Shown: positions 1-64,000 of the stretch, one piece after another | Numbering within the stretch: the first letter of the stretch is position 1 | How the letters are laid out: every line of letters begins with the position of its first letter | Source: Engelhardtia mirabilis | GTDB taxonomy: Bacteria > Planctomycetota > UBA1135 > GCA-002686595 | Assembly (NCBI GenBank): GCA_007751255.1 | Contig: CP036296.1 | Location: forward strand, 1,178,001 to 1,242,000 | Direction: 5' to 3' | Length of the DNA stretch: 64,000 nt | The notes under the pieces: generated by a model | What the model was told of the DNA's origin: nothing | What the model saw: only the letters and a program-made list of their open reading frames with translations | Database searches by the model: none | Program-made: the position numbers and the translations under genes

Positions 1-1
1 C

Positions 2-637
2 AGCACGGTGATCTCGGGCGGCGGCGCCGCCGTGGCCTTCACCGCCGGCCCCGGCTTCGGCCAGGACGAGGTCCGCGCCTTGCGCGTCGACAGCGCGGGC
101 GTGCTCCAGCACGCGATCGTGACCATCGCCTCGACGCCCTCGTCCAAGGACGACGTGGCCATCGCGGCCGGGCCCTTCGGCGACACCTTCGTGGCCTGGC
201 ACGGCGACGAGAACGGTGGCGGCAACGACGTGTTGGCCCAGAACCTCTTGCCCGGCGGCGGCCTCGGCCCCGCGGCCGGCGGCCTGTCGCACACCGCGGG
301 CGCGAACCTGGATTCCCTCGCGGCCACCGTCGGCGCCCTGGGCGGCAACCTGGACCTGCAGCTCGACCTGACCACCTCCGGCTATCCCTTCGGGGCGGTC
401 TTCGGCTACCTGGCACCGGCCGTGCTGCCCTTCGGCGGGGACGTGATCCTGGTCGACTTCACCGGGCTCGAGCTGCTCGGCCTGCCCGTCGGCGTCGGCC
501 CGGTGGCCAGTTGGTCCCTGCCCCTGCCGGCCTCGCCGGTTCTGTGCGGCCTGCCGGTCTACACCCAGGGCGTCCACGCGGACCTGGCCCAGCCCCTGCG
601 CCTGTCGAACGCCGTCGACGTCTACTTGGGTCTGTAG
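2..637 (+). CDS. Secreted protein, C-terminal part (cut by window start)
   Basis: The reading frame is open from the first bases of the window to the TAG at 635-637, so the gene begins upstream and only about 210 residues are visible. The GTG at position 8 is probably internal. The visible part is rich in Gly, Ala, Leu and Val with few charged residues. Its last ~100 residues alternate hydrophobic and small residues and end in a short segment (LSNAVDVYLGL) that resembles the tails of other secreted proteins in this window, such as those ending at 13487 and 35550. I read it as the C-terminal beta-rich module of a large exported protein. No catalytic motif is visible and the function is unknown. 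A strong hairpin follows immediately. Confidence 0.6.
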   Translation, partial: STVISGGGAAVAFTAGPGFGQDEVRALRVDSAGVLQHAIVTIASTPSSKDDVAIAAGPFGDTFVAWHGDENGGGNDVLAQNLLPGGGLGPAAGGLSHTAGANLDSLAATVGALGGNLDLQLDLTTSGYPFGAVFGYLAPAVLPFGGDVILVDFTGLELLGLPVGVGPVASWSLPLPASPVLCGLPVYTQGVHADLAQPLRLSNAVDVYLGL

Positions 638-673
638 GACCCGAGCCGATCGGCGCTCGAAGGGCGCTGACCC

Positions 674-725
674 CGCGCGCCCCGCGCCCGACTGCCCCGA
701 GTGGCAGTCGAGCGCGGGGCGCGCG
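674..725. terminator. GC-rich hairpin between convergent genes
   Basis: Two arms, 674-696 and 703-725, pair over 23 positions with a single mismatch (688/711) around a six-base loop. The hairpin lies in the 90-bp gap between a gene ending at 637 on the plus strand and one ending at 728 on the minus strand. A bidirectional terminator is the natural reading. There is no T-tract, which is common in such GC-rich genomes. Confidence 0.6.
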
Positions 726-727
726 CA

Positions 728-2014
728 CTACCGCAGCAGGTAGCAGGTGTCGCAGGGCGACTTGACCCGATCGGTGTTGAGCGTGGCGCGCAGCTCGCGG
801 TAGGTCTCGCCGTTCCAGATCTCCCCGAAGGGCTGCTCGCTCAACTCCCCGGTGACGATGAACTGGTGGTGGCAACAGGTGCTGACCTTGCCGTCGATCT
901 GCAGGTAGGCCTTTTGCCACAGGAAGCCACACTCGCGCTGGGCCAGCTTGAAGCGCTGGCCCGCCTTCTGGGCCAGGTAGTTGAGGCCCTGGGTCAGGGT
1001 CGGGCGCCAGGGACTCAAAGCGCGCTTGGCGCGCATCGCCAAGCTCGGGCGAGCCGTCGGTCGTGGCAACCGCACGCCCGGCACGGTGAACACGATCCCG
1101 TAGCCGGCCGCGAGGTCGACGCACCGTTGCAGCACCTCGCGCACGTGCGCGTCGCCCTCGAAGTCGAGGATCTCCGGCGCCATGCTGGGGTGCACGGCGA
1201 TCGCCGGCGAGGCCGTGATCGAGTAGGCGTCCCACTGGTGCCCCAGCTCGATGAAGCCCGGCAGGTCGTCGAGGTTGCTCCGCATCAGCACGTAGTTGAA
1301 GTACGTCAGCGGCCGCCGGAAGAACGGCAAGCTGCGTCGCACGTCGCGGAAGCGCTCGATGTTGCGCACGGTGCGCTCCCAGTTGGCGCGTACGCGCACG
1401 CGCTCGAAGACCTCCTTGGTCGAGCCGTCGAAGGAGATCACCATCTTGTTGACCACGCGCGCCAGCCGCTCGAGCTCCTCGTCGTCGCCGAGCAGGGTCG
1501 CGTTGGTGGTGATCTCGAGCCGCAGGTCGTGGCGCTCGACGTCGTCGAGGACCTGTGCCATGAAGGGTTTCGGCACGCAGAAGGGATCGCCCATGACCGT
1601 CAGGGAAATCTCGCTGATGTGGTCGAAGAGCTCGTCGCGGATCCGGAAGTAGACCTCCGGCTCCATGATCTGTTGCGGCACGTCGTAGAGCCCCTGGGCG
1701 CACATGGTGCAGCGCAGGTTGCAGATCGTGGTGTGGTTGAGGTTGACGTGGACGGGGTAGCCGTCCATGCGCGGGCTCTTGCGCCGCTCGGCCACGATCG
1801 AGGTCAACTCGTTGCGCCAACGGCGGAGCTTGCGCCGCAGGCGGCGCAGGGGCCCGGGTCGCGGCAGCACCAGCCGCGGGTGGCGCGTCCACGCGGCGCC
1901 GGGCTTGGCCGGAGCCGAAGCGGCCTTGGCGTGATCCGCAAGAGCTCGTTCAGTGCCACGCGGACCGTCGGTACCAGTCCTGTCGTCGATCGCGGGTTCG
2001 GTCTCGGGTCGCAC
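728..2014 (-). CDS. Radical SAM/SPASM domain protein
   Basis: This is a 428-residue radical SAM enzyme. The cluster-binding motif C-x3-C-x2-C is seen as CNLRCTMC at residues 98-105, preceded by a typical first strand (YPVHVNLNHTT). The C-terminal ~70 residues hold further cysteines (REC, STCCHHQF, CDTCYLLR), which fits a SPASM or twitch domain binding an additional Fe-S cluster. Residues 1-80 are basic and proline-rich with no clear fold. I chose GTG at 2014 because AAGGAGG lies about 8 bases upstream; the frame stays open to 2419, but that would overlap the next gene by 180 bp. SPASM proteins often modify peptides or install sugar or lipid modifications, but no substrate peptide gene is visible here. 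The reaction is unknown. Confidence 0.9.
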   Translation of the reverse strand: MRPETEPAIDDRTGTDGPRGTERALADHAKAASAPAKPGAAWTRHPRLVLPRPGPLRRLRRKLRRWRNELTSIVAERRKSPRMDGYPVHVNLNHTTICNLRCTMCAQGLYDVPQQIMEPEVYFRIRDELFDHISEISLTVMGDPFCVPKPFMAQVLDDVERHDLRLEITTNATLLGDDEELERLARVVNKMVISFDGSTKEVFERVRVRANWERTVRNIERFRDVRRSLPFFRRPLTYFNYVLMRSNLDDLPGFIELGHQWDAYSITASPAIAVHPSMAPEILDFEGDAHVREVLQRCVDLAAGYGIVFTVPGVRLPRPTARPSLAMRAKRALSPWRPTLTQGLNYLAQKAGQRFKLAQRECGFLWQKAYLQIDGKVSTCCHHQFIVTGELSEQPFGEIWNGETYRELRATLNTDRVKSPCDTCYLLR

Positions 2015-2235
2015 GGGCGTCGCCTCCTTCAGGGGATCGCGCCGCGCGGGCCCAAGTGGTGCAGGCGACGATCCGGACGCGCTATTCGAACAAGACCCGA
2101 CGCACCACGGAGCCCCTCGAACTGCAGGAGCGACGAATGGGGCGCTGCGAGCACTGGAATCGGCCTGCATGGGCGCCCCGTTACTCGAGCGAAACGCGCG
2201 GCGAGCTGGAAGTCGTCGTCCGGTCCAGGGCCCGC

Positions 2236-3063
2236 TCAGCCGTCGATGATGCCCGGCCGTTGCACCGTCTCGAGCACCCGCTCGGCGATCGCGGGCCGGC
2301 AGATGATCAGCTCGTCGTTGCGCGGGTCGGCCTGGTTGTAGACCTGGGCGCTGCCGTCGATGCGGCACACGTGCCAACCCAGGGCCCGCGCGATCACCTC
2401 CGGCGCACAGGTGTCCCATTCCTTGAGGCCGGTCTTGTGGACGTAGAGGTCGGCCTCGCCCAGCAGCAGGCGGCTGGCCTTGAAACCCACGCTGCCGCAG
2501 CGCACCAGCTCGGTGTCGCCCAGGGCCTCCACGAAGCGCTCGATCCAGGCCGGCGTGTGGCTGCGACTGCAGACCATGCGGTGGGTGTCAGGCTCGGGCG
2601 AATCGCCGCGCAACAGCTCGGCGTCCGAACCCTCGATCCCGCCGCGCTCGCGGCCGGGAAGGCTGACACCCCACAACACCGAACCCAGGGCCGGCAGGGC
2701 CACGGCGCCCACCGCCGGCACCCCGTCGAGGGTCATGGCCACGTGCACGGCGTAGTCGTCGCGATCGGTGCGGTACTCCTTGGTGCCGTCGAGGGGATCG
2801 ACGATCCAAGTGCGCCAGCAGGCGAGCCGCGCCTCGGAGTCAGCCGTCTCCTCCGAGAGGATCCCATCGTCCGGGTAGCGCCCGCGCAGGTAGCCCTGCA
2901 GGTAGCCGTCGGCCGCCTGGTCCGCGACGTCGCCCATGATCACCGGGTCGGTCCAGCGCCCCGTCTCGCGCAGACCGGCGATGCGTTCGCCGGCCTCGCG
3001 CGCCGTCTGGATGGCGAACGCGAGGTCCGCCTCGAGCTGGGCGTCCGAGAGTTGCTGACTCAT
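2236..3063 (-). CDS. cysQ: Inositol monophosphatase family, CysQ-like 3'(2'),5'-bisphosphate nucleotidase
   Basis: The protein has 275 residues, the usual length for the family. The metal-binding motifs are present: an acidic pair in LSEET at 69-73, DPLDGTKEY at 89-97, and WDTCAPEVI at 216-224, which supplies the third Asp. The GTKEY variant and overall spacing are closest to CysQ, which removes the 3'-phosphate of PAP formed in sulfate assimilation. An inositol-1-phosphatase role cannot be excluded from sequence alone. The segment around residues 38-52 deviates from the usual K-x-DGSPVT-x-AD start. The gene sits 221 bp upstream of the radical SAM gene on the same strand and 47 bp after the rhodanese gene, so co-transcription is possible. 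Confidence 0.85.
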   Translation of the reverse strand: MSQQLSDAQLEADLAFAIQTAREAGERIAGLRETGRWTDPVIMGDVADQAADGYLQGYLRGRYPDDGILSEETADSEARLACWRTWIVDPLDGTKEYRTDRDDYAVHVAMTLDGVPAVGAVALPALGSVLWGVSLPGRERGGIEGSDAELLRGDSPEPDTHRMVCSRSHTPAWIERFVEALGDTELVRCGSVGFKASRLLLGEADLYVHKTGLKEWDTCAPEVIARALGWHVCRIDGSAQVYNQADPRNDELIICRPAIAERVLETVQRPGIIDG

Positions 3064-3110
3064 GGGGAGGAGTCTATCCCGACCGCGCCCGCGGTCCCGA
3101 CGCCTGCCCC

Positions 3111-3647
3111 CTAGGACTTGGCCACGGGCCCGGTCCAGGCGCCGATGCCGCCTTCGAGGTTGCTCAGGCCGGAGAAACCCTTGCCGCTGAGGAACTCACA
3201 GGCCGCCGCCGAGCGACCGCCCCCGGCGCAGTAGACGAGCATCGGCTTGCCATCCTTGGGCAGCTCGTCCAAGCGCTCCTCGAGTTGGTCCACCGGAATC
3301 AGTTGGGCGCCGGGAATCACGCCCGAGGCCGTCTCCTGGGGGCTGCGCACGTCGAGCAGGCGCACCGAGCCGCTCTGCACCATGGCGATGCCCTCGCGCG
3401 TCGAGACGTCGTTCCAAAGGCGCCCCTCGATGATCTGCTCCGCATCCAGGTCGCCGCCGGCGGCCACCTCCGCCAGCAGTCGGCGGTTGGTCTCGATGTC
3501 GGCGCGCAGCTCGGTGCGCAGGTTCTCGACCCGGCGCCGTCCCTCGGCGCGCATGTCCTCGAGGACAGTGGGGTTCGAGACGCGCTTGAGCGCGGTGATG
3601 GCGACCAAGAGCGCGACGACGGCGATGGCGAGGGTGACGAAGTCCAT
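3111..3647 (-). CDS. Membrane-anchored rhodanese-like protein
   Basis: The protein has 178 residues. Residues 3-20 form one hydrophobic N-terminal anchor. A charged, probably helical stretch (about 28-62) follows. A rhodanese domain occupies roughly residues 72-175, with the CH2A-type motif LLDVRSPQE and the active-site loop YCAGGGRS, where the Cys would carry persulfide sulfur. The domain probably faces the cytoplasm or periplasm at the inner membrane; orientation cannot be decided. The start lies 8 bases after the FIST gene stop, so the two are very likely one transcript. Function is sulfur transfer or a redox role by family; the actual acceptor is unknown. Confidence 0.85.
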   Translation of the reverse strand: MDFVTLAIAVVALLVAITALKRVSNPTVLEDMRAEGRRRVENLRTELRADIETNRRLLAEVAAGGDLDAEQIIEGRLWNDVSTREGIAMVQSGSVRLLDVRSPQETASGVIPGAQLIPVDQLEERLDELPKDGKPMLVYCAGGGRSAAACEFLSGKGFSGLSNLEGGIGAWTGPVAKS

Positions 3648-3655
3648 GGGGGATC

Positions 3656-4852
3656 TCAGGTGCGGTCGTCGGTGCGCCCGAAGAGGGCCACCGATGCGGT
3701 GAAGCCGTGGAGGTGGTTGCGGCCGCCGATGGGGCCGATCTCGCCTGCCGCGAAGAAGCCGGCGACCTGGGGGGTCCCGGGCAGGGCGCGCTGCAGGCGT
3801 GAGATGTCGTGGTGCGGCTCGCCGAACATGCGTGAGCCGCGACCGTTGCAGGTGAACAGGAGCGCGCCGGGGTCGGTCGCGGTGGTTGCGGAGCGCACGC
3901 CCTGGGCCAGAAGGTGCTCGAGGTCCTCGCCGGCGCTCTCGGCATCTCGGGCCAGGAATTGGACTGTCTGCCCCCGGCGCACGTAGTCGGCCACCACGAT
4001 CGAGCGGTCCACCGGCTGCACGCCCAGTAGGCCCCGCACCAGGAAGTCGCCCCGGTCGAAGGTCGATTTGGTGGGATCGACCGCCAGACCGACGAAGGGC
4101 GCCCGCTCTAGTAGCTCGCGCTCGCGGGGGGCGGCGCCACGAACGGTCTCCATCAGGGCCTCGAAGGCCGGCCGGCCGCCCAACTCGAAGATCACGTTGT
4201 CCTTGCAGCGGGTGATCACCCAGGCCCTGCCAACCGGACGACAGCCCTGGCTGACCACGGGGATGACACCGGTGGCGCCGCTCAGGGCCAGGCCGATCCC
4301 GCCCTCCTCGACGACCCCGTCGCGGGTCAGCAGCAGGTTGGAGCCAGGCCCCAGACCGCCGCTGGCGATGCCGCCGACCACGGGCACCCCGGGGGCCGAA
4401 GCGGCCAGATCGGTGAGCAGGTCCTCCACCGGGAGCGTGAACGGCTCGCCCAGGAGCAGCACCCCGGAGCGGCCCCGCGCCGCCAGGTCGCTCGGGCGCG
4501 TGAACTCGGGGCCCCCGTCCTCCGCTTCGGTCACTCGAACCTGGAAGGGCGTCACGTCGGTGCCCGGCAGGTAGGCCGCGAAGGCCGCCAGCCCTGACTG
4601 GCCCTCGGCCTCGCGACCCTCGCCGATGACCACTTCCGCCGTGCAGCCCATGGCCGACATGGCGCCCGTCCGATCGGCGAGCCGGTCCAGAAGGCCCTCG
4701 AAGCGGGCTGCGTGGTGGCGGGTCACGAAGGCCACCAGGAGCCCCGCCGAGCGCCCCGCCAGGCGGCTGACGATCGACTCGGCCACCTCGCTCTCGGCCG
4801 CGTCTGTGTCGAGCGCGGTCGACAGGGCGGATGCGAATCGGGGTTGGTCCAT
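3656..4852 (-). CDS. FIST domain sensory protein (FIST_N plus FIST_C)
   Basis: The 398-residue protein matches FIST_N/FIST_C in layout. The N-terminal half has the signature around MGCTAEVVIGEGRE and a later GGIASGGLGPGSNLLL segment. The C-terminal half carries the CNGRG and AGFFAAGEIGP motifs typical of FIST_C. FIST proteins are thought to bind small ligands such as amino acids and to feed signalling modules; here there is no kinase or cyclase fused, so it is a stand-alone sensor. It is first in a likely two-gene unit with the rhodanese gene and is divergent from korA. The start at 4852 is ATG. Confidence 0.88.
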   Translation of the reverse strand: MDQPRFASALSTALDTDAAESEVAESIVSRLAGRSAGLLVAFVTRHHAARFEGLLDRLADRTGAMSAMGCTAEVVIGEGREAEGQSGLAAFAAYLPGTDVTPFQVRVTEAEDGGPEFTRPSDLAARGRSGVLLLGEPFTLPVEDLLTDLAASAPGVPVVGGIASGGLGPGSNLLLTRDGVVEEGGIGLALSGATGVIPVVSQGCRPVGRAWVITRCKDNVIFELGGRPAFEALMETVRGAAPRERELLERAPFVGLAVDPTKSTFDRGDFLVRGLLGVQPVDRSIVVADYVRRGQTVQFLARDAESAGEDLEHLLAQGVRSATTATDPGALLFTCNGRGSRMFGEPHHDISRLQRALPGTPQVAGFFAAGEIGPIGGRNHLHGFTASVALFGRTDDRT

Positions 4853-5167
4853 GGGGGCTGTGGCGGTCGATATCGTGGACGACTGCCCCGCGATGTCCAG
4901 TCCCCGCGCGGACGATCCTGCCCCCGAATTCGGCCGGCTGCCGCCAATCCGAATTCCCTCCGCGGCCGCGGAGTGGGGATCCGACTCGATGTCCGCGGCT
5001 CGATCAGCCGAAAGCCCGTGTCAGCCAGCCGTGTCCCGGGCAAAATGTCGGCCCGAATTCCGGTCGGCAGGGCCTACGAGTACTGTCCCCGACGACCCGG
5101 ACCTCCCTTCCAGGCTCCCTTCCGCCCCGCGGCCCCGCGCCGCGCCCGGGATCGGGTCCCCCCTCCG

Positions 5168-7027
5168 ATGACGACTCCTACCAACACTGGCGCCGAGCTC
5201 CCCCTGCAGCAGCAGGAGAGCGTGGTGATCCGCTTCGCCGGGGACTCTGGCGACGGCATGCAGATCACCGGCAACCAATTCACGAGCACCTCGGCCGCGG
5301 TCGGGAACGACCTCGCGACCCTGCCGGACTTCCCCGCGGAGATCCGCGCCCCCGTGGGCACCCGCCCCGGGGTGTCGGGATTCCAGGTGCGCTTCAGCTC
5401 GTCGGACATCCACACCCCCGGCGACGCGCCGGACGTGCTGGTGGCGATGAACCCGGCCGCCCTGGTCGTGAACCTGAAGGATCTCAAGCCCGGCGGGATG
5501 GTGATCCTGAACACGGGCAACTGGAAGGAGCTCGACCTCAAGAAGGCGCGCTGCGCCACGGACCCGCGCCAGGACGGGACCCTGGACGGCTACCGCACGA
5601 TCGAGATCGACATCAACGAGCGCGTCAAGCAGGCCCTGACCGAGTCGGGTCTGTCGCCCAAGGACGTCCAGCGCTGCAAGAACTTCTACACCCTGGGGCT
5701 GATGTACTGGCTGTACAGCCGCCCGCTGGAGCCGACCCTCAACTGGCTCGCCAAAAAGTTCGCCAAGAAGCCCGACCTGGTGGCCGCCAACCAGACGGCG
5801 CTCAAGGCCGGCTTCAACGCCGGTGACATCCACGAGCACTTCCAGACGCGCTACGACGTGCCGCCGTGCACGACCCTGGAGCCCGGGACCTATCGGAACA
5901 TCATGGGCAACCAGGCCCTGTCGATCGGCCTGGTCGCGGGGGCGCAGCTCGCGGGCCTGGACATCTTCCTGGGCTCGTACCCGATCACGCCGGCGTCGGA
6001 CATCCTCCACGAGCTGGCGGGGTTCAAGAACTTCGGCGTGCGCACCTTCCAGGCCGAGGACGAGATCGCGGCGATCTGCTCGGCGATCGGCGCCTCCTTC
6101 GCCGGGCACCTGGGCCTGACCACCACGTCGGGACCGGGCATGGCGCTCAAGACCGAGGCCATGGGGCTCGCGATCGCGACGGAGCTGCCGCTGGTGATCG
6201 TCGACATCCAGCGCGCCGGTCCGTCCACGGGCATGCCGACCAAGACCGAGCAGTCCGACCTCTACCAGGCGGTGCTCGGCCGCAACGGCGACGCGCCCAT
6301 GCCGGTGGTCTCCTGCTCGACGCCCTCGGACTGCTTCGAGACGGCGATCGAGGCCGTGCGCATCGCGGTGCAGTACATGACGCCGGTGATCCTGCTCTCC
6401 GACGGCTACATCGCCAACGGTTCGGAGCCCTGGCGCCTGCCGGAGATGGAGTCGCTGAAGGCCTTCCCCGTCACCTTCCACACGGCGACGGAGGGCTTCT
6501 CGCCCGTCGCTCGGGACGAGAAGCTCGCGCGGCCCTGGGCGATCCCCGGGACGCCCGGCCTCGAGCACCGCATCGGCGGCCTCGAGAAGGACGGCGATAC
6601 GGGCAACATCAGCTACGACGCCCACAACCACGAGCGCATGAGCCATCTGCGGGCGCAGAAGGTCATGAACGTCCAGGAGACGATCCCGGACCCCGAGGTC
6701 TTCGGGGCCGAGAGCGGCGACGTGCTGGTCTGCGGCTGGGGCTCGACCGCCGGCTCGATCCGCTCCGCGGTGGAGATCTGCGCCGGCCGCGGTTTGAGCG
6801 TCGGCGCGGTGCACCTGCGCCACATCTGGCCCATGGCCAAGGGCCTCGACGGCATCTTCAGCCGCTTCCGCACGGTGCTCGTGCCGGAGCTGAACATGGG
6901 GCAGATGTGCCGCCTCCTGCGTAGCGAGTTCCCCAAGCACGACTTCGCGTCCTACCCCAAGGTGCAGGGCTTGCCCTTCGCCACCCACGAGCTCGTCGAG
7001 CGCATCGAAGACCTCCTGAAGCGCTGA
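5168..7027 (+). CDS. korA: 2-oxoacid:ferredoxin oxidoreductase, fused gamma-alpha subunit (KorA type)
   Basis: The protein has 619 residues. Residues ~17-210 form the gamma domain (FAGDSGDGMQITG, then PDFPAEIRAPVGT). Residues ~235-619 form the alpha domain with GNQALSIGLVAGA and YPITPASDILHEL, the strand that contacts the substrate and the TPP pyrimidine. The fused gamma-alpha order is that of the two-subunit 2-oxoglutarate or 2-oxoacid:ferredoxin oxidoreductases, which oxidatively decarboxylate 2-oxoacids to acyl-CoA with ferredoxin as acceptor, or the reverse. The open frame extends to 4712, but the ATG at 5168 matches where homologues begin and avoids overlap with the divergent FIST promoter region. 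It forms an operon with korB, four bases downstream. 2-oxoglutarate is the likeliest substrate but is not proven by sequence. Confidence 0.95.
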   Translation: MTTPTNTGAELPLQQQESVVIRFAGDSGDGMQITGNQFTSTSAAVGNDLATLPDFPAEIRAPVGTRPGVSGFQVRFSSSDIHTPGDAPDVLVAMNPAALVVNLKDLKPGGMVILNTGNWKELDLKKARCATDPRQDGTLDGYRTIEIDINERVKQALTESGLSPKDVQRCKNFYTLGLMYWLYSRPLEPTLNWLAKKFAKKPDLVAANQTALKAGFNAGDIHEHFQTRYDVPPCTTLEPGTYRNIMGNQALSIGLVAGAQLAGLDIFLGSYPITPASDILHELAGFKNFGVRTFQAEDEIAAICSAIGASFAGHLGLTTTSGPGMALKTEAMGLAIATELPLVIVDIQRAGPSTGMPTKTEQSDLYQAVLGRNGDAPMPVVSCSTPSDCFETAIEAVRIAVQYMTPVILLSDGYIANGSEPWRLPEMESLKAFPVTFHTATEGFSPVARDEKLARPWAIPGTPGLEHRIGGLEKDGDTGNISYDAHNHERMSHLRAQKVMNVQETIPDPEVFGAESGDVLVCGWGSTAGSIRSAVEICAGRGLSVGAVHLRHIWPMAKGLDGIFSRFRTVLVPELNMGQMCRLLRSEFPKHDFASYPKVQGLPFATHELVERIEDLLKR

Positions 7028-7031
7028 AACA

Positions 7032-8042
<1,011 letters not shown>

Positions 8043-8048
<6 letters not shown>

Positions 8049-8175
8049 GGCGTTCGTACGGTGCCAGGCACCCGTCCGCCGCCTGAATGCAGCAGGGCCC
8101 CGTTGCCTTCGGCAACGGGGCCCTGCTGCATTCAGGCGGCGGACGGGTGCCTGGCACCGTACGAACGCCTCAGTC
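8043..8175. repeat. 65-bp perfect inverted repeat (giant hairpin) overlapping the korB stop
   Basis: Arms 8043-8107 and 8111-8175 are exactly complementary over 65 bases with only a three-base centre (8108-8110). The left arm includes the korB stop codon, so the right arm repeats the gene end in reverse. Inside each arm is the self-complementary motif GGTGCCTGGCACC. The structure lies between convergent genes (korB and the gene ending at 8233), so it could terminate transcription from both sides, but it is far longer than a normal terminator. It ends sharply at 8042/8176, after which the two flanks no longer match. Confidence 0.95.
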
Positions 8176-8232
8176 TTCGATGGGGGCCTTGATCGGCCGG
8201 GGCCGCCTGTTTCGCGGCGCCGACCGTAACCA

Positions 8233-9015
8233 TCAGAACGCGGCCGAATCGGCCCAATAGGCCACGACGTCTCCTTCGGCGTCGAACCAGACTGCCTTGG
8301 AGAGGTCCGACTTGAGCACCATCTCCACCCCTGCATCGACCGCGGACGTCACGATGGGGCTCTGCATGTATCGGTCGATCGAGTCCAGCAGCGACTGCCG
8401 GTAGGGGCCGACCGACCTGATCAAGCGTGCAGCGTCCCGCGCGACGTAGAGGTCACCGCCACGCACCCCGTCGACCCGGACGTACGCCGCAGCGGCAGCG
8501 CCCTCCAAGCCCGGTCGGCTGCAGGGGAGATAGATCGTGTCCAGGTCGAGCCACCTCCGCGATTCTTCATGCTCGGTCGGGTCGAGCAGATCCTCTTCGG
8601 GACCGAGTGCCGTTACGAAGTCGAACCTGAGGTCGGCCTGAATCAACTTCAGTTCAGCTCGAAGGGCCTCGAGCCCCTCGAGATCGAACTCGTCCAGTCG
8701 AGCCTCGTTCAGCCGATCGAGGAAGGCCCGCAGCGCGGGCGAGTCGACGGCAGCGTCGATCGATTGGCGCTCGGCATCGGGAGATCGACCCGCAAGCGAT
8801 TCCTGAGGCTCGACTCGCTCGGCGATTCCCTCCGCCATGCGCAGGGGATCGACCTCGAGCGGCTCCCCATCGGGCAATGACCCCGCCGCGTCCTCCGAGA
8901 GCGGACCGACGCCACGGTTGGTGGGATCGGCAGGTGCATCCTCTCGCGAAAGGACGGCGATCGCCGACACCAAGGCCAGCCCGGCGCAGCTGATAAGTGC
9001 AAGCGGACGATTCAC
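8233..9015 (-). CDS. Hypothetical protein with N-terminal membrane anchor or signal
   Basis: This is a protein of about 260 residues that I do not recognise. The frame is open to 9150, but the GTG at 9015 is preceded by GAGGAA at good distance and places a hydrophobic segment (residues ~5-22, LALISCAGLALVSAIAVL) right at the N-terminus, as a signal or anchor. The rest is acidic and mostly helical in character, with a D/E-rich stretch in the first 100 residues and a more globular C-terminal part containing LDTIYLPCSRPGLEG. It is convergent with korB. N-terminally anchored proteins of unknown function recur at 58-63 kb, but I see no convincing sequence match to them. Confidence 0.7.
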   Translation of the reverse strand: MNRPLALISCAGLALVSAIAVLSREDAPADPTNRGVGPLSEDAAGSLPDGEPLEVDPLRMAEGIAERVEPQESLAGRSPDAERQSIDAAVDSPALRAFLDRLNEARLDEFDLEGLEALRAELKLIQADLRFDFVTALGPEEDLLDPTEHEESRRWLDLDTIYLPCSRPGLEGAAAAAYVRVDGVRGGDLYVARDAARLIRSVGPYRQSLLDSIDRYMQSPIVTSAVDAGVEMVLKSDLSKAVWFDAEGDVVAYWADSAAF

Positions 9016-9187
9016 GACCAGTTCCTCGATTGGATATGGCGACGCCCCGGCGGTCGCTCGGTGGGCCAGCGCTCGTCGACTCCGATCGAACTGTCGACGC
9101 TCGGGCGGTCTGAAGCCTGCGCCCCACGCCGTCGCTCCGTCAAGCCCCATCTACAAGTCGCCGGAGTGGAACGGACCGGGGCGATGA

Positions 9188-10510
9188 TCAGGCCGTCACG
9201 ACGCAGTTCTTGGTGGTCGTCTTCGCTCGCAGCAGGGCGCCGTGGGCGTCGCGCAGGATGGCCTCGATCGACGATGCGCGGGGATCGAGGGCGACCACGG
9301 CCATGGAGACGCTGTGGTTCAGCCTTGCTCCCTTGAGCTCGAAGGGCGTGCCCGCCACCGTCCGGCGGACACGCTCGGCGGCCTTGGCCGCCTGGGGAGC
9401 GCTCAGCTCGGGCAGCAGCAGGATGAACTCGTCGCCACCGACCCGCCCGAGCACGTCGTAGGGCCGCAGGGCCCGAGCGGTCCGCGTCGCAATCGCGGTC
9501 AGCAGGGCATCGCCGACAGCATGGCCGTGGATGGCGTTCACCGTCTTGAAGTCGTCGCAGTCCATCAGCACCGCGGCGCAGGCGTGGCCCTGGCGGCGGG
9601 CCCGTTGGGCCTCGCGTTCGAGAGCGACGGCCAGGCCGCGGCGATTGAGCAGGCCGGTGAGGGGGTCGTGGTCGGCCAGCTCGCGCAGGCGCAGCTCGGC
9701 ACGCTTGCGGCGGGTGATGTCGAAGTGGGTCACGACCACCTCGGGCGGCGACGCGATCCGCGCGGCGTGCATCAGGTACCAGCGCTCCTCGTCGTGGGAG
9801 TGGCAGGGGTACTCGACCTCGAGCGAGTCCCGCTCGCCGGCCACGAGCTGCGCGAGCCCCGCCCGAATCTCCTCGATGCTCGCGTCGCCATGGTCGGCCG
9901 TGGCCACGCGTGCAGGCGGTTGAGCCGGGTCCGGCTCGCAGGCCTCGAGGTAGTTCAGCCCGATGGCCCCGGCTTGCTCCGTGGTGGCCCCGTGGCCCAT
10001 TGCGGTCTCGCGCCAAGTGCGGTTGGTCGTGACGATCTTCCCGCTCGAGTCGAGCAGCGCGAGCTGGTGGGGGATCCCGTCCACGATCCGATTGAGCCGA
10101 TCGCGATCGTCCCGCGGGTTGGGGACCTCGACCACGCACAGCGCCGTCTCGGCCAGCGAGAGGGGGCCGATGGGAGTCGCGATCAAGCGCAGGCGCGGCC
10201 CGCCGTCGATCGCGCGCTCGACCTCCTGCGGGATGCCTGAGGTGGTGACCTCCCGCGCGAGGGCGACCAGAGACGCGGCCAGGCCCGGATAGGGTCCATC
10301 GCCGAGCTCGCGACCGGGAACGACCGTCAGGACCGACGCCAACTGGGGAGCTGGCGCCATGATTCGGCCGGCGCCGTCGAGGACCAGCGCCCCCGCGATC
10401 GGACCGGGCGGCGGGGGGGCTGCCGCGGTCGGCTTGTCGGCGCGACGCTCGCGCGGTCGAATCGATCCGCCCCGACCGGACGTCCGGTCACTCTCACCAG
10501 GCTCGGACAT
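9188..10510 (-). CDS. PAS-GGDEF diguanylate cyclase
   Basis: The protein has 440 residues from the ATG at 10510. Residues 1-40 are low-complexity. A first sensor-like region follows (about 38-135), then a PAS/PAC domain (about 142-268, ending THFDITRRKRAE), then a GGDEF domain (279-440) opening with DHDPLTGLLNRRG. The active-site motif is intact as GGDEF at 358-362, and RPYD at 349-352 forms the RxxD inhibitory site five residues ahead of it. It should therefore make cyclic di-GMP from GTP and be product-inhibited. It lacks transmembrane segments, so it is a cytoplasmic sensor. The frame stays open to 10801, but residues upstream of the chosen start are arginine-rich and unlike a protein domain. 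Confidence 0.9.
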   Translation of the reverse strand: MSEPGESDRTSGRGGSIRPRERRADKPTAAAPPPPGPIAGALVLDGAGRIMAPAPQLASVLTVVPGRELGDGPYPGLAASLVALAREVTTSGIPQEVERAIDGGPRLRLIATPIGPLSLAETALCVVEVPNPRDDRDRLNRIVDGIPHQLALLDSSGKIVTTNRTWRETAMGHGATTEQAGAIGLNYLEACEPDPAQPPARVATADHGDASIEEIRAGLAQLVAGERDSLEVEYPCHSHDEERWYLMHAARIASPPEVVVTHFDITRRKRAELRLRELADHDPLTGLLNRRGLAVALEREAQRARRQGHACAAVLMDCDDFKTVNAIHGHAVGDALLTAIATRTARALRPYDVLGRVGGDEFILLLPELSAPQAAKAAERVRRTVAGTPFELKGARLNHSVSMAVVALDPRASSIEAILRDAHGALLRAKTTTKNCVVTA

Positions 10511-11168
10511 CTCGGATCGGGAGCGGTGTGGTCGCACTGTCGGCCGCGCATCGGTCGGGGCACCGTTGCCCGCCGAGTTCAGCCGATATTCTGGTTCTAG
10601 GGGCGCGAATTCGAGGGTCCAGCGGCCGTGTGCGCGTTGAATTCGCGCGCGAGGGCGCGCTGCTTCACGCTTCGATGGCGAGTCGAGTCGATGGTTCGTC
10701 GCGCGTCGAGATCTCGGCTTGGACTGTGTGCGATTGCGCCGAATCGCTCGAGTGGGGGGATCGTCGTTGTCGGCGGGATGTCCGTGTTGCCGGAGACCCA
10801 CCGCGCCGGTCGTCGATCACCGGGCCGCCGAGGCTCCTCCAGGGGCGCAGGTCGAGTGCTCGTATCCCCTCTCCGCGGAGCGTTGCGTGCCCGGCGCTCT
10901 CGGTGGCTGCATTCCCAGCCACGGGCGGCGAGCGGGGGCGACAACTGCGGCGGCGCGACTGCAACCGGCGGGGCGCACATCCGCCTGTCCGTGACCGAGG
11001 TGCTCCGATCGTTGGAGTTCCTCGAGCCGACCGTCCAGGACCTGGACTCGCGGTCCACTCCAAGGACTGCCAAGCGCCCTGGGGGCCCCAGGGTCCCCGC
11101 TCGAGCCGCGGTACGGGAGTTGCTCCTCTTCTTTTCGATCCGTCCCGCTCCCCGACCCCTGACGTCCC
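10511..11168. other. 658-bp intergenic region, no gene recognised
   Basis: This gap separates the divergent diguanylate cyclase and propeller genes. Open frames exist on both strands, but their translations are arginine- and proline-rich and look like GC-rich noise. The region presumably holds the two divergent promoters; I could not place them with confidence. A possible short remnant with a helical look (LRSLEFLEPTVQDL) occurs near 11005-11050 on the plus strand, without a start or context. Confidence 0.5.
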
Positions 11169-13487
11169 ATGAAGCTCAACCTGCTCACCGCCCTCCTCTC
11201 GCTCACCGCCCTCGTCTCCACCGCCCGGGCCCAGGAGATGACGGTCATCGACCCTTCTCGTTCCGGCATCCCCGGCGAGGAGGTCCGCTTCGTCCGCCAC
11301 GCCCCCGACGGGGACGTGTGGGTCGGCGCCCGTTGGCCCTTCTGGGGTGAGGGGGGCATCGGGATCCTCGACCGTCAGACGGACCGGTGGACCGTGCTCT
11401 CCTCGGCGGCGGGCGACCTGCCGTCGCAGTTCGTGAACGACCTGGAGTTCGCGGCCGACGGCAGCGCGTGGATCGCCACGGGCGCGGGGCTGGTCCACTG
11501 GGTGGATGGCGCGGCGACGGTCTTCGACTCCGGCAACTCGCCGATGACCCTGGACGTGGTCAACGACCTGTCGATCGCGCCGGACGGCGACATCTGGTTC
11601 AACAGCTCGAGCTCCAGCTCCTCCGGCGATGCCGTCTACGAGTTCGACGGGGTCGACGGCTGGAACCGCTACACGGTGCCGGACGACATTCCCTTCGCCG
11701 CGCCGTGGACGGATCTGTCGGAGGTCTTCGCCGACAGCCAGGGTCGTGTGTGGGTGGCCAACAACACCCTGACCGGCGTCGCGCGCTTCGAAGGTGGCGT
11801 CTGGACCCTGCTGGGCGAGGGCGTCGACCGCTTCGACGAGATGGCCGAGGACGGCTTCGGGAACATCTGGTTCAACACCAACTTGGTCGGCAGTGGCTTC
11901 GCCTACTACCGCTTCGACGGCCAGACGCTGAAGCAGTACGGCTTCGACAGCTCGACGACGCTGACGACGGATCCGGAGGACGGCGCCGTCTACGTGGCGA
12001 ATTGGCACGGCACCGTTCTGCGCTCCACCGACGGTGGCGAGAGCTTCCACACCTTCGTGTCGGGCCTGAACATCATCTTCTCGGTGGCTCCCGACCCGCA
12101 GAGTGGTGAGGTGTGGATCGGGACCATCGGCGCGGTGGGGCGCTTCGACGGCGGCGGAGCCCTGCTCGAGGACTTCAACAGCTACAACACGGGCATGCCC
12201 TGGTATTGGGTCGACCGCTTCGACGTCGACTCGCGCGGCAACCTCTGGGTCGCCACCGACGAGGCCGGCCTGTCGCGCTTCGACGGCCGCGTCTGGCGCA
12301 ACTGGGGAGCCCACAACCTGGGCGCCGAGCCCTACCCCTTCGCGGGCAACGAGCCCATGGGCGGCGCCTTCGAGGACAGCCAGGGTCGCTTCTGGTTCGG
12401 CGGCAACGGCATCGCCCGTTGGGACGACGAGACCGGTGGATTCGACGGCTTCTGGAACTGGCAGAACAACCCGGGGATGGGCGTGACCCAGTTCCCGTTC
12501 TTCGCTGAGGACGCCCAGGGCAACGTGTTCGCGGCGACCGAGAACGGCACGCCCTATCGTTTCGACGACCAGGCGCAGTTGTGGGTCAAGGAACCGATTC
12601 AGCCCTACGCCGTGCTGGGCCTTCCAGGCATGGAGAGCGACTCTGACGGCGACGTCTGGATCGCCGCCTGGTTCGACCTGCACCATTGGGACGGCACGGC
12701 CTGGACCAAGGTCGCGCTGCCCTACGCGGACTACTTCTTCGACAAGGGCGGTATCTCGAGCTTCGCGATCGGCCCCGACGACACGTTCTACTTCGGCACC
12801 GTGGACGGGCTGGTCACCTACGACGGCGCGACCTTCCAGTTCTACGAGCCGAGCAACTCGCCCCTGCCCGCGGGCCAGGTGCCGGGCATCGACGTGCGCG
12901 CGGACGGCCTGATCGGCCTGACCTCGCGCGGCAACGGCTCGAACGAGCCCAGCACCGTCTGCCTGATCGACGGGCCCATCGCCGACGCGGCCAGTTGGAC
13001 GGTCTACGCCTACGGCAGCTCGCCCCTGCCCCACTGGCAGACGACGGCCTGCGCCTTCGAGCCGACGGGTGACCTGTGGGTCAGCGCCCTGAGCGAAGGC
13101 GTGGCGGTGGTGCAGTGCGGTGTCTGGGAGGACCTCGGTCTTGCCCTCGAAGGTTCGGGCGGCGAGCCCTACCTGCGCGGCTACGGCGTGCCCACGGGCG
13201 GCGCCGCCATCGGTCTCGAGGTCGAGCACCTGCCGGGCGCTTCCATCGGCGTACACGTGGTCGGCGGCTTCGCGGTCGGGATCCCGCTCTTCGGCGGCAC
13301 CCTGGTGCCCGACCCCGCCCTGCAGATTCCCTACCTGTCCGACGCCGGCGGCCAGGCGGGCCTCGCCATCACCTGGCCGGCGGCGATCCCGTCCGGGACG
13401 AGCATGTACGTGCAGAGCTGGACCCTGGACGGCGGCGCCGCGCAGCAGGTCTCGGCCTCGAACGCGGTGGTGCTGTCGGTGCCGTGA
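11169..13487 (+). CDS. Secreted beta-propeller protein
   Basis: The protein has 772 residues with a clear Sec signal peptide (MKLNLLTALLSLTALVSTARAQ). Residues ~25-650 contain repeated units of the type APDGDIWFNSS, DSRGNLWVATDEAGLSRFDG and DSQGRFWFGGNGIARWDD. These resemble the propeller repeats found in the extracellular sensors of hybrid two-component systems, but here no membrane or kinase domain follows. The last ~110 residues form a beta-rich module like those on other secreted proteins of this window (ending NAVVLSVP). It probably acts outside the cytoplasm as a binding protein. It is convergent with the dynamin operon; the ligand is unknown. Confidence 0.8.
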   Translation: MKLNLLTALLSLTALVSTARAQEMTVIDPSRSGIPGEEVRFVRHAPDGDVWVGARWPFWGEGGIGILDRQTDRWTVLSSAAGDLPSQFVNDLEFAADGSAWIATGAGLVHWVDGAATVFDSGNSPMTLDVVNDLSIAPDGDIWFNSSSSSSSGDAVYEFDGVDGWNRYTVPDDIPFAAPWTDLSEVFADSQGRVWVANNTLTGVARFEGGVWTLLGEGVDRFDEMAEDGFGNIWFNTNLVGSGFAYYRFDGQTLKQYGFDSSTTLTTDPEDGAVYVANWHGTVLRSTDGGESFHTFVSGLNIIFSVAPDPQSGEVWIGTIGAVGRFDGGGALLEDFNSYNTGMPWYWVDRFDVDSRGNLWVATDEAGLSRFDGRVWRNWGAHNLGAEPYPFAGNEPMGGAFEDSQGRFWFGGNGIARWDDETGGFDGFWNWQNNPGMGVTQFPFFAEDAQGNVFAATENGTPYRFDDQAQLWVKEPIQPYAVLGLPGMESDSDGDVWIAAWFDLHHWDGTAWTKVALPYADYFFDKGGISSFAIGPDDTFYFGTVDGLVTYDGATFQFYEPSNSPLPAGQVPGIDVRADGLIGLTSRGNGSNEPSTVCLIDGPIADAASWTVYAYGSSPLPHWQTTACAFEPTGDLWVSALSEGVAVVQCGVWEDLGLALEGSGGEPYLRGYGVPTGGAAIGLEVEHLPGASIGVHVVGGFAVGIPLFGGTLVPDPALQIPYLSDAGGQAGLAITWPAAIPSGTSMYVQSWTLDGGAAQQVSASNAVVLSVP

Positions 13488-13549
13488 CGAGTTCGCTGGC
13501 TGCCGCGGGGCGCCCGCCGGGTGCCTGGCACTCGACGCGGGCCCCTCGG

Positions 13550-14440
13550 CTAGCCCTCCCGCGGAAACTGCCCGTCGCGGGTCAGCACCACGGACGGCTC
13601 GTCGCGGGCGCGGTCGAGCAGCCAGGTGAGCCCGGCGCGGACCACGGCCAGGGGCAGCTCGCTGCCCGGGGCGCAGGCGAACTCGAGTTGGGTCGAGAGG
13701 GCCTCGCACTGGACGAACAGGCGTCGGGGGACGTCCCCCGCCCCCTCGCCCAGGTCTTCGCGCACTCGTGGCCGGGTCTCGGAGTGGCGCAGGTCGAAGG
13801 TTCCGTCGGCGGCGTTCCAGCGGACTCCGGGCGGTAGACGGCGATGGAGCCAGCGGGCGCGCAGCAGCTCGCGCAGGAGCTTGCGGACTTCGTCGCGCCC
13901 GGCGCGCTCCCACATCTCGCCGCCGGACTCGGGGCCGAGCTCGCCGCCGCCGCGCAGGCGGGCCGCCAGCGACAGCAGCGGGCAGTCGACCTCGATCGGC
14001 CCGCTCGCGTGCTCGGGCAGGTAGGTGACTCGCAGGTCGCTCCCGCGGCGTTCGAGGGACCAGGCTTCGCCCCGTTGGACCAGGCGTGTGCGCTGCAGCA
14101 GCAGCTGCCACGTGCGCGGTGCACGCTGGCGCAGGGCCTCTTGCACCTCGGCCGGGGCGTGGACCTCGAGCTGCGCCGCGCCGGCAGACTCCAGGGACGC
14201 CAGCAGGCCTTCGACGAGGTCGGGCAGGGGCTCCCAGCGCCAAGTGTCGGCCGCGTCGCCAAGGCGCGTGACGCCCGGCCAGCGGCGCAGGGCGCGCAGC
14301 CCGTCCGCGCCGCCCTCCTGGATCACCCGTGCGTGGGCGAAGGCTTCGGGCATCCTCGCCGAGTCGTCGACGGCGCCGCGCGGCGTGCGCGGCAGGCCGT
14401 GGGCCAGCTCCAGGCGCAGGGTCGTGGCGGGCTCGCTCAC
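13550..14440 (-). CDS. Hypothetical protein, last gene of the dynamin-like operon
   Basis: This is a soluble protein of 296 residues that I do not recognise. There is no signal peptide or transmembrane segment. The sequence is Arg-, Glu- and Leu-rich with a helical central part (PDLVEGLLASLESAGAAQLEV, then EVRKLLRELLRARWLHRRL) and strands toward the end. Its ATG overlaps the stop of the preceding gene by four bases (14437-14440), indicating translational coupling. The fixed arrangement with a membrane protein and a dynamin-like GTPase suggests a role in the same complex, but this is inference from position only. Confidence 0.7.
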   Translation of the reverse strand: MSEPATTLRLELAHGLPRTPRGAVDDSARMPEAFAHARVIQEGGADGLRALRRWPGVTRLGDAADTWRWEPLPDLVEGLLASLESAGAAQLEVHAPAEVQEALRQRAPRTWQLLLQRTRLVQRGEAWSLERRGSDLRVTYLPEHASGPIEVDCPLLSLAARLRGGGELGPESGGEMWERAGRDEVRKLLRELLRARWLHRRLPPGVRWNAADGTFDLRHSETRPRVREDLGEGAGDVPRRLFVQCEALSTQLEFACAPGSELPLAVVRAGLTWLLDRARDEPSVVLTRDGQFPREG

Positions 14441-15381
14441 GGCAGCGCCCCCTCGAGTTGGTCCAGGTTCTCGACCAGGAAGCGGCGCAGCTCGACCAGT
14501 CCGACGAAGCTCGCGCCCAGGCCCTCGACGCGGTCGAACACGAGCAGCCAGTAGGGCTGCAGGCGGGCGTCGACCACGGCCAAGAGCTCGGCCACGGCGT
14601 CGGGCGAGTAGCGGGCGGTGGTGTGCTCGAGCAGTCGGCGGTCGTCGCCGCGACGCAGCTCGATGCGCCAGCGCAGGTGCGCGCCGTCGGTCTCGGTGGA
14701 GATGGACATCTGACAGCCTCGCACCTCGCGCGGCCCCGAGCCGTCACCCAGGACCTCCTCGCGCAACAGGGCGCGCAGGCCGTCGACGATCTCGCTCGCA
14801 TCCTCCGGCTCGAAGTGCATGCCGTCGCGGGCGGGCGCCGACAACCAGTTCTCGAACAGGGCAGGGCCGCTGTGTTGGATGCCTAGCTCGGCCAGGAGTG
14901 CGAGCAGCGCCGACACCTCGGGGGCGACCGCGCCGATCGGGCGCAGCCAGGGTCCGTGGGGCGCGCCGCGCGAGGCGAGCACCGCCCCCTCGCGCCGGCC
15001 CGGTAGGGCGAAGGCGGCCGAGCGCACCTCGAATTGCCCGCCGCCCGGGGCCGGCCAGTGGGCGTCGAAGGCGCTGGCTGCGAGCCCGATCAGGCGCAGG
15101 TCGACGATCCGCGGCACGGGCTCGGCGCCGAGCTCGGGCAGCGGCAGCAGGTGCGCCGCGACGTCGGCCAGGGCCGACTCGTTCGATGCGGCGAGTGGAG
15201 ACAGGAGGGCGCCGAGGGGGGCACGCCGCCCGCGCACGTCGCGCTCGGAGATGCGCGAGGAGTCCGGCAACAGGTAGATCCCGGCGTCGGCCGCGGGGTC
15301 CCGCTCGATGGCCGCCAAGAGTCGCGGCCGATCCTCGAGGTCGGCCGCGAGGTAGAGCAGCGCGCGCGGCGGCGCGGTCAT
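14437..15381 (-). CDS. Hypothetical protein, third gene of the dynamin-like operon
   Basis: The 314-residue protein is not recognised. It begins with a Rossmann-like strand-helix start (PPRALLYLAADLEDRPRLLAAI) but has no nucleotide-binding motif. No signal or transmembrane segment is visible. The C-terminal third looks like a beta-sheet followed by helices (LRWRIELRRGDDRRLLEH, then VVDARLQPYWLLVFDRVEGLG). It overlaps its neighbours by four bases at both ends, so it is translated with them. The last 120 residues could be a small binding domain; no function is assigned. Confidence 0.7.
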   Translation of the reverse strand: MTAPPRALLYLAADLEDRPRLLAAIERDPAADAGIYLLPDSSRISERDVRGRRAPLGALLSPLAASNESALADVAAHLLPLPELGAEPVPRIVDLRLIGLAASAFDAHWPAPGGGQFEVRSAAFALPGRREGAVLASRGAPHGPWLRPIGAVAPEVSALLALLAELGIQHSGPALFENWLSAPARDGMHFEPEDASEIVDGLRALLREEVLGDGSGPREVRGCQMSISTETDGAHLRWRIELRRGDDRRLLEHTTARYSPDAVAELLAVVDARLQPYWLLVFDRVEGLGASFVGLVELRRFLVENLDQLEGALP

Positions 15382-16634
15382 GCCCCGTTCCCCGCGCCGA
15401 AGCTCACGAACAGCAGTTGATAGTGTCCGCCGGGACCCGTGACACCGTGCACGGAATCGACGCCTCGCACCAAGCGCAGAGCCGTGCCCTCCTCGTCGGC
15501 GGTGCGCCAGGGCAGACGCGCCTGGCGGCCGTCGAACTCGATCGGGGCGCGCGTCTCGAGATCGGGGTGTCCGTACTCGGTCACGATGCCCTCCCGAGTC
15601 TCGAGCAGCACGACGAAGCGCGGCAGGCCGGGCTCCTCGGCATCGACGTTGGGGCGCGAATCCAGCAGCAGACCGAACAGACGCGGGCGTTGCTGGTTCG
15701 GACGGTGTTTGCCGAACAGGGCGTTCTCCTCGGCGTGTAGGTCGCGCACCGGCAGGCTGTCGACCTCGGCGAAGACGCGCTCGCCCAGGCCCATGTGCCC
15801 GGCGGGGTTGAGGGGCTCGAGGAAGGTGCGCAGTTCCGCGTGACCGCCGCTGGGCACGGGGCCGTTGGCGTGCAGCAGGCCGCGCTCGCGGAACAAGACC
15901 AGGTCACCCAACTGCTCGGCCAGGGGCACGCGCGGGTCGGTCGCGCTCTCGAGCGTGCCGCGTGCGCCGATCCGCAGGGCGTCCGTGCCCGGCGGCAACT
16001 GCAACCAGACGAGCTTCTCCGCCAGCAGCGGATCGCGCATCACGGCCAGGACGCCCAGGAACGGGTGGGGGGTCTCGCGGTCGGTGTAGCGGCGGCGCCA
16101 GACCGGATGGAAGCGCGCGAACCACAGGCGCTGGGGCAGGCGTCGCGAGCGCAGGAGTCCGGCGACGAGGACACCGAGCGGGATCAGCGTGACCAGGGCG
16201 TGGATCGCGGCGACCGAGGTGAAGGTCGTGGTCTTCGCGGCCTGCAACAGGAACTCGTCGCTGCGTTCGAGCAGTCCCTCGGCGCCGGCGATCCAACCGG
16301 GCAGCCCGGCCAGGTCCAGGGGTTGCTCTTCACCGAAGGTCTCGACCGCCGACTGGGTGGCGATCGCGAAGACCAGCACCAGCGTCACCGCGTGGATGCG
16401 CGGCGCGCGCACGCACAAGAGGTAGATCACGGCCCCGCCGACCCCGGCCGCGAAGTCGTAGACCACCGGCGCGTTGTCGGCCAGGGCCTCGAGCATATAC
16501 ATCACCAGGGCCACCGCGGTGGCCAGGTGGTACAGCCCGAACAGCAGACGGTGGTACCACGGCCGGATCGTCTGGCCGGTGAAGCAGCAGTAGGGCCCCA
16601 AGCGGGGCCGGTCCTCGACCCTCAGGACGGTCAA
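15378..16634 (-). CDS. Polytopic membrane protein, second gene of the dynamin-like operon
   Basis: The protein has 418 residues. Four hydrophobic segments are visible in the first 170 residues (about 31-48, 56-73, 79-95 and 147-167), with an amphipathic loop between the third and fourth. The remaining 250 residues are soluble and mixed alpha/beta with no recognised motif. Two adjacent cysteines (PYCCFTG) stand near the N-terminus. It overlaps the dynamin-like gene upstream and the hypothetical gene downstream by four bases each. A natural reading is a membrane receptor or partner for the GTPase, but no family is recognised. Confidence 0.72.
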   Translation of the reverse strand: MTVLRVEDRPRLGPYCCFTGQTIRPWYHRLLFGLYHLATAVALVMYMLEALADNAPVVYDFAAGVGGAVIYLLCVRAPRIHAVTLVLVFAIATQSAVETFGEEQPLDLAGLPGWIAGAEGLLERSDEFLLQAAKTTTFTSVAAIHALVTLIPLGVLVAGLLRSRRLPQRLWFARFHPVWRRRYTDRETPHPFLGVLAVMRDPLLAEKLVWLQLPPGTDALRIGARGTLESATDPRVPLAEQLGDLVLFRERGLLHANGPVPSGGHAELRTFLEPLNPAGHMGLGERVFAEVDSLPVRDLHAEENALFGKHRPNQQRPRLFGLLLDSRPNVDAEEPGLPRFVVLLETREGIVTEYGHPDLETRAPIEFDGRQARLPWRTADEEGTALRLVRGVDSVHGVTGPGGHYQLLFVSFGAGNGA

Positions 16635-18871
16635 CGTTGGTCGGCGTTCGACCCGTCAGGGTGCCGGTCGGAAGAATGAGCGCTCTCGGCCTCGAGCTCG
16701 ATCTCCGCACTGGCCTCGGCCGGGGCCTCCGGCATGATCCGCGGGACGGGCTCCAGCTCGATGGTCGACAGCTCGACCGCAGCCATTTCGTCGGCGACCT
16801 GGGCCTCATCCAGCTCCAGGGTCAGGGCCGCCGGGTCGGCCTCGTCGTAGCGCTCCTCCAGCTGCTCCATGGCGCCGGAAGCATCGTCCAGGCGCGAGCG
16901 CAGGGTTTGGAGCCGATCGGCCAGGGCCTCGAGCTCGCCGAGCTGGGTCTGGACGCGGTCCAGGCGCTCGGCGGTCGAAGCGCGGTTGGCCTCGATCTGC
17001 GCCACCACGGCGGCGATCACCGCGTTCGAGTACTCACTGGCCATGTCGGCGGCGACGCGCTTCGAGACCTCGTTGTAGGCGCCGTCCACGCGGCCGTGAA
17101 TGGCCACGTGCAGCCACTCGCGCCCGGCCTCGCCCAGGCGGCGGGCCTTGTCGCCGCGGCTGATCGACCTGTCGGGCTTGGCGAGGGGACCGATCAACCG
17201 CTGCCGCACGGAGGCGACGCGGCGGAACAGGATCCAGTCGAGCAGCGAGCGGCGCACCGGCAGTTGCTCGAGGTCGAGCTCGATCTCGAGGCCGCGGGCG
17301 TGGGTCGCCGGCAGCACGGCCACGAGGCCCGAGCTGGCGAAGTCGCCCAGGCGCATCCCGACCGTGTCCAGGTCGCGCGCCGCGCGCTCGTCGATCAGCG
17401 CGCCGGCGGTGGAGTTGTGGGCGCGCTCCTTCAGGCCACCCTCGGCCAGGGTCGCGAAGTTGGTCTGGAAGGCGCCGACCACCTCGCCCAGATCCTCGCG
17501 CATGAGGGCGGCGACGCTCTTGTCGCCCTCGAACCAACCGTCGATGGCATTCGAGACCGCGCGCAGGCTGCGCTTCCAAAGTCCCGCGCCCTCGCCGTCG
17601 GCGTGGGAGGCGAGGTGCGCCGGAAGGTCCGAGAAGGCGTCCTTCCAGTCGAAACGGGTCAGGCGATCCAGCGCGGCGAGAGTGTCCTGCAGGTCGTCGC
17701 GCTCGCCGGCGAGGGCCGTCACCCGCCGTGCTACGTCCGCGACCACCTCGTGGCCGGAAAGCTCGCGTGCGCGGCCGATCAGGTTCGAGCCGTGGCGCAG
17801 GCTGTCGCCGAGGAAGGCCACCAGGTAGTCGGTGGAGTTGAGGTAGTCGGTCAGGTCGCCGAGGAAGGCCTCGAAGTCGGCGCGCCCGGCATACTCGTCG
17901 GCGGGGCCGCTGTTCTCGCCGGCCAACTCGTGCTGCAGGCGCGAGCTCGCCGCGCGCAACAGGTCCACCGGGTAGATCTTGAGCCGCTGCTCCTCGACCG
18001 CCTGCTTGAGCTGGGCGCTCATGGAGAGGGTCTCGAAGGCCTCGATCACCCGCACCGGATCCTCGCGCTCGAGGCTCGGCGCCAGGCTGCCGTCGGGCCG
18101 CAGGTCCATCTTGTTCGTGTCGACGTTGACCACGAGGAAGATGCGGCTGAACAGGCTGAGCAGCGACTGGAACTCGGCAAAGACCTGCTCCAGGAACAGG
18201 TTGTCGGTCTTGACCACGAAGATCGCGCAGGCCGCGGTGTCGCGGAACTCGCGGGTCATCTGGTCGTAGCCGAACTTCATGCGGCTGTAGAGCCCGGGGG
18301 TGTCCACCAACACCGCGCCCGACTCGGCCAGGGCGGCCGCCGGCACGCGCACGTCGATGCGCCGGATGGCGTCCGGGAAGTGCAGGGCGGGGTCGAAGTC
18401 GGTGCCCCGGTTCTCCTCGGCCCGGATCCGGTCGGCCAGCTCGGCGTGGTCGCGGTTGACCTGCATCCGCATCGAGGCCGGGGCCGCGAAGGACTGCTCG
18501 TCGCCGTTGTAGCGGGTGACGACGAACTCCCGGGTGTCCGAATGGGACACGTAGACCATGCAAGGGTAGGCCGGCAGGGCCGTGACCTCGCTCACGTAGG
18601 CGGCCCCGATGGCGTTCATCAGGGTCGACTTGCCGCTCTTGAGGGGGCCGAAGATCAGGACATAGGCCTGCTGCTCGGCGACCTTGTCGGCCAGGACCCG
18701 CAATTGGTGGCTGACGTCCTGGAATCCCGGCAGAACCTCGCGGCTGACTCCGGCGCCCAAGTGGGTCTCGGAACCGGCCACCAGGGTCTCCACGAAGTCT
18801 TTCAGGGGGGCGAGGAGCGGCCGCACGGCGGCCTCGAACTCCTCGCAGAATTGGCTCAGCAGGGTCTTCAT
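16631..18871 (-). CDS. Dynamin-like GTPase, first gene of a four-gene operon
   Basis: The protein has 746 residues. The G1 P-loop is GPLKSGKST at 75-83, G3 is DTPG at 190-193, and G4 is NKMD at 253-256. A Thr/Pro-rich switch region (SEVTALPAYPC) follows G1. Long helical segments from about 330 to 700 match the stalk architecture of bacterial dynamin-like proteins; an amphipathic patch near 500-530 could touch membrane. The last 60 residues are acidic and probably disordered. Such GTPases bind and remodel membranes; in other bacteria they act in membrane repair, vesicle formation or phage defence. Start is the ATG at 18871. Three genes follow with ATGA-type overlaps, so this one leads the operon. 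Confidence 0.9.
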   Translation of the reverse strand: MKTLLSQFCEEFEAAVRPLLAPLKDFVETLVAGSETHLGAGVSREVLPGFQDVSHQLRVLADKVAEQQAYVLIFGPLKSGKSTLMNAIGAAYVSEVTALPAYPCMVYVSHSDTREFVVTRYNGDEQSFAAPASMRMQVNRDHAELADRIRAEENRGTDFDPALHFPDAIRRIDVRVPAAALAESGAVLVDTPGLYSRMKFGYDQMTREFRDTAACAIFVVKTDNLFLEQVFAEFQSLLSLFSRIFLVVNVDTNKMDLRPDGSLAPSLEREDPVRVIEAFETLSMSAQLKQAVEEQRLKIYPVDLLRAASSRLQHELAGENSGPADEYAGRADFEAFLGDLTDYLNSTDYLVAFLGDSLRHGSNLIGRARELSGHEVVADVARRVTALAGERDDLQDTLAALDRLTRFDWKDAFSDLPAHLASHADGEGAGLWKRSLRAVSNAIDGWFEGDKSVAALMREDLGEVVGAFQTNFATLAEGGLKERAHNSTAGALIDERAARDLDTVGMRLGDFASSGLVAVLPATHARGLEIELDLEQLPVRRSLLDWILFRRVASVRQRLIGPLAKPDRSISRGDKARRLGEAGREWLHVAIHGRVDGAYNEVSKRVAADMASEYSNAVIAAVVAQIEANRASTAERLDRVQTQLGELEALADRLQTLRSRLDDASGAMEQLEERYDEADPAALTLELDEAQVADEMAAVELSTIELEPVPRIMPEAPAEASAEIELEAESAHSSDRHPDGSNADQR

Positions 18872-19072
18872 GGGAGGTGCTACGTCGATCCGGGGGGGGC
18901 GAGGCCCATGCTAACCGCCGCCCGTCCGCTGGCGTCGGCGGACCACCGCTCTTGTGAACGGTGATTCGAGCCTGCGACGGACTTCCCGCAGCGCCGCTTC
19001 CCGGGGGTAGAATCCCGGGCTTCGTCTCACCCCGTCAGGCTCGCCGGAAGCGGGCCCACGACCCCCGATCCG

Positions 19073-20338
19073 ATGACTCCCAAACCGCCCTCCGAGCGCG
19101 ATCCGGTCGACGCCGACCTGGAAGCCGCGCTGGCCGACGTCGGCAGCCTGCTCGACATCGACCTCGATCCGACCCCGTCACAAGTCGCGTCTTCCAAAGG
19201 CTCCAAGTCCAAAGCTGGCGCCGGGCGCCGCGGCCGGTCCGAGGACGACCTGGTCAAGGGCAAGATCGCGGGGGTCAGCGGCGACGACGTGATCGTCGAG
19301 ATCGGCCCGCGCATGCAGGGCGTGATCGACGCCGGTGAATTCGACGCGCCCCCGACCGAGGGCGAGGTCTACGAATTCACGATGCACGGCCAGAAGGACG
19401 GCCTGTGGCTGCTCAGCCGCCGCCGCGCCCGTGCCCTCGCCGCCTGGAACGACGTCTCCGTGGGCTCCCACGTGGAAGGCATGGTCAGCGCCGTCAATTC
19501 CGGCGGCCTCGAGGTCCAGATCGGTCCGCTGCACGCCTTCATGCCCGCTTCACAGGCTTCCGGTGGTCACGTCGAGGACCTCTCGACCCTGGTCGGCCAG
19601 AAGCTCGTGGTCGAGGTGATGGAGGTCGACCCGGGCAAGAAGCGCTTCGTGGTCTCGCGCCGCAAGGTGCTCGAGCGCGAGCGCGCTTCCCTGCGCGATC
19701 AGATCGTCGGCCACCTGCACCCGGGCGACGACGTCCAGGGCAAGGTCTCGCGCATCGAGACCTTCGGCGCGTTCGTCGACCTGGGCGGCGTGGACGGCCT
19801 GGTGCACGTGTCGCAGATCAGCCGCAAGCGCGTCGACAAGGTCGACGAGGTGCTGAAGGTCGGCGACGTGGTCCAGGCCAAGGTCCTGGAGGTCAAGGAG
19901 GGCGGCAAGCGCATCTCCCTGTCCATGAAGGCCTTGGAGCCCGACCCCTGGGACGACGCGGCCATGCGCTTTGCCGACGACACGGTGATCGAGGGCACGG
20001 TCACGCGCCTGCAGGAGTTCGGAGCGTTCGTCGAGATCGCGCCCGGCCTCGACGGCCTCTTGCACGTGAGCCAGATCCTCGGCGGCGGCCAGCGGGTGAA
20101 CCGCCCCGGCGACGTGCTCAAGGTCGGTGAGAAGGTCACCGTGCGGGTCCAGTCCGTGGACTCCGGCAAGCGCCGGATCTCGCTCACGCGCCTGGACGAG
20201 CGGGGGGCGATCCTCGGCTCCGAGGAGGCCGTCGACGCGGCCGAGCTCGACCAACTCGTCAAAGAGAAGGTCAAGAGCAGCGGCCCCCTGGGCACGAACC
20301 TCGGGAACCTGTTCAAGAAGGCCCTCGGGGACAAGTAG
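19073..20338 (+). CDS. S1 domain RNA-binding protein (short ribosomal protein S1-like)
   Basis: The protein has 421 residues with four S1 domains: about 55-125 (divergent), 127-205, 221-295 and 304-385. The last two are canonical ([19 protein letters not shown], then [19 protein letters not shown]). The first 50 residues are charged and probably disordered. Length and domain number are below the six-domain S1 of proteobacteria but like those of many other phyla, so it may be the ribosomal S1 or a regulatory relative. A TAGAAT hexamer at 19008-19013 is a possible -10 element for it. A strong terminator follows at 20518. Confidence 0.85.
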
Positions 20339-20517
20339 GCCCGGGGATCGGGGGGGGGGCGGGGAGTCACGTCACCCCCGACCGATCCGTCGGGGCCGAC
20401 GCCGCTGACGGGTGGCGCCAGCGCCGACCGATTGCGACCGAAGGCAACCCGGTGCTCAGGCCCACGGTGCTCTCGTCCGCTCCAGCCAGGAGCCGAACCC
20501 ACGCTCGCGCCATGGAA

Positions 20518-20552
20518 CGGCCCCCGGATCGCTCGGCACGATCCGGGGGCCG
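20518..20552. terminator. Terminator hairpin between convergent genes
   Basis: Arms 20518-20531 and 20539-20552 are perfectly complementary over 14 bases with a seven-base loop. The hairpin stands between the S1-like gene and the protease pseudogene, which converge on it. The 240-bp gap holds nothing else that I recognise apart from a G-run at 20349-20358. Confidence 0.7.
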
Positions 20553-20581
20553 ATGGTGGCCCCGGAGTCAGGGGGTAGAGG

Positions 20582-22372
20582 TCAGGGGGTCCCGAGCAGC
20601 ACCGGCCCGCCGCTCGCCTGGATCGTGATCCGCTTGGTGCCGAGCCCACTCGTGAGGACGGCGACAAAGCTCGCGTTGCCGCTCACGAGGTTCAGGACTC
20701 CGTCCTCCGGGGTCTCGGCGACGGCCTTGGGCAGGCCGTCGAGCAGACTCAAGCTCATCGAGTAGGGACTCAACTTGGAGCCGACCACCAGGCCGCCCGC
20801 TGTTGGCGCGGCCCAGACCCCGAGCGCGCGATGGACGTCCAGCATGCCGCCGGTCACCGTCTTGCCGGCCAGCGTCGGCTGAGGCCGCGCCGCATTGAGA
20901 AGGCGGCCCTTGACGCGCCACCACTCGAGGTCGGGGTAGCGCGACAAGATCAGCCCAGCGGCCCCCGCAACGTGCGGCGCGGCCATCGAGGTGCCGGTCT
21001 TGTAGCCGTAGCCGTTGCTGTTGACGGTGCTGAAGATGTCGTACCCCGGGGCCCCGAGGTCGACGGTGGTCGGACCCCAGCTGCTACCGCCGAAACAAAA
21101 GACGAAACAGTCCTAGTAGAGGTCACCGTCGTCTTCGATGTTGGCGACGCTGATGATGTTGTCGAGGTCGTAGCAGGACGGGTACAGCGGGGTGACGTCC
21201 GTGTCGACCCAGTCGTTGCCGGCCGCCGCGACCACGAGGTGCCCGAAGGCCTGCGACGCCAGGATCAGGTCGTACGCTGCCTGATTGAAGCTCGGTCCGC
21301 CATAGCTGTGATTGGACACCCGAGCGCCGTTGGCCACGGCGTAGTCGAGGGCCAGGGGTGCGTTGCTGATGAAATTGCAGTCTCCAGGGGTCTGGCACTT
21401 CAGCGCCATCACCAGGCAGTCCCAGCTGACGCCGACGACACCCACGTTGTTGTCGCCCTGGGCTCCGACCGTGCCAGCGACATGGGTCCCGTGGTCGGAG
21501 CAGTCGGGGAGCGGGATGTTGTCGCCAGGGAGGCTGCTGAAGTCCCAGCCGTGCAGGTCATCGATGAACCCGTTCTTGTCGTCGTCCTCGCCGTTGTCGG
21601 GGACCTCGAGCGAGTTGGTCCGGTGGTTGCCGGCCAGGTCCGGGTGGACGAAATCGACGCCGGAGTCGATGACCGCGATCGTGATGTCGTTGCTGCCCCG
21701 GTGCTCGTCCCAAGCGAACTCGGCGTTGGAACCGCCGTGGCTCGGACCCTGTCCACCTTGCATGCCCCACTGGGTTCCGTCGACGAAGGAGGGGTCGTTC
21801 GAGTCCAAGCCCGGTCGAGCTCGGTAGCTCGGCTCAGCGTAGAGCGTGTCGGGATGGTCCAGGTAGCGCTGGATCGTCTGCTCGACGTCGAAGCGGTCGA
21901 CACGCACGAGGTGCAGGTCGGACACGAGTCGTGACGTCCAGAGGACATCGCCGATCCCGGCCAGGGCGTGGGCCGCCCCGCGAGCTGTATCGGGCGTGCC
22001 GGGTAGGAAGCGCACGAAGGCGGATTCGGGCTCGTAGTCGTCTCCCGCCAGCACCCGGAACGACCGCTTGTCGTAGACCGGCGCCTCGTCACGGATCCAA
22101 TCGAGCCGCGGCTCGAGGCCCGGGACGTCCTGACGGACCGCCTCGGCGCGGGAGAACTGGAAGATCTGGGCCTGGGCGGGAGTGCCGTGCCCAGCGCACA
22201 TGGCAACCAGTCCGAGCAGGACGATGGAGGGACGGAAGGGAGGCCGGGAATGCCGCGGTCTGGCGGAGATCTTCCGCGACGTGCAGGCGTGGATCCCGGG
22301 GCCATCGAAGGTCTCGGACGGATTGGACTTCATGCTGGCCGCAGCCTGGATCCAACTCGGGAAGAGCTCCAT
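20582..22372 (-). pseudogene. Subtilisin-like S8 serine protease interrupted by an in-frame TAG
   Basis: One reading frame runs from 22372 to 20582 with a single interruption, a TAG at 21113-21115. The first part (419 residues) contains an N-terminal signal-like stretch (about residues 45-68), a pro-region, the catalytic Asp in AVIDSGVDF and the catalytic His in HGTHVAGT. After the stop the same frame continues with FGGSSWGP, a VDLGAPG segment and the catalytic Ser in GTSMAAPHVAG, then a short C-terminal module. Because Ser lies beyond the stop, the upstream product alone cannot be active. A short direct repeat (TGTTTCG twice) next to the stop suggests a small local duplication or substitution. 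Coding bias is preserved on both sides, so the lesion is recent, or it is a sequencing error. It lies 55 bp after the beta-helix gene. Confidence 0.85.
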
Positions 22373-22427
22373 CGTCGCGACGGCCGCCGCGCCGCCCGGG
22401 AGCAGGCTGGCTCCGCCGTAGGACTCA

Positions 22428-24050
22428 TCACTCGACGCGAACCGCGCCGCCCGACGAGATCAGCCGCGCGGGCGCGCTGAAGAGCGTTGCGGGCTCGGCA
22501 TACGTCCCGCCGGTGATCGCGACCGTTCCTCCGCCGGCGACGCCGATGCCGCTCGTGATGGTGTCCAGCGGGGTACCGAAGGACCCGAAGCCGCCCCGAC
22601 TGCCGAGCTGAGCGCTGACGTAGGCGGCTGGCAGGATGGGGGCGGGGCCCGCGCCGTACTCGAATGCGCCCATGTCGATGACGGGCTCGCCGGCCGGGCC
22701 GAGCGTGCCCGTGTCGACCGTCGCGACATCGTCGTGGTAACGCGGGTTGCCGTCTCGATCGACGAGCACCGCGGGGTCGGTAAGCGCGGCGAGCGACGCC
22801 GAGTCCCCGGCGTCGATGCAGGGTGACGTGGCGCTCAGGCGATAGTCCATCTGCAGCTCGGCAACGAACTCCGGATCGGCGTAGATGTTGCCGCCGGGAG
22901 TGATGTCCCCTTTCGGGAAGTTCGAGTACGTGGCGCTCGTCGTCCCCAAGAACGGGTTCTTGGACTGGCCGACCGGGGTGGCGATCGAGCCGACGACGCT
23001 GCAATTCGTCCCCCCCCAGGCGTAGACCGAGTCGCCAAGGCCAGGGCCGCTGTTCTGGCCGTGCGATCCGGTGGAACCGCCCGCTGAGCTACAGAACAGG
23101 CCCGTGGCCCCCGCCCCGCCCGGGCCCCCGAAACCGCTGCTACCGCCGTACCCCGCGCTGGCGGACGTGAAGACGCACTGCCGGATGTCGACGGTCCCAC
23201 CACCTGTACCGACTGGGCTGACCAAGACGCCTCCTCCGTATCCGCCGACGCCCCCATTCCCGCCCTTGCCACCGGACGCGCCGTCTGCCGTGCAGTCGAT
23301 GGAGTTGGAGTATGCGTCCCCTCCAGGGCCCCCGGCTCCGCCCGCGCCACCGTTGCCGGCCGAGTTGAGCCTGAAGACGCATTGGTGGACGAGCATGTCG
23401 CCGCCGCTCACGAAGATTGCTCCTCCGTCGCCCCCGTGGCCTCCGGCGCCACCCGGTCCTCCTGAGGTCGGATTGTAGATAGCGATCAGCCCGAATTCGC
23501 CGTCGAAGCCCGCGCCGCCCGCACCGCCGGGGCCTCCATCCCCAGCCCGGTTCTCTGCCAGGATGCAGTTCACGATCCTCGGGCTCCCCGGCGACGACGC
23601 GAAGATTGCCCCGCCAGCCTCCCCGGCGCCTCCGTCCTGTCCTGGCCAACCGGAGGTCGTCGCCCCACTGACCGAGTCATAGATCCCCGGCAGCCCGGGA
23701 AGGCCGAAGAACCCGTCCGGGGCCCTTCCGTGCGTGAGCGTGAGTCCGGAGATCGTCGGAGACTCGGTGATCAGCATCACGCGCCCCATGTGTTTGGCGT
23801 CGATCACCGTTACCTCGGGGCCGAGCACGCCTTGGATCGTGATGCTCTTCGCGACGACCAAGTCGTGCTCGTCGTAGATCCCGGGGGACACGAGGACGGT
23901 GTCGCCGGTGTTCGAGGCATCGATCGCCGACTGGATCGTCGCGTACTGCATCGGCACGAAGCGGGTCGTCTGCGCGAGCGCGGGGGCGCCGAGAGTCGCC
24001 AGGGACAAGAGGGGCACGGCGGCGCGCGTCAACGAGAGTTTGCGGAGCAT
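22428..24050 (-). CDS. Secreted glycine-rich beta-helix protein
   Basis: The protein has 540 residues from the ATG at 24050. A signal peptide (about residues 1-26, ending APALAQ) is followed by a pectate-lyase-like right-handed beta-helix opening (QYATIQSAIDASNTGDTVLV, then GIYDEHDLVV). From about 120 to 370 the coils are interrupted by long glycine-rich inserts of the form GGAGGAGGPGGDA. Segments GGAIFASS, GGAIFVSG and GGGVLVSP mark successive coils. An ending resembling other beta-helix proteins (SPCIDAGDSA, VIDMGAFEYG) follows. It is presumably a cell-surface or secreted protein. Upstream and divergent is the remnant of a kinase gene, so its regulator may be lost. The open frame extends to 24518, but the start at the signal peptide is preferred. 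Confidence 0.85.
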   Translation of the reverse strand: MLRKLSLTRAAVPLLSLATLGAPALAQTTRFVPMQYATIQSAIDASNTGDTVLVSPGIYDEHDLVVAKSITIQGVLGPEVTVIDAKHMGRVMLITESPTISGLTLTHGRAPDGFFGLPGLPGIYDSVSGATTSGWPGQDGGAGEAGGAIFASSPGSPRIVNCILAENRAGDGGPGGAGGAGFDGEFGLIAIYNPTSGGPGGAGGHGGDGGAIFVSGGDMLVHQCVFRLNSAGNGGAGGAGGPGGDAYSNSIDCTADGASGGKGGNGGVGGYGGGVLVSPVGTGGGTVDIRQCVFTSASAGYGGSSGFGGPGGAGATGLFCSSAGGSTGSHGQNSGPGLGDSVYAWGGTNCSVVGSIATPVGQSKNPFLGTTSATYSNFPKGDITPGGNIYADPEFVAELQMDYRLSATSPCIDAGDSASLAALTDPAVLVDRDGNPRYHDDVATVDTGTLGPAGEPVIDMGAFEYGAGPAPILPAAYVSAQLGSRGGFGSFGTPLDTITSGIGVAGGGTVAITGGTYAEPATLFSAPARLISSGGAVRVE

Positions 24051-24277
24051 GGGAGAGCCATCCGGCTGTCGGTGGTGAGGGACCTGAGAGCTCGACGCGC
24101 CCTCTACTTGGATCCACGCAGTGCGCGAGGATTCGGGCAGCGATTCTCGGGTTTTGTCCTGTACGGCGCGGCCGAGGGACCACGCGCCGGAGCGTGCGCC
24201 GCGGGCGCCATTCGAGACTTCGCGGATGCAGCGACCCCGACGCTGCTCGACACGCGGATCGGCACCTGGGGGGCCAG

Positions 24278-24558
24278 GTGTCCGAGTACCTGCACTCCAG
24301 AGCCGCCCGCGTGTTCGAAGCGGCCGTTGAGCTTTCCGCAGGGCAGCGCGGAGCGTTCCTGGACCAGGCCTGTGCCGGGAAACCGGAGCTGCGCGTTGTC
24401 GTTGAGCGGCTCCTCGCGCACGATTCTGACAGCAGCGAGTTTCTCGGCGAGCACGAGGTCGCGTCCGCCCGCGAAGTTCGCGGAGCCTGTTCGACGACGA
24501 CCACGATTCGCTGCTCACCGTCGAATGGGCCTCCGAGGGCCCGGCGTCGGACCAGTAG
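24278..24558 (+). pseudogene. Remnant of a Ser/Thr kinase gene (N-terminal region only)
   Basis: From the GTG at 24278 the frame encodes about 70 residues that match the N-terminal domain preceding the kinase domain in the intact kinase at 31051. Both show the order A-x-V-F-x-A-A/Q-VEL, then G/A-FL-x-A/R-ACG/A, then L-R-x-V-VERLL and S-x-FLGE. No kinase domain follows. After about 24485 the plausible frame shifts, and an acidic tail (SLFDDDHDSLLTVEWASEG) ends at TAG 24556-24558, as if an internal deletion joined the start of the gene to its end or to another gene. It faces the beta-helix gene as the two intact kinase operons face theirs. The homology is read by eye. Confidence 0.6.
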
Positions 24559-24603
24559 ACGGCGAGCGAGGATCGCTAAGGTGCGCCTCGCCCGCCGGCG
24601 AAC

Positions 24604-25326
24604 TCACTCGATGCGGATCGACCCCTCGAGCGTGCGCAACTGGGTGGGGAAGTCGATCAACCCCAGAGGCTTCGCGTCGTTTCCGGCCTCGAACTCGATC
24701 AGGGTCGGCTTGTAGATGAGCGGAAGCAGGAGCAGCGCGCTCGTATCGAACGAGCTCACCTGGCGTTGCTCTCCGCCGTTCAGCAGGTGCATTCCAAACC
24801 TGTTCCACAGGAGATCGGGCGTGCGGACCGACAGGCTCGCGACGTCCTGGATGAAATCGGGGTAGGCGTTGAGGTTCGCCAAGGAGCCGATGCCGCCGAG
24901 CGGAAGGTCGTCCTCGTCAAAGCCCTCGTCTTCCCAGAGTTTGACGGTGACTCCGGGCGGCAGGCGCCAGCTCAGGCTCTGCACGGCGTTGGAGAAGTCG
25001 CACGGCGCCCCGGCGCAAGGGCCGGGCAGGGTCGAGAAGTGCGTCCAGTCCTCGTAGTAGAAGTCGACGGGGTCGAGCTCGACGCGATGACCCTGGAAGT
25101 TCTCCTCCGAGTACAGCGTGACGGAGCCGCTCGCGATCGTCGGTGGGGTGAGGTACGGACTGCGCGGCGCGTGCCACTCGCCAAATGCGACGTAGTCCAT
25201 GTTGTCGGACGGCCACGTCGCGACGTTCCAGTTCTCGACGCCCACGCCGTAGTGTTCGATCGCATCGAGGAGCAGCTCGCCGCTCGGGCTAAGGGATCTG
25301 TGGCCCGGATTCGGGGGCTGCCTCAC
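24604..25326 (-). CDS. Beta/gamma-crystallin-like protein
   Basis: The protein has about 240 residues. Residues ~60-110 contain a beta/gamma-crystallin-type unit (GSVTLYSEENFQGHRVEL, later NAVQSLSWRLPPGVTVKLWED), with the Tyr/Phe-x-Gly arrangement that forms the Greek-key core; such domains often bind calcium. The remainder has no recognised motif. The start is uncertain: GTG at 25326 is taken, and the frame is open to 25392, overlapping the previous gene. No signal peptide is visible, although all other genes in this unit encode exported proteins, so the 5' end may have been lost or fused. It is the last gene of a four-gene minus-strand unit. Confidence 0.6.
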   Translation of the reverse strand: MRQPPNPGHRSLSPSGELLLDAIEHYGVGVENWNVATWPSDNMDYVAFGEWHAPRSPYLTPPTIASGSVTLYSEENFQGHRVELDPVDFYYEDWTHFSTLPGPCAGAPCDFSNAVQSLSWRLPPGVTVKLWEDEGFDEDDLPLGGIGSLANLNAYPDFIQDVASLSVRTPDLLWNRFGMHLLNGGEQRQVSSFDTSALLLLPLIYKPTLIEFEAGNDAKPLGLIDFPTQLRTLEGSIRIE

Positions 25327-25349
25327 ATTGGCACCGCGCGGCGAGGGCG

Positions 25350-26999
25350 TCAATCGACCCCCAACACGGCCGCCCCTCCGTTGGAAGTCCATTTCGCCTT
25401 CTGGGTCAGCTTCATGCTGCCCGCGTAGCTTCCGGGGGACAGCTGCACCCCTTCGGCGCCCGCGTTGGGCATCCCCGCCGTACCGGGGAAACGCGTCGCC
25501 AGCGCTTCATCGGCATGTCGGGGATCGGGGAAGGGCTGATAGGAAGTGCCATAGCCATGACTACCGGGAGGCAAGTCAGCAACATGCAGGATGTCGTCGC
25601 CAAATGACACGATGTCTGTCCCACCCGTAGTCATATAGCCGCTTGCGCTGTACCGGGTGAGCCTCAGCTGATTCACCGCATTCATCTCGATTCCGGCGAA
25701 GACTCCCCAATCCACAAACGAACCAGGCTCCTCGTCTCCAGAACCTCGCGCCGCACCCAGAATGTAGTTTGGAATCACCTTCATGGAGCCTGCGGGGGTT
25801 GGGTCGGCCCAGTTGTACTTCCAATGCTGCTTGTCATGATAGGCATTGGTGTGGACGTGCCCTGACAGGATCGCCGCAACGTTGTACGGCTGAAGCACCT
25901 CCCAATAGGCCAATCGCTCGCTTTCGGAGATGTCCAGATGTTGCCCTTCCGAGCATGAACCGCACCATTCTTGCTCCGATGCAAGGTGGTAGTGATGGAT
26001 GAGAACGACAGGCCTCCCCGAAGTGCCCACGTTGAGCAGCAGGTCCGCCTGCAAGAAGGCAAGGCTGTCATAGGTCGGGAGTGGGCTGCCATCATGATTG
26101 AAAATCGTCCCCTGCGAATCGCCCATTCCGGGCGCCAGCCCGAGCTGAACGAAGTGGACATCGTGCCAATCCCACGAGTAGTGCGGCGCCTTCACGGGGA
26201 TAGGGTCCTGCGGGAACGGCATTGGGAAGAACACTGCATCGACCGCAGAAGACATGGACCGGCTCGTAACTCGGTTTCGCTCTGTCAGGTTGGGGATGAC
26301 CTTGAGCGGGTTCGAGAACGTGAACAAACCACCACCGAGCAGGTCATGATTCCCGACTGAATCAAAGACGAATCGGTCTAGACCGATGAGTGAATCCAAG
26401 TAGGCGTCAAATTCAACCGACCTGGCGTTCTGCGTCAGGTCGCCCGCCATGACGATCCCTCGATATGCCGGGGACTCGGGCGGCCCCAGCAGGTTGAACA
26501 TCTGCTGATGGGTGGCATCCGCGATCTCCTCCCAGACGAACTGATCTTCGTAGAACTGGCAGTCTGCGGACCCAAGAAACTTCACGTTACGAACCGTGTC
26601 CGATCGATGTGCATCCGAAGTCGCGTACTCCACGCCAGTGCCGTCGATCGCTGACAGGTACAGCCCACCGAAGAGCCACGGCGTCGATTCACTTCTCAGC
26701 GCAACGACGCCCTCGTTCTGCAGGCCATATACGATCCCTTCGTAGTCGAAGTAGCTCCCGGAACCTAGAAACGGGTCCAGGTCCGTGCGCGCTCGGAGCG
26801 CCAGGCCTGTCACGTCAGAGAGTATCCAATGAACGCCACCAGCAGGCACGAAGATGTCACTGGAGAAGACGCCCATGGAACCGACGCTCATGTAGACGTC
26901 GGCAGAGCTTTGGTTGGAGAAGAGGACGTCGGCCTGGGCAGTCAGGGTCAGGGTCGATCCCGCGAGCAAAGGGCCCAGCAAGCCGACTGCGCGTTGCAT
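25350..26999 (-). CDS. Secreted calcineurin-like metallophosphoesterase
   Basis: The protein has 549 residues from the ATG at 26999, which gives a perfect signal peptide (MQRAVGLLGPLLAGSTLTLT, cleavage after AQA) and has AAAGG upstream. An ATG at 27086 is the alternative. Metallophosphoesterase motifs appear in order: SADCQFYED (metal Asp), MAGDLTQN, VGNHDLL, LIHHYHLA and LSGHVHTNAYH. The N-terminal ~130 residues are a separate beta-rich module. GC content is visibly lower and codon choice more relaxed than in the neighbours, which suggests recent acquisition. By family it hydrolyses phosphomonoesters or diesters outside the cytoplasm. It lies in a unit with the collagen-like gene upstream. 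Confidence 0.85.
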   Translation of the reverse strand: MQRAVGLLGPLLAGSTLTLTAQADVLFSNQSSADVYMSVGSMGVFSSDIFVPAGGVHWILSDVTGLALRARTDLDPFLGSGSYFDYEGIVYGLQNEGVVALRSESTPWLFGGLYLSAIDGTGVEYATSDAHRSDTVRNVKFLGSADCQFYEDQFVWEEIADATHQQMFNLLGPPESPAYRGIVMAGDLTQNARSVEFDAYLDSLIGLDRFVFDSVGNHDLLGGGLFTFSNPLKVIPNLTERNRVTSRSMSSAVDAVFFPMPFPQDPIPVKAPHYSWDWHDVHFVQLGLAPGMGDSQGTIFNHDGSPLPTYDSLAFLQADLLLNVGTSGRPVVLIHHYHLASEQEWCGSCSEGQHLDISESERLAYWEVLQPYNVAAILSGHVHTNAYHDKQHWKYNWADPTPAGSMKVIPNYILGAARGSGDEEPGSFVDWGVFAGIEMNAVNQLRLTRYSASGYMTTGGTDIVSFGDDILHVADLPPGSHGYGTSYQPFPDPRHADEALATRFPGTAGMPNAGAEGVQLSPGSYAGSMKLTQKAKWTSNGGAAVLGVD

Positions 27000-27097
27000 G
27001 CAGGCCGTGACCTTTGGATGCTCCCAAAGCCACCGAGATGAGGTGTGGGGCCTCTCCATGTCGCCAGTGAACTGTTGATGAGCCATGGTTCGTTGTC

Positions 27098-29404
27098 TCA
27101 CTGGAGGTTGACGAGCACGAGCACGAGCCCGGTGCCCTCGTCGAGGTTCGACATTGCCTTGCCCAGCACGGCGCCGTCCCAGCGCTCTCCGTGGGTAGCC
27201 TTCATCGCATGGCCTGCGAGGCTCGCGGTCGTCAGTCGATCGCCGGCGCGGATCGCACCGTTTTCGTCGCTGGCGTGGACCCACACGCGACCCGTCATCG
27301 CGACCTTCGTGTCGCCTTCGAGCTCGCCTTCCTGGGACAAGCACAGGCCAGCCTGCACGCCTCCGGCTCCGGAGACGACGCCCGCGACCTTGCGGTCGTA
27401 CGGCTCGCTCGAAGCGACGAGTTCGCCGGGGTTGTCCGCGTCGATCACGACGACCGTGCCGGGCTCCAGGACCGGACCGCTCGTCTCGAAGCGCTCGACG
27501 ATGTCCGCGCCGCCGCGGATCTCGAGCACGTTGACGCTGAACAGGCTCGTGCCGTTGACCGAGAGCTCGTCGGTTGCCGATGAGTACATCATCCGCGCGC
27601 CGTAGTCGGACTGAGTGCTGGACTTGAAGTCGATGAAGGACGGACTGCCGGACGGCGACACGATCTCGATGGCGCCATTTCCGGCTAAGTTCTTGCCGAG
27701 GTGGACACCCGCGACGGTGGGGTTGTCAACGATGCTTCCGGTGAGCTGCGCTGGTCCGGATACCGACATCGTGCCGGCGACCGCCACGTTGCCGTCGAGC
27801 GTCGCCGCTCCGGAGGCGTGGAGCGTTCCGGCAACGTCGAGTCGGTAGTTCGGACTCAGCGTCCCGACGCCGAAGTCTCCCGCAGGAGTAAGGGCGGCGT
27901 TGCCGAAGCTGTTGTTGGTGAAGAAGATCAGCGGGCTGTTGGAGAAGGTGCCGTACCAACCGCCGGATCCGTTCGCGTAGCTGCCCACCGAGACCGAGCC
28001 CGCGCGCTGCACGAATCCGCGCTCACCCGAGTTCGTGGCGACGGTGAGGCGTTCGCTGGCCGTCGACGTTCCGATCGCCACGTTGCCCCCGCTGTAGAAG
28101 GCGTTGGAACCGCTGAGGCCCCACACGGACGTGCCGGCCGGCCCCATGGGTCCGATGGGCCCCTCCGGACCGATCGGGCCGGTCGGGCCCTGCGATCCGG
28201 CCGGCCCCTGCGGACCCTGCGCACCATCGGCTCCCGCCGGACCCTGGGGGCCATCGGCTCCCATCGGGCCGACAGGGCCCTCCGGGCCAGCAGGCCCGAC
28301 CATGGTCGCGGTCGATTGCAGCGTGCCGTCCGGGAATTGGAAGCCGCCGAGCCCGGAGCGGACCGTGCCGTAGACGTCGAGGGTCGTCGTCGGGGTCGTG
28401 CCGATCCCGACCTCGCCGGCGCTGGTCACGATGACCCGCGGCTGATCGTTCGTCTCGACGACGAACGAACCATCGAGGTCCTGTCCGATGTCGACGTAGT
28501 CGGGGCTCGCGCCATTGAAGCGCAGCTGCGGACCCGCCAGCTCACTCGTCAGCCCCGCGACGAGTTGGCTCGCGCCGTCATCCGGGAAGTCGAACAGCCG
28601 CAGCTGGCCGCCGTTGGGGCCCCTCACGTCGAGCAGGGCGGTGGGAATCCCGCCGATGCCGACGTTGCCCTGGTCGTAGTAGACGTCCGTGAAGATCTGC
28701 TGGAACGGCGATGCCCCCTCCGGTCCTTGCGGTCCTTGCGGTCCTTGCGGCCCGATCGGGCCTTCCGCACCGTCGTCGCCCGCGGGTCCCTGGGGACCGA
28801 TCGGGCCGGGCCCGCCGTCGAGGCCGGCGGGGCCCTGCACACCGGCCGGACCCGGGTCGCCCTGCGGCCCCTGAGGACCAACCGGACCGATGAGGCCGCT
28901 GCTCGAGCCGATCCACGCGCCGCTGGCATCGACGACCGGCAAGCCGTTGATCGCGATCGAGTTCGGGTTGATGTCGAGCGCGTCGACGCTCAGGGCCTTG
29001 CTCGCGGTCTCGGCGTGGATCGCGTACGGGGCGCTGGTGAGCCGCTGGCGCGGGACCGACTCCGAGTCGGTGCCGTAGGTCACGCCCAGGAAGAGGCTGG
29101 CGTTGGTCTCGAACAGGGCGGCCGGAAAGGCGACCTGGCTGCCGAGGGCGGCCGACAGCAGGCCGTCGGTGACGGCCAGGGACTGGGTCTCGCTCCAAAG
29201 TGCCGTGCCGCCGATCGCCAGGTCGTAGACGGCGAAGGTGACGTCGAGCGCGGGATCGTCGACCGGCGCGCCGCCGCCATCGAGCAGACGGCCTTGGAAC
29301 TGGAGCAGGCCCGGGGGGTCCCCGGGAGTGGCGCTTGCGGGCGAGGTCAGCTGGAGGGCCAGACCGAGGGCGAGGGAGGCGGTTCCGAGTTGGCGCAGGT
29401 GCAT
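27098..29404 (-). CDS. Secreted collagen-like protein with tail-fibre-type repeats
   Basis: The protein has 768 residues. A signal peptide (about 1-25, ending SPASA) is followed by a domain often found at the start of such proteins ([29 protein letters not shown]). Two runs of collagen-like Gly-X-Y triplets lie at about 173-230 and 370-424. Between and after them are segments typical of trimeric fibres ([44 protein letters not shown]). The C-terminal ~130 residues ([29 protein letters not shown]) resemble a compact beta domain seen at the end of related proteins. It probably trimerises and extends from the cell surface. The unit's first gene is 33 bp upstream. Confidence 0.85.
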
Positions 29405-29437
29405 GATCGTCTCGAATCGAGTTGGGGGAGTGACCGG

Positions 29438-30304
29438 TCAGCCGCCGATCGGGGTCGACAGCCGGTTCGTGAAGGACCCGGTGAGAGGGGCGAAGTTCGT
29501 CAGTTCGAAGCCCTGCCACTGGAAGGCCAGACCCACCAGGTTCGGGTCCTTGGGCAGCGGGAAGCCCCACACCTGCGGCTCGGGACCCGCGAAGGTCGAG
29601 GAGGTCGGAGACAGGAAGAAGCCGAGCATCTCGAAGGCGCCGTCGAGGCCGCCGATCGGCAGCACGACTCCGGGAATCGCCACGCCGATGTAGAGGTCGA
29701 TCAGGGCGCCCGGAGTGGCGTACATCGCGATCTCGTACGGGGCGCCGATGCGCAGCTCGGCCGGCGCGGTCAGAGCCGGCGTGTAGACGTAGGCGTCGGT
29801 GGCCGTGGCCGTGGTCAGGCCGTCGCCGACGGTCACGTCGGAGGCGCCGAGCGGGTTGCCGTAGACGTTCACGCCCGGCGGGGTGACCAGGCTCAGCTCG
29901 GTGTCGCTCACGACGGTGACGCCGGAGGCCGCCGCGCCGCCGACCTCGACCGAGATCGGGCCGCCACCCAGGAAGCCGGAGCCGACGACGGTGACGGTGT
30001 CGCCGCCCGCCTTGCTGCCGCTGCCCTGGAGGACGCCGAAGACCGCGGGGCCCGGCGGCGCGAAGCCGTTCTCGCTCCACAGGGCGCCGCCGCGGAAGCT
30101 GTAGTTGGCCGAGCTCGAGGCCGTGGCGCCGCCGGCGAAGGCCAGGCTGGTCTCAGCCGCATAGCCGGCCGAGCCTGTGGCACCGCCGGCGCTGTTCAGG
30201 TTGCCCGCCGGCGCGATCGAGGACTCCGACCCCGAGACACCCGATTGGGCGCTCACGATCGGAGCCAGGGCGCTCGCGGCGCAGATCAGGAAGAGTGACT
30301 TCAT
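29438..30304 (-). CDS. Secreted protein with an IPT/TIG domain
   Basis: The protein has 288 residues. The signal peptide is MKSLFLICAASALAPIVSA. Residues ~20-75 are Gly/Ser/Ala-rich and probably extended. Residues ~82-170 form one IPT/TIG Ig-like fold (AVFGVLQGSGSKAGGDTVTV, VVGSGFLGG, VVSDTELSLVTPP). The last ~110 residues are a beta-rich module of the type shared by secreted proteins in this window (GAPYEIAMYATPGALIDLYI to the end). It is the first gene of the minus-strand unit 30304-24604 and is divergent from the sigma factor gene at 30457, with a 152-bp shared promoter region. Confidence 0.8.
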   Translation of the reverse strand: MKSLFLICAASALAPIVSAQSGVSGSESSIAPAGNLNSAGGATGSAGYAAETSLAFAGGATASSSANYSFRGGALWSENGFAPPGPAVFGVLQGSGSKAGGDTVTVVGSGFLGGGPISVEVGGAAASGVTVVSDTELSLVTPPGVNVYGNPLGASDVTVGDGLTTATATDAYVYTPALTAPAELRIGAPYEIAMYATPGALIDLYIGVAIPGVVLPIGGLDGAFEMLGFFLSPTSSTFAGPEPQVWGFPLPKDPNLVGLAFQWQGFELTNFAPLTGSFTNRLSTPIGG

Positions 30305-30442
30305 GGGATTCCGAGTGCGTGTCGTGGATGGAGAGCCGTCACGGCCTGCTCCAATCCAGCCACGGAATCCGCGCCGGCGGGGGGCAGCGGCGGCGCGGCC
30401 GATTCGCCGCGCTCGGCCTCAGCCCCTTTCGTGGACGGGGGT

Positions 30443-30456
30443 TACAATGCGAACTC
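30443..30456 (+). promoter_or_regulatory. Possible -10 element for a leaderless sigma factor gene
   Basis: TACAAT at 30443-30448 is a good -10 hexamer and lies 8 bases ahead of the GTG chosen as start, so transcription would begin at or next to the start codon. No convincing -35 hexamer is visible. A similar arrangement precedes the sigma gene at 40427. Confidence 0.35.
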
Positions 30457-31044
30457 GTGTCAGCCGACCCCCCCCAGCAGCCGGCCGCTCGGCCCACCTC
30501 CGTGACCGCGATCCTCGCTGCGGTGGCCCGCGAGGACGCCGGAGCCGCGGATGCCCTCTTTCCCCACGTCTACGAGGAGCTGCGCGCCCTCGCCGGGGCG
30601 CTCTTCCGGGGATCGGGCTCCGAGCACACCCTCCAGCCGACCGCCGTCGTGCACGAGGTCTACTTGAAGCTCGTCGGGGACGCCGGCGACTGGAACGGGC
30701 GTGAGCACTTCTTCGCGCTGGCGGCGACGGCCATGCGCCAGGTGCTGATCGACCACGCTCGACGCAAGCGTGCCGACAAGCGCGGCGGTCGCTGGGACCG
30801 GGTCAGCCTGGACGATTCGGCTCCCTCGAGCGACCTGGCACCCTCGGTGGTCGAGCTCGACGACGCCCTGGCCGAGCTGGAGCGCGAGAATCCGCGACCG
30901 GCGCGGGTGATCGAGCTGCGCTACTTCGGCGGACTCAGCGTCGTCGAGGCCGCGCGAGTCCTGGGGGTCTCCGAACGCACGGTCAAGTCCGAGTGGCGCT
31001 TCGCACGCGCCTGGCTCCGCGCTCAACTCACCCCGGACGCCTGA
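30457..31044 (+). CDS. ECF-type RNA polymerase sigma factor
   Basis: The protein has 195 residues from the GTG at 30457. Region 2 shows HTLQPTAVVHEVYLKLV and the conserved stretch from FFALAATAMRQVLIDHARRK to KRGG. Region 4 shows ELRYFGGLSVVEAARVLGV, then SERTVKSEWRFARAWLR, a helix-turn-helix for the -35 element. This is the Sigma70_ECF type common in planctomycetes, normally paired with a Ser/Thr kinase, as here: the kinase begins 6 bases after the stop. The frame is open to 30295, but the upstream residues are not sigma-like. The likely targets include the divergent secreted-protein unit; this is inference from position. Confidence 0.92.
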   Translation: MSADPPQQPAARPTSVTAILAAVAREDAGAADALFPHVYEELRALAGALFRGSGSEHTLQPTAVVHEVYLKLVGDAGDWNGREHFFALAATAMRQVLIDHARRKRADKRGGRWDRVSLDDSAPSSDLAPSVVELDDALAELERENPRPARVIELRYFGGLSVVEAARVLGVSERTVKSEWRFARAWLRAQLTPDA

Positions 31045-31050
31045 TTCGCG

Positions 31051-34000
31051 ATGACGCAGGGCTCTCGCGCGCGCCTGGCCGCGGTCTTCGCCCAGGCCGT
31101 CGAACTTCCGGACGCGGAGCGTCCGGCCTTCCTCGAGAGGGCCTGCGGCGACGATCCGCAGCTGCGCGCCGAGGTCGAGCGCCTGCTGGAATTCGACTCG
31201 GCCAGCATGGGCTTCCTGGGCGAGGACCAGATCGACTCCAGTCGCGAGCAGCTGGAGTCGGTGCTCGAGGGAAGCCGGCAGCTCGTCCGGTCGGCCGATC
31301 CCGATCGGATCGGACCCTATCGGGTCCTGCGCCGCGTCGGGGAAGGGGGCATGGGCATCGTCTACGAGGCCGAGCAGGATTCGCCCCGCCGCCGCGTGGC
31401 GCTCAAGGTCGTGAAGCCGTTGCTCGCGACGCCGAGCCGGATGGCGCGCTTCAGGCAGGAGGCCGAGCTCCTCGGCCGGCTGCAGCACCCCGGGATCGCC
31501 CAGGTGTACGAGCTGGGGACCTTCGACTTCGGGCACGGGCCGCAGCCCTACTTCGCGTTGGAGCTCGTCGACGGTTCCGACCTGGCGACCTACGTGGCCG
31601 AGCACCGCCTGTCGGTTCGCGATCGCTTGGCCCTGCTCGTGCAGGTCTGTGAGGCCGTCGATCACGCGCACCAGCGGGGCGTGATCCACCGCGACCTGAA
31701 GCCGGAGAACATCATGGTGGATGCCGAGGGGCGCCCCAAGGTGCTCGACTTCGGCGTGGCTCGGGCGACCGAGGGGTCGACGGTCCTGACGACGCTCGTG
31801 ACCGAGGAAGGCGACCTGCTCGGGACCATCGCCTACATGGCTCCCGAACAGCTCGAGGGTCACATCGAGGAGATCACCCCCAGGACCGACGTCTATTCCC
31901 TGGGGGCGGTCGCCTTCGAGCTGCTCACCGGCCGGCCGCCCCACGAGCTGCTCGGGCTCCCGCTCGCCGCCGCCATTCAACTGGCCCTCGCCGGTGACCC
32001 GCCGGCACCGTCGACGCTGCGCCCCGAGCTGGCGGGCGACGTGGAGACGGTCGTCGTCCACGCCCTGGAGAAGGAGCCGGCGCGGCGCTACGCGAGCGCG
32101 GCGGAGCTCGCAGCGGACCTCGAGGCGGTGCTCGAGGACCGGCCGATCCTCGCGCGGCCGCCCAGCCGTCGCTACCGCGCGTTGAAGTTCGCCCGGCGCA
32201 ACCGCGCGCTCGTCGGAGGAGTGACCGGGACGTTCCTCGCGATCTTGCTCGGGCTGGCGACCTCGCTGCACCTGTGGGGCCGCGAGCGCGAGCAGCGGGG
32301 ACTGCTCCAACTGGCATCGGCCGAGCTGCGCAGGGGCGAGGCTCAGCTCGTCGGCGGGGTCATGGCATCTGCGCGCGAGGCCCTGGAGCAGGGCGACGTC
32401 TGGGGCGCGGTGAAGCAGCACTCGCGCGTGCCGGAGAGTCGACGCGGCTGGGCCTGGCGTCTGTTCCGGCGCCGCCTACCGGTGCTGCTCGACCTGGAGA
32501 GCGACGTCGCGATCCTCCCCGAACCGGCCCTGCCCCGCTGGCGATTTGCCGGCGACGATCATCTCTATGCCCTCGATCTGGCGCGGGACGCGGTTCGCCT
32601 GATCCCGCTCGATGGGCCCGAGCAGGAGTTCGAGCGAGAGTTCGAGCGATTCGCCGGCATGGGCCTGAGGTGGGTCGACGTGGCCACGCCGACCGGCTGG
32701 GCGCTCGGCTGGGCCGATGGCGAGACCGTCTTGCTCGATCTCTTCGGGGGTCGGGTGGTGCGACGGTGGTCGACCCCCTGGAACCGGGAGCTGGGCCAGG
32801 CCTCCCACGACGGCGAGGTGGTCGTGGTCCAGCAGGGCCCGGACCTCGCGACCGTCTTCGACAGGGGCCGGGCCATCTCGAGTCTCGACTGCGGCGGCGC
32901 CGACTCCGCCATCGCCCAGCGTCACTGTCGCCTGAGCCCAGCCGGGGATCGAGTGTTCGTGAACCGGCTGTCGGAGGTCGCGATCGTCGACTTGGGGACC
33001 GGTGTCGAGCGAGTCCATCGGCCCGGTCCCGGATTCGACCGGATCCTCGGCGAGCCGATCGATGGCGGCTGGGTCAGTCACCAGTGGGTCGAGACCGAAC
33101 GCGGGCGCACGGCCTCGCGGATCCAACTGGAAGAGGTGCCCGTGCTGGACGAGTGTCTGCTGATCACCGAGCACACCGGCCGCGCGAGCTTCGCCACGCC
33201 GCGCGACGGACGCTTCGTCGCCATCGGCTCCCACGGCTGGGTGGAGCTGCGCGACACGCTCGCAGCCGACCCGTACGTCGTCAGTCGTTTCCAGGACCAG
33301 GACGGGCGGCTCGACCGGGGCGCGGAGTTCTCCGTGGTCGGCGAGGTCTCTCCCAGCGGCAAGCGCCTGTTGGCCTTGGCCCACGGCGACTACCGGCCGT
33401 GGCTGGTCGACCTCGCGGAGTCCGCGATCGGGGCGGACGTCGATTCGCGGTCCCGCTCCGTGCAGATCCACGACCGCGTCCTCTACCACCTGGCCGTGTC
33501 GCCCGACGGGAGTCTGGCTGCCGCCACCGGGCCGCGCATGGACGCGGTCCTGGTCTGTGACGCCACGACGCTCGAGCCGCTGGCGCGGCTCGAGCGGCGG
33601 GCTGTCGACTTCGGCAGCCGCGACGCACTGCTCGCCTTCTCCGACGACTCGCGTCGCCTGGTGATGTCGACCCCGATGGTGGGCTTCGACGGGGTGGTCG
33701 TGGTGGAGTGGGACCTGGTCGGCGGCGGAGTCACGGTCACCGAACCTGGGGTCGAGGTGACCGGCGGCAACCACGTCCAGCTGCTCGACGAGTTCATCGG
33801 GCGCCTCGAGCCGAGCGAGCGCGCGCGCCTGAGCCAGAAGGTGCAGATGGCCGGGCCGCGCGCCGTCGCCGTGAACCGAGCGTACGAGCGTAGCTCCGAT
33901 TGGAAGGAGAACCCCTCCGGTGCCGGGCGTCGCTGGGCCACCCTTGCGACGCCGGGCCGGGCACCGCGAGCGGACTTGACGGCGCTCAGCGTGCACCCCT

Positions 34001-34509
34001 TCGAGGACCTGGTGGCCCATATCGCGGGCTACGAAGTGAACCCCGGCGACTCCGCGTCGTCGGGCCAGCTGAGCGTGCGACGTCTGGACGGCGGCGAGCT
34101 CGTGAACCAGGTCAAGCTCGATCACAAGCCCTGGTGCGTGTCCTACTCCCCCGACGGGCAGACGCTGGCGGTGGGCTGTAGCGGCGGGTGGATCCAGATC
34201 TACGAGACCGAGTTCCTGGCCCTTCAGCACGAGTTCCGAGCGACCCGAGGCTACGTGTACTCGCTCGCCTTCCTCCCCGACGGGGAGCGGCTCGCGTCAG
34301 TTGGGGAGGACGGCCAGCTGCGGGTCTGGGACCCGCGGCCCCAGCGGGTCCAGGACGCAGCGCGCCAAGCCTGGTCGGAGCGTCGCGCCGAGCTGGCGGC
34401 GCGTCCAGAGCTCGAGGCGGAGCTGCCCTTGTTGTCCGGCGAGGAGCGCGCCGCCGCGCTGATCGGGCTGATCCGACGCCGCTGGTCGTCGGAGCCGCGG
34501 GGCCGCTGA
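31051..34509 (+). CDS. Membrane Ser/Thr protein kinase with WD40-like C-terminal part
   Basis: The protein has 1152 residues. An N-terminal helical domain (1-75) precedes the kinase domain (about 88-365): G-loop GEGGMG at 97-102, catalytic Lys in VALK at 116-119, HRDLKPEN at 213-220, DFG at 233-235 and APE at 264-266. All key residues are intact. A transmembrane helix follows at about 387-408. The extracytoplasmic part has propeller-like repeats, clearest near the end (YSPDGQTLAVGCSGGWIQIY, then LPDGERLASVGEDGQLRVWD). The kinase should be active on the cytoplasmic side and sense a ligand or partner outside. It is co-transcribed with the sigma factor and probably controls its activity, which is the pattern for this gene pair. 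Confidence 0.93.
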   Translation: MTQGSRARLAAVFAQAVELPDAERPAFLERACGDDPQLRAEVERLLEFDSASMGFLGEDQIDSSREQLESVLEGSRQLVRSADPDRIGPYRVLRRVGEGGMGIVYEAEQDSPRRRVALKVVKPLLATPSRMARFRQEAELLGRLQHPGIAQVYELGTFDFGHGPQPYFALELVDGSDLATYVAEHRLSVRDRLALLVQVCEAVDHAHQRGVIHRDLKPENIMVDAEGRPKVLDFGVARATEGSTVLTTLVTEEGDLLGTIAYMAPEQLEGHIEEITPRTDVYSLGAVAFELLTGRPPHELLGLPLAAAIQLALAGDPPAPSTLRPELAGDVETVVVHALEKEPARRYASAAELAADLEAVLEDRPILARPPSRRYRALKFARRNRALVGGVTGTFLAILLGLATSLHLWGREREQRGLLQLASAELRRGEAQLVGGVMASAREALEQGDVWGAVKQHSRVPESRRGWAWRLFRRRLPVLLDLESDVAILPEPALPRWRFAGDDHLYALDLARDAVRLIPLDGPEQEFEREFERFAGMGLRWVDVATPTGWALGWADGETVLLDLFGGRVVRRWSTPWNRELGQASHDGEVVVVQQGPDLATVFDRGRAISSLDCGGADSAIAQRHCRLSPAGDRVFVNRLSEVAIVDLGTGVERVHRPGPGFDRILGEPIDGGWVSHQWVETERGRTASRIQLEEVPVLDECLLITEHTGRASFATPRDGRFVAIGSHGWVELRDTLAADPYVVSRFQDQDGRLDRGAEFSVVGEVSPSGKRLLALAHGDYRPWLVDLAESAIGADVDSRSRSVQIHDRVLYHLAVSPDGSLAAATGPRMDAVLVCDATTLEPLARLERRAVDFGSRDALLAFSDDSRRLVMSTPMVGFDGVVVVEWDLVGGGVTVTEPGVEVTGGNHVQLLDEFIGRLEPSERARLSQKVQMAGPRAVAVNRAYERSSDWKENPSGAGRRWATLATPGRAPRADLTALSVHPFEDLVAHIAGYEVNPGDSASSGQLSVRRLDGGELVNQVKLDHKPWCVSYSPDGQTLAVGCSGGWIQIYETEFLALQHEFRATRGYVYSLAFLPDGERLASVGEDGQLRVWDPRPQRVQDAARQAWSERRAELAARPELEAELPLLSGEERAAALIGLIRRRWSSEPRGR

Positions 34510-34525
34510 CCGGCCCGCGGCGTTC

Positions 34526-34861
34526 GTAGGCGGTCGGCACCGCGAGACGCAGCTTGCCCCGCTCGGCGGCCAGCGTATCCAGGTTCCGCTCGAGCTCGCC
34601 CTTGGTTTCGTCGATGCGGCCGCGGTCACAGATCGCTCGGCAGCCTTCGACGAAGCCAAGGCGCATGAACCCGTGCTCCAGTAGGACTCGAGCGCCCGCG
34701 AAGCGCAGGCTGAAGTGGCCGTGGTCCACCGATTCGATCCCGCCCAAGCCGGCGGCGCCCAGCATGGTGACCAGGGCGTCCGCACTCGCGCGGTGGTGGA
34801 CGTGCTCCTGGAGAGCCTCCACGCGATCGGACTGACCGAGTCGTCGCACGATGCGCCACCA
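34526..34861 (-). pseudogene. Decayed C-terminal fragment of a SAM-dependent methyltransferase
   Basis: The minus-strand frame in this gap encodes a stretch (about 100 residues, from the WWRIVRRLGQ segment to AVPTAY) that has the look of the C-terminal region of a class I methyltransferase: LVTMLGAAGLGGIESVDHG, FSLRFAGARVLLEH and LDTLAAERGKLRLAVPTAY. The N-terminal SAM-binding domain is missing, and the frame runs on into an Arg-rich tail overlapping the kinase gene, without a proper end. I take it as a remnant. The assignment rests on pattern recognition only. It fills most of the 480-bp gap between the kinase gene and the GyrI-like gene. Confidence 0.4.
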
Positions 34862-34989
34862 GGATCGGCGGCCACCGGGCGCCGCTCGGACCTGCCGGGC
34901 ACCGATCCCGGCGGCGTACCCTGCGACGCCTCCCTCGTCCGCCGGCTCCGCGCCTTCGTCCGCCGTCCGACCCTCTACCAGCTCCCGAG

Positions 34990-35454
34990 ATGCTCGAGAA
35001 CCCCCACGTCACCTCCACCGCCCGTCAGCCCACGGCCGTGATCCGCTTCACCATCCCGCGCGACGAGATCCAGGCGGTGATGGGGCCGGCGATCGGAGAG
35101 GTCATGGCGACCGTCAAGGCCCAAGGTCTGGGCCCGGCCGGTCCGGTCTTTAGTCGGCACTTCCGCATGGACCCGGAGGTCTTCGAATTCGAGGTCGGCG
35201 TCCCGGTGCCGCGCGCCGTCGAGCCGGCCGGCCGCGTGGTCGCGAGCGAGCTGCCCGCCACGCGGGTGGCGCGCGCCGTGTACCGCGGCCCCTACGAGGG
35301 CCTCGGCCAGGCCTGGGGCGAGTTCATCGCCTGGATCGAAGCCCAAGGGCTGGAGCACGGGCCGAGCCTGTGGGAGTCCTACGTCGCGGGTTCCGAGTCC
35401 GGCTCCGATCCGACCGCTTGGCGCACGGAGTTCAATCGGCCGCTCGTCGACTGA
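34990..35454 (+). CDS. GyrI-like small-molecule-binding domain protein
   Basis: The protein has 154 residues, the typical size of a stand-alone GyrI-like (AraC effector-binding) domain. Characteristic features are TIPRDEIQAVMGPAIGEV at the N-terminal part, FEVGVPVPRAVEP in the middle, and VARAVYRGPYEGLGQAW with its conserved acidic position before WEFI-type residues. There is no DNA-binding domain, so it is not a transcription factor itself; family members bind hydrophobic small molecules. A terminator hairpin follows at 35518. It appears to be a single-gene unit. Two alternative starts inside the first 20 residues cannot be excluded. Confidence 0.8.
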   Translation: MLENPHVTSTARQPTAVIRFTIPRDEIQAVMGPAIGEVMATVKAQGLGPAGPVFSRHFRMDPEVFEFEVGVPVPRAVEPAGRVVASELPATRVARAVYRGPYEGLGQAWGEFIAWIEAQGLEHGPSLWESYVAGSESGSDPTAWRTEFNRPLVD

Positions 35455-35517
35455 GACGGGCGACGGCGGCGCCGCCGAGCCGAGAGTCGCTCTCGACGCC
35501 GACTGAACCCGCAGTTT

Positions 35518-35542
35518 CGCCCGGGGCGCTGGGCCCCGGGCG
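35518..35542. terminator. Terminator hairpin between convergent genes
   Basis: Arms 35518-35527 and 35533-35542 pair perfectly over ten GC-rich bases with a five-base loop (GCTGG). It separates the GyrI-like gene from the FG-GAP gene, which end toward each other. Confidence 0.65.
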
Positions 35543-35549
35543 CGTTGCG

Positions 35550-38177
35550 TCAGAAGCCGTAGCCGATGGTGACCGCGTTCGTCAGCGCGAAGCCCGCCGG
35601 GTAGCCCGGGTGCACCAGCAGGGCCTGTTGCGGGATCGTGAAGCCGGGGATGGCCGTGGTCCAGACGGTCTTGTCGATGGCCACGCTGCCCTCGCCCTCG
35701 GCGCCGGGCGTGCCGCCCAGGACTCCGGCGTAGATCTGGTAGAGCGGCGCGATGAACACACCGGCACCCGGGAGCGGAACGTCGACCAAGTTGACCTCGG
35801 TCGTGCCCCAGTAGACGAAGTAGAAGGCGCCGCCTATGCCGTGCACGATGCGCAGCTCCGCCGAGGGCGTCCCCGGCACGAAAGGCCCCTTGGCGCCGAG
35901 GACAGGTGCCACCGGCCCGCCGCCGTAGCCGAAGCCGTACTGCTTGACCGAGCCCGAGGAGGGCGTGTCGAACGTCGTGGCCTCGATCAACAGGTTCGAG
36001 ATCAGGTCGCCGTCGCCGTCGCCGTCCAGGTCGGCGATCGAGTAGGAGTTGGGACCGAAGTAGGACTCCAACTCGTAGACGCCGCCGGTCGCGGTGGCGA
36101 GCCACAGCTCCAGGCGAGTACCGAGTGAGCCCTGCTGGTCCCTCCAGCCCAACAGGTCGGCCAGACCATCGCCGTTGACGTCGCCAGCGGCAACCCGCTC
36201 GTAGCCGCCCACCGAGGGCAACATCTGCAACGGCGCGGTGTAGGCGCCGCCACCCAGGTTGAGCGCCACGGTCAAGCCGGACGTGGTGGTGCCGCCCAGG
36301 GTCGCGAAGCACAGGTCGACCAGCCCGTCGCGGTCGAAGTCGAACAAGAGCGGAATCTCGCCCATGGGCACCACGAGCTCGAAGGTCTGCACCTCGGTGA
36401 AGTTGCCGCTGCCGTCGTTCTGTTGGAAGTGCCAACTGCTGGTGTTGCCGAAGGTCTCGCGCATCAAGAGGTCGGTGTCCCCGTCGCCGTCCAGGTCCGC
36501 GATTGCGCGCGGTTCGCCGCTGAAGCCCGCGACCTTCGCTCCGAAGTGACCGGCGCCATCCCCCGGGTACCAGCCGCCCGAGCCCAGCACGTCCAGGTCT
36601 CCGTCACCGTCGAAGTCGGCGGAGTCGATCAGGCCCGAGTACTGGGCTCCGACCGCGATGCCAGCCACCGCAACGCCTCCGTCCACGTAGACCCCGTCGG
36701 CCTGGCCGCGCAGCAATCGCGTGCCCAGGAACTCGAAGGTCGGGTTGAAGGGGAAGGTCTGAATCAGCTGACCCCATTCCACGGCCAGGTCGCCGTAGCC
36801 GTCGCCGTCGAAGTCGCCGCGCGCCAACACTTGGTCGACCAGTTCGGTCCCCGGCAGTGGAATGCTGAAGGCATCGACCGCCGGTCCCTTGCCGGTGCCG
36901 TCGTTGATCGTCACGTAGCGCGAGCCGCCGGACAGGTCGAGGTCGCCGTCGCCGTCCACGTCGACCGCCTCGGCCGTGACGGTCGCGCAGCAGCCCTCGG
37001 TCAGGATCGGCTTGCCGACCGCCTCGATCGTGCCGGAGCCGAGCAGCACCGCGGAGCCGGCGGCCACGTCCAGTCGCCCGTCACCGTTCAGGTCCGCGAC
37101 CCCCGCGATGCCCCAAGGTTGCGAGGCGCCGGGCCAGCTCCAGTAGGTCGCGAACTCCACCGTCAATCCCTCGGAGCGGCCCAGATAGATCAAGGCACTG
37201 CTGAACTGCGACGAGAAGTCCAGGTACATCAGGTCGTCGTCGCCATCGCCGTCCCAGTCGACCATGTAGCCGGGGCCGATCCACGGTGTCCCGCCGATGC
37301 CGCTCTGCCCGGGGCCGGCGACGAGGGTCCCGCCGCTGTTCTCCAGCACGAAGGCGCCAATGCCGCCGGTGGTGTACTGGGTGAAGACCAGGTCATCGTC
37401 GCCGTCGCCGTCGACGTCGCCGGCGGTCAGGGACGAGGCGCTGCCAATGTAGGTGGTCACTTCGAGCACCTGGACCAGGCCGGGGTTGGCGGCGGCGTCC
37501 CAATCCACGAGGTAGAGGTCGGCGCCGCCGGGCTCGAAGGCCGCGCGGGCCACGGCCACCTCGTCGGATCCGTCCCCGTCGCGGTCGAGCACGGTCAGGT
37601 GTCCGGCGTAGGTCGGGAGCGACTGCGACGGTGCAGCCAGCGGCGTCGGGCCGTCGAGGATCCACGCGTTGACCTGGTAGTCGGTGCCCACGCCGAAGAC
37701 GGTGTCGGTGTCGTAGGTCACGACGTCGAGGGTCCCGTCGCCGTTGACGTCACCCAGGACCAGCTCCCAGGTCAGCTCCGGGCCCGGCAGTTGCAGCGGC
37801 GGGTCGAAGCTCCCGTCCCCGCGCCCGGCGTAGAGCCGCACGCCCGACGTCCCGGCCGAGGGCAGGTCGTTGTAGCGCACCACCAGGTCCGCCAGCCCGT
37901 CGCCGGTGACGTCGCCCAGGGCGTTGTACTCCTGGCCGGAGAGTCCCGGGATCGTCGCACCGAGCGTGGGGTTGGTGCCGACGTCGAGCACGCTGAACCA
38001 GCCGCTGGCGCTGCTGACGACGCCGTCGACGGTGCCGTTCTGATCCAAGTCGGCCAGGGCGACGTAGTTCTGGTCGCCGCTCAACTCGTAGCGGGGGGCC
38101 CGGAGGATTGACTGGGTATGGGCCGTCGACGCCAGGGTCAGGGTCGCGAGGGAGAGGTGAAGGGGAGCGGCGCGCAT
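35550..38177 (-). CDS. Large secreted FG-GAP/VCBS repeat protein
   Basis: The protein has 875 residues from the ATG at 38177, where a signal peptide (MRAAPLHLSLATLTLASTAH) is seen. Residues ~30-750 are a long series of FG-GAP/VCBS-type repeats with calcium-loop motifs, such as DLDQNGTVDG, DVNGDGTLDVV, DRDGDGSDEVA, DVDGDGDDDLV, DFDGDGYGDLA and DLDGDGDTDLL. These fold as beta-propellers that bind calcium and often mediate adhesion. The last ~120 residues form a beta-rich module of the type found on other exported proteins here (ending NAVTIGYGF). It lies 231 bp after the beta-helix gene on the same strand, and belongs to the set facing the sigma/kinase pair at 40.4-44.1 kb. Confidence 0.88.
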   Translation of the reverse strand: MRAAPLHLSLATLTLASTAHTQSILRAPRYELSGDQNYVALADLDQNGTVDGVVSSASGWFSVLDVGTNPTLGATIPGLSGQEYNALGDVTGDGLADLVVRYNDLPSAGTSGVRLYAGRGDGSFDPPLQLPGPELTWELVLGDVNGDGTLDVVTYDTDTVFGVGTDYQVNAWILDGPTPLAAPSQSLPTYAGHLTVLDRDGDGSDEVAVARAAFEPGGADLYLVDWDAAANPGLVQVLEVTTYIGSASSLTAGDVDGDGDDDLVFTQYTTGGIGAFVLENSGGTLVAGPGQSGIGGTPWIGPGYMVDWDGDGDDDLMYLDFSSQFSSALIYLGRSEGLTVEFATYWSWPGASQPWGIAGVADLNGDGRLDVAAGSAVLLGSGTIEAVGKPILTEGCCATVTAEAVDVDGDGDLDLSGGSRYVTINDGTGKGPAVDAFSIPLPGTELVDQVLARGDFDGDGYGDLAVEWGQLIQTFPFNPTFEFLGTRLLRGQADGVYVDGGVAVAGIAVGAQYSGLIDSADFDGDGDLDVLGSGGWYPGDGAGHFGAKVAGFSGEPRAIADLDGDGDTDLLMRETFGNTSSWHFQQNDGSGNFTEVQTFELVVPMGEIPLLFDFDRDGLVDLCFATLGGTTTSGLTVALNLGGGAYTAPLQMLPSVGGYERVAAGDVNGDGLADLLGWRDQQGSLGTRLELWLATATGGVYELESYFGPNSYSIADLDGDGDGDLISNLLIEATTFDTPSSGSVKQYGFGYGGGPVAPVLGAKGPFVPGTPSAELRIVHGIGGAFYFVYWGTTEVNLVDVPLPGAGVFIAPLYQIYAGVLGGTPGAEGEGSVAIDKTVWTTAIPGFTIPQQALLVHPGYPAGFALTNAVTIGYGF

Positions 38178-38408
38178 GGGAGCTCTCGGGGGCAAGGGGT
38201 GGGGAGGTGCGAGCGCGGTCGCAGAAGGCCACGCTGTCACCCGCCCCCTATACCCCCGAGAGTCCCGCCGGCGGGGCTCAATCCGCGGGAGTTCGCGACG
38301 CGCGGGGAACGTTCCGCCTCCCCGCTGCGTCGCGCCGCACCGCCGTCGCGTTCGACTTCGGTCAGCGGCGCCACCCCGACGCGAGGCCGGGGCGCACCCT
38401 CGCCCGCC

Positions 38409-40301
38409 TCAGAGCCCGTGCACCATCCGCAGGCCCTCCGTAAGCCCGAGCACGACTTGCGTCCCCGGAGTCTGGTCGAGGATCGCACCCTGTACGAAGA
38501 ACGGCAGGCCCAGCGCCGAAGGGTCGCTCGTGATGGCGATGCTGATCGGCACGGGCTGACCCGGCGCGGCCCACAGTCCGGCGACCTTGGTCCAGGCCAA
38601 CAGGCCCGGGGTGTAGTTCAAGAGGAACTCACCCGGCGCGCCGTTGCCGGCGAAGCCGAAGCCGGGCAACACCAGGCCGCAGGGACCCAAGGGCTGCGTC
38701 GCGAAGCTGAGGCTCAGGAAGGCCAGGGAGAGGGGCGCTTGGGTCCCCAAGGGGTTGTCGATCCCGAGCAGCATCGACGTCCCGAGCTGCGGCGAGCCGG
38801 ACAGCACCGTGAGGCTGCCGGGCGTGTTCGTGCCGCACCCCACCAGGGGCTCGACCACGGCCGCCGGGACGTACTCCCGCGCACCGATGTCGACCGCCGG
38901 CGAGCCGCTGCCCGTGTTCGCCGTCTGGGGATCGTCGATCTTGCGCAGGTGCCCAGTCAGGTCCTTGTTGGCGGCCGAGAAGGGGAGCCCTGCGAGGGCA
39001 CTGGTCGAGCCCGCGTCGATGCACTGGGACCCGGCCTGCAAGCCGTAGCCCACCCAGCCCAGGGTCGTGTCGGCGAACAGCGGGTTCACGCTGATGTTCC
39101 CCGCGCCGCTGTAGGGGCTCTGGGTGCAGCAATAGCGCACGACGAACGACCCAGCGACCTTGGTGCCCAGCTGCGATTGCACCGTCGAGTTGCCCCAGAT
39201 GATCGTGTTCTCGATCACGTCGCCGCCCTGGTAGCTGTGCAGCACGACGCCGTCGCGCAGCGCCCCGGCCGCGCCGTCCGAGCTGCCAGTGCCCTTCGCG
39301 CCACCGGCGCCGAGGGTCTGCTGGGTGAAGGTGCAGTTGACGATGCGAAAGCGGTTCGACGCGTTGAACAATGCCCCGCCCTCGCCGCCGACACCGCCGT
39401 TGGCACCGTCTCCGACCGGACCCACGTCGCCCTCGTGCGAACCCAGTCCGTCGCCACCGTCGCCCCCGGTCCCGCCGTTGCCTCCCTTGCCGCCCATGCC
39501 TGAGGTGTTGCCGATGAACAGGCAGTTGACCAGCAGCGGGTAGCCCGACGACGAGCCGATCGCCCCGCCCGAGCCACCCTCGCCGCCCGTGCCCCCGGTG
39601 CCGCCCTTGCCGCCGTCACCGACGAAGATCAGGAAGCCGTTGGGTCCGCCCTTGCCACCCTTGCCGCCCTTGCCCCCGGAGCCTCCCGCGCCGGCTTGGT
39701 TCTGGTAGAAGACGCACGACTCGATCAGGGGCGTGCCGCTGGTGATCCAGATCGCGCCGCCGTGACCACCGCGCCCGCCGACCGTGCCCTTGCCGCCCTT
39801 GCCGCCGTCGTCGCCGGCCTCGGTGGCGTCGGTGCCCTTGGAACCCGTCGAGCCAGGCCCGCCGGCGGCGGCCTGGTTCCCCTGGAACACGCAGCGCTTG
39901 ATCGTCGGCGAGGCCGAGTTCGACATCAGGATCGCGCCGCCGTCGCGGGTCTCGTCGGGTGCGAGGACGTCGTTCCCGTCGCCGCGGCCGTCGAAGAAGG
40001 TGAAACCCTCGATCACCGTCCCCGGGCCCTCGAAGTCGTCGAAGACCATCAGTCGGCGATGCTTGTCGCCGTCAAGGTACGTGTTCAACGCGCCGTCGCT
40101 GCTCTTGAACGTGATCGCCTTGCCGGCGAAGTCGAGCGGCGCGGCCGGCATCCAGGAGCCGGGGCCGACCAGCACCGTGTCTCCGGGCGAGGCCAGGTCG
40201 ATGCCCGCCTGCAGGGTCGCGGCGTCGCCGGGCACGTGCCAGGTGGTCTGGGCCGCGGCGGGCGCGGCGAGGAAGAACAGGGAGAGGTGTCGAAGTCGCA
40301 T
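38409..40301 (-). CDS. Secreted glycine-rich beta-helix protein
   Basis: The protein has 630 residues. Signal peptide: MRLRHLSLFFLAAPAAAQ. A beta-helix entry (AATLQAGIDLASPGDTVLVG) is followed by coils with long Gly/Lys-rich inserts such as GKGGKGTVGGRGGHGGAIW and further runs of GGxGG. Coil signatures include GGAIWITSG, GGAIGSSSG and GGALFNAS. Near the end, SQCIDAGSTSALAG and VDIGAREYV match the usual end of such proteins. The last ~130 residues are the shared beta-rich module (from GSPQLGTSMLLGID to the end). Architecture is close to the protein at 22428, so the two are probably paralogues. It is divergent from the sigma factor at 40427. Confidence 0.87.
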   Translation of the reverse strand: MRLRHLSLFFLAAPAAAQTTWHVPGDAATLQAGIDLASPGDTVLVGPGSWMPAAPLDFAGKAITFKSSDGALNTYLDGDKHRRLMVFDDFEGPGTVIEGFTFFDGRGDGNDVLAPDETRDGGAILMSNSASPTIKRCVFQGNQAAAGGPGSTGSKGTDATEAGDDGGKGGKGTVGGRGGHGGAIWITSGTPLIESCVFYQNQAGAGGSGGKGGKGGKGGPNGFLIFVGDGGKGGTGGTGGEGGSGGAIGSSSGYPLLVNCLFIGNTSGMGGKGGNGGTGGDGGDGLGSHEGDVGPVGDGANGGVGGEGGALFNASNRFRIVNCTFTQQTLGAGGAKGTGSSDGAAGALRDGVVLHSYQGGDVIENTIIWGNSTVQSQLGTKVAGSFVVRYCCTQSPYSGAGNISVNPLFADTTLGWVGYGLQAGSQCIDAGSTSALAGLPFSAANKDLTGHLRKIDDPQTANTGSGSPAVDIGAREYVPAAVVEPLVGCGTNTPGSLTVLSGSPQLGTSMLLGIDNPLGTQAPLSLAFLSLSFATQPLGPCGLVLPGFGFAGNGAPGEFLLNYTPGLLAWTKVAGLWAAPGQPVPISIAITSDPSALGLPFFVQGAILDQTPGTQVVLGLTEGLRMVHGL

Positions 40302-40389
40302 GCTTCCGTCGGGTTCGAGGTCGGGGAGAGACCCGTCGTCCGGGCCGTCCCCTGCAACGCGTGAAGCGGCCTCGAGGTCGGAAGTCGAA

Positions 40390-40426
40390 TTGCGATCGAT
40401 CTGAATCAGCGGGCTAGGATTCACCG
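40390..40426 (+). promoter_or_regulatory. Promoter for the sigma factor gene, probably leaderless
   Basis: TTGCGA at 40390-40395 and TAGGAT at 40415-40420 are separated by 19 bases. The -10 element is 6 bases ahead of the ATG at 40427, so the transcript would start at the start codon. The 125-bp gap is shared with the divergent beta-helix gene. Confidence 0.45.
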
Positions 40427-41053
40427 ATGAGCGCCCCCAGAGAGGACTGCGCCGGCCCCGCGGACGCCGATGGGGGAGGCCCGGGCGACAATCCGTCGAG
40501 CCGCGGGCAGCGTTCGGCGCGGCCGGACCCGGTCGAGCGCAGCCGCTTGCTCGAGCTGGCTTACGCGGAGCTGCGCGGCCAGGCCGCCGGCCTGCTGGCG
40601 CGCGAGCGCGGCGACCACACGTTGCAACCCACGGCCCTGGTGCACGAGGCCTGGCTGCGGGTCGCCGACCAGACGCGAGTCGCCTTCCAGGGCCGGCGCC
40701 ACTTCCTGGCCGTGGCCAGCCAGGCCATGCGACGGGTCCTGGTCGACCACGCCCGCGCCAAGGGCACGGCCAAGCGCGGCGGCGATTGGTCGCGTGTCTC
40801 CCTGGGGGGCACGCCCGCCGCCCCCGACGAGGAGCAGCTCGACCTGCTGGACCTGGAGCAGGCCCTGGTCGAGCTGGAGGCCGTCGACGAACGCCGCGCC
40901 CGCGTGGTCGAGATGATCTGGTTCGGCGGCTGCACCGCGGAGGAGGTCGGCGAGGCCCTGGGTGTCAGCGCTCGAACCGTCGGCACCGACTGGCGCTTCG
41001 CGCGCGCCTGGCTCTTCGATCGACTCTCGCGGGACGGCGAGGTGGAAGCGTGA
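40427..41053 (+). CDS. ECF-type RNA polymerase sigma factor
   Basis: The protein has 208 residues. After a disordered, Gly/Asp-rich start (about 1-35), region 2 shows LAYAELRGQAAGLLARERG, HTLQPTALVHEAWLRVA and FLAVASQAMRRVLVDHARAK to KRGG. Region 4 shows MIWFGGCTAEEVGEALGV and SARTVGTDWRFARAWLFDRL. It is a paralogue of the sigma factor at 30457. Its stop codon overlaps a GTG (GTGA at 41050-41053) that in the ancestral arrangement probably started the kinase. A 116-bp partial duplication now separates the two genes. Confidence 0.92.
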   Translation: MSAPREDCAGPADADGGGPGDNPSSRGQRSARPDPVERSRLLELAYAELRGQAAGLLARERGDHTLQPTALVHEAWLRVADQTRVAFQGRRHFLAVASQAMRRVLVDHARAKGTAKRGGDWSRVSLGGTPAAPDEEQLDLLDLEQALVELEAVDERRARVVEMIWFGGCTAEEVGEALGVSARTVGTDWRFARAWLFDRLSRDGEVEA

Positions 41054-41187
41054 GCGGCGCGAATGACGAGGTCTTCGGTTGCGACGCTCGATCCGCCGCT
41101 GCGGACTGGCGACGTGACCCGGCGCGGAGCGCCCGTCGACTCTCGCGGGACGGCGGTGGGGCCGCGTGAGTGGCGCGGACCACGATG
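41021..41187 (+). repeat. Imperfect 116-bp tandem duplication at the sigma/kinase junction
   Basis: The segment 41021-41071 matches 41137-41187 at about 80% by eye, with the first 19 bases identical, at an offset of exactly 116. Both copies contain the RLSRDG end of the sigma factor, the GTGA overlap and the kinase start (VSGA). The block between the copies is therefore a relic of a second junction. Matching becomes weak upstream of 41020 apart from GACTGGCG. Confidence 0.75.
41050..41169 (+). CDS. Chimeric 39-residue mini-ORF between sigma factor and kinase
   Basis: From the GTG at 41050, overlapping the sigma stop, to the TGA at 41167-41169, overlapping the kinase start. Its beginning (VSGANDEVFG) resembles the kinase N-terminus (VSGADHDALA). 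Its end (ADWRRDPARSARRLSRDG) resembles the sigma C-terminus (TDWRFARAWLFDRLSRDG). It is thus a by-product of the duplication. It may have no function of its own except to carry ribosomes from the sigma gene to the kinase gene, since both junctions are GTGA overlaps. Confidence 0.35.
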   Translation: MSGANDEVFGCDARSAAADWRRDPARSARRLSRDGGGAA

Positions 41188-44072
41188 CCTTGGCGGCGGC
41201 GTTCGAAGGCGCGCTCGAGGTCGAAGGTGTGGAGCTCGCGAACTACCTGGCGCAGCTCGAGGCCCGCAGCCCCGACCTCGCGCGGCGCGTCGCGGCGCTG
41301 CTCGAGGCCGACGGGGCCGCGGGGGCGCGGCTGCTCGACCGGCCGGCCTCGGCCCGCGCGGCCGAAGCCCTCGACGACCTGGCCCGCGGCGAGAGCGCCC
41401 AGTTCCCCGAGTCGATCGGCTCCTACCGCATCCTGCGCGAGCTCGGCCGCGGCGGCATGGGGATCGTCTACGAGGCGGAGCAGGAGCGGCCGCGGCGACG
41501 GGTCGCGATCAAGGTGCTGCGCGCGGATGCCATGGACGCAGCCCACCGGCGCCGCTTCGAGCTGGAGGGGGAGGTCCTGGCGCGGCTCGAGCACCCAGGC
41601 ATCGCGCGCGTGTACGACGTCGGCACCGCCGACGGCCCCCACGGTCCGCGGCCCTTCATCGCGATGGAGCTGGTCGACGGCCCGCGGCTCGATGATCACG
41701 CGACCCAGCGGCGTTTGGACCTCACCGCGCGAGTGCGCCTGCTCGTTCGCGTCGCTGACGCGGTGGCCCACGCCCACTCGCGCGGGATCGTGCACCGCGA
41801 CCTGAAGCCGGGCAACGTGCTCGTCGACGCCAGCGGTCAGCCGCGGGTGCTCGACTTCGGGATCGCGCGCGCCCTCCACATGGACGGCGACAGCCTGCGC
41901 ACGCGCACCGGTGAGCTGTGGGGCACCCTGGCCTACATGAGCCCCGAGCAGGCGGCGGGTGACGGCGCGGCGATCGGCACGCCGAGCGACGTCTGGGCCC
42001 TGGGGGTGATCGGTTACCGCCTGTTGACCGGTCGATTGCCCTTCGAGGTCGACGGCCGGTCGCTGCCCGAGGCCCTGCGCGCGCTCGAGCGCGACGATCC
42101 GCCCGCGCCGTCCAGCTTCGCGCGCGAGGTCCGCGGCGACCTGGAGACGATCCTGCTGCACGCGCTCGAGCGCGAGCCGGAGCGGCGCTATGCCACGGCG
42201 GCGCAGTTCGCCGCCGACCTGCGGCGCTTCCTCGACGACGAGCCGATCGCGGCCCGGCCGCCCAGCGCGACCTACCAGTTGGCCAAGTTTGCCCGCCGCC
42301 ATCGGCCCTGGGTGCTCGGCGCCGCGGCGGCGGTGCTGGCGCTGCTGGCCGGGACGATCGTGAGCACGGCCCTTTTTGTCGAATCGCAGGCGCGCGGCGA
42401 GCGCCTGGCCGCAGCCCTCGAAGCGGCGCGCGAGGCCACGGCCGAGGCCCAGACCCAACGGGCGGAGGCCGACGACCAGCGCCGCCGGGCCCAGTCGTCG
42501 GTCGACGAGTTGCTCGCCTCCGAGCAGTTCTTCGACGAGATGTTGGGCAAGGCCTCGCCCTACGAGGACGGCGACGCGGTGCGCGTGGTCGACGTGCTCG
42601 AGCGCTCGGTGGCGGCCCTGCACGGGTTCACCGGACCGCCGCTGCTGCGCGCGCGGTTGCTGTCGCGCCTGGGCGGGACCCTGCACTCGATCGGGCGCTC
42701 GCAGGAGGCCGTTCCGCTGCTGGAGCAGGCGATCGACCTCTACGTCGAGCGCGGCGAGGGCCAGTCGGTGCAACGCGCGCGCGCCGAGGGCCTCCTGGCG
42801 CTGGCGCGCTGGAACCGATCCCAGGCGCCGGAGGTGCTGGCGGACTTCCGGCGGGCGCTCGAGTTGTACGAGGACATCGGGCTCGGCGGCGACGCTTCCG
42901 CGGTGCGCCTCCGCATGGACCTGATCAACGCCCTGACCGTGTTGAGCTTCCTCGACCAGGCCCAGGTCGAGTCCGAACGGGTGATCGAGCTGGCCAGGGT
43001 GCTGGGGCCCGAGTACGGCACCGACCTGGCCCAGGCGTTGCTCTCGCAGGCCCATGTGGCCATGGCCCAGGGTCGCTTCGCCGCGGCCGAGTCGAGCGCG
43101 CGCGAGTCCGTCGAGCGGATGCGGCGCGCGGCGGGGCCCGAGAGCGTCGAGACCTACGGCGCGGAGCACGTGCTCTCGGCGCTGCTCTACTACCGCGGCG
43201 AGTGCAGCGAGTCGCGCGAGCTGGCCGAGCACTCCCTCGCCGGGCTGCGGCGCGTGATCGGCGGCGACCACCCCGAGCTCGTCGGCCACCTGGAGGTGAT
43301 CTGCGTGGCCTCGCTCGAGCTCGGCGATCTCGAGCGCGCGGCCTCGGCCATCGACGAGGCGGTCGCCATGGCCGAGCGAATCTACGACGCGGACTCCGTG
43401 CGCCGCGCGAACCTGTTGGTGCAGCGGGCCGGCGTGCGCGAGGCCAGTGGCAACGACGTGGCTGCCCACGCCGACTACCGCGAGGCCATCGCGACCATGC
43501 GCGCGAGCGGATCCTCCGTGCCCCTCGCCGCGGCCCTGGCCCTCGAGGGCGCGCTCTACCAGCGCCTGGGCCAGTCAGCGGAAGCGATCCCGCTCTTGGA
43601 GGAGTCGATCGCGATGCACGCCGCCCTGGTCGATCCGCTCGACCTGCGCCTGGCCGATTCCCTGCGCACCCTGGGCCTGGCCTACCAGGCCCGCGGCGAA
43701 TGGGAGCCGCTGCTCGAGACCCAGCAGCGGTTGGTCGAGAACCTGCGTCTGAACGAGGATCTGGTCGGTCGCGAGGCGCGGGTCGAATCGCTCGCCGCCG
43801 TCGGCGAGGCGCTGTTGGAGCTCGGGCGCAACGCCGAGGCCCTGGAGGAGTTGGGCGGGCACTGGCCTTGGATCGAGTCCGTCGAGGACGCCGACCTGCG
43901 CGCGGTCTTCGGACTGCAGTACGGCGCGGCGCTGTGGCGCACCGGCGATCGCATCCGGGGTGCGCAGCTCGTGCGCGAGTGCGCCGACCAACTCGACGGC
44001 CTGCTCGGCCACGGCGAGCGCCGCACGCGCAGGCTGGCCGAAGTCGAAGCGGCCAGCGGCGTCCCGGAATGA
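41166..44072 (+). CDS. Membrane Ser/Thr protein kinase with TPR-type C-terminal part
   Basis: The protein has 968 residues from the GTG at 41166. After an N-terminal helical domain (1-75), the kinase domain spans about 84-362: GRGGMG at 94-99, VAIK at 113-116, HRDLKPGN at 210-217, DFG at 230-232 and SPE at 259-261. All catalytic residues are intact. A transmembrane helix lies at about 382-404, then a short coiled-coil stretch (410-440). Residues ~470-950 are a long array of TPR-like helices, such as EAVPLLEQAIDLYVERGEG and EAIPLLEESIAMHAALVD, probably outside the cytoplasm. It belongs with the sigma factor at 40427, and probably regulates it or the secreted-protein genes opposite. Confidence 0.92.
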   Translation: MSGADHDALAAAFEGALEVEGVELANYLAQLEARSPDLARRVAALLEADGAAGARLLDRPASARAAEALDDLARGESAQFPESIGSYRILRELGRGGMGIVYEAEQERPRRRVAIKVLRADAMDAAHRRRFELEGEVLARLEHPGIARVYDVGTADGPHGPRPFIAMELVDGPRLDDHATQRRLDLTARVRLLVRVADAVAHAHSRGIVHRDLKPGNVLVDASGQPRVLDFGIARALHMDGDSLRTRTGELWGTLAYMSPEQAAGDGAAIGTPSDVWALGVIGYRLLTGRLPFEVDGRSLPEALRALERDDPPAPSSFAREVRGDLETILLHALEREPERRYATAAQFAADLRRFLDDEPIAARPPSATYQLAKFARRHRPWVLGAAAAVLALLAGTIVSTALFVESQARGERLAAALEAAREATAEAQTQRAEADDQRRRAQSSVDELLASEQFFDEMLGKASPYEDGDAVRVVDVLERSVAALHGFTGPPLLRARLLSRLGGTLHSIGRSQEAVPLLEQAIDLYVERGEGQSVQRARAEGLLALARWNRSQAPEVLADFRRALELYEDIGLGGDASAVRLRMDLINALTVLSFLDQAQVESERVIELARVLGPEYGTDLAQALLSQAHVAMAQGRFAAAESSARESVERMRRAAGPESVETYGAEHVLSALLYYRGECSESRELAEHSLAGLRRVIGGDHPELVGHLEVICVASLELGDLERAASAIDEAVAMAERIYDADSVRRANLLVQRAGVREASGNDVAAHADYREAIATMRASGSSVPLAAALALEGALYQRLGQSAEAIPLLEESIAMHAALVDPLDLRLADSLRTLGLAYQARGEWEPLLETQQRLVENLRLNEDLVGREARVESLAAVGEALLELGRNAEALEELGGHWPWIESVEDADLRAVFGLQYGAALWRTGDRIRGAQLVRECADQLDGLLGHGERRTRRLAEVEAASGVPE

Positions 44073-44085
44073 CGCCGCTGGCCGC
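44049..44085. terminator. Hairpin overlapping the kinase stop codon
   Basis: Arms 44049-44063 and 44071-44085 pair perfectly over 15 bases with a seven-base loop. The kinase TGA (44070-44072) lies at the loop/right arm boundary, so the end of the coding sequence is itself part of the terminator. A short GGTTT follows. Confidence 0.65.
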
Positions 44086-44126
44086 GGTTTGAAGTCGAGC
44101 AGCCGAAGTCGCGCGGCTCCAGCCGA

Positions 44127-44166
44127 GCGGGGCTCCGGCTGGCGCGGGGCTCCGGCTGGCGCGGGG
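44127..44166. repeat. Short tandem repeat, 17-bp unit
   Basis: Two exact copies of a 17-base unit (GCGGGGCTCCGGCTGGC) at 44127-44143 and 44144-44160 and the first six bases of a third. It lies in the gap between the convergent kinase and lipoprotein genes. Confidence 0.8.
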
Positions 44167-44185
44167 TGACCTCGGACCTGCGCCG

Positions 44186-45298
44186 CTACTGGATGCCGCT
44201 GATCGCGACCACGTTGCCCTTGTCCGCGTCGAACTCGGGGCCGAGCTGGGCCACGTAGAGTCGGCCGTCAGGACCGAAGGTGCAGGACACCGGACCGCGC
44301 AGGGCGTGAGCCAGGATCTTGACCCGCGCCTCGCCGCCGCCAGGAGCCAAGCTCACGCGCCCCAGTTGCCCGGACTGGACCCGCTCCAGGTTCCAGTTGT
44401 TGTCGACCACCGCGAGGTCCGACGTGCCCGGGATGCGGGCCATGCCCATGGGGTCGGCCAGGCGCGGCAGGGTCCACTGGGCCTTCGGCGTGCCGTCGGC
44501 GTTCCACTGCACGATCAGGCCGTCCTCCACGCCGCCGGCGCCGGAGTAGAGCACGAGGATCGTGTCGTCGTCCCAGGGCAGGGTCTGCATCGGCGAGTTG
44601 ATCGCGATGCCGTGGTCGTCGGCCGAGGCGAAGGTGGCCAGCTCGAGTTCTTCCACATCGCAGGTCAAGACCCAGGTCTTCGCGTCGGCACCCTGGCCGC
44701 AGACGAAGATGCGCGCCCCGCCGGGCGAGACCGAGAAGCCGGTCAGGTTGCCCTCGCCCTTGTCCGCGGCGTCGTCGCTGGTCGGGCCCACGCTGTTGGA
44801 AGCGCTGCCGTCCGCGGCGGTGCCGCTGCCGTCGAAGAAGAGAATCGTCTCGGCGCCGTCGCCCAGGCCGGCGTTGCTGACCGCCAGGCGCCCGTCATCG
44901 AGCCAGGCAGCGCCGAGGGGACCGACCTTGAAGCGATCCGGAGCGCCGTCCTTGCCGACCTTCCAGTACTCGGTGGGGAAGGCGGTGATGTAGTCGCCGA
45001 CGGAGCCGTCCTGCCAGATCTGCACGATCCCGTTGCCGTTCTCCCGTCCCGTGCCGGCTGAGCAAATCGCCAGGCGCCCGTCAGACGCGAAGGCGAGGCC
45101 CGCCGGGTTGTTGAGGCCGTCGAGGATGCGTTCGGCCGTGAGGCCCGCCACCAGTCCCAGGTTCTGCACTGGCTTGATGGAGGTGGCAGTCAGGATCACG
45201 GAGCCCGCCCCGCCGCTCGTGGGCGAGACCTTGACCCCGCAGGCGGAAGCGGTGAACACGATGGAGGCGGTCAGGGCGAGGGCGAGGGGTTGGCGCAT
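44186..45298 (-). CDS. Lipoprotein with propeller-type repeats
   Basis: The protein has 370 residues from the ATG at 45298, preceded by AGGAGA at good spacing. The N-terminal MRQPLALALTASIVFTASAC ends in a lipobox (ASAC), so it should be lipid-anchored outside the cytoplasm. The rest reads as a six- or seven-bladed propeller of NHL or glucose-dehydrogenase type: LNNPAGLAFASDGRLAICS, GPLGAAWLDDGRLAVSNAG, LADPMGMARIPGTSDLAVVD and GPVSCTFGPDGRLYVAQLG. No cofactor or catalytic residue was identified. It is divergent from the cupin gene at 45440 with a 141-bp shared promoter region. Confidence 0.82.
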   Translation of the reverse strand: MRQPLALALTASIVFTASACGVKVSPTSGGAGSVILTATSIKPVQNLGLVAGLTAERILDGLNNPAGLAFASDGRLAICSAGTGRENGNGIVQIWQDGSVGDYITAFPTEYWKVGKDGAPDRFKVGPLGAAWLDDGRLAVSNAGLGDGAETILFFDGSGTAADGSASNSVGPTSDDAADKGEGNLTGFSVSPGGARIFVCGQGADAKTWVLTCDVEELELATFASADDHGIAINSPMQTLPWDDDTILVLYSGAGGVEDGLIVQWNADGTPKAQWTLPRLADPMGMARIPGTSDLAVVDNNWNLERVQSGQLGRVSLAPGGGEARVKILAHALRGPVSCTFGPDGRLYVAQLGPEFDADKGNVVAISGIQ

Positions 45299-45439
45299 GG
45301 GGTTCTCTCCTACAGGGGGTCGGACCGTCTTGTAGCACAGGGCCACCGTCGACCCCAGGGCCCCGGCCCCGGGCGTCGACTCGCTGGCGAGGGGCGATTG
45401 GGCTAATCTCCCGCCTGCGCGCCGCCGAGCGCCCCAACC

Positions 45440-45817
45440 ATGAACGTCAAGAATCTCAGGCGCGAGGCGCAGCAGTTGCGCGAGCTCTGGTCCCCCAAGG
45501 TCGTCGGTCGCGTGAACGACCAGTACGTCAAGGTGGCGAAGGTCCAGGGCGAGCTGGCCTGGCACGCCCACGAGCACGAGGACGAGCTGTTCCTCGTGCT
45601 CGCTGGCGAGCTGGTGATCGAGTACGAGGATCGCCGGGTGGTGCTCGGTGAAGGCGACTTCCACGTGGTGCCCAAGGGCGTGCGCCACAATCCCGTCTGC
45701 GAGCGCGAGTGCCTCCTGGCTCTGATCGAGACGGTCACGACCAAACACACTGGCGAACTCGAGATCGCGGCCACGCGCTCGATCGCGGAGCAACTCGGGG
45801 CAGAGGGGGACCTGTGA
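45440..45817 (+). CDS. Small cupin domain protein
   Basis: The 125-residue protein is a single cupin barrel. Motif 1 is AWHAHEHEDELFLVLAGEL (metal His/His/Glu), and motif 2 is FHVVPKGVRHNP (metal His). Such stand-alone cupins are metal-binding isomerases or oxygenases, or have binding roles; the substrate is unknown. TAATCT at 45404-45409 is a possible -10 element. The stop overlaps the GTG of the next gene (GTGA), so the two are coupled. Confidence 0.88.
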   Translation: MNVKNLRREAQQLRELWSPKVVGRVNDQYVKVAKVQGELAWHAHEHEDELFLVLAGELVIEYEDRRVVLGEGDFHVVPKGVRHNPVCERECLLALIETVTTKHTGELEIAATRSIAEQLGAEGDL

Positions 45818-46233
45818 AGGTGCCATCGAACGATCTGCTCGAGGGCGAAGAAGGCTCCTGGTGGCTGTCGATCCCGCCCGGTTGGAGCGAGGTCTCAGAC
45901 CCCGACTGCGCGACGATCGTCAGCGAGGGCGAGCTCGGCACCCTGCAGATCAGCGCCGCCTTCGCACCCGGCGACGTGACCGACGCGGACCTGCGTGACT
46001 TCGCGCAGGAACACATCGACGCCGGCGCGCCCACCGCCGACGTGGTCGCCGGCGACTTCCGCGGCTTCGAGATCGCCTACGACGACGGCGAGGCCTACTG
46101 GCGCCAGTGGTACCTGCGCGCGGGCAGTCAAATCCTGTTCGTCACCTACGGTTGTCCGCTGGACGCGGTTGGCGTGGACGATGCCGCGCTGGAGTCGGCC
46201 TTGGGGACCCTGGGCGCCGTCGGCGCGCACTGA
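45814..46233 (+). CDS. Hypothetical protein, coupled to the cupin gene
   Basis: The protein has 139 residues from the GTG at 45814, which overlaps the cupin stop. It has no signal or transmembrane segment. The pattern GSWWLSIPPGWSEVSDPDCA, then GTLQISAAFAP, then a final strand (AGSQILFVTYGCPLD) resembles small alpha/beta proteins that occur beside type VI or other secretion genes, but I do not assign a family. Coupling with the cupin suggests a common pathway. Confidence 0.75.
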   Translation: MKVPSNDLLEGEEGSWWLSIPPGWSEVSDPDCATIVSEGELGTLQISAAFAPGDVTDADLRDFAQEHIDAGAPTADVVAGDFRGFEIAYDDGEAYWRQWYLRAGSQILFVTYGCPLDAVGVDDAALESALGTLGAVGAH

Positions 46234-46287
46234 GCCGAGGCGACCTCGCGCTACGCCCTTTCACCCTCTCTCGCTCGGAGTCGGCCC

Positions 46288-46725
46288 TTGAACCCTCGCT
46301 CGAAGAACCTGATCGGCCTCGCGATCGCGCTCGCCATCTTCGCCCTCGCCGCCCAGTGGTGGATGCACTGGCCTCGGCAGTCACTGCAGCGCTTCATCAG
46401 CCTCGCACGGGACGGGAGCTACGCGGAGGCGAGCGCGCTGCTCGATGGTTCGGGCTCGATCGAGTCCGCCGACGGCGGCGGCTTGCGGATCCTCGACACC
46501 CACGGCCGCGAGGTGCTCCTGCCGCCGAACCAGCAGCGCTTCGTGGCGGGCGAGGCCGTGGAGAAGCGCCTGCCGCCGCGCCAGTTCGCCGATCGCCTCT
46601 TCGGCCGCGATCGCGCCGCCTTGACCGCCCTCGGCCCGAGCACCGATGGTGTGGCCGAGGTGCCGCCCGTCACGATCTACCTCTCGGTGGAGCGCGGACG
46701 ACTCGCCATCGAGAGCGTGGAGTGA
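46288..46725 (+). CDS. Small anchored hypothetical protein
   Basis: The protein has 145 residues, with a TTG start at 46288 supported by GGAG about ten bases upstream. The N-terminal hydrophobic stretch (NLIGLAIALAIFALAAQWW) is a membrane anchor or signal. The rest is a small alpha/beta domain without recognised motif. It lies 54 bp after the previous gene on the same strand and could be in the same transcript. It is convergent with the HAD gene. Confidence 0.72.
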   Translation: MNPRSKNLIGLAIALAIFALAAQWWMHWPRQSLQRFISLARDGSYAEASALLDGSGSIESADGGGLRILDTHGREVLLPPNQQRFVAGEAVEKRLPPRQFADRLFGRDRAALTALGPSTDGVAEVPPVTIYLSVERGRLAIESVE

Positions 46726-46780
46726 CGCACGCAGCGGTCTGAAGCTTCGCCCTCGCTGCACCGCTCGGCTGCCGCGCGCT

Positions 46781-47368
46781 TCAGGACTCGAGCAGCTCGA
46801 TCAGGCTCGTGACGCAGCGATCCGCCTCGGCGCGGTGGGGGAAGTCGCCGCTGGGATCGAGGTAGATCACGTGGGCGCCCGCCCGCCGGCCGGCTTGTAG
46901 GTCGAAGAGGAAGTCGCCCACCAGCACCGCGTCGCCTGCCGCGGCTCCCCAGCGTCGCATCAGCGCCACCGCGCCGGCGGGGTCCGGCTTGGGCGGCGCC
47001 TCGTCGCGACCGATCACGAGCGCTTCGGTGAAGAACCCGTCGAGTCGCGCTGCTTCCAAGGTCGCCAGGGCGATGGCGCGCGTGTTGCGGGTCAAGATCC
47101 CCATGCGCGCGCCCCGCGCCGCGAGGGTCTCGAGCAGCTCCCGCGCTCCAGGTTGGGCCATGGACTGCGCCGCGACGTCGCGCTCCCAATCGGCCAACCG
47201 CACGTGCAGCGAAGCCGCCCGCGGACCGCCCATGGCGTCCAGGGCCTCGAGGATCGGCACGTCCGGCGGCAAGCCGTGGGCGCCCTTGAACGCGTCGAAG
47301 TCGTGCATCGCGACGGTCAAGGTCCCGTCGAGGTCGAAGATCCAGTGCCGGCGCGAGAGGGTGTCCAC
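46781..47368 (-). CDS. HAD-family phosphatase
   Basis: The protein has 195 residues. Motif I is IFDLDGTLT at 10-18, motif II is ILTRNT near 91-96, motif III is the Lys in PPKPDPAG, and motif IV is GDFLFDLQAG. The cap is a small helical insertion. It is close in size and layout to phosphoglycolate phosphatase-like HAD enzymes. Substrate unknown. The start is GTG at 47368 without a clear ribosome binding site. Confidence 0.85.
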   Translation of the reverse strand: MDTLSRRHWIFDLDGTLTVAMHDFDAFKGAHGLPPDVPILEALDAMGGPRAASLHVRLADWERDVAAQSMAQPGARELLETLAARGARMGILTRNTRAIALATLEAARLDGFFTEALVIGRDEAPPKPDPAGAVALMRRWGAAAGDAVLVGDFLFDLQAGRRAGAHVIYLDPSGDFPHRAEADRCVTSLIELLES

Positions 47369-47661
47369 GGGGCGGAGTCTAGCGTTGCCGGCTGACTGCG
47401 ATTCGGGTGCAAACGGCCCGATTCGCGGGTGCCCCGCGCCGCAAGGGCTTGCGCCGACCGTCCTCGCGCCAGCCGACGGTGGCGCACGGAACGCTGTTGT
47501 CGGACCCGGGCGAATGGAGCATCCAGGCAGCGGGGGCGAACCGTACCCGTCTGTGTCCAGTTCTGCCCGAGGGCGAAGTGCCCGACGGTTCTGGACAGCG
47601 ATTCCGATCAGTGGCTCGCCCCGCGATCCGCAGGTCGTCTCCCGAACCAGGAGCCTCCTCC

Positions 47662-49851
47662 ATGCCCACCTCTCGCCTGTTTGCCCTCGGGCACGGCGCC
47701 GCGGTCCTCGCGCTGCTGCCCGCGTCCGCCTTCGCCCAGTTCACGGTCAACACCACCGCCGACACGCCCGACGCGAACCCGGGCGACGGCATCTGCGCCG
47801 ACGCGGCGGGCAACTGCTCCCTGCGCGCGGCGATTCAGGAATCGAACGCGCTCGGCGGTGGCGTGGTCCTGCTCGCGCCCGGAGCCGTCTACTCCCTGAC
47901 CCTGACCGGAGCGGGCGAGGACGGCGCCGCGACCGGCGACCTGGACGTCACCGGGCGCTTGGTCCTGCGCGGCAATGGGGCGACGATCGACGGCCTCGGC
48001 GCCGACCGGATCTTCGACGTGGCCTCCGGCGCGTCGCTGCTCGTCGCGGGGCTGACGGTGACCGGCGGTGGCGTCGTCGGGGAGAGCGGTGGCGCCTTCC
48101 GCAACCGCGGGAGCCTCGCCGTGCAGCGCTCGTCGATCACGAACAGCGTTGCCAGCGGCGCCGGCGCTTCGGGGGGCGGCATCTTCAACGAAGGTGGCAC
48201 GCTGCGAGTGCTCGACTCGTCGATCGAAGGTTGTTCGGCCGAGCGCGCAGGCGGCGCGATCGAAGCCAATGCGGGCGATGCCGAGCTCACGGGCACCCTG
48301 GTGCAGGCCAACGCTGCCGGGCCGAATCCGGGCAACGGCGGCGGCTTGCACCTGACCGGCGCGGGCCAGGTCCGGGTGCTGGACAGCAGCTTCTTCGGCA
48401 ACACGGCCGAGGCCGAGGGCGGCGGACTGTGGAACTCGAGCGACGGCAACATGACCGTCGACGACACGGAAGTGCGCTCCAACGAGGCCCGCGGCAGCGC
48501 CGCGGACCAGGGCGGCGGCGGCCTCTTCAACGACGGCGGAAGCCTGACGGTGCGACGCACCCTGGTCCGCGACAACCTCGCCGTCACCGGCTCGGGCTCG
48601 GGCGGCGGTCTGCTCAACGATGGCGGTCAGGTCAGCGTCGAGCTGTCGATCCTGCGCGCGAACCGCTCCAACCGCGCCGGTGGCGGCGTCGAAGCCAAGG
48701 GCGGCACGACGACCCTCTTCAACTGCGAGCTCTCCCAGAACGAGACGGGCGCGTCGCCCGGCAACGGTGGTGGCCTGCACCTGACTGGCGAGGGCCAGGT
48801 CACGGTCGAGCTGACGGACGTGATCGGCAACCGGGCCGGGGCAGAGGGCGGCGGCCTGTGGAACTCCTCGACCGGCACGATGACGGTCCGTCACAGCGTG
48901 GTGATGAACAACTCGGCCAGTGGCGACGCCTCGGACCAAGGCGGCGGAGGCCTGTTCAACGACGGCGGCGAGCTGCGGGTCGAGAACTGCACGGTGTCGG
49001 GCAACGCGGCCGACGGCGCGGCGGGTTCCGGCGGCGGCCTGCTCAACTTCGGCGGGCTCGTGACCGTGGTCGGCACGCGCATGGAGGGCAACGAGGCCCA
49101 GCGCGCCGGTGGCGGGATCGAGGCCAACGGCGGTACCACCGACGTGGACGGCGGCGTGCTGTGGATGAACCGCTGCGGTCCGGCCCCGGGCAACGGCGGC
49201 GCCCTGCACCTGACCGGCGCCGGCACGGTCGACGTGACCGGAACCGCGGTGCAGGCCAACGAGGCCGCGGCCGAGGGCGGCGGCCTGTGGAACTCGGCCG
49301 TCGGAACGATGACGGTCACCGACTGCGACGTGTCCGGCAACCGCGCCAGCGGTGACGGGGCGGACCGGGGCGGCGGGGGCCTGTTCAACGACGGCGGCCT
49401 GTTGACTGTCAGCGGCGGGACCTTGAGCGGCAACGAGGCCGACGGCGCGGCCGGTTCGGGCGGCGGCGTGCTGAACGACGGGGGCGAGCTGGTGCTGAGC
49501 GGCGTCACGATCGCCGGCAACCGCTCCCAACGGGCCGGCGGGGGCGTCGAGGCCAAGCTCGGCACCACCAGCCTCGAGCGCGTGCGGCTGCACGGCAACC
49601 AGACCGGCCCGGCGCCCGGCAACGGCGGGGGCCTGCACCTGACCGGGGCCGGCTTCGTCGACGTGCTCGACTCGTCGGTCACCGAGAACGTGGCCTCCAA
49701 CGAGGGCGGCGGCCTGTGGAACTCGTCCACCGGCGTGATGACCGTGACGAGCTCGCGCATCGGCGCCAACCTGTCGCTGGTCGGCGACAACCTCTTCAAC
49801 GACGGCGGCAGCTTCACCGTCGACGGAGCGGACGTGCCGCTCGGGGGCTGA
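47662..49851 (+). CDS. Secreted CSLREA-type beta-helix protein with exact 143-residue repeats
   Basis: The protein has 729 residues from the ATG at 47662, which follows AGGAG. The signal peptide is MPTSRLFALGHGAAVLALLP followed by ASAFAQ. A CSLREA-type motif (CSLRAAIQESNA) follows a TTADTPDANPGDG segment, which marks a family of surface beta-helix proteins. From about 48.1 kb the coding sequence is a tandem array in which GNGGGLHLTG, GGGLWNS, GGGGLFNDGG and SGGGLLNDGG recur in order. The GNGG marker lies at 48331, 48760, 49189 and 49618, exactly 429 bp apart. There is no shared terminal beta module; the sequence ends after the last partial repeat. Role probably structural or adhesive at the cell surface. 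Confidence 0.88.
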   Translation: MPTSRLFALGHGAAVLALLPASAFAQFTVNTTADTPDANPGDGICADAAGNCSLRAAIQESNALGGGVVLLAPGAVYSLTLTGAGEDGAATGDLDVTGRLVLRGNGATIDGLGADRIFDVASGASLLVAGLTVTGGGVVGESGGAFRNRGSLAVQRSSITNSVASGAGASGGGIFNEGGTLRVLDSSIEGCSAERAGGAIEANAGDAELTGTLVQANAAGPNPGNGGGLHLTGAGQVRVLDSSFFGNTAEAEGGGLWNSSDGNMTVDDTEVRSNEARGSAADQGGGGLFNDGGSLTVRRTLVRDNLAVTGSGSGGGLLNDGGQVSVELSILRANRSNRAGGGVEAKGGTTTLFNCELSQNETGASPGNGGGLHLTGEGQVTVELTDVIGNRAGAEGGGLWNSSTGTMTVRHSVVMNNSASGDASDQGGGGLFNDGGELRVENCTVSGNAADGAAGSGGGLLNFGGLVTVVGTRMEGNEAQRAGGGIEANGGTTDVDGGVLWMNRCGPAPGNGGALHLTGAGTVDVTGTAVQANEAAAEGGGLWNSAVGTMTVTDCDVSGNRASGDGADRGGGGLFNDGGLLTVSGGTLSGNEADGAAGSGGGVLNDGGELVLSGVTIAGNRSQRAGGGVEAKLGTTSLERVRLHGNQTGPAPGNGGGLHLTGAGFVDVLDSSVTENVASNEGGGLWNSSTGVMTVTSSRIGANLSLVGDNLFNDGGSFTVDGADVPLGG
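48331..49800 (+). repeat. Tandem coding repeat, 429-bp (143-residue) unit
   Basis: The marker GGCAACGG begins at 48331, 48760, 49189 and 49618. Three full periods and one partial one are present, and part of a further unit precedes 48331. Neighbouring units keep the length exactly but differ in many bases, so the repeat is old and held in frame. Confidence 0.85.
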
Positions 49852-49873
49852 GGTCGCAAGGGTCCGTGAACGG

Positions 49874-49913
49874 CGAGGGCCGCGGTGGAGGGAGTTCTCC
49901 ACCGCGGCCCTCG
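49874..49913. terminator. Terminator hairpin between convergent genes
   Basis: Arms 49874-49890 and 49897-49913 are perfectly complementary over 17 bases with a six-base loop (GGAGTT). It lies between the convergent beta-helix gene and FG-GAP gene. The remaining ~180 bp of the gap holds nothing I recognise. Confidence 0.75.
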
Positions 49914-50095
49914 TCGCTTGCGGCTCCAGGCGCGCCGATCGCCTGGGCCGGCCAGGCGGCGCGGACTTCCGCGAGAGTTCGGAGCGCGGTTCCGCGGAGT
50001 TCCGGGTCAGGCGTCCGCAGGAACGCGCGGGAGCTGCTTCCGAGTCGGGACCTGCCCGTTTCGACGGTCTGCGTGCTGTCGACCTCCGTCGCTGA

Positions 50096-51676
50096 CTACA
50101 GCCCGTAGCCCAACCGATCGCCCTTCTCGGGCGTCTCGACCGGATCCAGCTGGTCCTGCCAGCTGTAGAGACCCAGGTAGCTGTCCCCGAGCAGCAAGCC
50201 GTGGGAGACCTGCCCCACCTGCCCGGCCTTCTTCCCCAGGTCCTCGAAGGGGGCGCCGATCGCCAGGTTCCCGTTCTCGTAGTAGCCGACGAAGAAGTCG
50301 TCGCCGTCGTAGGGCAGGCCGTAGTTCGCGAGGGTGTAGCCGAAGCGGTCGCCGCTCTCGGAAGGCTCGGCCCCACCGTATTCCGAGTCCTGGGTGATGG
50401 TGATGCTGCTCAGGTCGAAGATGTTGAACCAGAAGGTCTGGATCAGGCGGGTCAGCACGTGCACCGCGCCGGCGTCGGTGGCGCTACCGACGTCCTCGAA
50501 GGGAACGCCGATGGCGAGGGAAGCGGTGCCGTCCCCGCGCACCGGCGCGGCCAGGGAGTAGCCGAAGGCGTCGCCGACCTCGAGCTTCTCGCCCCAGGCG
50601 CCGTTCATGCCCTGGTGCAGGAAGGTGCTGAAGTCGTGCACCAGCCCCTTGGACGGGAAGCCGTACAGCACGTGCACGGCGCCCGCGTCCTCGACCTTGT
50701 CGGGGTTCTCGCCGGGCACGCCGATGGCGAGGTCGTCGGCGCCGTCGGGCTGGTTGAGGCCGGGGAAGTGGAAGTCACCGGCGGCCAAGGACCAGCCGAA
50801 GTTGTCGGCGTACTCCGTCTCGTCGACGATGCCGGGGGAGTCCTGAGTCCAGAATTGCTGATTGTCGAAGTCGAGCTTGCCGCCGTAGAAGGGGATGATC
50901 TGCACGGCGCCGGCATCGACGGCCTTGTTCACGTCCTCGTGCGGGATGCCCACCGCCAAGTCGTCGTAGCCGTCGCCCCGGAAGTCCCCGGCGACAAGTT
51001 CGAAGCCGAAGAAGTCCCACACCTCGCGTTGATCGAGCAGGCCGCCGACGCCCTGGCGGTAGTAGGTCGCGCCGTCGCCGGTCAGGCCCACCTTCACTTG
51101 GCCCAGCAGCACGTGCACGCAGCCTGAGGCGTCGATGGAGTCCGTGTCCTCGAAGGGCGCGCCCACGGCCAAGTCGCTGATGCCGTCGCCGTTGAAGTCG
51201 CCGCTGGCCAAGGACCAACCGAAGCCGTCCGACGCCTCGGCCTCGTCCTCGACGCCGAAGGTGTCCTGGGTCAGCGCGTCGCCCTTGTCGTGGGTCAGAC
51301 CGAACTTGCTGCCACGGAAGAAGGTCACCACGCCGGCCGCCGCGATGCCGTTCACGCTGGCCGCGGGAGCCGCCACGGCCAGGTCGTCGAAGCCGTCGCC
51401 GTCGAAGTCCCCCCAGGCGAGTGCCTGGCCGAAGTTCGCATAGGCCTCGGGCCCGCCGTTCCACTGCGTCGCGGGTTGGACGAGGTTCTGACGGTCGCCG
51501 TCGCCGTACAGCACGCTCACGGTCCCGGCCTGCTTCAGGTTGGCGAGGGTCTCGTAGGGCGCTCCGGCGGCCAGGTCGCTCTGCCCGTCGCCGTTGAAGT
51601 CCTGGGCGCGGGCGAGGGGGGCGAGGGTGGCGAGCAGGACGAGGGCGAGGGTCGGAGCGGAGTTGGACTGCTGCAT
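50096..51676 (-). CDS. Secreted FG-GAP (integrin-type) repeat protein
   Basis: The protein has 526 residues from the ATG at 51676. The signal peptide is MQQSNSAPTLALVLLATLAP. The body consists of about seven integrin-type FG-GAP blades, each with a calcium-loop motif and an LA-x-GxPxED segment, such as DFNGDGQSDLAAGAPYE, DFDGDGFDDLAVAAP, DFNGDGISDLAVGAPFED and DFRGDGYDDLAVGIPHED. It lacks the terminal module seen on several others. The frame is open for another 3 kb upstream, but that region is antisense to the plus-strand genes and has no protein-like pattern. It is divergent from the gene at 52013. Confidence 0.86.
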   Translation of the reverse strand: MQQSNSAPTLALVLLATLAPLARAQDFNGDGQSDLAAGAPYETLANLKQAGTVSVLYGDGDRQNLVQPATQWNGGPEAYANFGQALAWGDFDGDGFDDLAVAAPAASVNGIAAAGVVTFFRGSKFGLTHDKGDALTQDTFGVEDEAEASDGFGWSLASGDFNGDGISDLAVGAPFEDTDSIDASGCVHVLLGQVKVGLTGDGATYYRQGVGGLLDQREVWDFFGFELVAGDFRGDGYDDLAVGIPHEDVNKAVDAGAVQIIPFYGGKLDFDNQQFWTQDSPGIVDETEYADNFGWSLAAGDFHFPGLNQPDGADDLAIGVPGENPDKVEDAGAVHVLYGFPSKGLVHDFSTFLHQGMNGAWGEKLEVGDAFGYSLAAPVRGDGTASLAIGVPFEDVGSATDAGAVHVLTRLIQTFWFNIFDLSSITITQDSEYGGAEPSESGDRFGYTLANYGLPYDGDDFFVGYYENGNLAIGAPFEDLGKKAGQVGQVSHGLLLGDSYLGLYSWQDQLDPVETPEKGDRLGYGL

Positions 51677-52012
51677 GGTCGGGCGGGTTGCTGGGGGGGC
51701 GTCGGTCGAACACGACCCCATCCGTCGTCGCGCGCAGGTGTGGCGACCGATCTCGCGGCAGGGGCGGAATCCGGGGCCGGTCCCGGGCGCGGGCGCGAGT
51801 CGGTGACGGCGCCATGGGCTCGGTGGGGTGCCGACCGCACTCGCCCGCTCGATCCCGGGAAGGAGTTCCCATTGACCTGAAACACCCGCTCGGCGGCGGG
51901 GCACCTCACGGGCGAATCGCGCGCCCAAGCGCCGAGCCACCAGTGTGGTGGCCGGTGTTCCGGTCTCCCGGCGGCGCGCCGTCAATCGAACCGCCACAGC
52001 CCCACCGCTCCA
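51677..52012. other. 336-bp divergent intergenic region
   Basis: The gap separates the start of the FG-GAP gene at 51676 and that at 52013. It should hold both promoters. No convincing promoter element, binding-site repeat or small gene is seen. Confidence 0.5.
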
Positions 52013-53575
52013 ATGTCTTGCAACCACCGATGGCTCTTGCCCGTGGCCCTCGCGGCCTGTCCGACCCTCGCCGAGGCCCAGTGCATCGCCCAGGACCTCG
52101 TGCCCGCGCCCCCCTTGCCCGAGTTCAGCCAGCTCGGTCAGTCCGTGGCCTTCGACGGGCAGACCATCGCGGTCGGCCACACCTTCGTCCCGGCCCCCAG
52201 TGGCGAGATTGGCCTCGTCAACCTGTTCGGACCGGGCTCGGGCGGTCTCTGGATCCCGACGGCGACGGTCCCGGGTCCGGCGACCGATCCGCAGAGTTGG
52301 TTCGGGAGGGCCGTGGCCGTCGACGGCCGTTGGCTGGCCGTGGGCGCGCCGATGGAGAGTGGGACGCTTCCGAACAGCGGGGCGGTCTACGTCTACCAGT
52401 TGATCGGCGGTCAGCCGGTCTTCTTCGAGAAGCTGCGCTCCACCGGCCGGCAGTTGGGGCGCTCGCTGGCGCTCGAGGGCGGGCGCCTCTTGGCCGGCGG
52501 TGACGACGCGGCCCACGTGTTCGAGCTGGGCCCGAACGGTTGGATCGCGACCCAGGATCTCTTCGCCCCGCCGAGTCCCGGCGCGGCCGAGTTCGGCGCC
52601 AGCGTGACTTTGGACGGCGACACCCTGGCGGTGGGCTCGCCCTGGTTCGACGCGGGGCCGAGCCTCGGGCAGGGCAACGTCGGCTCGGTGCGCCTCTACG
52701 ACCGGGTGGCGGGGCAGTGGCAGTTCACCCAGCAGTTCGAGGGCGAGCTCGCGCAGGGCAACTTCGGCCAGTCCGTGTCCTTGTCGGGCGAGCGCCTGGC
52801 GGTGGGCGCCTACCGCGGAGGTGCGGGTGCGATCGGCGCCAGCCACACGGGCGCCGCCTTCGTCTTCGATCGCAGCGGCGGGGCGTGGGTCCAGCAGCAG
52901 AAGCTCTTGCCCTCGGACTCCGCGCCGGGCGACGACTTCGGTTGGTCGGTCGACCTCGAGGGCGATCGCTTGCTGGTCGGCGGAATCAAGTCGTCGGGCC
53001 CGGGTCGGGCCTTCGTCTTCGACCTGGTCGGGTCCACGTGGTCCGAGCAGCAGGTGGTCGAGCCGCTGGCCCTCGACGGCAACGGGTTCGGCGTCGCCGT
53101 GGCCCAGAGCTCCGGCCGTTGCGTGGTGGGATCGTTCAGCAAGTCCACCCGCACCCAACTGCTCCAGCAGGGCGAGCCGCTGTTCGCCTGCCCGGACTCG
53201 ATCTCGGTCGCGAGCGGCGGACGTCAGGACCTGTTCGTGGACGGCGGAGCGGCGTCGGCGGGCCTGATCTACCTCGTGCTCGGCTCGGCGAGCGGGACCT
53301 CGCCGGGGATCCCGTTGGGCGGCTTCCTGCTCCCGCTGGTCGCCGACGGCTACTTCCAACTCACCCTGTCCGAGCCGAGCAGCGGACCCCTCGCGGGAAC
53401 CCTGGGGGTCCTCGACGGATCGGGCTTCGCGACCGCGGGCGTCCAGGTGCCGGCGGGCCTGTCCCCGGCCCTGGTCGGGGTGCAGTTGAGCCACGCCGCT
53501 TGCGTGCTCGACCCCGCCGGGCCGCCGGTGGTGACTCTGGTCAGCGACGCGGCGTCGCTGCAGTTGCTGCCGTAG
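52013..53575 (+). CDS. Secreted FG-GAP-like propeller protein
   Basis: The protein has 520 residues. The N-terminal signal (about 1-22) ends in LAEAQ. Residues ~30-390 contain repeats of the form F-G-x-S/A-V-A-x-DG-x-x-LAVGAP: SQLGQSVAFDGQTIAVGH, WFGRAVAVDGRWLAVGAP, EFGASVTLDGDTLAVGSP and DFGWSVDLEGDRLLVGG, characteristic of a seven-bladed FG-GAP propeller without calcium loops. The last ~110 residues are a beta-rich module of the type shared by exported proteins in this window. It is followed by a terminator hairpin at 53598. Confidence 0.83.
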   Translation: MSCNHRWLLPVALAACPTLAEAQCIAQDLVPAPPLPEFSQLGQSVAFDGQTIAVGHTFVPAPSGEIGLVNLFGPGSGGLWIPTATVPGPATDPQSWFGRAVAVDGRWLAVGAPMESGTLPNSGAVYVYQLIGGQPVFFEKLRSTGRQLGRSLALEGGRLLAGGDDAAHVFELGPNGWIATQDLFAPPSPGAAEFGASVTLDGDTLAVGSPWFDAGPSLGQGNVGSVRLYDRVAGQWQFTQQFEGELAQGNFGQSVSLSGERLAVGAYRGGAGAIGASHTGAAFVFDRSGGAWVQQQKLLPSDSAPGDDFGWSVDLEGDRLLVGGIKSSGPGRAFVFDLVGSTWSEQQVVEPLALDGNGFGVAVAQSSGRCVVGSFSKSTRTQLLQQGEPLFACPDSISVASGGRQDLFVDGGAASAGLIYLVLGSASGTSPGIPLGGFLLPLVADGYFQLTLSEPSSGPLAGTLGVLDGSGFATAGVQVPAGLSPALVGVQLSHAACVLDPAGPPVVTLVSDAASLQLLP

Positions 53576-53597
53576 CCCCGGGGCTCGTCGTGGCCGA

Positions 53598-53629
53598 GCC
53601 GGCGCCGGGAAGCGACTCCCGGCGCCGGC
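53598..53629. terminator. Terminator hairpin
   Basis: Arms 53598-53610 and 53617-53629 pair perfectly over 13 bases around a six-base loop. It lies 22 bp after the stop of the FG-GAP-like gene and insulates the following imuA gene. Confidence 0.7.
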
Positions 53630-53717
53630 GCCGTCCGAAGTGGGGGTCGTCGCGGGACTTGGGGGACGGGCGCGGGGTTCTCCACCGGACCGGAACAGAA
53701 TCCGAATCCGAGGCCCG

Positions 53718-53737
53718 AACAAAACGCTACCTTCGGC
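53718..53737 (+). promoter_or_regulatory. Motif shared by imuA and imuB upstream regions (imuA copy)
   Basis: The segment AACAAAACGCTACCTTCGGC is directly ahead of imuA (ATG at 53741). Sixteen of its 20 bases match the segment at 56242-56261 ahead of imuB, and no other copy was noticed in the window. Since imuAB is damage-inducible in other bacteria, it may combine a -10 element (TACCTT) with a repressor site; with that -10 the imuA transcript would be leaderless. Inference. Confidence 0.4.
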
Positions 53738-53740
53738 GCC

Positions 53741-54802
53741 ATGCAGCCCCGCCGAGACGCCCTCGAGTCCCTTGTGCGCCAGGTCCGCGTGTTGGAGCGC
53801 GGGGCCGAGCGTCCCGAGCGCCCGCCCCTGGCCACCGGCTGGCCGGGGGTGGATCGGTTGCTCGGCCAGGGGGCTGGTGGGGAGGTGGGCGGCGGCCTGG
53901 CCCGCGGCGCGGTGCACGAGTGGCTCGGCCTCGACACCCCGCGCCTGGCCCACGGTGCCGGTGCGGAGAGCACCCGCGGCGGGAAGGTCGGTTGGACGCC
54001 GCCGTTGTTCCTGTTGGCGCACCTGGCCTGGCGCGCGCTGACGGCGCAGGGGGAACTCGAGGCGAGCGGCGCGCGGGACGAGCGTTGGGTGCTGTGGATC
54101 GGCCGGCGCGTGTGGCCCTACCCGCGCACGCTGACGCGCGAGGGGGGCTTGTTGGAGTGCGCGGCGAAGTGTGTCGACGCGACTCGGTCGACCGCTCCCC
54201 TCGAAGGCGCGCGCTTCGAGCTCGAGCTGGGCGACGCGCCGCGCGCGCGCCCCGGCGGCGCGACCTCGGCCCGCGCCCTGCTCGACCGCTCGCTCTTCAT
54301 CGACCCGCCCGACCGCAAGGGCCTGTTGTGGGCCGTGGACGCAGCCCTGCGCTGCCCCTCGGTGGCGGCGGTCGTAGCCGACGGCTCGAACCTGACCATG
54401 CCCGCCAGCCGCCGCCTGCAACTCGCCGCCGAAGCCGGCTCGGGCCTGTGCCTGCTCGCCAAGCCCCCCGACGAAATACGCCAACTCTCCGCCGCCGCCA
54501 CCCGCTGGCGCGTGCGCCGTGGGGGCCCGGTGTCGGCGGCGGTGTCCACCCGCGACGAGGATCCGGACGACCTCACCACCGACCCCCTCGACCCGAACGA
54601 CCGCCCCCGCTGGGAACTCGAACTCGTGCGCTGCAAAGCCGGCTTCGCGCGGGTGACTGTGGGGATAGACGGGGCCTGCGTGCGCGCGCGTCCTGGGATC
54701 TCGAGGAGGGGCCCCGACCGCGCGCCCGAAATGCGTCCGGCGACACCCCGTGGCCATCGGCCCGTGGGCACCTCGGCCCGGAACGGGAGCCTGGGGTCCT
54801 GA
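53741..54802 (+). CDS. imuA: ImuA-like, RecA-related mutagenesis protein
   Basis: The protein has 353 residues. It has the fold pattern of ImuA/SulA-like RecA relatives: TGWPGVDRLLGQGAGGEVGG, GLARGAVHEWLG, a strand ending VLWIGRRVWPYP, and ALRCPSVAAVVADGS (the Walker B-like strand). There is no Walker A GKT motif, in keeping with other ImuA proteins that do not hydrolyse ATP. In other bacteria, ImuA, ImuB and DnaE2 together carry out error-prone translesion synthesis. The C-terminal ~45 residues are Arg/Gly/Pro-rich and probably disordered. imuB follows after a Fic gene, which is unusual. Confidence 0.85.
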   Translation: MQPRRDALESLVRQVRVLERGAERPERPPLATGWPGVDRLLGQGAGGEVGGGLARGAVHEWLGLDTPRLAHGAGAESTRGGKVGWTPPLFLLAHLAWRALTAQGELEASGARDERWVLWIGRRVWPYPRTLTREGGLLECAAKCVDATRSTAPLEGARFELELGDAPRARPGGATSARALLDRSLFIDPPDRKGLLWAVDAALRCPSVAAVVADGSNLTMPASRRLQLAAEAGSGLCLLAKPPDEIRQLSAAATRWRVRRGGPVSAAVSTRDEDPDDLTTDPLDPNDRPRWELELVRCKAGFARVTVGIDGACVRARPGISRRGPDRAPEMRPATPRGHRPVGTSARNGSLGS

Positions 54803-54858
54803 GATGCCCACCTGGCCCGGACCCGCCTCAGCGGCTCCAGGGGCGGGCCTAGGGCCGT

Positions 54859-54923
54859 CTGCGGCGATTGGGCTTCCTAATCGCCGCAGGATCTGCGGCG
54901 ATTAGTGGCCCCAATCGCCGCAG
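54859..54923. promoter_or_regulatory. Four-box inverted repeat array upstream of fic (operator-like)
   Basis: Four copies of a 13-base element (consensus CTGCGGCGATTRG) lie at 54859-54871, 54877-54889 (inverted), 54893-54905 and 54911-54923 (inverted). The inner pair forms a perfect palindrome with a three-base centre (GAT), and the outer pair is also exactly complementary. Box starts are spaced 18, 16 and 18 bases. This looks like an operator for a dimeric regulator; the Fic protein has its own C-terminal winged-helix-like domain and is the obvious candidate. A hairpin terminator for imuA is the alternative. Confidence 0.6.
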
Positions 54924-54954
54924 CGCGCCGATACTCGGGGGCCGGAGCCCCACC

Positions 54955-56061
54955 CTGCCCTACATCCACCAGCACCCCGACTGGCCCCGGTTCACCTGGA
55001 GCGCCGAGGCCCTCGCCAACCGACTCGCGGCGGTCCGTCACCGGCAGGGCGTCCACCTGGGGCGGATGCAGGCCCTCGGCTTCGACCTGCGCGCCGAGGC
55101 CAACCTGGAGGTCCTGGCCACGGAGGTGGTGAAGTCCTGGGCGATCGAGGGCGAGGCGATCGACCGCGACGAGGTGCGCTCGTCGCTCGCCGAGCGGCTG
55201 GGGCTCGAGCTCGCCGGGCTGCCGCGGCCGAGTCGGGCGATCGAGGGGGTCGTCGCGATGATGCTCGACGCCACGCGCGACTTCTCGCGGCCGTTGACGG
55301 CCGAGCGCTTGTTCGGCTGGCACGCCGCGCTCTTCCCGACCGGCCGCTCCGGGCTCGATCCGATCACCGTGGCCGCCTGGCGTCCCGAGTCGGCCGGGGC
55401 GATGCAGGTGATCAGCGGGCGCGTCGGCCGCGAGCGCGTCCACTTCGAAGCGCCCGCCGCCGATCGGCTGGCGGGCGAGATGGCGGCGTTCCTGGACTGG
55501 TTCGAGGGTGGCGACGACGTCGACCCGGTGCTCCGCGCGGGCCTCGCCCACCTGTGGTTCGTCACGATCCACCCCTTCGAGGACGGCAACGGACGCATCG
55601 CCCGCGCCATCGGCGACCTGGTCCTGGCCCGCGCCGATCGCACCGGCCAGCGCTTCTACAGCCTGTCGGCGCAGATCGAGGCCGAGCGCGGCGACTACTA
55701 CCGCGAGCTCGAACGCGCCCAGCGCGGCGGCCTGGACGTCACCGCGTGGCTCGAGTGGTTCCTCGACATCCTCGAGCGGGCCATCGCGGCGTCCGACGGG
55801 ACCCTCGAGCGCGTCCTGCGCAAGGGCCGGCTCTGGCAGCGAGTGGGCGACCGGTCCCTGAACCAGCGCCAGCGGAGGGTCCTCGAGCGGGTCCTCGACG
55901 TCTTCGAGGGCAAGCTGACGTCGTCCAAGTACGCCAAGCTCGCGAAGTGCTCCGCCGACACGGCGCAGCGAGACATTCGAGACCTCCTGGAGCGCGGTCT
56001 CCTCGCCCGCAACGAGGGGGCGGGGCGCAGCACGAGCTACCGGGTCCCGGACGACGTCTGA
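54955..56061 (+). CDS. Fic family AMP-transferase with inhibitory motif and HTH-like tail
   Basis: Fic motif HPFEDGNGRIAR and, before it, an inhibitory helix motif SWAIEGE (S/T-x3-E-G), so the enzyme is self-inhibited in the N-terminal way (class II). The first residues (YIHQHPDWPRFTW) match the DUF4172 domain that typically opens this family. The last ~60 residues (KLTSSKYAKLAKCSADTAQR, DIRDLLERGLLARN) form a winged-helix-like region that may bind DNA. The protein should transfer AMP from ATP to a hydroxyl side chain of a target. Start is uncertain: the family start suggests the CTG at 54955, with GGAG ten bases upstream. TTG at 54868 is the only canonical start codon in frame but lies within the operator-like repeats. 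Confidence 0.88.
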   Translation: MPYIHQHPDWPRFTWSAEALANRLAAVRHRQGVHLGRMQALGFDLRAEANLEVLATEVVKSWAIEGEAIDRDEVRSSLAERLGLELAGLPRPSRAIEGVVAMMLDATRDFSRPLTAERLFGWHAALFPTGRSGLDPITVAAWRPESAGAMQVISGRVGRERVHFEAPAADRLAGEMAAFLDWFEGGDDVDPVLRAGLAHLWFVTIHPFEDGNGRIARAIGDLVLARADRTGQRFYSLSAQIEAERGDYYRELERAQRGGLDVTAWLEWFLDILERAIAASDGTLERVLRKGRLWQRVGDRSLNQRQRRVLERVLDVFEGKLTSSKYAKLAKCSADTAQRDIRDLLERGLLARNEGAGRSTSYRVPDDV

Positions 56062-56241
56062 CCGCGGCGCCGGCGCGACCCCGGCCCTTGCCGAGCGCGC
56101 CGCCCCGCACGACTTGCGAAGCCCCGCCCGCGGACCCTCGCGGCGGGCGCGGGATCGACCCCAGGGCCTTTCGGACCAAGGGCTTGCGTCGGAGGGCGCG
56201 CGGCGGGTGGGGGGCCTCCATCTCGGCGCCGCCGCGACGCT

Positions 56242-56261
56242 AACAAAAGCCTACCATCGGC
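56242..56261 (+). promoter_or_regulatory. Motif shared by imuA and imuB upstream regions (imuB copy)
   Basis: The segment AACAAAAGCCTACCATCGGC matches the imuA copy at 53718-53737 at 16 of 20 bases, including AACAAAA, CTACC and TCGGC. It lies 88 bp ahead of the GTG start of imuB, so imuB appears to have its own promoter despite the Fic gene in between. Confidence 0.4.
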
Positions 56262-56349
56262 CGGTCAGGCGGATCGGGTCCGGGGGCCGCCCCGGGGAGG
56301 AGGCCCGGTCCCCGCGACGGTCCCGTTCGCCCTCCAACCCCTCCCCACG

Positions 56350-57981
56350 GTGTCTGTCCCCAAGCTCACCCGCTGGCTCGCGATCCATCTGCCGCACTGG
56401 TCCGTCGAGCGCGTTCGCAGGCGGCTGAAGAGCGGGCGGCGCGAGGGATCGCCCGACCTCGCGATCCTGCTGGTCGAGACCGTCGCCGAGCGCAGCCTGG
56501 TGGCGCGTTGTTGCGGCGTCGCCGGGCGCTGCGGCGTGCGCCCGGGCATGACCGTGGCCGGGGCGCGGGCGCTCTTGGCGGGGACCGACTGCCACGTCGA
56601 AGCCCACGAGCCCGAGCGCGAGGCGGCGGCCCTCGCGGCGTTGGGGCGCGAGTTGTGGCGCTTCACCCCGCGCGTGGCGGCGCGGCCGCCGGACGGGCTG
56701 TTGCTCGACGTGGCCGGTTGCGAGCGGCTGTTCGGCGGCGAGCGCCCGCTGCTCGAGGCGGCGGTGGGGCACGTGCGCGCCTTCGGCTTCGGCGCGCGCG
56801 CGGCGGTGGCCGGGACGGCGGCGGCGGCGCGGGCGGTGGCGCGCTTCGGACCGCAGGCACTGGCGCAGGTGGCCAGCGGCTGCGAGCGCGCGGCCCTGGA
56901 GCCTCTGCCCCTCGAAGCCCTCGACCTCGCACCCAGGATCCTCGCCGGCCTGCACGAGCTGGAGTTGGCCAACGTCGGCCAGTGCCTCGATCTGTCGCGC
57001 GCGCAGCTCGCCACGCGCTTCGGCGAGCCGCTGCTCGCCGCCATCGACCGCGCCCTCGGCGCGCGGCCCGAGACGGTCGAGGTGCTGCGCTACGCGCCGC
57101 CGCCCTCGGTGGAGCGCGAGCTCGAAGGCGTCACCGACGACCTCGAGACCCTGCTGACCTGCGTGCGCCTGCTACTCGACGATCTCTGCGCGGTGCTCGA
57201 GGCCGAGGACGCCGGCGCCCTGGCGCTGATGGTCGAGCTGTTCCCCACCGACGCGCCGCCCGCCCGCGAGCTGGTGGCCCTCAGCCATCCGAGTCGCGAC
57301 CCCGCGCACCTGATGGCCCTGATCGAGCCCCAGCTCGAGCGCGTGCGCCTGGGCTTCGGTGTCGACCGCCTGCGCGTGACCGCCCCGCGCACCTCGACCC
57401 TGCGCCCGCGCCAGGGCACCGGCTTCGGCCTGGGCGCGGACCTGGTGCCGGCCATCGACCGCGCCCTGGGCGAGCTGCTCGACGCCTACGCCGGCCGCTT
57501 CGGCCCGCGCGCCACCTACCTGGTCGAGGCCGTCGAGTCGCACCTGCCCGAGCGCGCCTTCCGCCCGCGGCCGGTGCCCCTGGGCAGCGCGCCCCCGCGC
57601 CTGGTCCGCGCCAGCCTCGGCGCCGGCGAGCGCCCCTCGGCGGTGCTTTTCCGCCCCGAGCCGGTGGAGGTCCGCACCGACCCCGAGAGCGGCGCCCTCC
57701 TGGCCCTACGCTGGCGCGCCGAGGAGCGCGCCCTGGTCCGCGCCCTCGGCCCCGAACGCCTGGCCGAGACCTGGTGGACCGCGCTCGAGCCCGTCGAACT
57801 CGAGGAGCGCCGCGCCCCGACGCGCATCGACTACACCTCCCTCGACGCCCCGACCCCACCCCCGCGCAAACCGCGGGTGGAACCCTCCCGCGACTACTAC
57901 CGCGTGCAGGACTCCGCCGGCCGCTGGCTCTGGCTGTTCCGAGCGGGGACGCGCTGGTTCGTGCACGGGGAGTGGGCGTGA
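56350..57981 (+). CDS. imuB: ImuB-like, catalytically degenerate Y-family polymerase
   Basis: The protein has 543 residues. The N-terminal region (RWLAIHLPHWSVERVRRRL) corresponds to the first strand and helix of Y-family polymerases but lacks the catalytic aspartates, which is typical of ImuB. Further landmarks are GVRPGMTVAGARALL, DGLLLDVAGCERLFGGE and, in the helix-hairpin-helix part, ELELANVGQCLDLSRAQLA. The C-terminal region ends with a well-conserved stretch (SRDYYRVQDSAGRWLWLFR, then GTRWFVHGEWA). It should serve as adaptor for DnaE2 and the beta clamp during translesion synthesis. No dnaE2 follows before the window ends. Start GTG 56350 chosen at the first matching residues. Confidence 0.9.
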   Translation: MSVPKLTRWLAIHLPHWSVERVRRRLKSGRREGSPDLAILLVETVAERSLVARCCGVAGRCGVRPGMTVAGARALLAGTDCHVEAHEPEREAAALAALGRELWRFTPRVAARPPDGLLLDVAGCERLFGGERPLLEAAVGHVRAFGFGARAAVAGTAAAARAVARFGPQALAQVASGCERAALEPLPLEALDLAPRILAGLHELELANVGQCLDLSRAQLATRFGEPLLAAIDRALGARPETVEVLRYAPPPSVERELEGVTDDLETLLTCVRLLLDDLCAVLEAEDAGALALMVELFPTDAPPARELVALSHPSRDPAHLMALIEPQLERVRLGFGVDRLRVTAPRTSTLRPRQGTGFGLGADLVPAIDRALGELLDAYAGRFGPRATYLVEAVESHLPERAFRPRPVPLGSAPPRLVRASLGAGERPSAVLFRPEPVEVRTDPESGALLALRWRAEERALVRALGPERLAETWWTALEPVELEERRAPTRIDYTSLDAPTPPPRKPRVEPSRDYYRVQDSAGRWLWLFRAGTRWFVHGEWA

Positions 57982-58113
57982 GGGCAACTAGCAGCGCCGT
58001 CGCCGCACCGAGCAGCCTCCGACCGGGCCTCCAGGAAGTGCCGCCGAACTTCGGGTCCAGAACCTAGGCTTGCACCGTCGCCTTCGTTCCGTGGCGATCA
58101 CGCCAGACCAGCA

Positions 58114-60126
58114 ATGTTCGCCTTCGATTCCTGCCGAGTTGAGCCGCGGCGTATGGGTGGAGCTCGGGTCGCCTCGATCTTCGTCCTGGCGCTCGTCCTG
58201 ATCCTGCTCGCGGTCGTTGTTCGCAAGGGGATGGATCTTGGCCGGCCGAGCGGCGTTGCGAACCAGATGGTCGGATCGACCACGGAAGCCGACGTTGTCC
58301 GTACGGCTTCGATCGCCTTGGAACGCGGCTCTGAGCCCCACGAGCGGTTCGCCCTCGTCGCTGCCGGTGCCCTGTCGTTCGCCGTGATCCGCGGGGATCG
58401 ATCGCCCTTCGGCCCGGGTTCGGAGATCTGGGGATGGCTGGGCTGTCCCATTGGAAGTGAGCCGCGGCACCTGGCGGACGTTGGAGAGGGCGGTCGTGCG
58501 GAGGTTGCCGATAGCGCGGCGGCTGAGGGCGTCTGGATCGCGGGCGTGCTCGAATCGGGCAAGTGGTTCGCACCGATGGATCCGCTCGTCGATCCGAATT
58601 CGCCGGACGTGATGGTCGAGGAGCTCGACGCGCGCGCCCTGTTCCTGGTCGATGGGGACTGCAAGGTCGAGCTAGCGGATTCTCTCCGACTGACTTCGGT
58701 CGAAGGGCCGAAGGCTCACCCCGTCGGATTCGTCGCGCCTGCAATCGAAGTCGCGAACATGGGGCATCAAGGCGAACCCCTCTCGAGCTTCGTCATCGGC
58801 TTGCCGCGTGAACTCGACGCCAGGGCAAGGCGAGAGCGAGTTCGAATCCACGTGGCCGTTGCCGACCGCCTTTCACAGGTCATCGAGATCCCCGAGAACT
58901 GGCCGTGGCTCTATCCCGTCCAGGTGGCCCCAGCGGGCACCTTGGAGCTCATTCCCGATCCGAACTGCGGTGAACGAGACGGTTGGCCTGGCGATGGATG
59001 GATGACGGTACGGGGCCAACCCTCGAGCGGCGGCGCGCCTTGGACTCTGTCGACCTCGATCACGGAGAACCTCCGCATCGGTTCGATCGAACCCGGGAGC
59101 TATGAGCTCACGGTGACCCTCGTCGACTCGATGAGCTCAGGTGGAAGACAGGCCGTCACCCGGGCTCGGCCGATCGAGATCGCCGTGCTGCCCGAGGTCC
59201 TCACGACCGCGCAGGTCTGCATGCTGGCGAGTGCCGAGAGCTCGCCCTGGGGGCGGATCGAGTTCCGTTTCGACGGGCTTCCGGCAGACCTGCCACGCGA
59301 CGCGCTTCTGATCGATCGGGACTCCAACGAGGTGTTGGGGATCTACGCATCCGTCATGGCGTGCGATTCCGAAGTCCTACCCGGCCTGTCCACGAATTCG
59401 GTCTCGAGAACGTCCTTGCTGGGCTTCGATGGCGCTCGAACCTTTGCGGGCGGGATAGGCGAACTGATCGAGGGTCGCTACCAGGTCCGAATCGAGGGGC
59501 TGGATCTGGTCGGCGAGGTCCTAGTCGAGGGAGCGCAGAGCGTGCAGGTCGGCGGCTCGTTGGCCCGTCGCGCCCAGATCGCGCTGCGGCTCGTCGATTC
59601 ACAGTCGGGTGCGGCGGTCGGTGGCTTGGTCGGTGTCGGTCAGCCGGTTCCCGGATGCGAGCCCGCTTCAGACATGGCCTTTGGAGCAGTCGAAGACGTC
59701 GGCCCGAGCGGGGTGGAGATGGAGCTACTCGAGGGGGCGGCACAGGCCTACGTCGCGGCGGATGGGTACCTCTCCAGACTCGTGGACTTCTCCGTGGAGC
59801 CCGGGGTGGGCACGGTCGCGCTCGACATGCATGCCATGCCGGTAGCTCGGCTTCAGATCGAGGGGCCAGGGATCACCAAGTCCCACGTCGACGCGACCCT
59901 GCGTTCCGAGTTCACGGCCGGTGAGTGGCGGGGCCTCGAGAATCCGTCGGAGTTGATCGAACTCCAGCGGTCAGGGGAGACGACGACGATGCTGGTCAGG
60001 TTCACCTTCGAGGGATCGACAGAGATCACCGTCACCTCGCCCGACGGCAGGGGGTGGAGCGCCAGCGTCGATGCGAAATCGGGCGAACCAGCGTCTTCCA
60101 GCTTCGTTGCAGTCGAGCCCGACTGA
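58114..60126 (+). CDS. Anchored hypothetical protein with extracytoplasmic beta-rich part
   Basis: The protein has 670 residues, or 657 if the ATG at 58153 is used. One membrane segment is visible (about residues 20-37, ASIFVLALVLILLAVVV); the remainder seems extracytoplasmic and beta-rich. It shares general layout and some segments with the protein at 60786 (GRIEFRFDGLP against GSVHLRFAAPLD; GRYQVRIEGLDL against GDYHLGIRPIGV), so the two are probably diverged paralogues. No family is recognised. It stands 132 bp after imuB with no terminator between them that I can see, but a link to mutagenesis is not implied. Confidence 0.72.
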   Translation: MFAFDSCRVEPRRMGGARVASIFVLALVLILLAVVVRKGMDLGRPSGVANQMVGSTTEADVVRTASIALERGSEPHERFALVAAGALSFAVIRGDRSPFGPGSEIWGWLGCPIGSEPRHLADVGEGGRAEVADSAAAEGVWIAGVLESGKWFAPMDPLVDPNSPDVMVEELDARALFLVDGDCKVELADSLRLTSVEGPKAHPVGFVAPAIEVANMGHQGEPLSSFVIGLPRELDARARRERVRIHVAVADRLSQVIEIPENWPWLYPVQVAPAGTLELIPDPNCGERDGWPGDGWMTVRGQPSSGGAPWTLSTSITENLRIGSIEPGSYELTVTLVDSMSSGGRQAVTRARPIEIAVLPEVLTTAQVCMLASAESSPWGRIEFRFDGLPADLPRDALLIDRDSNEVLGIYASVMACDSEVLPGLSTNSVSRTSLLGFDGARTFAGGIGELIEGRYQVRIEGLDLVGEVLVEGAQSVQVGGSLARRAQIALRLVDSQSGAAVGGLVGVGQPVPGCEPASDMAFGAVEDVGPSGVEMELLEGAAQAYVAADGYLSRLVDFSVEPGVGTVALDMHAMPVARLQIEGPGITKSHVDATLRSEFTAGEWRGLENPSELIELQRSGETTTMLVRFTFEGSTEITVTSPDGRGWSASVDAKSGEPASSSFVAVEPD

Positions 60127-60386
60127 GGTGGCGGGCGTCGGCCGAATCGGTCGCCCGTCGGGAGAACTCGGGATCGAGTAGGGCTGATTGCTCCCGACCG
60201 GCGCCACTGGCGATCGCGCCACCGATGATCGAGCTGCCCGCAGGTGGCTCGGGCGCCAGCCGGGCTCTGGCGGACCCTGAAGCGAGGACCGGAGCCGACG
60301 ACGAATCTTGCGCTACACACATCGCCTCGACTGAGCCGCGCGCCCGCCTTCGATCCAGCCAACCGAGATTCAGACCGAGACAGATT

Positions 60387-60773
60387 TTGTTCCGATTCCA
60401 GGCTCTGTTCGTCCGCTGCGCCGTGCTCGGGTTCGTCGTCGTGTCCGGCGGCGACGACCAAATGCCCGCAGCGCGGCCGCCCGAGGCAGTAGACACGACC
60501 TTCGAAGTCGCCCTGATCGCGCCGTTGGCGGAATTGACCAAGGTCGAGGTCTCGAGCGAGCCGCTTGGCTCCGAACTGCAACTCGTCCTGTGCGGCCAGC
60601 CGGCCCCGGTTGGTAGCTACGCATTGGGGTTCAGGGATGAACACTTCGCAGGGTTACGCCGCGAGGTGACGGTCGAGGCAGCCTCCCCTCGTTGGTCTCT
60701 CCGCGAGCACGGCCCGGAGATCGGCGCGATAGAATCCGGCGCGGAGCGACGGACGCGCGCGGCCGGATGCTGA
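60387..60773 (+). CDS. Small hypothetical protein between two related genes
   Basis: The frame from TTG 60387 to 60773 encodes 128 residues with the codon preference of a real gene. A hydrophobic start (ALFVRCAVLGFVVV) looks like a signal or anchor, and a short alpha/beta part follows (EVALIAPLAELTKVEV, then YALGFRDEHFAGLRREVTVE). No ATG or GTG start is present at a suitable place, and the ribosome site is weak, so it could instead be a leftover piece of a third member of the neighbouring family. A TAGAAT hexamer near its end (60730-60735) may be the -10 of the next gene. Confidence 0.4.
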   Translation: MFRFQALFVRCAVLGFVVVSGGDDQMPAARPPEAVDTTFEVALIAPLAELTKVEVSSEPLGSELQLVLCGQPAPVGSYALGFRDEHFAGLRREVTVEAASPRWSLREHGPEIGAIESGAERRTRAAGC

Positions 60774-60785
60774 CGGGAACGATCG

Positions 60786-62735
60786 ATGAACCGACGAATC
60801 ATGCTCGTGGGGGCCGTGGTCGCGGCGATCGTGATTGCTCTGTGGCAATCGAGTGAGCGCGAGCGCGAAGCTGGGTTGCCGGGATCGGCCGTCGGAACGG
60901 GGGAGGTCGCCGGGGGAGCGGACCTGTCGGCGGTGGACTTCGCGAGCGCGAATCGCTCCGAGATCGACCTCGAGCGCCAGGGCGAGCGCGGCGATCTATC
61001 GGTCAGCAAGGTCACCTTTCGAGCTCGCGGCTCGACCGAGGGCCTCCGCGGCAGCGGCGAGCTTCTGCTCGGAGGACCTGACGGCGACCTGCGGCGCATC
61101 GACATCGTGGACGGTGTCGCCCGCCAGCCCGACGACTTGGCGATCGACGCTCCAGTGCTCGTTCTCGGCCTGCGGGTGGGCGGGACGGAGTACACCTACC
61201 TCGAGTTGGACGACACTTGGGAGGGGCTCGCGGCCAAGTCGCCGGTCGAGGTTCACCCCGGGCGGCCCGTGCCGGCACGGGTCACGGACGTAGCGGGCGA
61301 CGAGTGGCGGGGTCCCGTCGACCTCTCGCCTCCGCTCAGCGGCGGAGTCGGCGTCGGCCTGGCGGTGTACCGCGGCCTGCGGGCGACGGTGACCTCGCCC
61401 CTGGCCCTGCCCTTCGATACGCCGGGCGCGCGCTTGGAGGTCCGGACGGAGGACCGCTGGGCCCAATTCGTGGTGCCGGCGCCGGTCGCGCCCCAGGCGT
61501 GGACCGGGGACTTCTTCGCAATCGAGCTCGAGGAGGTCTTCGACGTCGCGCTGATCCTGCGCGCCAGCGCGCCGTTGGACGGGCTGCAGTTCGCCGTGCA
61601 AGCGGTCGACCGACTCCTACCCGTCGGCGAGCGAAGTGGTGGGATCAGCGAATCGATCATCGCGAGCCAATGGGTCGAGACCCTCGAGGGATTCGAGCTG
61701 TCGATCCGTGCTGACGGCCTGCCGACGGGACGCTACCGAGCCTCGTTCGTCGGCATGGACGCCGCGAGCGGCCTCTACCTGACCCCCGAGGAGTTCGACG
61801 TCGGCCCGACCACCGGCGGCGAAGTCGTGCTGTGGGTCGAGGCCGCGCCCCCCGCGGGCCGGGTCGCCGGTTCGGTCCACCTGCGCTTCGCCGCGCCCCT
61901 CGACGAGGTCCTGGCCGACTGCGCTGGACAGATGAACGTGATGCTCACCGCGTCGGACGGCTCGCAACTCTTGGACGGCACGCCGCGAACCACGCACTTC
62001 CTGTTGGGCGAGCGCACGGCGGTCCGGGTGGACGAGTGGACCGCCGCCCTCAGCTCCGACGACGGCTTCGCGGCCGGTGACTACCACCTGGGCATTCGAC
62101 CGATCGGGGTCAGCACGCGCCTGACCTTCGACCCGTCGACGCCGGTGGTGGTGGTCGAGGTTCCGCCCCTGGGGCTGGTCGAACTGCGCCCGGCGCAGGC
62201 CGACGCAGGCTCGAGGACGCCGGGCGTCTGGCCCGCGTCCGAGCCGCTCCCCGTGGGCATCCCCAACCCGGCCAAGGCGACCGGCAGCTCCGGCGAGAGC
62301 GCGAGCTACGTCCTGGCCTACGGCGACTACGACCTCCCGAGCCACGGAGGCGGTGGCTTCGTCGAGCCGGCGGACTTCACCGTCGCACAGCGCAACACCG
62401 TCGTGGAGTACGGCCGAGTCGCCGGCTTCACACGCGTGCTGGAGTGGGAGTACGAGGGCGAGCCGCTGAGCCTCCCGGCGGGCTCCCTGCGCGGCGCCGA
62501 GCTCCTGCGCGACGGCGAGGTCGTGCCGGACACGATGGTCTCCGCGGACGGCTACGACCTCGCCACGGGCCGGATGACCGGGCTGCGGTTCAGGACCCGC
62601 GAGCCGGGGACCTACGCCGTGGAGTGCCGCTTCGAGGGCGCGGACGGGCGGGACGTCGTTCAGCGCTTGGAGTCCTTCGAGATCTCCGCTGCGGTGCTGC
62701 CGGCGGTGGTGCTCGACGTGACTGGCGAGCTCTGA
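60786..62735 (+). CDS. Anchored hypothetical protein, paralogue of the gene at 58114
   Basis: The protein has 649 residues. Its N-terminus is an anchor or uncleaved signal (RRIMLVGAVVAAIVIALW); the remainder is a large beta-rich region without recognised motif. Segments such as VRVDEWTAALSSDDGFAAGD and VVVVEVPPLGLVELRPA have counterparts in the 58114 product. The two flank a small ORF and probably arose by duplication. It is convergent with the phosphoketolase remnant 42 bp downstream. The function is unknown. Confidence 0.74.
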   Translation: MNRRIMLVGAVVAAIVIALWQSSEREREAGLPGSAVGTGEVAGGADLSAVDFASANRSEIDLERQGERGDLSVSKVTFRARGSTEGLRGSGELLLGGPDGDLRRIDIVDGVARQPDDLAIDAPVLVLGLRVGGTEYTYLELDDTWEGLAAKSPVEVHPGRPVPARVTDVAGDEWRGPVDLSPPLSGGVGVGLAVYRGLRATVTSPLALPFDTPGARLEVRTEDRWAQFVVPAPVAPQAWTGDFFAIELEEVFDVALILRASAPLDGLQFAVQAVDRLLPVGERSGGISESIIASQWVETLEGFELSIRADGLPTGRYRASFVGMDAASGLYLTPEEFDVGPTTGGEVVLWVEAAPPAGRVAGSVHLRFAAPLDEVLADCAGQMNVMLTASDGSQLLDGTPRTTHFLLGERTAVRVDEWTAALSSDDGFAAGDYHLGIRPIGVSTRLTFDPSTPVVVVEVPPLGLVELRPAQADAGSRTPGVWPASEPLPVGIPNPAKATGSSGESASYVLAYGDYDLPSHGGGGFVEPADFTVAQRNTVVEYGRVAGFTRVLEWEYEGEPLSLPAGSLRGAELLRDGEVVPDTMVSADGYDLATGRMTGLRFRTREPGTYAVECRFEGADGRDVVQRLESFEISAAVLPAVVLDVTGEL

Positions 62736-62777
62736 GTCGCGCGTGTCGCGGGTGCTCGAGCCCGATCCCGCGCCCCT

Positions 62778-63071
62778 TCAGTCGCCCCAGCGCCAGTCTC
62801 GAATCGACGGCAGGTCCACGCCCTCCTGGCGAATGTACCGCTCGTGCTCGGCCAGGCTGTCCGCCCCGTCGGCGCGCAGGGTCGGCACGCGCTCGACGAC
62901 GTCCATGGCCAGGTGGAAGCGGTCCATGTCGTTGAGGACCGTCATGTCGAACGGCGTGGTGATCGCGCCCTCCTCCTTGTAGCCGCGTACGTGCAGGTTC
63001 CCTTGGTTCGTGCGTCGGTAGGTGAGGCGGTGGAGGAGCTGGAGCTTCATCAGGTTCACCACGTTGACCAT
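62778..63071 (-). pseudogene. Phosphoketolase remnant with internal deletion
   Basis: The 97-residue frame has the C-terminal end of xylulose-5-phosphate/fructose-6-phosphate phosphoketolase: NLHVRGYKEEGAITTPFDMT, VLNDMDRFHLAMDVVERVP, then LAEHERYIRQEGVDLPSIRD and the terminal WRWGD. At the start, VNVVNLMKLQ is joined directly to LLHRLTYRRTNQ. In complete enzymes about 35 residues stand between these two segments, so an internal deletion is present, and the first ~700 residues are absent. This is a relic, not an active enzyme. Recognition rests on known family sequence. Confidence 0.75.
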
Positions 63072-63152
63072 CCGATCGAGACCCGTCTCGAAGGGATCTT
63101 GAAGTACCGAGCATGACGCTGTTCATCGCAGTTCATGCCCTCCCCCCGCGAC

Positions 63153-64000
63153 TCAGTAGTATTCCCGACCCGTGCCCGCGCAGCGTGAGCAGGCCTCGGA
63201 GCTGTAGACGCGCCGCTTGCGCTTGTAGGTCTCCACCGCGTCGTAGCCCTTCATCCAGAGGCCCGTGCTCGTTGCCGTCGAGGAGACGTCGTAGTCGTCG
63301 ACGAAGGCCGAGGTGTCGACCCAGCCGTCGCCCCCACAGCCTCCGCAGACGCGGCTCGAGTAGGTCGCCTTCTGCGGGGCACTGTCCCCCGTGGGGAAGG
63401 CCGTCTCGCCGTCGTGGTCCCACCACTTGAACAGGTCGCCGTACTCGGAGGCGACCTGCTCGTGCCAGCCGTCCTCCACCGAGTCCTGGGACTGGTCGAA
63501 GAAGCCGTCTGTGAACCAAGTGCTGCGCGCCTCGCCGACCGAGGCGACCACCGGCGCCGGGGGCGGCTGCTTGTGGCCGATCAGCTCCAAGCGACCGGCC
63601 GCGTAGCGCACCCCCGCCATCGCCTTGTCGCCTGGGTACAGGTGACGGCCGACGCCGCTGGGCAGTCCGCCCACGAAGGGGCCTTCGAAGCTGACCTGTT
63701 CGCGGTAGCACCAGGCCACGCCGCTCCCGTTCTCGCAGTTCCCCGCCAGGCCCTCGAACCAAAGCCCGTCAGGGACCTCGGCGTGGGCCGCGCGGTGGGC
63801 TGCGGTGAAGGCGTGCACCTCGAGGGCGAGGAAGGCCTGGCTGTCGCGCTGATACTCGACCAGCTCGACCCAGGGGTGCATGCCCTGGGGGCCCTCGGGC
63901 CGCGCGAACCAGTGGGTCTGGCGCGCGTAGGGGTCGTACACCGGGCCGGTGTTGCGGGTCGTGTCCTCCAGGAACCAGCCGCTGCCGAAGGTCGCAGCCA
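63153..64000 (-). CDS. MORN-like protein with DnaJ-type zinc finger (cut by window end)
   Basis: The frame is open to the right end of the window, so the N-terminus is missing; the GTG at 63941 is probably internal because the coding pattern continues upstream of it. The visible ~280 residues include a MORN-like unit (SFEGPFVGGLPSGVGRHLYP). At the C-terminus are two CxxCxGxG motifs (CGGCGGDG and CSRCAGTG), as in the zinc-binding region of DnaJ, separated by a 55-residue insert. The protein ends in GREYY. It may bind zinc and partner proteins; no enzymatic domain is seen. It reads toward the phosphoketolase remnant. Confidence 0.72.
   Translation of the reverse strand, partial: AATFGSGWFLEDTTRNTGPVYDPYARQTHWFARPEGPQGMHPWVELVEYQRDSQAFLALEVHAFTAAHRAAHAEVPDGLWFEGLAGNCENGSGVAWCYREQVSFEGPFVGGLPSGVGRHLYPGDKAMAGVRYAAGRLELIGHKQPPPAPVVASVGEARSTWFTDGFFDQSQDSVEDGWHEQVASEYGDLFKWWDHDGETAFPTGDSAPQKATYSSRVCGGCGGDGWVDTSAFVDDYDVSSTATSTGLWMKGYDAVETYKRKRRVYSSEACSRCAGTGREYY

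Follow-up and report, generated by a model that had tools for sequence, protein, structure and literature searches.

A perfect palindrome at the 3' end of korB in Engelhardtia mirabilis and its REPIN-like repeat family

The palindrome at the end of korB

The window, that is, the whole stretch of E. mirabilis DNA analysed here (64,000 nucleotides), carries on its forward strand an ORF of 338 aa (7032-8048) with orthologues recognised by similarity. We take it, following the name used in an earlier note on this DNA, to be korB, coding for the beta subunit of a 2-oxoacid:ferredoxin oxidoreductase. A convergent gene is located on the reverse strand at 8233-8877 according to a home-made codon-usage caller, its longest ORF extending to 9150. 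The end of korB is embedded in a palindromic element (8043-8175) that is composed, at the sequence level, of two perfect 65-bp arms and a 3-nt centre. The sequence bears out what the earlier note had described: arm 8111-8175 is the exact reverse complement of arm 8043-8107 across the centre TTC (8108-8110), and the korB stop codon is included. Pairing ends beyond the arms, the outer neighbours G 8042 and T 8176 being unpaired.

Each arm can be divided into three regions, called O, unit and M from the outside to the centre. The left O (8043-8048, forward strand) is GACTGA, the final codon of korB (GAC) and its stop (TGA), and is probably host-derived. It is followed by unit 1 (8049-8085, forward strand), a repeat of the type GGCG-TTCGTACG-GTGCC-A-GGCAC-CCGTCCGC-CGCC that carries GGTGCCAGGCACC at 8060-8072, and by M (8086-8107, forward strand), a locus-specific inner arm of 22 nt. 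Across the loop TTC, the same regions return in inverted order: M' (8111-8132, reverse strand) is the exact complement of M, unit 2 (8133-8169, reverse strand) is identical to unit 1, and O' (8170-8175), TCAGTC, repeats the korB end in inverted form on the intergenic side.

The other long inverted repeats in the list for the window (within 200 bp) have imperfect arms of 37 nt at 70%, 36 nt at 78% and 31 nt at 87% identity. The RNA fold of the korB palindrome has a predicted energy of -160.7 kcal/mol, compared with -63.8 ± 4.1 for 200 shuffled sequences (z -23.7). As had also been pointed out before, the motif GTGCCTGGCAC recurs at 13521-13531. There it forms the centre of an imperfect palindrome, with pairing at 19 of the 24 positions examined per side, a degenerate single relative (13502-13550) between two convergent genes. 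An Rfam scan of window positions 7000-15000 gave no match at gathering score. Two further structures were observed in the window. At 674-725, an inverted repeat of 23 nt (96%) encloses a 6-nt loop and is one of a small number of long hairpins that belong to neither of the palindrome families described below, and at 54859-54923 there are two 31-nt units (CTGCGGCGATT...AATCGCCGCAG) with self-complementary ends and a 3-nt gap, which may represent another repeat family.

A genome-wide family of paired units

The suggestion that part of the palindrome belongs to a genome-wide repeat family was borne out by a search of the genome (6.95 Mb, two contigs), which gave about 70 loci. With a 161-base query, 82 BLAST matches were obtained, many of them representing one palindrome on both strands; scores were computed for 40 of 102 candidates. 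With three mismatches allowed, the 20-mer GTTCGTACGGTGCCAGGCAC occurs at 109 sites, compared with one for the reversed control, and 78 of the 100 sites listed among these 109 are exact. The stretches fetched contain 75 loci with 115 core sites, corresponding to 40 inverted pairs and 35 singles, some of the latter being degenerate or chance matches. Eight of the 75 loci have no clean unit boundary and were excluded from the flank counts, leaving 67; some of the excluded loci and a few of those kept are chance or degenerate matches (for instance, 532645, 6070106, 6658686 and 708883).

The typical layout of a pair is O-unit-M-NNN-M'-unit'-O', in which a unit of about 37 bp with the core GGTGCCAGGCAC is common to the loci. 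The distance between cores is 69-79 nt in 35 of the 40 pairs, while the other five are short (22-40 nt) and have little or no M. Apart from the four centre-proximal positions, the inner arms have no mismatch in 17 pairs, one in 10 and two to four in nine; the remaining four score 7-16, their arm lengths differing or the ungapped count being off register. Perfect arms of 61-71 bp were found at eight of the 19 distinct loci measured. The left edge of the element is GTAG in 37 of the 67 loci, GTAG and CTAC mark both edges in 29, and the copy in the window has TGAG.

Some copies depart from this layout. Locus 2360094 is a single without O', and locus 5359862, once considered a one-sided intermediate, proved to belong to a pair, of which it is the right half. 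Short tandem GTTCGTACGGTGCC(C) parts of the unit, present on one arm only, break the symmetry of L155 near 5990664, and one-armed tandem copies of this kind are also found at loci 3715752, 4949501, 2129777, 2933070 and 5304404. At L151, near G000:C1:5565465, half a unit is fused to a tandem CCTACTGCCCATTTCGGA array.

The two arms of a locus are much more alike than arms of different loci. In 32 of the 40 pairs, on which these figures rest, the outer 12 nt of M show 95.6% identity from arm to arm (58% in the lowest locus) and 36.0% between loci. The corresponding values are 98.2% and 88.1% for the r-half of the unit, and 92.9% and 68.4% for the tip. The likeness extends outwards into O. Complementary O runs of at least four bases (the first two bases being ignored) occur in 41 of the 67 loci (27 of 39 pairs and 14 of 28 singles), against 2.0% of cross-locus flank pairings. 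Flank positions 3-7, counted outwards, pair in 76-90% of cases compared with 31-45% between loci, and at about 11 bases out the signal is near that of the control. Measured from the GGCG edge, there are many runs of 5-13 bases. The palindrome often continues into the locus-specific flank, a feature for which no earlier description was found in the accessible portions of the literature on REPs, RAYTs and palindromes. Neither did those portions describe near-perfect long arms in such repeats. Papers matching the core motif included no repeat study, as judged by their titles.

With respect to genes, 66 of the 67 loci with set boundaries lie outside those called by the home-made caller, some of them overlapping a gene end. 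For placement, one of the 67 loci was excluded and genes were again taken from the home-made codon-usage caller: 55 of 66 loci are within 45 bp of the 3' end of a called gene (a figure without a computed background), and 29 of 66 are in convergent gaps, compared with 36 of 181 unit-free gaps in the same stretches (Fisher p 0.0003). In 527 kb, comprising the loci and the window with about 13 kb counted twice, there are 46 hairpins outside the korB-type family (stem of 12 bp or more with up to one mismatch, loop of 3-8). Eight of these belong to the second palindrome family, and only four of the other 38 reach 20 bp.

As RNA, the korB element would form a very stable 3'-end hairpin for both korB and the convergent gene. 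A U-tract next to the palindrome was sought and none was found. For this reason, a role as a 3'-end stabiliser or barrier is more likely than that of a canonical intrinsic terminator.

A sister family, RAYT genes and other genomes

For a sister family, CGTACGGTGGCGGGA, 153 sites with two mismatches or fewer were found, compared with 51 for the control, and by our own count there are at least 43 inverted pairs among the 100 of these 153 places that were listed. Its palindromes are long, near-perfect and very regularly spaced. At 19 loci, 74-95% of the flanks pair at outward positions 8-15 compared with 24-44% between loci; the first seven positions are 95-100% paired, although two of the seven do not vary within the family, and tandem copies of the unit make up part of the flank. 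These numbers put the korB palindrome into proportion. It had been regarded as exceptional, which holds within the window but not genome-wide, in view of the 40 pairs of its own family and at least 43 of the sister family.

The genome has a RAYT-type gene of 339 aa at C1:4713646-4714653, which was detected at E 4.5e-92 with a profile built from four RAYTs of other genomes of the order, the gene of this genome not being included. It is bracketed by near-identical sister palindromes (G000:C1:4713440-4713538 and 4714701-4714799). An empty PF01797 search had first been read as absence of a transposase from the genome, a false negative given the gene found by the four-RAYT profile. Against NF047646 the protein matches at E 1.7e-14 over residues 5-138, with 53.9 of 80 bits, below the curated cut-off. 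A scan of its 339 residues for a helix-turn-helix (HTH) gave no match, sub-cut-off HTH matches being present in two of the four other RAYTs, and the single match returned by a search of solved structures (E 0.75) was meaningless. About 1.2 kb from one korB-type pair lies a RAYT remnant (49% over 43 aa).

Long palindromes may be tolerated in this bacterium through a divergent or absent nuclease. SbcD has a single sub-cut-off match in the genome (G000:C1:834665-834844, 25.4 of 77.65 bits), while 13 of 14 control genomes have a match and eight of them exceed the cut-off, which suggests that the palindrome nuclease is divergent or missing here.

Within the order, the 17-mer (at most one mismatch) is present in 24 of 154 genomes, this one included and often with one site, compared with 11 of 154 for the reversed control. 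G025 has 61 sites, and the other genomes of the order have far fewer. Several relatives contain different long palindromes that share GTACGG(T/A)GCCAGG. In G142, of the same order, tandem repeats of about 188 bp, each with a GGTGCCAGGCACC core, occupy C3:29000-31600 (L188). No genome of the same genus was found among the 40 relatives or the 154 genomes of the order. The RAYT profile matches 18 of the 40 relatives, namely seven of the nine with the 17-mer and 11 of the 31 without it, a weak association (p 0.053); leaving out the profile donors G004, G020 and G025, seven of nine becomes four of six, and five of the nine have one site.

More widely, the paired pattern GGTGCCAGGCAC-N20-50-GTGCCTGGCACC was found in at least 120 stretches (L209-L328), many of them in MAGs. 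Eighty were inspected and some others served for the comparison of flank pairing. The records, with phyla partly assigned from the genus names, come from Bacillota, Pseudomonadota, Spirochaetota, Planctomycetota, Bdellovibrionota, Elusimicrobia, Chloroflexi, Acidobacteriota and others. Hairpins bounded by GGTGCCAGGCAC across many phyla possibly represent one broad RAYT recognition class.

Y1_Tnp matched all 20 handles picked for related palindromes, compared with five of 14 control genomes. These 20, in 19 distinct genomes since G142 and G160 are one assembly, were 15 genomes chosen from the paired-pattern matches and five order mates, and some of their matches score like true IS200. The core (at most one mismatch) flanks both ends of the gene in five of 29 distinct Y1_Tnp loci, most others having none: L336 and L338 (Pseudoduganella), L337 (Fictibacillus), L358 (Clostridium ljungdahlii) and L345 (G142), in the last of which the end of the ORF is overlapped by one core. 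Certain RAYT genes from two other phyla carry a GGTGCCAGGCAC-type core at both ends. Locus-specific flank pairing was seen in Pseudoduganella (seven loci) and G020 (four), and weakly in Bdellovibrionota (six). It was not clearly above the cross-locus level in Evansella, two Alkalihalobacterium species, Fictibacillus, Treponema, Syntrophomonas and G025. The sets from Pirellulales, Lachnospiraceae and G142 have flanks largely common to their copies and are hence uninformative on this point.

Origin and meaning of the palindromes

In Escherichia coli, classical REPs and BIMEs are RAYT-linked inverted pairs at gene 3' ends. The korB-type pairs resemble them in this description. For the palindromes of nematomorph mitochondria we know of no link to a transposase. 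They are also numerous perfect inverted repeats, but located in organelle coding sequence (PMC6649704). Closer parallels are provided by REPINs, inverted REP doublets whose spacer is described as holding its length and its hairpin pairing through two-sided changes (Bertels and Rainey 2011, PMC3116915). As in the account given there, the E. mirabilis elements combine inverted conserved repeats, a near-fixed spacer with two-sided changes, a mostly extragenic location and a RAYT in the genome, and the singles can be explained as derivatives of doublets. They differ from the REPINs of that account in their perfect arms of 61-71 bp (at eight of 19 loci), in the palindrome often entering locus-specific flank, in the core, and in the GTAG foot, which only part of the copies has.

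A second parallel is that of TIRYTs and TIRtrons, RAYT-like genes flanked by long and sometimes self-complementary TIRs that are also dispersed (Di Nocera 2013, PMC3733652), listed as subclass 2.1 by Quentin (2018, PMC6006769). What the present genome shares with them is a RAYT-like gene whose C-terminal part is long, set between long self-complementary inverted repeats of which further copies are dispersed. However, the repeats here have GTACGGTGCCAGGCAC or GTACGGTGGCGGGA, where several published TIRs have GGGGWSAS in common, and the TIR families, called moderately abundant in the text of PMC3733652, contrast with about 70 loci and at least 43 sister pairs here.

The korB palindrome is a hairpin of the REPIN/TIR-repeat type. 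Our preferred reading, to which we give a probability of roughly three in four, is that of a REPIN-like mobile hairpin, made of two inverted REP/TIR units of about 37 bp and a hairpin spacer, that lies where two convergent genes meet at their 3' ends. Such hairpins are thought to be spread by RAYT/TIRYT (Y1-HUH, IS200-like) single-strand transposases. The copying of REPs and REPINs by RAYTs is still called poorly understood in PMC8266576. The element would be non-autonomous and its strand would fold into a single long hairpin. A transposase, presumably a RAYT, would recognise the unit, as the genome association suggests, and mobilise the element as a single-stranded hairpin. On landing or replication, one arm would serve as template for the other, so that the arms would stay alike as M changes, and copying would overrun a few bases into the flank, making O' an inverted copy of O. 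Some findings weigh against this reading. No O run of at least four bases is present in 14 of 28 singles and in 12 of 39 pairs. The palindromes that bracket the intact RAYT are of the sister family and not of the korB-type one, and the gene was missed by PF01797 and scores below the cut-off of NF047646. The IS200-like scores of some Y1_Tnp matches, the lack of a core beside most of the 29 Y1_Tnp genes and the unclear flank pairing in several other genera count on the same side.

A more specific version is snap-back (hairpin-primed) insertion, in which only one arm would be delivered and its tip would prime itself, copying first the arm and then several bases of target flank. An "inverted target duplication" would then replace the direct target-site duplication, each transposition would make the palindrome perfect again, and GGTGCC(A/T)GGCACC would be one ancient RAYT recognition class across many phyla. 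We regard this version as tentative and, as a whole, rather unlikely.

The ends of korB in relatives bear on the origin of O. In 27 relatives (the partial korB loci L099 and L102 being excluded), GACTGA terminates korB in four and the protein has a V/I-D end in seven; perfect stems over the stop with a loop of 3-8 are of at most 4 bp in 26 and of 10 bp in one. Because of these GACTGA ends and the absence of long stems, the left O most likely represents old coding sequence, the right-hand TCAGTC being its inverted copy, as read from a sequence comparison at one locus.

Those korB ends also count against the idea that units were inserted into both arms of pre-existing long terminator hairpins, O and M being the old terminator stem. 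The location of the loci at gene 3' ends would suit such an origin, as would the tips of M, often a terminator-like GCCGCC or GGCGCC before the 3-nt loop. However, long hairpins are scarce (the four of 38 that reach 20 bp in 527 kb), the length of M is very uniform, and two mirror-image insertions would be needed, all of which makes this origin improbable. Only slightly better placed, though still improbable, is maintenance of arm complementarity by selection on an RNA or DNA hairpin, through compensatory mutations and with no template copying. The two-sided changes reported for REPIN spacers (PMC3116915) and a 3'-end location that fits an RNA role are consistent with it, but more half-compensated pairs would be expected than a family in which 27 of 40 pairs have at most one counted inner-arm mismatch despite the 36.0% identity of M between loci, and O at korB matches an old coding end.

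The earlier note had proposed recent formation by template switching. Part of this proposal survives, arm-to-arm copying being the best reading of the likeness of the arms. As a single spontaneous switch at the korB terminator, which the perfect arms and abrupt ends had recommended, it has hardly any probability left in view of 40 paired family loci, 35 of them with equal spacing, and of a common core beside RAYT genes in other phyla. The notion of a one-off element is likewise contradicted, by an outcome that the earlier note had itself named as refuting: the element recurs, as a known kind of repeat, at roughly 70 loci of this genome, and RAYT-linked hairpins with a common core exist in other phyla. 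Perfect inverted repeats can also be artefacts, and the earlier note had considered an assembly foldback. With many loci differing in flanks and loops, a genome assembled in two contigs and comparable palindromes in other assemblies, this source of the korB palindrome is very unlikely.

If the palindromes are REPIN-like mobile hairpins, near-perfect arms that vary from locus to locus, together with the overrun into host DNA, would record what each landing copied, and the copying step could therefore be tested through a comparison of occupied with empty sites. In genomes of this kind, a long perfect palindrome at a gene end can turn out to be a mobile repeat, and not an assembly error or a special terminator.
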